22,900 bases of DNA from a virus: positions 1 to 22,900 of IMG/VR virus record IMGVR_UViG_3300007344_000268; one strand, given 5' to 3'. The translations under genes were made by a program, and so were the position numbers. The notes under the pieces are model-generated. The model saw nothing but the letters and a program-made list of their open reading frames with translations, was not told the DNA's origin and made no database searches. This document shows, one piece after another, positions 1 to 22,900 of the stretch; the first letter of the stretch is position 1; every line of letters starts with the position of its first letter.

Positions 1-417
1 AGCTTCAGCAATAGGAGGATAAATTCTTTTATAAGCTTGCGTAGACTCACCAATGAATCCGTCTTTTTGTACCATGTTATTAACTTGGGAGTCCCCAACA
101 AGGAGACAACCAGCGGTATGCTCATCTGTGTTTCCGCAATGTATAAGAATAAAATCAAAGTCAGGAACATCATTAATCTGTAACATTCCTTTGTGGAATG
201 AAGGGAATCTTTTCTTGTACTTAGAGTGAAAACCACCCTCTTTGCGAAACCCAATCTTATAAACGCCATCAGGAATACGAGTCTCCCCAGCAATTTTATC
301 GTATCTATACTCATCTTCTAATGTATACGCAAGAAACACACGCTCAGTTGTTACATCAAATAACAATCCTGAAGTGGAGTCCTCTCCGTTACTGAATCTG
401 AGTACTTCTAATTTCAT
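1..417 (-). CDS. DUF5675-like protein, possible peptidoglycan-active enzyme (3' end cut off by window edge)
   Basis: I translated this frame by hand. It is open from an ATG at 415-417 to base 1, giving 139 codons with no stop, so the C-terminus lies outside the window. The pattern matches my recollection of phage DUF5675 proteins: TLEDEYR near residues 32-38, GETRIP at 44-49, KEGGFH at 59-64, FHKGML at 74-79, and a core IHCGNTD..TAGCLLVG at 92-108. His93 followed by Gly103-Cys104 recalls the His...GC spacing of YkuD-type L,D-transpeptidase active sites, so a role on peptidoglycan is possible but inferred. Usual family length is about 130-150 residues, so most of it should be present. It lies 1 base after the stop of the 125-residue gene upstream and near a lysozyme-like gene, which fits a lysis or cell-wall cassette. 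The start has no Shine-Dalgarno. Confidence 0.8.
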   Translation of the reverse strand, partial: MKLEVLRFSNGEDSTSGLLFDVTTERVFLAYTLEDEYRYDKIAGETRIPDGVYKIGFRKEGGFHSKYKKRFPSFHKGMLQINDVPDFDFILIHCGNTDEHTAGCLLVGDSQVNNMVQKDGFIGESTQAYKRIYPPIAEA

Positions 418-418
418 A

Positions 419-796
419 TTAAGCTTTAGTATAGAATGCTAATTCTCCAACTACAGCAGCGGTTGTAGATGTAGCTTTAAGAGCAGTACTACCTTTCAAA
501 GGAAAGAAAGCAAATTCTCCAGCTCCTAAAACCATAAAATCATTTGTTCCGTCAGAAAGAGTAATCACATTTGTTGTATCAGCACCATCAGCAGCTAATT
601 TACCTGTGTTCTTGAAATAAACATAGGCAATATCTGTTTGAGATGTAACAACAGTTGTTCCTCCAGTAGCACACTCTATCTTTCCAGGACCTTGACTTAA
701 ATGAGTCGTAGTTAAAGTGCTATCAACAGAAAAGTTAAGATTATCAGATGAAGCGTCTGTACTTACTAATGATAATGTTGGTGTTAATGTTGCCAT
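419..796 (-). CDS. Small beta-rich putative virion protein
   Basis: This 125-residue protein is rich in Thr, Ser, Ala and Val and has almost no charged residues, which is typical of a small beta-sandwich virion component. It has no cysteine cluster, signal peptide or membrane segment. The middle (IAYVYFKNTG, about residues 57-66) and the later GEFAFFPLKGS (about residues 93-103) resemble short phage proteins that I recall from Bacteroidetes and marine phages as minor structural or decoration proteins, but I cannot name a family. A TATATTTG promoter motif ends 16 bases before the ATG, so it may be transcribed from its own start. It is followed after 1 base by the DUF5675-like gene. A non-structural role cannot be ruled out. 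Confidence 0.7.
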   Translation of the reverse strand: MATLTPTLSLVSTDASSDNLNFSVDSTLTTTHLSQGPGKIECATGGTTVVTSQTDIAYVYFKNTGKLAADGADTTNVITLSDGTNDFMVLGAGEFAFFPLKGSTALKATSTTAAVVGELAFYTKA

Positions 797-812
797 TTTA
801 AATTATTTTTTA

Positions 813-820
813 CAAATATA
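813..820 (-). promoter_or_regulatory. Bacteroidetes-type promoter -7 element (TATATTTG) before the 419-796 gene
   Basis: The minus strand reads TATATTTG, an exact match to the Bacteroidetes -7 consensus TAnnTTTG. It lies just after the stop of the lysozyme-like gene and 16 bases before the next ATG, in a gap of only 25 bases. The 14-base stretch 807-820 is identical to 12912-12925, ahead of the cargo genes. I see no clear -33 TTG box about 20 bases upstream, so strength is uncertain. The leader would be only about 10 bases. Confidence 0.55.
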
Positions 821-821
821 G

Positions 822-1451
822 TTATTTATTCTGGTATTCTTTTACTTGTATTAGATATTCTTCTGGAGTTCCAGCAGCATCTAATAATGAGTTATAATAC
901 TTATCCCAATACTTAGCTCTACCTTCTACTGTAGTAGGTATTGCTTCAGCTACTTTACCATACATAAGTCTGGCTCCGAAAGCTTGTAGGTCAGGATTTG
1001 TTTTCCATTCGTTCTCAGTAGCTTTTCTAGCGTCTATGCCAGTTGCTTGTTGGAATTTATCGTAATAGTTTTTTAATCTAGGATGAGACTTAAAGTCTTT
1101 TATTCCCTCAATACCCTTACTGGTTAATTGCATGTAATTAGCACCAGCTCTGGTATCGTTTCCTATCTTACTCTCTATGATAGCTGTCTCAATAAGCATT
1201 TCTTTGGCTCCAGGAAATATACTGTCAATCTTATTTATACTTTCTAAAGCCATTTGATTTACAGATTTCTCTTTAGCACTCATCTCATCAACAAAAGGGT
1301 TTTCAGGACCTCCTGGATAATTAGTTGCTCCAAACTCGTTTAACTTAGGACCTATCTTAGGTCTAGCTGGTTGAGCTGGTGGTCTCACTCCACCATTTTG
1401 GTATCTCTTTATAAGTCTATAATTTACGTCTCTCTTTTTTAAATTAGCCAT
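822..1451 (-). CDS. Lysozyme/lytic transglycosylase-like peptidoglycan hydrolase
   Basis: This 209-residue protein has a basic, Pro-rich, probably disordered N-terminus (about residues 1-58) and a helical C-terminal domain resembling the lysozyme-like fold of soluble lytic transglycosylases and phage endolysins. Residues 86-95 (LIETAIIESK) carry the Glu-Ser pair that usually marks the catalytic Glu (E93; E88 is an alternative). ANYMQLT at 104-110 corresponds to the GLMQL motif. The end, with a YWDKYYN segment then GTPEEY, matches the YWKKYYN...GT pattern I recall from phage endolysins. It would cleave the glycan strand of peptidoglycan, at lysis or during entry. There is no signal peptide or membrane segment. 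Its start overlaps the end of the upstream gene by 8 bases, implying coupled translation. Residues 1-6 (MANLKK) are shared with that upstream gene. Confidence 0.75.
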   Translation of the reverse strand: MANLKKRDVNYRLIKRYQNGGVRPPAQPARPKIGPKLNEFGATNYPGGPENPFVDEMSAKEKSVNQMALESINKIDSIFPGAKEMLIETAIIESKIGNDTRAGANYMQLTSKGIEGIKDFKSHPRLKNYYDKFQQATGIDARKATENEWKTNPDLQAFGARLMYGKVAEAIPTTVEGRAKYWDKYYNSLLDAAGTPEEYLIQVKEYQNK

Positions 1452-1818
1452 GTTTCTTTTGTATTTTAAATTCTGCTTTCAAGCTAGCTCCATTATGTTC
1501 AACAAACTTACCTGTATGCTTCATCAATTTATATCCTCCTTTATGCTTCATCCAATGATAACCAGATGGAGCCTTAACCATCATACCTTTACTAGCATTT
1601 CTAACCTTCTTAGCTAATTCCTCAGTATATGGAGCCACCTGTTTACCTTGAGCGGTAGCTTTTCTTTTCTTTCTATTTTCGGCAGCCTTTTGTGCTGGAG
1701 TTAATGACTCTCTAACAGACTTAGGTAAATATCTATCTCCCTTCTTTCCAGATACATTACCCCATTCTTGTTTAGTCCAGTCCTTTAAACTCTGTTGTGA
1801 TTTCTTTAAATTTGCCAT
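1444..1818 (-). CDS. Small basic DUF5872-like protein
   Basis: This 124-residue protein is very rich in Lys and Arg. Residues 10-75 (SLKDWTKQEWG, then RYLPKSVRESLTPAQKAA and a Lys/Arg-rich tail) match the pattern I remember for DUF5872. The C-terminal part (GYHWMKHKGGYKLMKHTGK, then GASLKAEFKIQKKHG) is a second small module that I recall following such proteins in other phages. No function is established to my knowledge. The charge and the position between the giant cargo gene and the peptidoglycan hydrolase suggest a DNA-binding or virion-internal role, which is inference. It starts 1 base after the previous stop and overlaps the next gene by 8 bases, so it belongs to a tightly coupled string. 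The start is an ATG beginning MANLKK. Confidence 0.78.
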   Translation of the reverse strand: MANLKKSQQSLKDWTKQEWGNVSGKKGDRYLPKSVRESLTPAQKAAENRKKRKATAQGKQVAPYTEELAKKVRNASKGMMVKAPSGYHWMKHKGGYKLMKHTGKFVEHNGASLKAEFKIQKKHG

Positions 1819-1819
1819 A

Positions 1820-2014
1820 TTAGTTTCTGTACCCTCCTCCAGCAGCTTTATATTCTTTAGCTAATAGTTGAGCCTTACGAGCTGACCATTGTCCAGGTCT
1901 ACCGCCTCTACTGCCAGCTTTAATCTTATTAAATAAACCTTTACGAAGACTAGGCTTGGTGTAGTTGCCAGCCTCATTAACTCTTGATTTACTTTTTTTA
2001 TTTACTTTAGCCAT
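1820..2014 (-). CDS. 64-residue basic phage protein of a conserved uncharacterised family
   Basis: I place the start at the ATG at 2012-2014, giving 64 residues beginning MAKVNKKSKSRVNEAGNYTK and ending in AAGGGYRN. This matches a short module I recall from many phages and some large eukaryotic viruses (NEAGNYTKP.LRK, then KAGSRGGRPGQWSARKAQ, then YKAAGGGY). A longer reading in the same frame begins at 2101, but its extra 29 residues overlap the end of the upstream basic gene and look unlike the family. The short start leaves a neat 1-base gap after the upstream stop. The protein has about one basic residue in four and no acidic tract, which suggests nucleic-acid contact. Function is unknown. 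Confidence 0.8.
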   Translation of the reverse strand: MAKVNKKSKSRVNEAGNYTKPSLRKGLFNKIKAGSRGGRPGQWSARKAQLLAKEYKAAGGGYRN

Positions 2015-2015
2015 C

Positions 2016-2312
2016 TTACCATTTAACTTTGTCAGCCCAATAAGCAGCGGACATTTTACCTTTCTTAATGTTCTTAGCATGACGAGCTTTAAAACTTGCA
2101 CGTTTCTTCTTCATTCTTTCAGACTCACCAGCTTTCGGTGCTCCAGCAGTAGAAGCACCCTGCTCACCAAAACGAATAGTCTTAATCTTATCACCTTCTT
2201 TAGCTACAACTATATGAGACTTTTTAGGGTGATTTGGAGTACGCTTAGGTTTGTTAAAACCACTTACTCCTGCTCTTGTTAATCTTGAATCTTTTTTATT
2301 TAATCTAGCCAT
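2016..2312 (-). CDS. Small basic DUF6321-like protein
   Basis: This is a 98-residue, strongly basic protein. The order LTRAGVSGFNKPKRTPNHPKKSH (about residues 11-33), VVAKEGDKIKTIRFGEQG (35-52), KKKRASFKARHAKNIKKGK (68-86) and the end SAAYWADKVKW is a close match to the pattern I remember for DUF6321, a short family common in phages. No activity is established to my knowledge. It is the first of three consecutive basic mini-genes downstream of the giant cargo gene. It starts 2 bases after that gene's stop and is followed after 1 base by the 64-residue gene. Packaging with the genome or binding to host nucleic acid are both possible and both inferred. No Shine-Dalgarno is visible before its ATG. 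Confidence 0.82.
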   Translation of the reverse strand: MARLNKKDSRLTRAGVSGFNKPKRTPNHPKKSHIVVAKEGDKIKTIRFGEQGASTAGAPKAGESERMKKKRASFKARHAKNIKKGKMSAAYWADKVKW

Positions 2313-2314
2313 TA

Positions 2315-5300
2315 TTATTTAGAATTTAATTCTTCTTTTCTCGCTTTAATTCTTTCATCTTCTAAAGTTGTAAGAGCTATATTGAATAAGTTATTACCTT
2401 TTTTAATAATACCATATTTTTCAGCAAACTCATCAATTTTTTTAGCAGCATCAATTCCGTAGTCCTCTTTAATTTTATTATAGAAATTATTATAATATAT
2501 TGCTGCTGTTTCTGGATTTGAGTCTTTCATTTGAGATGTTTTGATTAAAGCATAACCTATATTTATTCCTTCAAAATCTAATCCCTCTGACTTTAATGAT
2601 TCGTTCAAATCTCTTTGCTCCACATAATCATCTAATTTTTTACCTAATTTGGCTTTAATATTTTCATCTGTATCATAGAACCTAACTTCAGGACCAACGT
2701 AATAAATTAAACTATTTTTAGCTCTATCAAATGCTGTATTAATGAAATCTCTTATTTTATCCGAATCTCCAGACTTTATAATATCATAATACTCTTTTCC
2801 TAATTCATTTTTAATACTTCTCCAACTCTCATTTTTAGTATCTTCTAATTTTTTATTCTTTTCAACTTCAATAATAGATTCATCTTTAGCAACCTCTGGT
2901 ACAGAACGGAGAATTGTTCCTCTAGCTGGCTCTGATATGTTGTTTAAAAATCCTTTATTAAAATAATTATTTAACTCAACAATATCTTCTTCTCTCATTC
3001 CAGATGTTATTTCCTCATAGACTGTACTAAATCCATTAATCCAAATGTTTCTGTTTGGGTCTGTGAAAAGTTTACCAAAAGATGTTTGAAGCCTAGCTGG
3101 AGACATATTTGTGGCTTGACCAATATCTATAAATAATTGTTGAGTATTATAATTGACTTCACTAGAACTCTTAACGTCTCTATAAGACTTATATATTTCA
3201 TCATCTCTAAATGTATCATAATTAGCGTTATACGCTATCAAAGCACTAAAAGTAGGTATTCCAGTAAACACATTTCCTAAGTCAACTATTCCAGTAATAG
3301 GATTAGATAATTCAAAAGCCTTTTGTAGGTTAGATTTATCCTCTTCATCAATAAAAAGACCAAAGTCAGCTGATGAGTTAGGGTTGATTCCTGTTTCATT
3401 AAGATAAGCATAATCTTCAAAAATCGTAGTAAAAGGCATCATGAAATGGTCCTTTTTAATTCTAAGATACTGTCTATTACCTTTTTCATCTTTCCATGGC
3501 AGCATAAATATGAAATTATTTATTTTCTCATATTTACTAAGCTTATCATAATCATCTTTATATTTAGCAATATTATAAGCAGCTAAAGACATAGTCATAA
3601 CTCCAAGTTGACCTATTTTAAATGCAGACTTTATAGGATTATCTTTCATGTATTTGGCTCCAACTCTAAAACCTTGTAATGAAGCGTTTAGATAAGGTGA
3701 TGCAGCATCAAGCTGTTTAGTAAATGTTCCTCCTTGAGAGAAATCCAAAGTTCTTCTAGCATCCTCAGTGGCTAACCTTTCTATCTTGTCTAATTCTTTT
3801 AAGTTAGGTTTTCTTTTATACTGAGCTTCAAATTCAGCTGTTCTTTTAGTTATTTGCCTACGTCTAACAGCCATACGAACCAAAATTTCAGAAGTCTCTC
3901 CAAACCATGACATAGCATTAGAAACATCTTTAGCACCTTTAGCAACTTTACTATCACCTTTGTTTATCTCTATTTTACCACTAGTAGATAGATAATCCAT
4001 ACCTAATCCTTGAGATAATGCTTTTTGATATTCTTTACCCCTAGTCATGCTAGTCATCATTACAGAACTTAGGTCTGAAGAAAACTGTGCGGCACCAATA
4101 GGTAGTATAGAGGAATATGTATCTGTACTAAGTAAAACATGTTGGAAATCTCTTGGGAAGTTTGTTAAAGCAAACAGTGGATTAGTTCCTGTAGCCCATG
4201 TTTTAAGTAATGAAGTACCACTTAAAATTCTACCCCAATTAGCTGATGTTGTTTTACTACTAAAAGAACCAGCTATTTCATTATCTATAGCCATTTCAGT
4301 TACCTCTCCATCAATAAGGACATCCATCACAGTGTAACCATCCTTTTTCGGATTTGACTTACTTATAACATAACCAAAATCACTAACGTCTTGTCCGTTT
4401 TTTTCAGCTTCATTTAAAAAGTCTAAAACTGATTTTCTAGAGTCATTTAAAAATGCTATTTTTTCAGCAGCAAGAATTTGTTTCTGTATTAAGTCTGAAG
4501 CATTATTATACAAGGCTTTTGTTGAGCCAGACTCTAAAGATGCTAATATTCCAGACAAAGACTGAACATCTTTTTTGGTTTCAAATTTATCAGCTATTAC
4601 TTCACCTTTATCATCAGTATAAAGTATTTTGTCAATAAAAACTCTAGGAGAATATTTAATATCTTTTAATCTATCGTATGTTTCTTTTGTTATAAGACCT
4701 TTCTCATACTTAAACTTTAAAAGATTATTAGTTGCTTCAAAGTATATATCCGCTCTTTCTCTAGCTCTCTGCCAATCAGGATTATTAGCCATCTCTCTAT
4801 CCATCCATGCTTTAGCATCAGCAGAGTTCATAATCACTGGTTTTCCTTTTAAATCAACTGATGTGTTTAGTATTCTCCAAGGAAGAGTTTTTTTACCATC
4901 AATATCAACTGAGCCTAATCCTGCTGGAACTATAACATCTTCCTTCATAAGATTTCCGTTTTCAGTATCAAACGTTAGTCCCATTTTTTCAGCTAAAGAA
5001 TTAATTTTTTTTAGATAACTCTCATAAATATCAGGATTTTTTTCAGCATCTATAGATGATAATTCATTAATAAGATTATCAGCTTGAGACTTCACGCTAT
5101 CATAAAAATTATCCAAAGCTATTATACGCTCATATTCTATTATTGAGTCGCTTAATTTTCTTTGCTTTTTATTTAAGTGAGATTTACCTATACCTCCATC
5201 CATCTCTCTTAAAATCTTTTGAGCCTTTGATTTAGCTGATGCTGAGGCTCCATTAACTAAGTTTCTAAAGGCTACAGCTTCTAATGCTTGAGCACTTAAA

Positions 5301-8300
5301 CCGTATTCCTCACCTAATTTTTCCAACTCATATTTGAATCTGTAATTTTCATCAAATATTAATTCTTGAACCTTTATTCTAAACTCTTTAGCTGTTAATT
5401 TTTTACTTTGATTAAAATCGTTTTCTCTTTTAGCTTCAACTTTATCAATAACACTAGCATCACCTTCTCTTTCTTCTTGGTATAAAGGACCTTCAACATC
5501 TATAGGTGGTGTAGAAGGAGCATCTTCTTCTAATTCATTTTCATTTACCTCAACAATACCTTCAGGATTTCTGTTAGGAATATCAACATTTATAGGACTA
5601 AATCCTTTCTTATTGAAGAAATCTCTAAACATTTGCTCGTTAAATTCTTCTGAGTTAGGTTTGTTAGCCTTAATATAATCAATAGCTTGTTGAACAGCTT
5701 TATCTAAAGACTTCTTAGTATAAACGGTTCCTCTCATAGCTTGCTGAACAATACTAACTCCTACTTTCACAGTTGGTGTAAGTAAGAATGGGTCTGTTAA
5801 AAATCCCATATCTCTTTCGAGAAACTCGGTCATTTGTTTATCTAATTTAGAATAAAATGACTCATCTATATTTGCTTCTTCTATATCAGATATTCTTTGT
5901 TCTATTGTAGGCATACCTTCAATAGTTTCTCCAGTTCCACCAGTCTGTCTAACCTTTCCTCTATATAAATCATAAAAAGATTCTTGATTATAATCTATAG
6001 CCATCTGTTCTGCTTTAGCAGCATCTGAAACTAATGCAACTATATCTAAATAAGATATTCCTGAATCTCCACTGGTAAATGTACCTACAGCTAAATTCTT
6101 GTTTCTATCTAATAAGTTTCTATGCTTTATTTTAAAAGCTTCAATCTCCTCTTGAGTAAATGTTTGACCAGCTGGTTTTTTAACAGATAGGTCAGGGAAT
6201 ATACTAACAGAAAATAGTTTCTTTCCATCTAAATTACCCATCTCCTCATTGAATGTAGTACCACCTTCTACAGTACCATTCTGAGTTCTTTGCATATTTA
6301 AGTCGAACTGCTCTTTATTTAATTCAGGTCTATTAAATACATAAGGTTGGTCTTTGGTAACTTTTACATCTGGTTTAATATTATTTAATTCAGATGTATT
6401 AACAGTATTTCTAACTACTTTTTTACCATCAGTTCCTAAGAATTTAATCTCACCAGAATCATACATTGTTTTAAGAGCGTTCTCTAAATCAGCTCTCTCT
6501 TCACTCTCGATACCATTCTTGTAATCACTTATTCCTTTCTGAATCTTAACAGTACTCATTCCTAAGTCTAATCTGCCTAACCTATTTTTTGTTTTTTGGT
6601 CTACTTTATTTTCTAAAGCGTTCTCTATTTGTTCAGAAGCAAATGTATTAGCGTCTTCAGTAAACTCTACAGTTGGCTCAACATCAGTAACCTCAGTTAT
6701 AACTGTCTGTAAACCAGGTAGTTGGTTAACTATATCATCTGGAAGTAATCCTATCTTTTGGTCAGCATATTGTCTTTCAGACAAAGGAACATAATCAGGG
6801 TCTCCTTTAACTGGTATGGAGCCATCTTCTCTTCTTATTTGTTTACCAAAGTTAACCCAAGAGTTTTGACCTCTAGTCTCTGTAGTCATAGCTCTTCTAG
6901 CTTGTGGACTATACATACGAGAATGATTAACCCAAGCGTTTTCCTCACCTTTAGGACCGAAACCATTACCTAACTCAGCATGACCAAAGAAATCATGAAC
7001 GAATCTAAATAAGTCGTTAACTAACAATGGCTCTCCGTTAATATCGGTAAACTCTGTTTCTGCTAGTAAAGGATTTTCTGCTCTTTGCTCTTGAGTAATT
7101 CCTTCTTGACCAAAACCAGACTCAGTAGAGAATATATACATGTGCTTATTATCTCTAACATCTCTAAGCATTTCAGCTGAATTAGCATACGGCTCTCCTT
7201 CACCTTTCCATATCTCCACTTTATATCCTCTATCGCTAATTAAATTATATTGGTCTATAGTTTCTTGAGCCATTGCAGCATAAGCAGCTTTAACTTCAGG
7301 ATTATTAGGGTCATGTTTCATAGCGTCAAAAGCATCAGCTATACGCTTTGAATTTTCTATATCTATATCAGGGATAGGACTAGCACTTGTTGGAGTTATT
7401 CCTAGCTCCTCAGAATTTTGCTGTAAGTATTCATCAGCTATCGCAGAGGCATCTGATACTGGGTCATTAAATAGCTTTGAGCCTTCAGGAACACTTGTAG
7501 CTTCACCACCTCTTTGTCTTACAGACTCTTCATCAAGTAATGTTGTTCCTTCAACAAAAGCTTCATTATCTAATAAAGATAATTGAGTTCCAGATTCAGT
7601 TCTTTTGTATTTTTCTATTAACTCATCTAATTTAGCTAAAGCTTCTTGAACACGCTGTGAATCACTTCCACCATATATATTATTAATCTCATCAAATGTA
7701 AGTTTAAGCATTCCAGCACTGAAAGCACTAGAGAACATGGTACATGTGATAGCTGTAGCTAATAGTTTATCTAATTTTTCGTCATCCGTTTTTCCAAATG
7801 TTTCTTCTAAAGCCTTTTCCCAATTAAGACCTTTCTTAGTTAAACTATCCAACATCTCTCCAGAATACTCAGCTACAAGTTCAACTTGACCCCCTAAAAC
7901 AGACCTAACACTATAAAGACCAATAGGCATAGCTTTATCTCCTATTTTAGCAGCTTTCATTAATTTAACTAATCTAGCGTATCTTGCAGTTACAGGAAAG
8001 AAGGCTTCAACAAATCCTTCTGCTGTACCCATTTGCCAGCTTACTTTATCAGATGGAGCTAAACCAAAAGATACGGCTCCAGTAAACGTTCCTTTAGCTA
8101 AGTTCAATGCAAACTTACCTGGAGTTCCCTGACTAGATAAATAATTAGCTAAAGCCATTACTCTTGGACTAGACTTTAATGATTTTAAAAATGCAACAGG
8201 GACATTTCTTGTGAGCATTATTTGAGCCATTATAGGAATAGAATTTCCTAATCCCATAGCAACCATATCACTAACATCATTTCTAACTTGTTCAAGTTGA

Positions 8301-10030
8301 CTTTCTGTTAATTCAATACCATTCTCCTTCATTACCTGACCAAACATACTTATGAAGTCAGCATCAGAATCAACATTAAAACCTAAACCTTCAGCAAAAC
8401 CTTCTCCAAAAAGCTTTAAATTTAAAAAGCCTCCTTTATTCATGGAGCCTGGGTCTGTGTTAGTAAACAATACTCTTGTTGCTGCTATAAGCTTAGCTTT
8501 GTTGCTAGAGTATAAGTTTTGATAATTCTCAACTACACTCTTAATATATTCTTTCTCCTCATCATTTATTCTTAGAGGTTCTACAATATCATCTGATTCA
8601 GATTTAAAAAACATATTAACCAAACCACTAGCATCAACAGGGTCATAAGGATTTGTTGATTTAATTAGTGCTATAGTAGCATCCTTTAAAGATATTTCTC
8701 CAGACTTAGTTTTGAACTTAAAGTTTAAATAATCATCTTTTAATTGTTTATCAGCAGCAGAATACTTTTCAAATATGGTTAGTAATTGACCTCTTTCTGT
8801 TCCATCAAAAAGAGAATAGTTAGCTTCTATCTCTTGATTAAAATTAATTGTTTTTTCATCACTAGAAGAAACAAACTCTCTATCAATTCTGTTACCATCA
8901 AAATCAAACATTGGAGTAATCTTAGCACTTTCACCATAACCCCTAGTTATTGTTAATTTTAAATCTGATAATTCATTTCTTAAATCAGCTATATTTTCAG
9001 CGTTAGGATTATCTGCTATTTCTTTTTGTAATTCAAACTGTCTTTTTCTTAGTTTAGATAAATTTATTTCTTCATCAGATAAAAATTCATAAGCTCTATC
9101 TTGTAACTCTTTATCAAAAGCTTTTGACATTGAAGACCTTAAATCAGACTCATTTAATTCTTGAGCTGGTGTAGATTCTATTATTTTAGTAAACAAACCA
9201 TGATTTTCTTCTGATAACTCAAATAATAAATCATTAGTATAATCAAATTTTTCTTGAGTCGTTGCTCCAAATAATACTATATCATTGGCTGGCTCACCAA
9301 ACAATCCTTCTGAAGGTGTATTATATATTATCTTCTTTTTAAAATCTGGCTCAGTACTTATAATATCGTAAGAGTAAGCATTTTGTATTAAAGTATTTTG
9401 ACCTGAGTTTTGTTGTAATTCTGATGTTATAGTCTCAAGCTCTTGTAGCTTTAAATTCTTTTCTTCCTCAAGCTTATCTAAAGTTTCTTTTGGAATACCT
9501 CTTGTTGATGTAGCTTGACTATATCTAAAATTTAAACTATCATATTCTTCTTTTATAGTTTTATAGTCGTTGTATAATCCAACTCCTTCACTATCAACAA
9601 AAACTTCCTGACCTTCATCTCCAAATGGTATAGGTCTTACTGAAGTTCCATCAAGACCAAAAGCTCTTGGATATTTATTTATTTCTACTTCCTTTATATT
9701 AGAGCCATCAAATGTATACTCATCATATATTGGGTTTATAAATGTCTTTTCTTTTATTGAGTCTGGTACTTGAGAAATATCAACTACTTCACCACTTTCA
9801 TTAATAAAGTTTCTAGATTGGTAATCAAAATTTAGTGATGCCGATACACCATCTTCCGAATCTGATGTAGTACTTTCCGTATCCGAAATTTTTTTTTTAC
9901 CGTATTTTTGTTTAAACTCATCTACAATGAATTGAATGTCTTTTTCCTCTTCACCGTTAGACTCCATTTGACTAATTATACCTAAAAGTCTTTCTTTATT
10001 TTCTTCTGATAATATTAATTCGTCTTCCAT
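2315..10030 (-). CDS. Giant virion-internal (cargo/ejection) protein with HDxxGH domain and LPD38-like region
   Basis: This 2571-residue protein is a third of the window. Residues 1-45 form a helical acidic N-terminus of a type common in large phage proteins. Residues 155-215 look coiled-coil. Residues 590-775 hold several hydrophobic helices (for example near 590-612 and 753-775) that could contact membrane. Residues about 890-1120 form a distinct domain containing HDFFGH (H1012, D1013, G1016, H1017), GEENAW (1028-1033), H1036 and ETRGQNSWVN; this looks metal-binding or catalytic, but I cannot assign it. Residues about 1280-1360 resemble a module seen in large polyvalent phage proteins. Residues about 1930-2160 (NPLFALTNFPRDF near 1947) resemble LPD38. 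The C-terminal 400 residues are charged helix. Size, mosaic build and location after the tail genes fit a packaged protein ejected with the DNA, like crAss cargo proteins. It could instead act only inside the infected cell. Confidence 0.72.
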   Translation of the reverse strand: MEDELILSEENKERLLGIISQMESNGEEEKDIQFIVDEFKQKYGKKKISDTESTTSDSEDGVSASLNFDYQSRNFINESGEVVDISQVPDSIKEKTFINPIYDEYTFDGSNIKEVEINKYPRAFGLDGTSVRPIPFGDEGQEVFVDSEGVGLYNDYKTIKEEYDSLNFRYSQATSTRGIPKETLDKLEEEKNLKLQELETITSELQQNSGQNTLIQNAYSYDIISTEPDFKKKIIYNTPSEGLFGEPANDIVLFGATTQEKFDYTNDLLFELSEENHGLFTKIIESTPAQELNESDLRSSMSKAFDKELQDRAYEFLSDEEINLSKLRKRQFELQKEIADNPNAENIADLRNELSDLKLTITRGYGESAKITPMFDFDGNRIDREFVSSSDEKTINFNQEIEANYSLFDGTERGQLLTIFEKYSAADKQLKDDYLNFKFKTKSGEISLKDATIALIKSTNPYDPVDASGLVNMFFKSESDDIVEPLRINDEEKEYIKSVVENYQNLYSSNKAKLIAATRVLFTNTDPGSMNKGGFLNLKLFGEGFAEGLGFNVDSDADFISMFGQVMKENGIELTESQLEQVRNDVSDMVAMGLGNSIPIMAQIMLTRNVPVAFLKSLKSSPRVMALANYLSSQGTPGKFALNLAKGTFTGAVSFGLAPSDKVSWQMGTAEGFVEAFFPVTARYARLVKLMKAAKIGDKAMPIGLYSVRSVLGGQVELVAEYSGEMLDSLTKKGLNWEKALEETFGKTDDEKLDKLLATAITCTMFSSAFSAGMLKLTFDEINNIYGGSDSQRVQEALAKLDELIEKYKRTESGTQLSLLDNEAFVEGTTLLDEESVRQRGGEATSVPEGSKLFNDPVSDASAIADEYLQQNSEELGITPTSASPIPDIDIENSKRIADAFDAMKHDPNNPEVKAAYAAMAQETIDQYNLISDRGYKVEIWKGEGEPYANSAEMLRDVRDNKHMYIFSTESGFGQEGITQEQRAENPLLAETEFTDINGEPLLVNDLFRFVHDFFGHAELGNGFGPKGEENAWVNHSRMYSPQARRAMTTETRGQNSWVNFGKQIRREDGSIPVKGDPDYVPLSERQYADQKIGLLPDDIVNQLPGLQTVITEVTDVEPTVEFTEDANTFASEQIENALENKVDQKTKNRLGRLDLGMSTVKIQKGISDYKNGIESEERADLENALKTMYDSGEIKFLGTDGKKVVRNTVNTSELNNIKPDVKVTKDQPYVFNRPELNKEQFDLNMQRTQNGTVEGGTTFNEEMGNLDGKKLFSVSIFPDLSVKKPAGQTFTQEEIEAFKIKHRNLLDRNKNLAVGTFTSGDSGISYLDIVALVSDAAKAEQMAIDYNQESFYDLYRGKVRQTGGTGETIEGMPTIEQRISDIEEANIDESFYSKLDKQMTEFLERDMGFLTDPFLLTPTVKVGVSIVQQAMRGTVYTKKSLDKAVQQAIDYIKANKPNSEEFNEQMFRDFFNKKGFSPINVDIPNRNPEGIVEVNENELEEDAPSTPPIDVEGPLYQEEREGDASVIDKVEAKRENDFNQSKKLTAKEFRIKVQELIFDENYRFKYELEKLGEEYGLSAQALEAVAFRNLVNGASASAKSKAQKILREMDGGIGKSHLNKKQRKLSDSIIEYERIIALDNFYDSVKSQADNLINELSSIDAEKNPDIYESYLKKINSLAEKMGLTFDTENGNLMKEDVIVPAGLGSVDIDGKKTLPWRILNTSVDLKGKPVIMNSADAKAWMDREMANNPDWQRARERADIYFEATNNLLKFKYEKGLITKETYDRLKDIKYSPRVFIDKILYTDDKGEVIADKFETKKDVQSLSGILASLESGSTKALYNNASDLIQKQILAAEKIAFLNDSRKSVLDFLNEAEKNGQDVSDFGYVISKSNPKKDGYTVMDVLIDGEVTEMAIDNEIAGSFSSKTTSANWGRILSGTSLLKTWATGTNPLFALTNFPRDFQHVLLSTDTYSSILPIGAAQFSSDLSSVMMTSMTRGKEYQKALSQGLGMDYLSTSGKIEINKGDSKVAKGAKDVSNAMSWFGETSEILVRMAVRRRQITKRTAEFEAQYKRKPNLKELDKIERLATEDARRTLDFSQGGTFTKQLDAASPYLNASLQGFRVGAKYMKDNPIKSAFKIGQLGVMTMSLAAYNIAKYKDDYDKLSKYEKINNFIFMLPWKDEKGNRQYLRIKKDHFMMPFTTIFEDYAYLNETGINPNSSADFGLFIDEEDKSNLQKAFELSNPITGIVDLGNVFTGIPTFSALIAYNANYDTFRDDEIYKSYRDVKSSSEVNYNTQQLFIDIGQATNMSPARLQTSFGKLFTDPNRNIWINGFSTVYEEITSGMREEDIVELNNYFNKGFLNNISEPARGTILRSVPEVAKDESIIEVEKNKKLEDTKNESWRSIKNELGKEYYDIIKSGDSDKIRDFINTAFDRAKNSLIYYVGPEVRFYDTDENIKAKLGKKLDDYVEQRDLNESLKSEGLDFEGINIGYALIKTSQMKDSNPETAAIYYNNFYNKIKEDYGIDAAKKIDEFAEKYGIIKKGNNLFNIALTTLEDERIKARKEELNSK

Positions 10031-10034
10031 CGTT

Positions 10035-11822
10035 TTATTTTAACCATCTATTCGTTAATCTTTCTCTTTTCTCTTGTTCTGTTTCACCAGATGCGTTCTC
10101 TTCAGTTAATTTATCTGCCAAATCTATTAAATTTTTAAATTGATTTAATTCGCTGTCAAAAAATATTTTATCTAAAGGAACCAATACGCTTACCTTACCT
10201 GATGGTTTATCTTTTAATAAATCAGAGAATCTATTATATTCTTCTTTTTCTTCTTGTGTTTTTAATTTCTCAAGATTCTTAACAAAATCATCTTCAGTTA
10301 TTTCTGATTTAGCAACACCCTCTACAAAAGGAACATATTTTACTGGAACTTTACCGCTTTCAATTTCAGCTTTAGAAGCTAATTGACCTGTTTGAGTATT
10401 AACAGGATATATGTTTACTTGGTCGCTATCAAAGCTAAATGGATGAATATTATAAAGAGCTTCTGGATTACTTACAGCTTGCTTAAACAATATGTCTTTA
10501 TCAAGATACAAACCTTCTTTTCTCTTTACTTTTCTCATTGTGGGCTGTTTGTAAATAATAGTTTCAAATGCCTGAGCAAATCCTTTTTCATCTTCTCTAG
10601 TTAAACTAACTCCATCTGTAGTTTTATTATTTAACGTTTCAGGACCTATACTTAAATAATAATCATTACCACTTCCAGGTCTTATTTCATTGTAGTTTTT
10701 AGCTTTTCTTACTCCTTGACCTTCGTATTTGTTTTTAAATATTTCATCAATAGCAAAATCTTCAAAAATCGTACCATCAGCTCCTTGATAGCTAGTGTTG
10801 TTAACTAAGTTTTTTATGTAGTTTTGAGTTGGGTCATCTATTCCTTCAGACTCCACAGCAAATTGATAGGCTAAAACTTCTAAAGCTTTTTCAACTTTAT
10901 TATCTTTAAATCCTTCTACTCCATCAACAACTTGTTTTTGGATTTTTTGTCTTATTTTATTTTTAGCTATATTTATTCCTTCTGTTGTCATTTGTCTAGT
11001 ATCATAGTCAAACATAACAACATCATCAACTTGTATCATTTTTCCAATTTCATTAACATAATCAACTAAATCAGAAACCTTTGTTATTTCATCTTTGTTA
11101 AAGTTAAATTCAGGCATTTTTGAAGCTGGAACACCATTGTACTCTATTTCACTTTTACCGAAATCAAACAATGTTGGATTTGCGTAATTAGAGAAATTTC
11201 TTCTTCTTTCAAACTCATACTCATCTGTATCTACTGGTTTCCCAAAAATATCATAAGCAATCATTCTCTGTCCATCTTCAGATAAAATATATCCTTCTTC
11301 ATCAGAAATATAATCACCTGTCTTTGTGTCTGTTAAAGGATTATTACCTCCAAACAAATACATTATGTCATCTGAATTTGAACGAGCACTTGTAATATCT
11401 TCTACAGTTAGAGCTTTAGGGACTTTTTTTAATGAATTTACATCATACAATAAATTACCCTCATCGTCATTTGGATTTTCTAATACTCCAGATAGAAACT
11501 CATAAGCCTGAGCCTCTTGTACTGTAAACTTCCCAAAATCTAATATTTGTCTCTTCATGTTTTCTATATTAGCATTTACTTCAGGGTCATTTCTTTTATT
11601 AGAATTAGCTAATTCGTATTCATTAAGTTTTTGGATTAAGTTTTTTCTAACTTCCATAAACGGTTTGTCATACTCAGCTGTAACATTACTTAATTTAGGT
11701 TTAGGAGTAGTCTTAGAATTGTTTATACCATTTCTAAGATTTTTGTTAGCATTTTGAGTTCTAACTATATCGTCAAACTTAGGAGTCTGAGCTGCCTGAT
11801 AATAAATGTACTTTGCGGACAT
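10035..11822 (-). CDS. Putative virion-internal/cargo protein, unknown fold
   Basis: This 595-residue protein belongs to no family I recognise. It is hydrophilic, rich in Asn, Asp, Lys and Glu, with no signal peptide or membrane segment. The first 60 residues are low in complexity and probably disordered; residues about 58-115 and 530-590 look helical, and the middle mixes short beta and loop segments. Its ATG overlaps the TAA of the Ala/Gln-rich gene by 1 base (TAATG), a mark of translational coupling, and its stop lies 4 bases before the giant cargo gene. Three consecutive genes after a single promoter-like site, all after the tail block, suggest the three products are made together and packed inside the capsid. 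The role is inferred from position only. Confidence 0.6.
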   Translation of the reverse strand: MSAKYIYYQAAQTPKFDDIVRTQNANKNLRNGINNSKTTPKPKLSNVTAEYDKPFMEVRKNLIQKLNEYELANSNKRNDPEVNANIENMKRQILDFGKFTVQEAQAYEFLSGVLENPNDDEGNLLYDVNSLKKVPKALTVEDITSARSNSDDIMYLFGGNNPLTDTKTGDYISDEEGYILSEDGQRMIAYDIFGKPVDTDEYEFERRRNFSNYANPTLFDFGKSEIEYNGVPASKMPEFNFNKDEITKVSDLVDYVNEIGKMIQVDDVVMFDYDTRQMTTEGINIAKNKIRQKIQKQVVDGVEGFKDNKVEKALEVLAYQFAVESEGIDDPTQNYIKNLVNNTSYQGADGTIFEDFAIDEIFKNKYEGQGVRKAKNYNEIRPGSGNDYYLSIGPETLNNKTTDGVSLTREDEKGFAQAFETIIYKQPTMRKVKRKEGLYLDKDILFKQAVSNPEALYNIHPFSFDSDQVNIYPVNTQTGQLASKAEIESGKVPVKYVPFVEGVAKSEITEDDFVKNLEKLKTQEEKEEYNRFSDLLKDKPSGKVSVLVPLDKIFFDSELNQFKNLIDLADKLTEENASGETEQEKRERLTNRWLK

Positions 11823-12904
11823 TACTTCTTAAATTTGAATTTTGGTCTGTATGAGCCACCACCCATATATTTCTCAGCTAATTTAGGACTCATCTTCTCT
11901 TGAACAGACTCAGGAAGTTTTGAGAAACCTTTCATCTTACTAGGAATCTTTCCACTTTCTTTATACATAATTCCTTTCTTAGCCATTTGTTCTTCAGCCT
12001 CATCTTCCATGTGCTCTAGGTCATCCTTTTCAAATCTTTCGAATAACATAGTCATGTGTTTCATAAGACCTTCTGCATCTTTAGACTCAACTAAATCTTG
12101 CATTTTCTTAGTATCTTCAGGATTGAATATTGCTTCACCACCAGTAAGCTCTCCAACTTTTTCTCCTTCTTGCATAACGTCAGAGACTCCACCCTTTTCC
12201 ATAATATCTATAGGGTTTGTCTTATGGTCAAACTTACCTTTACTAACTTGAGGTTTACCTTTCTTAGGAGTTATCATTCCTTTTTCAGCGATAGCAGAAG
12301 CTGGGTTTACTATAGCAGCAGCAGCTTCTTCCATCTGACCGTAAAAACCTTCACCAGCAGAAACATAAGCTTGTTGTTTAGCTAATCTAGAAGCTAACTC
12401 TCCTTCTTTAGCTTCTTTTAAAGCTGTCTGCATTCCTTTTAATTCTTCTCCAGCTAATCCACCTCTCACAGCTTCTTGCTTAGCCTCTTCAGCTGCTTTT
12501 GCTGTTTGAGCAGCAGTCAATGCAGATTGTTGTTCTTGCATTCTAGCTAAGTCAGCTTGTTGACCAGATTGTAATATAGCTTGTAATCCAGCTTGAACAC
12601 CTTTAGCACCAGCTTTTTGAGCACCAGCCATTGCTGTAGCTTCGGTAGCTTTTTGAGCTTCTGTTTGAGCCTCAACTAAAGATTGTGATATTGGTTGGTC
12701 AACCATTTTTTGTAGAGTACTAGAGCCCTTCATTTGGAGTCTACTCTTATCAAAAGCTTCTATCTCACCCTCAGTACGAGCTCTTTCTCTAGCGTATTCT
12801 TTTTGTAGTTTACCAGCTTGAATGCCTCTAGCAATATCGCCATATACTTCCCCCATTGCGAATTTCTTAATTTTGGGCTTGTATGTTTTCTTAGATTTTT
12901 TCAT
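11822..12904 (-). CDS. Ala/Gln-rich helical internal virion protein
   Basis: This 360-residue protein has a basic N-terminus (residues 1-15), then a long Ala/Gln/Lys/Glu-rich stretch (about 20-200) that should be almost all alpha-helix or coiled coil. A short segment near residues 245-265 (ELTGGEAIFNPEDTKKMQ) recalls the TGGE.xxNP motif I know from tail-lumen, tape-measure and internal virion proteins. The C-terminus is basic and ends in GGGSYRPKFKFKK. The composition resembles podovirus ejection proteins such as T7 gp14-like components, though I see no direct sequence match. It follows a TATATTTG promoter motif by 13 bases and overlaps the next gene by 1 base. A role inside the virion, ejected at infection, is likely but inferred. 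A head scaffold is less likely, because it lies far from the capsid gene. Confidence 0.65.
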   Translation of the reverse strand: MKKSKKTYKPKIKKFAMGEVYGDIARGIQAGKLQKEYARERARTEGEIEAFDKSRLQMKGSSTLQKMVDQPISQSLVEAQTEAQKATEATAMAGAQKAGAKGVQAGLQAILQSGQQADLARMQEQQSALTAAQTAKAAEEAKQEAVRGGLAGEELKGMQTALKEAKEGELASRLAKQQAYVSAGEGFYGQMEEAAAAIVNPASAIAEKGMITPKKGKPQVSKGKFDHKTNPIDIMEKGGVSDVMQEGEKVGELTGGEAIFNPEDTKKMQDLVESKDAEGLMKHMTMLFERFEKDDLEHMEDEAEEQMAKKGIMYKESGKIPSKMKGFSKLPESVQEKMSPKLAEKYMGGGSYRPKFKFKK

Positions 12905-12917
12905 TTCTAAATTTTTA

Positions 12918-12925
12918 CAAATATA
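12918..12925 (-). promoter_or_regulatory. Bacteroidetes-type promoter -7 element (TATATTTG) before the cargo genes
   Basis: The minus strand reads TATATTTG between the stop of the muzzle gene and the ATG of the Ala/Gln-rich gene, 13 bases before that ATG. The 14 bases at 12912-12925 are identical to 807-820, which argues for a shared control element. No clear -33 TTG box is visible, since the upstream sequence is the 3' end of the muzzle gene. It would start a unit holding the three cargo genes and perhaps the basic genes after them. Confidence 0.55.
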
Positions 12926-12930
12926 ATAAA

Positions 12931-15900
12931 TTATTCTTCACTAAGCTCACTTTTAGAGATGTTAGAGTTAACGCTATATATCTCTATTAGTTTCTTAGTT
13001 TTCTTAGTTAATTGTGTGTTCATAAAGGTTCCCTTCATTCTATCTCCTTCAGCTTCTCCATCTTTAATAACATAAGCGAAAGTATCAGTTATAGCTACCG
13101 CTGCGTTTGCTGTTAGAGTATATGAACTAGCTCCTATTGAATCTATAGTTCCAATAAGAGTATTTACTCCAGCGTTGTTATAATATATTTTATCTCCAAC
13201 ATTAACTCCAGGATTTGGTGAATCAGCCAAAGTAACAGTTGCTGAAGCTAGTGAAGTTGTAGCGTTTCCTATTCCATAGTATTCACTTCCTCCAGGCTCA
13301 CCATCTACATTTCCAGTAGCAAATGGAATGTTAGCGTATAACATACCTTCTTTTCTATCATAAGCAGTTTTATCTATAGATGTAGATGAAAGATTAGTAT
13401 CTAAAACTGTATCATAACCTGTCTTAGTTCCAGATTCAACACCAGCATCTGTGGAGTCATCAGCGAAAGTACCGTCAACAGTTATAGAATGATAAGTCTT
13501 AACTTTATTAGGCATGCCATTAAATGGGAACTTTAATACTGTGTTATAGGTTGTTCCGTAAAAAGTATTATAACTCGATGTATTAGCATCATGTAAATAC
13601 ATTTCTCCATTTAAGAAAGAGAAGAATTTTTGATTCATCTTTCCGTACATCTCTGGTATGTAAGACGCAAAAGAACTCCATCTTTCGTTTCTTTCTGACC
13701 AGACTATGGTTTCACCAGATTTTATTAATTGTAAATCAATATAAACTACGTCTGGAGCAGCTCCCTTTTCATTCCACTTATCTCCATCATTATCATATCT
13801 ATTTAAGTCTTCATATAAATCTGGGAATGTTATAACGTATTCATCGTGTTTAGGATTATAGGCTCCTAATATTCTAAAGTAATAATTTATTCCTTTAAAC
13901 ATTTCTGGATATTCTCCTTTTACTACTGGCTCCTTATACCAATAGTTCACGTTATATGAAAATCCTGCCGTTGGGTCTGATTTTTGGTAATCTATAGATT
14001 TATCTCTAAAATAATCAACCATGTTTATTTCAGATATAGGTCTTAGTTCATTTCCTCTCAAACTTAATACAGCACCATTTTTAATATCAACCCAGTACAA
14101 TACGTTTCCATTGAAAGCGAAAGACTCAGGGTTTTTACTAATTCCATAATGCTCACTAAATGCTATAGCGTTACCTAACACATTAGAAGATAATCCAACA
14201 TTTGTACTTCCGTCAGCATTAGTTATAATGTCTTTATTTACAGATACTTTATGAGTTCTATCTTCTTGAATCATAATCAAATCAGTATCTCTGGAATGTA
14301 TCTTTTGAATGGAGCCATCAGATTTATCAAAATCAGAATAACTAAATAATTCAAAACTACTTAATCCATTATAGTTTACGTCTGGTTGGAATGGCTCAGA
14401 ATATATAATACTAGATTCTTTTAATTCCTCTTTAGCGTAAGGATTAAATACATTTGGTCTACCTATGTGTATATGGTTAGTAGGATAAAAATCATTAAGG
14501 TGATAATCTTCAACAAATGATGAAGTAAATAATGGAGCCTCTTGATTATTATTTCTCATTATTCTTCTCTTAAAGAATACATCACCTTCTTCAAAGTAAC
14601 CTTTGGCTGGAGTAACAGATTGACCACCTTCATTTAAGTCTCCAGTAACAACCTGAGTTAAAGTCATACCTCTGTGAGCTCTTAGGTCTGTATGAGGATT
14701 AGCTATAGTATGCTTAAATCCAAACTCATAATAAACTCTATTAGAGGTGTCTTCAATTTCTTTCATAGGTCTATATATCTCAAAAAGACCGTTTGCGAAG
14801 AAGTTTGAAGTTTCACTAGCACTAACGTCAATAAATGTTCCTCCGTTTGTATCACCTAATTCCTCTATTGTTATAAAGTATCCCTGCTCCTCTAAAGGTT
14901 CTTCACCACCAGCACCATTATAATATTCGTATCCAGTTATCTTAACATCTATATAGTTTGTTAAATATGGAGTACCATCTCCTAACAACCAAGGGGAAGT
15001 AATAAATCTTATTCTATCTCCCTCAACAAAACTATAATCAATTAATGGATTAGATTGCTCTTTATATGAGTCAGCAGCACCTTTAAGTGAAGTTAAAGAT
15101 AAGAATAATCTAGTTTCACCAGTAGCTGGAGTAGTCGCTGTAAAAGCTTCTGGACATATAAATTGAATAAATTCATCTACCGAAGTATTCTTTGAATAAG
15201 CCCAACTCCAATACTTAGCCCATTTAGGAGGCTGACTATTTACTTCCCAATCTATTCTTGTCTTTCCGTATAGATTATCTTGACCTTCATTTATAGGAGT
15301 ATCATTATCATTTCTTTCACTAAAGAATTTAACGTAACATTGAGAAGTTCCGTTTTCTACATCAATAGCAACCGTAGAACATCTACCTTTTCCATCATAG
15401 TATATGATACCAAAATCATGGAAGGCTCCAGCTTTAAAACTACCAGACTTTCCATCACCTGAATTATATCCTATAGCTTCTATAGATACTAAATTCTGTT
15501 TATTTGCGGCCGCCAATAATGGGTCAGAATTATCTTCGGGAAAGTTAAAGTTTAATGATATACCAGCATATTTATTACCATAGTATTCATCATTATCCTG
15601 TCCAATAGTCCATTTCTGAGTAGATATTAATCTAAGTATTCTTGCCGCATTGTCTAAATCACCAGATAGTGCTGGAGAAAAATTGGTTTTGTTAGGAGAT
15701 ATAAGCGGTAATAATAAAACCTTTTTAACGGTATCAACAAAACAACCTTTTAACCAAGCTGGAGAACCATCATCAGGTTTTTCAGATATACTACCATACT
15801 TTTCGTAAATCAAATTAAGTCTTTTAGCGACATATATCATCTGATTATCTAATCCAGAAATATCTTCACTATATACTTCTCCAGAATCACCAGTATTAAT

Positions 15901-17583
15901 ACTTGTAGATAAAGAAACGCTTTGAGGTAATGAGTCTTGTGCTTCATCTAAACTAATTAGTCCATCACCAGCATTACTAGCTCTTACAGCAAAAGAGAAG
16001 TCAAGATTTATGTTAACTATCTTATTAGCTGTAGGAGTCATAGAACTATAATCAAACGCAAAATTTATAACGTTAAAATCATCCTCATTAACATCATATC
16101 CACAAAATGGAGGAAAAACACTTGAGTTAGGTGCTGATATATTTTTATTTATAAGATAATATTCTCTATCCCTACCATTTTCACTATAATTGTAAGTTAG
16201 AGTAGCTCCCTGAGTTATATTTGGACCATAACTAGGTTTAGATTTATTATTACTATTATAAGGTCCTATAACAATTCTTTGGTCTGTTGATGAAGTTGGT
16301 AAAGATGTTAATGTTATAGTTTCTTGAGAACCTACAGGAAGTGAGTCTAATCCTTCTATAGCTGAGTTTGTAAGTGCTATAGTTTGTGCTGTCGCATTTG
16401 AGCCTACATAGGCGTTTTGCTTTTTTAATTCAGCTGTATCTCCAGTATTACCACCAGCTAAAAGACCACCAGCAGTAACTGTCCAACTAGGATAAATGAA
16501 ATCATTAAGGTCTTGAGCATTAGAAACTTCACCATACTTAGGAGTCAATGTTACATCAATACTATCAACATCAAATCCCTCAAGATAGTTACCGTATGAT
16601 ATTCTATTGTCAGCAAGTATCGTTTGAGTTCTAGCTCTCTTAGGAACATTGTCATAAAGCTTCGCAGTTTCTCCTTTATCAGCAAATGGATATATTTTAT
16701 CATTATAGAATTTAAAATCAACCGCAGTATTACTAAGAAAATTACTATAATTGTTTTTTATTTTTCCTATTATATAGAAATCTCCTCTGTTACCATTTTT
16801 ATCAACATCAAAGTCTTTACAAGTTCTAGCACAAATCTCTATAAACTTAACCTGATAATTACCATGATAAATCTCTACATTTAAAAAGTTATTATTTGAT
16901 TGAGAGCTAGCATTAACATTAGCAACATTTGACTTCATTTCCTCAGAGTGAGTCGCATCACTTATCATACTCCATTCAGTTACCTGATTATCATAATAAT
17001 GGTATCTATATCTGAACTGAAATGATTTACCGAATATGTTGTTTTTCTTTATGTTTGAGTCAGTTCCAAATGTAGTTTTTGGTTTTGTAAATGGTGGTCT
17101 TTTCTTAACCTCAACATACTGTCTTTTTACTTCATCGACACCCTGATAAGGATAGTTGTTAGCAATATCTTGTCCAGCAGGATATGGAGTATACATGGAG
17201 TATGGATAGTACAAGTCTGGAGAAGCATTTAATTTTGCGGCAGATATATTATTATAACCGTCAGACTCCAATACATTCATACTAGCCTTAGATTTAACTA
17301 TGTTTATCTCTTGAGGCTCCCCATATCTATCAGATGTAAAGTATAATACATCTCCTATTTTATTAACTTCTGTAATTAGGAATTTCTCTTGCCATCTAAA
17401 AAGATTGTCAGACTCAACTCCACAATCTTTAAATACAACATCTACAGTATTTGTAAGTATATCATACTCTATTATATGATGGTCTTCTTGAGTGCCATAT
17501 ATAAAATAATACATCTTATCATTTGATGTATCCTCATAAGAACCAATACACTTATATTCTCTTATTTCGTTTGCTACTGGCAT
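12931..17583 (-). CDS. Tail muzzle / tail stabilization protein, main part
   Basis: This 1550-residue, beta-rich protein matches the pattern I recall for the large tail stabilization (muzzle) protein of crAss-like and related podoviruses, which closes the tail end and holds DNA until infection. CIGSYEDTSNDKMYYFIYG at residues 12-30 begins a beta-propeller-like region. IQEDRTHKVSVNK (about 1104-1116) and GISKNPESFAFNGNVLYWVD (about 1143-1162) are the most recognisable core segments. TAYDRKEGMLYANIPF lies near 1400. A Thr/Ala/Val-rich insert of about 70 residues (about 1430-1500) interrupts the C-terminal region. In full-length relatives, a KGGLDxD-type N-terminus precedes the CIGSYED part; here that N-terminus is in the separate upstream gene, in the same frame, across one TAA and one TAT codon. 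There is no Shine-Dalgarno before the ATG, only AAATAATAT. The next gene is the first cargo gene. Confidence 0.78.
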   Translation of the reverse strand: MPVANEIREYKCIGSYEDTSNDKMYYFIYGTQEDHHIIEYDILTNTVDVVFKDCGVESDNLFRWQEKFLITEVNKIGDVLYFTSDRYGEPQEINIVKSKASMNVLESDGYNNISAAKLNASPDLYYPYSMYTPYPAGQDIANNYPYQGVDEVKRQYVEVKKRPPFTKPKTTFGTDSNIKKNNIFGKSFQFRYRYHYYDNQVTEWSMISDATHSEEMKSNVANVNASSQSNNNFLNVEIYHGNYQVKFIEICARTCKDFDVDKNGNRGDFYIIGKIKNNYSNFLSNTAVDFKFYNDKIYPFADKGETAKLYDNVPKRARTQTILADNRISYGNYLEGFDVDSIDVTLTPKYGEVSNAQDLNDFIYPSWTVTAGGLLAGGNTGDTAELKKQNAYVGSNATAQTIALTNSAIEGLDSLPVGSQETITLTSLPTSSTDQRIVIGPYNSNNKSKPSYGPNITQGATLTYNYSENGRDREYYLINKNISAPNSSVFPPFCGYDVNEDDFNVINFAFDYSSMTPTANKIVNINLDFSFAVRASNAGDGLISLDEAQDSLPQSVSLSTSINTGDSGEVYSEDISGLDNQMIYVAKRLNLIYEKYGSISEKPDDGSPAWLKGCFVDTVKKVLLLPLISPNKTNFSPALSGDLDNAARILRLISTQKWTIGQDNDEYYGNKYAGISLNFNFPEDNSDPLLAAANKQNLVSIEAIGYNSGDGKSGSFKAGAFHDFGIIYYDGKGRCSTVAIDVENGTSQCYVKFFSERNDNDTPINEGQDNLYGKTRIDWEVNSQPPKWAKYWSWAYSKNTSVDEFIQFICPEAFTATTPATGETRLFLSLTSLKGAADSYKEQSNPLIDYSFVEGDRIRFITSPWLLGDGTPYLTNYIDVKITGYEYYNGAGGEEPLEEQGYFITIEELGDTNGGTFIDVSASETSNFFANGLFEIYRPMKEIEDTSNRVYYEFGFKHTIANPHTDLRAHRGMTLTQVVTGDLNEGGQSVTPAKGYFEEGDVFFKRRIMRNNNQEAPLFTSSFVEDYHLNDFYPTNHIHIGRPNVFNPYAKEELKESSIIYSEPFQPDVNYNGLSSFELFSYSDFDKSDGSIQKIHSRDTDLIMIQEDRTHKVSVNKDIITNADGSTNVGLSSNVLGNAIAFSEHYGISKNPESFAFNGNVLYWVDIKNGAVLSLRGNELRPISEINMVDYFRDKSIDYQKSDPTAGFSYNVNYWYKEPVVKGEYPEMFKGINYYFRILGAYNPKHDEYVITFPDLYEDLNRYDNDGDKWNEKGAAPDVVYIDLQLIKSGETIVWSERNERWSSFASYIPEMYGKMNQKFFSFLNGEMYLHDANTSSYNTFYGTTYNTVLKFPFNGMPNKVKTYHSITVDGTFADDSTDAGVESGTKTGYDTVLDTNLSSTSIDKTAYDRKEGMLYANIPFATGNVDGEPGGSEYYGIGNATTSLASATVTLADSPNPGVNVGDKIYYNNAGVNTLIGTIDSIGASSYTLTANAAVAITDTFAYVIKDGEAEGDRMKGTFMNTQLTKKTKKLIEIYSVNSNISKSELSEE

Positions 17584-17586
17584 ATA

Positions 17587-18249
17587 TTATTTAGCTTTAA
17601 ATTCCTCAATAAAAATATTATAACCCTTTTTTAAGTTACCATCATCAATATCTCTACCGCCTATATCTATCTTTAAAATATCTGAGTTATCAGTAGATGT
17701 AAATATTAAGCAAGGTAGTTTTGTTCCGCTAACATTTATTCCTTCAGAATTGTATCTAACACTTATACCTTTATCAGATAATGCTGTAGCGTTTTTAGCT
17801 ACAAAATCAGCCATATACAATTTTATATTATCAACATCATTTAATGCTGATATACTAGCTGTATCCTCTTTGTAAGCAACAGAACTTGTAATATCACTGC
17901 TTGTTTTAGAGGCAAAAAAACTAAAATCAGTTAGACCAGCTGGAACTGAGCCAGGAAGAAAGTAAGCCACTCTTTTTGGAACACCATTACCATGACCAAC
18001 GTTTTCTTCTCCAAAATTATCATTACCAATATAATCCCCAATATCAACAAATAGACTTGGACCTACTGGAAATGTAAAATCAACTTTTAGTGTTCCTGGT
18101 ATATTTTGAATGACACCTATACTGTTAGACTCAGAAGATTGATTCCTAGTATTTAAAGCGTAAAAATAATCGCCTTCCTTTACTAATCGCTCATCGGTGT
18201 CTCTATCTAATCCACCTATAAATTGTTTCTTCTCCTGTAAATTAGCCAT
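17587..18249 (-). CDS. Tail muzzle protein, N-terminal piece encoded separately
   Basis: This 220-residue protein starts MANLQEKKQFIGGLDRDTDE and continues GDYFYALNTRN, then NSIGVIQNIPGTLKV at about residues 41-55. This is the usual beginning of the muzzle/stabilization protein of crAss-like and similar phages (GG.D.D..ERLV..GDY..A.N.R, then GV..N..G). Normally the CIGSYED segment would follow soon after. Here about 160 extra residues follow instead, ending with a Thr/Ser/Asp-rich, probably beta-sandwich portion (about 125-220), and the gene ends in TAA. The next gene starts in the same frame 3 bases later with the missing continuation. So this looks like a muzzle split in two, with an inserted domain at the junction. 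It could be a true two-chain arrangement, a young nonsense mutation, or an assembly or sequencing error. It lies 4 bases after the connector gene. Confidence 0.72.
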   Translation of the reverse strand: MANLQEKKQFIGGLDRDTDERLVKEGDYFYALNTRNQSSESNSIGVIQNIPGTLKVDFTFPVGPSLFVDIGDYIGNDNFGEENVGHGNGVPKRVAYFLPGSVPAGLTDFSFFASKTSSDITSSVAYKEDTASISALNDVDNIKLYMADFVAKNATALSDKGISVRYNSEGINVSGTKLPCLIFTSTDNSDILKIDIGGRDIDDGNLKKGYNIFIEEFKAK

Positions 18250-18253
18250 TTAA

Positions 18254-18982
18254 TTATAGTTTAGGAGCCTGCTTAAATGCTTTTCTAGTAGCTTGTAAAG
18301 CCTCAGCTTTAGTGAATGTATTCATTCTAGCTCTAGCTAATCTCTTTTGATTATAAAACTCTTTTCTAGCAAACATCTTTTCGTTTGCATTTATACCTCT
18401 TTTTCTCTGTATAGACTTCCAATATATAAATGAAGCCAACGCCTCTTGAGCGTATGTGTGTACCTTTATATCATCTCCAGTAACACCTGTTGAGCCATCA
18501 GATATATATTCTAATATAATATTCTCTAACTGACCAGTTATAGAAGAAAACTCTATAGTGTCATTATCTAAATTCTCTCTATAATAACCGTTAGCATTGT
18601 TACCACCACCAAATCCATATCTACCATAAACACCTTCATCAACATTGTCATAGTAATTACTATCTGATTCTGGCGTAGGAGGAGTAGCTCCAGTAACTAA
18701 GTTTAATCTTTCTTTTCTACCTAAATAGTGTAATTCACCATCTGAGCCTAAAACAGCTATATTAACAAACTTAACGTAGTCTGTAGGCAAAGTTATAGTG
18801 TTAGTAGCTGAATCAACAGCAAGCTCGACAGCCTTAATCATTCTAACAACATCAAAGTTTAATTCTTTTAATCCTCTTAAACCTATGTTGTAATATCTTA
18901 GAAATTCAGCTTGAGTGTTCTTACCTTCATCAACTAAAAGCTCATTTACTACATCTTCTAAACTAACAAATTGTGCACTCAT
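18254..18982 (-). CDS. Tail ring / connector protein adjacent to the muzzle
   Basis: This 242-residue protein begins with a helical region (residues 5-45) containing GLRGLKELNFDV, followed by TITLPTDYVKFVNIAVL at about 57-73. This combination (N-terminal helices, then a beta pair with LPxDYVxF) is what I recall for crAss-like ring or tail-tube proteins and the wider P22 gp4/T7 gp11-like connector fold. Gly/Asn/Tyr-rich residues near 110-135 look like a loop. The last 45 residues are basic (KRLARARMNTF, then TRKAFKQAPKL) and probably helical. It would form a 12-mer ring between the connector and the muzzle, passing DNA through its lumen. It starts 1 base after the preceding connector gene and ends 4 bases before the muzzle N-terminal gene. 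The ring number cannot be fixed from sequence alone. Confidence 0.72.
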   Translation of the reverse strand: MSAQFVSLEDVVNELLVDEGKNTQAEFLRYYNIGLRGLKELNFDVVRMIKAVELAVDSATNTITLPTDYVKFVNIAVLGSDGELHYLGRKERLNLVTGATPPTPESDSNYYDNVDEGVYGRYGFGGGNNANGYYRENLDNDTIEFSSITGQLENIILEYISDGSTGVTGDDIKVHTYAQEALASFIYWKSIQRKRGINANEKMFARKEFYNQKRLARARMNTFTKAEALQATRKAFKQAPKL

Positions 18983-18983
18983 A

Positions 18984-19607
18984 TTATCCTATATTATCAT
19001 TTTTATAATCCTCATTAGCTCCCTTCATAACAGTAAACGTCTCAACTAAGTTCTTTACTATTACAGACTCCAAATCAGCAGGTATTGGATAAGTAGCCGT
19101 ATCAGACAAACTACTTGAAACAGCTATGTAAGATACATTTATTGTAGCTGTAGCATCTTGATATAAATACAAGTCTGTTCCTTGAATATACCAAAACTTT
19201 TTACCTGACTTAGTTACTGTGTCATTATATAAAGGACTAGGGTTTAGAGTTGATGTACCACCACCGTAAGGCATTCTAACATATTCTGTAGTTGAAGAAT
19301 ATACTCTAATAATACCCATATCATTAGGAAGAGATATTGGTTGAGTAGGTAATTCTACTTTATTACTTGATACCGATAATCCTGTTTCTAAACTTACAAA
19401 ATCACCAGTTATTTCTAATTCAGATTTATTAGTAGTTGTACTCTTTGTGTAAAACCTATCCTCTATTAATTGTCTTATAAAAGAATCTCTTTCTTGGTCA
19501 ACCAATACCATGACCTCACGAATATCTATTCTTGCGTCATCAGAAACATTTCCTCCTTCAATTATTCTAAGGACCTGTTCAGCTAATTTTTTTCTTGTAG
19601 TTGCCAT
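18984..19607 (-). CDS. Putative ring / head-tail connector protein
   Basis: This 207-residue protein has an N-terminal helical part (residues 1-47) with DIREVMVLVDQERDSFIRQL, a common first segment in small phage neck proteins. A beta-rich part follows with VELPTQPISLPNDMGIIRVY at about 82-101, then a helical end (ESVIVKNLVETFTVMKG). The LPxDMG step parallels LPTDYV in the next gene and YPADFL in the previous one, so the three genes may be diverged copies of one connector fold. I infer a ring in the neck or tail. Its stop lies 1 base before the next start, and a 3-base gap separates it from the gene upstream, so the three are very likely translated from one message. Confidence 0.62.
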   Translation of the reverse strand: MATTRKKLAEQVLRIIEGGNVSDDARIDIREVMVLVDQERDSFIRQLIEDRFYTKSTTTNKSELEITGDFVSLETGLSVSSNKVELPTQPISLPNDMGIIRVYSSTTEYVRMPYGGGTSTLNPSPLYNDTVTKSGKKFWYIQGTDLYLYQDATATINVSYIAVSSSLSDTATYPIPADLESVIVKNLVETFTVMKGANEDYKNDNIG

Positions 19608-19610
19608 TTA

Positions 19611-20258
19611 TTATTCTTGTTTAGATGATAATCCAAAACTTGTTCCAAATTCAACTAAATCACCCTCTCTAAGACTAACTCCAACATACTCTAATATTTT
19701 GTGAACTATGTCTTTATGAGTGCTAACAGGTAATGTCAAACCTTGAGCATCACCAGCAGAAGCATTATATACAGAGACTCCATTAATAGTAGTGTAAGTC
19801 CATTTAGGAGCAGAAGGTTCTTTTATATAAGTAAGAATGCAAGTTCCAGAAGTAGCTTCAGATGTGCTATTATATATCTCAAAACCCTCATCAATCATTA
19901 CAGCTACTGGATAACTAGCACTAGGAGCCAATATCTGACTATCTAATAAGTTCTTTAGCTTTTCATGACCTACAACCTCAACACTTTCTCCATCGAAATT
20001 CATAGACACAAAGTGCAGAAAATCAGCAGGATAGGTAAAAGCACCGTTAGTTCCAGCAGAGTAAGTAATAGTAGCCTTCTCTACAACAGGAGCCAAATCA
20101 TCTAAATTCTTTTGAGAGTTCTTCTCTTTAAACTTCTCTTCTATAATATCCAGTTGAGCTCTAGTAGCAGCTAAATTAAATTCAGAAGGCTTAATAAATC
20201 CCCTCTGGTCCTTATTCGCTATAAACTGAACAAATCTGTATAACTCGTCTATTGTCAT
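19611..20258 (-). CDS. Head-tail connector / ring protein
   Basis: This 215-residue protein has a helical start with IANKDQRGFIKPSEFN at about residues 13-28 and a long charged helix. FTYPADFLHFVSMNF (about 73-87) and CILTYIKEPSAPKW (about 142-155) then mark the beta part, and IVHKILEYVGVSLREGDLVEF (split here by memory at about 183-203) is the last helix. The NK.Q.GFI.P..FN beginning, the PADFLH step and the YIK.P..P.W strand match a neck protein I recall from Bacteroidetes podoviruses including crAss-like phages. It would form the ring next to the portal. It is the first gene after a promoter motif and terminator, and so opens the neck and tail unit. The ATG is preceded by an A/T-rich leader of about 20 bases. 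Confidence 0.7.
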   Translation of the reverse strand: MTIDELYRFVQFIANKDQRGFIKPSEFNLAATRAQLDIIEEKFKEKNSQKNLDDLAPVVEKATITYSAGTNGAFTYPADFLHFVSMNFDGESVEVVGHEKLKNLLDSQILAPSASYPVAVMIDEGFEIYNSTSEATSGTCILTYIKEPSAPKWTYTTINGVSVYNASAGDAQGLTLPVSTHKDIVHKILEYVGVSLREGDLVEFGTSFGLSSKQE

Positions 20259-20279
20259 TAGTAGTGATAAATTTCATAG

Positions 20280-20287
20280 CAAATATA
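20280..20287 (-). promoter_or_regulatory. Bacteroidetes-type promoter -7 element (TATATTTG) before the neck/tail genes
   Basis: The minus strand reads TATATTTG, 21 bases before the ATG at 20258 and directly after the T-tract of the preceding terminator. Terminator followed by promoter in an 86-base gap is a clean unit boundary. A -33 TTG box at the expected distance is not evident, because that stretch is occupied by the terminator. Confidence 0.6.
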
Positions 20288-20289
20288 AC

Positions 20290-20323
20290 AAAAAAAAGAG
20301 AGATATACACGACACCTCTCTTT
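20290..20323 (-). terminator. Intrinsic terminator after the 20345-21244 gene
   Basis: On the minus strand an 8-base perfect stem, AAAGAGAG/CTCTCTTT (arms 20316-20323 and 20295-20302), encloses a 13-base loop and runs into eight consecutive T (20290-20297, partly within the stem). It lies 21 bases after the stop of the upstream gene and just before a promoter motif. The AT content and long loop suggest moderate strength. Confidence 0.72.
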
Positions 20324-20344
20324 ATTAAATATATGTTGTTAATT

Positions 20345-21244
20345 TTAGTTGTATCTAGAAAGCTGAGCTTTAATCTGAGCAACTATAGGTTCACCATCTA
20401 CAGTCAAGCATATTTCAGCTAAATGGTCTAATGGTTTTACTCCCATAGGAACATTTGTGATGGTTTGAACTGAACTACCTATTGTCCAAGATATTTTGCT
20501 AGGCTCCAACTTTAAAACCTTATATTCAGAGGCTTTTAAAATCATTTCCTTCATATCAGTTAGAGGACTATCTAATCCAGCTATAAATCCAGAAGGGTCT
20601 TTTTCAGCTAAAATCTTCATGTCATAACGAATCTCATCAGTTGAGTTCTTTACATTGACTCCTAAAACTTTAGCATATCCAACTAATTTATCTAAAGACA
20701 TAGTAAGAACAGTTGATATAGCATCCATTTCCATTCTACTTCTATCTAATCTTTCTTTAGCTTTCTTTTCAGAATCTTCTAAACCGAAAGAAGGTGCAGA
20801 TGAAGATAATCTATTTGGATTATTCATATTTGCGTTACACATGTCTAAATACTTTTTCAAGTTAGGATTAGTGTGTTCAACAATTAAAAATCCATTATTA
20901 AATGTGATTGGAGTCTTTAATAAAGTTCCTTTATCTTGCTCATCAGCAAAAATAGACTTCTGACCTTTGATGTATCTAATTGTTCTTTGAGTACCTGTAA
21001 TAGGGTCAAATACAATGTCTTCAGCTTTTAACATGTATACGATAGGGTATCTATCCATACCTGTTTTTCTATCTTTATCTTTTGAGATTAATTTATAAAT
21101 AGAAGGTCTTCTACTTATTTGAGTACCGAATGTCGGTAAAGGATTAGAGACTTTTGGAGCCTCTACGATTGGCGTTGTTTCTTCTACTGGAGTCTCTACT
21201 ACAGGAGTAACAACATTTGATTGTTCGACTTTTTTTCTTGCCAT
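20345..21244 (-). CDS. Charged virion-associated protein of unknown role
   Basis: This 299-residue protein has a Pro/Glu/Val-rich, probably disordered N-terminus (about residues 5-40). A central part carries FLIVEHTNPNLKKYLDMCN at about 118-136, then a highly charged helix (about 150-185). LDKLVGYAKVLGV at about 188-200 is a conserved-looking helix, and a beta-rich end (SKISWTIGSS, then VDGEPIVAQ) closes the protein. I recall similar proteins near the capsid gene in other Bacteroidetes and marine phages without a known function. Its place between the capsid block and the neck block, with a terminator on each side, fits a head or virion-assembly role. The start is chosen at the ATG giving MARKKVEQ. 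A DNA-linked or regulatory role is also possible. Confidence 0.6.
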   Translation of the reverse strand: MARKKVEQSNVVTPVVETPVEETTPIVEAPKVSNPLPTFGTQISRRPSIYKLISKDKDRKTGMDRYPIVYMLKAEDIVFDPITGTQRTIRYIKGQKSIFADEQDKGTLLKTPITFNNGFLIVEHTNPNLKKYLDMCNANMNNPNRLSSSAPSFGLEDSEKKAKERLDRSRMEMDAISTVLTMSLDKLVGYAKVLGVNVKNSTDEIRYDMKILAEKDPSGFIAGLDSPLTDMKEMILKASEYKVLKLEPSKISWTIGSSVQTITNVPMGVKPLDHLAEICLTVDGEPIVAQIKAQLSRYN

Positions 21245-21267
21245 TTTATTAAATATTAAATTAAATT

Positions 21268-21301
21268 AAAAAAAAAGGAGAGGAGGGATTTCCTCCCCTC
21301 C
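21268..21301 (-). terminator. Strong intrinsic terminator closing the capsid block
   Basis: On the minus strand GGAGGGGAGG (21292-21301) and CCTCCTCTCC (21277-21286) form a 10-base stem with one G-U pair and a 5-base loop, followed by nine T (21268-21276). It is very GC-rich against an AT-rich background. It lies 53 bases after the stop of the small virion gene and 23 bases before the next ATG. It should end, or sharply reduce, the highly expressed capsid message. Confidence 0.88.
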
Positions 21302-21314
21302 CCTTATTGATTAT

Positions 21315-21341
21315 ACTGTCTGTATATCTTTTCAAGACAGT
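21315..21341. repeat. Inverted repeat upstream of the capsid terminator
   Basis: A perfect 7-base inverted repeat (ACTGTCT at 21315-21321 and AGACAGT at 21335-21341, 13 bases between) lies between the stop of the small virion gene and the GC-rich terminator. In RNA from the minus strand it would form a second hairpin with no T-tract. It may protect the 3' end of the capsid message or help termination, or it may be an operator. No direct evidence separates these. Confidence 0.5.
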
Positions 21342-21354
21342 CGATGTTCAGCTA

Positions 21355-21795
21355 TTAAGCGTCAGAAGCTACAGTATTAGTAGTAATGTGTCGTCTAATT
21401 TGAACTCCACTTACGTTTTCGATTGGGAAAACGCTGTTTACTACATCAAACTTGATAACAGGTGAAGCAGAAACTGAGTTTAATAGAATCCATAGGTCTT
21501 CTATAACGCTAGCTTCTTTTCCAGAAGTACAAGTTAATCTAACAAAAGCTTGTTCTGCCATTTCAACACTAGTACCATTGTCTCCAGTTATGCTTCCTTC
21601 TTCATATTTAGTACCATTTTTGAAGTAGATGTATACTAATCCATTACCATTGTTTTCTGCTGCAATAGCAGTAACATTAGTAGCTGGAAAAGCAGCTAAA
21701 TCCAAATCAGTACCGTCATCAGCGTTTGCTACAGAGTTTGAATCTACAACAGCAGCGTGAAACATCAATAATTTATCTCCGATAATTTGAGCCAT
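21355..21795 (-). CDS. Small beta-rich virion protein next to the capsid gene
   Basis: This 146-residue protein starts MAQIIGDKLLMFHAAVVDSN and is rich in Ala, Val, Asn and Thr, with few basic residues. The middle holds GLVYIYFKNGTKYEEGSIT (about residues 52-70), then a segment with SGKEASVIEDLWILLNS, and it ends FPIENVSGVQIRRHITTN. It has no signal peptide or membrane segment. Its place directly after the major capsid gene (26 bases) and before a strong terminator suggests it is made in large amounts and is a capsid auxiliary, decoration or minor head protein. I do not recognise a named family. Its IYFKN segment resembles YVYFKNTG in the 419-796 protein, which may hint at a shared small beta fold, but the match is short. 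Confidence 0.65.
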   Translation of the reverse strand: MAQIIGDKLLMFHAAVVDSNSVANADDGTDLDLAAFPATNVTAIAAENNGNGLVYIYFKNGTKYEEGSITGDNGTSVEMAEQAFVRLTCTSGKEASVIEDLWILLNSVSASPVIKFDVVNSVFPIENVSGVQIRRHITTNTVASDA

Positions 21796-21821
21796 TTTAT
21801 GTTAATTTAAAAAGTTAATAA

Positions 21822-22900
21822 TTATGATTTTTTGATTAACATGTAACGGTTAGCAGCAAATCCTTCAAAACCTCTTTCACAACGATAGTGTGATTTTAAC
21901 ACGTCTTCAGTGTTAGTTTTGTTTTGTAGAACAGCAGAACCAGTTAACCAGTGCTCCATATCTCTTGAATAACCATTAGCAGCTTTGTAACGGATTCTCA
22001 ATGAAGGAATCATTTCTCCGCTCTTAGCATCTTTTTGAGTATCCATAGGGATGATGATACCGTATCCATTATACTTCTGACCTGTAGCACCTAGTAATTT
22101 AGGGTGATTGAATAAATCATAAGTTTTCTTGTGGAAAGTATAACCACCTCTAGTGAAAGAGTTGAAACCTAGATTCATAGCCATGTCTTTGTTATTTTGG
22201 AAAGTACCATAGTTAGCACCACCAGCAGCATAAGCACCTTGAGCAGCTAATAAATCATCAACATCTAAAGATAAGTTAATACCAGCGTAAAGAGCGTTTT
22301 CTTTAGCACCTCTGTATTTATCCAAAGATTTAACGATAGCGTCAAAGTCAGCCATAGTGATAGCTGAAGAACCTAAATCCATAGATTGACCTTTATTCTC
22401 AATGAATGGTAAAAGACCCTCAGTACCTCTTAAAGTACTGTTAGAGTAAGAAGTACCATCTAAAGTAGAAGATGTAGCAGTCAAAGTGGTGTTGCTTATA
22501 GTATTACCAAGAACCATTTGAATTTCAGCGAAATCCATGAATCTCTTGTAAGTATCAGCCTCACCTTTAAGATACCATAAGTATCCTGAACCCATTTCTT
22601 CGTTATCTACTTTTACATAAACTACGTTAGTAGCTTCTGAACCAGTAACTTCGAAAGATTCTTTGATAATTTGTACTTGGTTAGAGTATTCGTGAATACG
22701 AGGAGTCAATCCTTCTGGTTGTGCAGAACCTTCTGAGAAAGCATTACCGATGATTACAGCGTTTACATCTACTGAACCAGCATTAGCACTAACAAAACCA
22801 CTAGAAGTTAATGGATAAATTGTAAATGCAGATGCTGTACTTCTAGCTTGAACATAACACTGAGTACCATCTTCTAGCAATAAAATATCACCTACTCTTA
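21822..22900 (-). CDS. Major capsid protein, HK97-like (N-terminus beyond the window)
   Basis: The frame is open to the right edge. Reading upstream of the possible TTG start at 22880 gives more coding residues (RVGDILL), so that TTG is not the real start and the gene is partial, with about 359 residues here. The sequence fits the C-terminal three quarters of a phage major capsid protein: KESFEVTGSEATN and a YKRFMDFAEIQMVLGN helix, a glycine- and threonine-rich stretch, GLLPFIENKGQ, a MADFDAIVKSLDKYRGAKENAL spine-like helix (shown in part), FTRGGYTFHKKTYDLFNHP, and an end with YRCERGFEGFAANRYMLIKK. Such proteins form the icosahedral shell. Position at the head of the structural unit, before a strong terminator, supports this. 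I cannot fix the subfamily. Confidence 0.82.
   Translation of the reverse strand, partial: RVGDILLLEDGTQCYVQARSTASAFTIYPLTSSGFVSANAGSVDVNAVIIGNAFSEGSAQPEGLTPRIHEYSNQVQIIKESFEVTGSEATNVVYVKVDNEEMGSGYLWYLKGEADTYKRFMDFAEIQMVLGNTISNTTLTATSSTLDGTSYSNSTLRGTEGLLPFIENKGQSMDLGSSAITMADFDAIVKSLDKYRGAKENALYAGINLSLDVDDLLAAQGAYAAGGANYGTFQNNKDMAMNLGFNSFTRGGYTFHKKTYDLFNHPKLLGATGQKYNGYGIIIPMDTQKDAKSGEMIPSLRIRYKAANGYSRDMEHWLTGSAVLQNKTNTEDVLKSHYRCERGFEGFAANRYMLIKKS

Follow-up and report, generated by a model that had tools for sequence, protein, structure and literature searches.

The tail muzzle of crAss-like phages has been described in structural detail for phiCrAss001, where gp44 forms a five-domain hexamer with a propeller gate (PMC10172136; PDB 7qol/7qok). 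In the published structure the Ig1 domain starts at residue 163, and length variation has been reported for the crass and IG2 regions, not for the site at residue ~57 (PMC10172136). In the nozzle of phage T7 (gp12), the propeller is closed by the first strand of the chain (PMC6702177). A literature search, partial in coverage, returned no description of a split muzzle. Here we describe a crAss-type tail muzzle encoded by two adjacent genes. It very probably represents a fixed gene fission whose short N-terminal product (N chain) co-assembles with the main chain as a two-chain muzzle.

Gene order and the muzzle junction

On the minus strand of the window (the whole stretch of DNA analyzed, a 22.9-kb virus record) lies the block of late genes of a crAss-like phage (Table 1). 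The group with the split is a small one of uncultured crAss-like phages, whose hosts are probably Bacteroidota. Two small genes lie between a partial gene, which we take to be the major capsid gene, and three ring/adaptor-type genes; two of the three matched structural PHROGs, and two gave weak SU10_adaptor matches, below cut-off. The order of ring/adaptor genes, muzzle and cargo-position genes is common to the window, phiCrAss001 and relatives. The cargo gene region includes a 2,571-aa protein (2315-10030) whose LPD38 match is marginal (26.7 bits; cut-off 27), and a DUF5675 protein (1-417; 82.8 bits) is truncated by the window end.

The initial annotation described a muzzle gene split in the same frame by TAA-TAT-ATG, and the split was recovered to the base. 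On the minus strand GCT AAA (to 17590) is followed by TAA (17589-17587), TAT (17586-17584) and ATG (17583-17581). The ORFs of 220 and 1,550 codons share one frame, which is uninformative alone: chance would give it in 1 of 3 cases, and in one sister lineage the frames differ.

Table 1. Coordinates of the muzzle genes and associated features in the window.
Feature	Position	Strand	Remarks
Major capsid gene, partial (presumed)	22898-21822	-	Named by gene order
TATATTTG, Bacteroidota-type -7 promoter element	20280..20287	-	Upstream of a five-gene unit with both muzzle genes
Three ring/adaptor-type genes	18254..20258	-	Directly upstream of muzzle, same predicted operon; gaps 1-4 bases
N chain of split muzzle, 220 aa	17587..18249	-	N motif (residues 1-57) and insert (~58-220); kept in 11 other contigs
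Muzzle N-terminal motif (N motif), residues 1-57	18079..18249	-	Equivalent to phiCrAss001 gp44 residues 1-57; alignment with gp44 and isolates
Inserted domain, ~163 aa	17590..18078	-	Between N motif and first propeller blade
Junction: TAA stop, TAT, ATG start	17581..17589	-	Same in all five lineage A sister contigs with complete junction
Main chain of muzzle, 1,550 aa	12931..17583	-	Propeller blades, Ig-like and crass-fold regions, C-terminal domain
C-terminal muzzle region, main-chain residues 1291-1545	12949..13713	-	blastp to phi46:3 gp112, E 4e-26; Pfam
Genes in cargo-gene position	12904-2315	-	Cargo role by position only; small genes beyond

Identity of the two products

Residues 6-57 of the N chain matched positions 3-54 of the crAss_MUZ profile (Pfam PF25731; E 2.8e-5) with 22.9 bits, below the 27-bit cut-off, and Pfam and PHROGs muzzle matches covered residues 5-60. 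With the same profile L024, a relative with the split, scored 26.2 bits, also under the cut-off; the joined relatives L055 (45.3) and L094 (29.9) passed it. In the alignment with gp44, the N motif falls on residues 1-57, and the main chain begins opposite residue ~68, at a point that precedes the gp44 Ig1 domain. The main chain matched crAss_MUZ_C (PF25729) with 35 bits, above its cut-off of 27, and phrog_14478 with an E-value of 2.8e-78. It had been proposed that the first ORF carries the beginning of a muzzle protein and the second the remainder. The gp44 alignment, together with the sub-cut-off crAss_MUZ match, bears out the former, and the crAss_MUZ_C and phrog_14478 matches the latter. 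The C-terminal region of the main chain is also matched by phrog_18548, which is listed without function. A PDB sequence search with single proteins and profiles returned no real relative. Without comparison, the short N gene would be entered as a hypothetical protein.

Distribution of the split

Relatives were gathered via the capsid protein and muzzle profiles. The split was present in 11 other IMG/VR contigs, so that 12 of 12 complete junctions in one clade (support 100/99 in the MCP tree, 96/100 in the muzzle tree) are split. In lineage A (the window and L001-L005) the junction is TAA TAT ATG, in frame and identical throughout; one of these contigs is ~90% identical to the window in the N chain. 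In lineage B (L022, L075, L076) an N chain of 236-245 aa is followed by TAATAATG; here the main gene is in a different frame and the N frame meets tandem stops, TAA TAA. Lineage C (L024, L025, L026) has an N chain of 209 aa and an in-frame TAG AAA ATG. An ATG stands just behind the N-chain stop in each of the three lineages, and across the clade the N chain extends 154-191 residues past the motif. Contigs L006 (= L019) and L023 end within the N chain and their junctions are not complete. No joined muzzle gene was seen among members of this clade. A pattern search of genome contigs found no relative with the patterns used. The main muzzle chain of L026 is interrupted at 17869-17955, where a T run is one base longer than in L024; this may be a homopolymer error in the contig.

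Conserved splits in related genomes had been set as a check of a true two-chain design; they were found in three lineages with three different junctions. The two-gene muzzle is, on comparative sequence evidence, a real and stable gene split kept across three sub-lineages, and its consistency (12/12) supports the proposed two-chain muzzle with a separate N-terminal piece.

The insert and the order of events

The N motif and the first propeller blade were each given a small profile, and each locus was scored for the distance between the two and for a shared ORF. Motif and blade were 10-22 residues apart in one ORF in eight contigs (L046-L049, L052, L062, L070, L105) and also in elemoF, ctfjg026 and phi46:3; cr55_1 and phiCrAss001 gp44 agree by alignment, with motif and blade close and no insert. 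In 20 contigs they were 210-1,463 residues apart in one ORF, and in L103/G001 they share one open frame of 4,120 aa, ~2,360 residues apart (derived from coordinates). In all, among the nearest relatives, 21 contigs carry an insert in one chain, and 8 contigs and the isolates carry none. The insertion site is a hotspot with inserts of 0 to about 2,360 residues, and was not visible at the gp44 residue ~57 position from the structural work on phiCrAss001, which has no insert there.

Giant single-chain muzzles of ~3,197 and 4,120 aa with coiled-coil-like stretches in their inserts were observed: L102 and L104 (3300039045_000069 and 3300030430_002669) have inserts of ~1,460 residues, and L103/G001 (3300025133_000292) has its ~2,360-residue insert at the same site, holding an adhesin-type Lcl_C domain (E 1.2e-19). 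Single-chain muzzles with hotspot inserts of ~220-351 residues were found in L094, L097, L098 and L119.

The initial annotation had noted about 160 residues not expected in relatives. They are indeed absent from gp44 and cultured relatives (and from L046-L049, elemoF, ctfjg026 and phi46:3), but homologous inserts occur, joined, in the nearest relatives (L027, L030, L039, L055 and others). F111, G161, L181 and F183 are invariant over 18 insert sequences from split and joined forms. Compared with joined relatives, members of the split clade have an insert that is shorter toward its C-terminus, and they lack most of the linker back to blade 1. L027 (joined, 210-residue insert) is placed near the split group in the MCP tree with weak support. 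Since close relatives carry the insert in one chain and distant ones lack it, insertion came before the split, which settles the order of the two steps. The simplest history is the insertion of a domain after muzzle residue ~57, directly before the first propeller blade, then one fission in a single clade, with a stop and a new start arising in the return linker to the propeller and giving two genes, and finally drift of stop, spacer and frame.

Selection and expression

Between lineages with the split, the N motif gave dN/dS of 0.07-0.33, compared with 0.43-0.64 in the insert and 0.20-0.24 in the main chain (rough values, with synonymous sites near saturation). The closer pairs (window/L005 and L022/L075) gave 0.12 and 0.22 for the N motif and 0.48 and 0.46 for the insert. 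The low values for the N motif indicate that it has remained constrained since the split; judged by these ratios, both muzzle pieces are still under purifying selection.

The -7 element of Bacteroidota promoters is TAnnTTTG, which TATATTTG resembles. Three copies lie on the gene strand, all intergenic: before the ring-muzzle unit (20287-20280), after it (12925-12918) and at 820-813. Their placement is notable, although the motif is not enriched in the window as a whole (5 copies counting both strands vs 2.5 expected). The copies would divide the gene block of the window into transcription units. No TATATTTG occurs between the N gene and the main gene, which makes co-transcription probable, and both genes lie in one predicted operon. 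Gaps between neighboring genes of the unit are 3, 1, 4 and 3 bases; the 3-base spacer at the junction is the usual gap in the operon, as expected of an ordinary gene junction. From this spacing and the promoter motifs, the two genes would be translated in succession, each start lying a few bases past the preceding stop.

Structure models and assembly

The structure models were weak (mean pLDDT 46 and 55). A joined model (N chain plus main-chain residues 1-420) matched 7qol_P in Foldseek (E 6e-4), essentially through its main-chain part, and gave Z 8.4/8.3 against the phiCrAss001 muzzle 7qol/7qok (VIA). Residues 57-550 of this low-confidence model aligned to muzzle chain residues 64-307 (Z 8.4, rmsd 4.7, 211 residues). 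Its first confident four-stranded blade begins within the main chain (model residues 232-274), which puts the N motif outside the first complete blade; the motif itself was placed without confidence. In the N chain folded alone, the first 66 residues were predicted to be disordered (pLDDT about 30), as might be expected of a segment that depends on a partner. A fold search with this chain gave no convincing match, the best being the flagellar cap FliD (E 0.08).

Two-chain assembly in the muzzle is most likely, as far as can be judged from sequence. As the hexameric muzzle forms, the N chain, with N motif and insert, would associate with the main chain. Going by the T7 nozzle, the N motif would probably supply the strand that closes the propeller, leaving the insert as a free C-terminal domain at the surface of the muzzle.

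Alternatively, the N chain may have been freed for another role, as a tail or decoration protein of its own whose ratio to the muzzle may differ from 1:1, leaving the main chain as a muzzle without its N-terminal segment; such a chain could bind elsewhere on the tail. Prediction for the insert alone gave an alpha/beta domain, ordered in part (pLDDT up to 74), and the insertion site accepts very different modules, including the one with the Lcl_C domain. However, no other part of the N chain has been conserved as well as the N motif since the split, and the motif retains residues that are invariant in joined relatives. This conservation points to continued docking of the motif to the propeller, and we regard a freed N chain as unlikely.

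Readthrough or frameshifting at the junction could also supply a small share of full-length muzzle required in assembly. In lineages A and C the genes share a frame and a single sense codon separates stop from ATG, so a minor fraction of full-length product may arise in these two lineages. As a mechanism of the clade, the regulated readthrough considered in the initial annotation is not supported: lineage B has two consecutive stops with the main gene in another frame, and by eye the end of its N chain (TTT AAA ACA AAA TAA) contains no canonical -1 slippery heptamer. The stop itself differs among lineages (TAA, TAG), TAG terminates other genes normally in relatives L022, L024 and L030, and no tRNA gene, and so no suppressor, is present in the window. 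Readthrough or frameshifting in this role appears quite improbable.

Cultured relatives do have N motif and propeller in one chain, but a base error, an assembly error or a nonsense mutation of recent date in such a gene is refuted to near certainty. The split recurs in independent assemblies: five other lineage A contigs have an identical junction, and the six contigs of lineages B and C are split at junctions of their own. The three junctions, with their differing stops and frames, exclude both such errors or mutations and a shared readthrough mechanism. An intein or intron was rejected because only three bases lie between stop and start, leaving nothing to splice. An alternative code with TAG or TGA as sense was not supported either, the junction stop being TAA in lineages A and B; all complete genes tabulated in the window end in TAA.

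Comparison with known muzzles

The split muzzle shows that, in nature, the N-terminal segment can have a gene of its own, and it offers a test of propeller closure and assembly. The propeller entry may be a variable display site. In the split clade the insert may then have become a module that is produced on its own, can be swapped or removed, and sits on the gate to serve surface contact or gate opening; this is a tentative and rather doubtful suggestion.

Like the window protein, phiCrAss001 gp44 belongs to the muzzle family by position, Pfam domains, residue alignment of the N motif and structural match, but it is one chain of 1,371 aa with no insert at residue ~57. Elemovirus gp22, gp97 of the Cellulophaga phage phi38:1 and the muzzle of Podoviridae sp. 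ctfjg026 are homologous over much of their length and adjoin ring/adaptor-type genes; unlike the window, they have N motif and propeller in one chain and no insert. The T7 nozzle gp12 is a seven-bladed propeller gate at the tail tip (a likeness published for gp44), but a single chain.

An independent precedent for two genes is Bacelvirus phi46:3, in which the adjacent genes gp111 and gp112 encode the muzzle; their records annotate both as structural by similarity to phi8:3. There, however, the break is at the opposite end, with the C-terminal 241 aa separate. In the Bacelvirus phages of Cellulophaga and in ctfjg026, the C-terminal 241-267 aa form their own gene (crAss_MUZ_C, 72-74 bits), found at 10104-10829 in L014 (phi46:3 gp112) and at 10909-11712 in L013 (ctfjg026); a putative glycosidase gene lies between the two muzzle parts of ctfjg026. 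This part is fused in phi38:1, Elemovirus and the window. With an N-end split in the window clade and a C-end split in Bacelvirus and ctfjg026, muzzle fission has occurred at least twice, at opposite ends.
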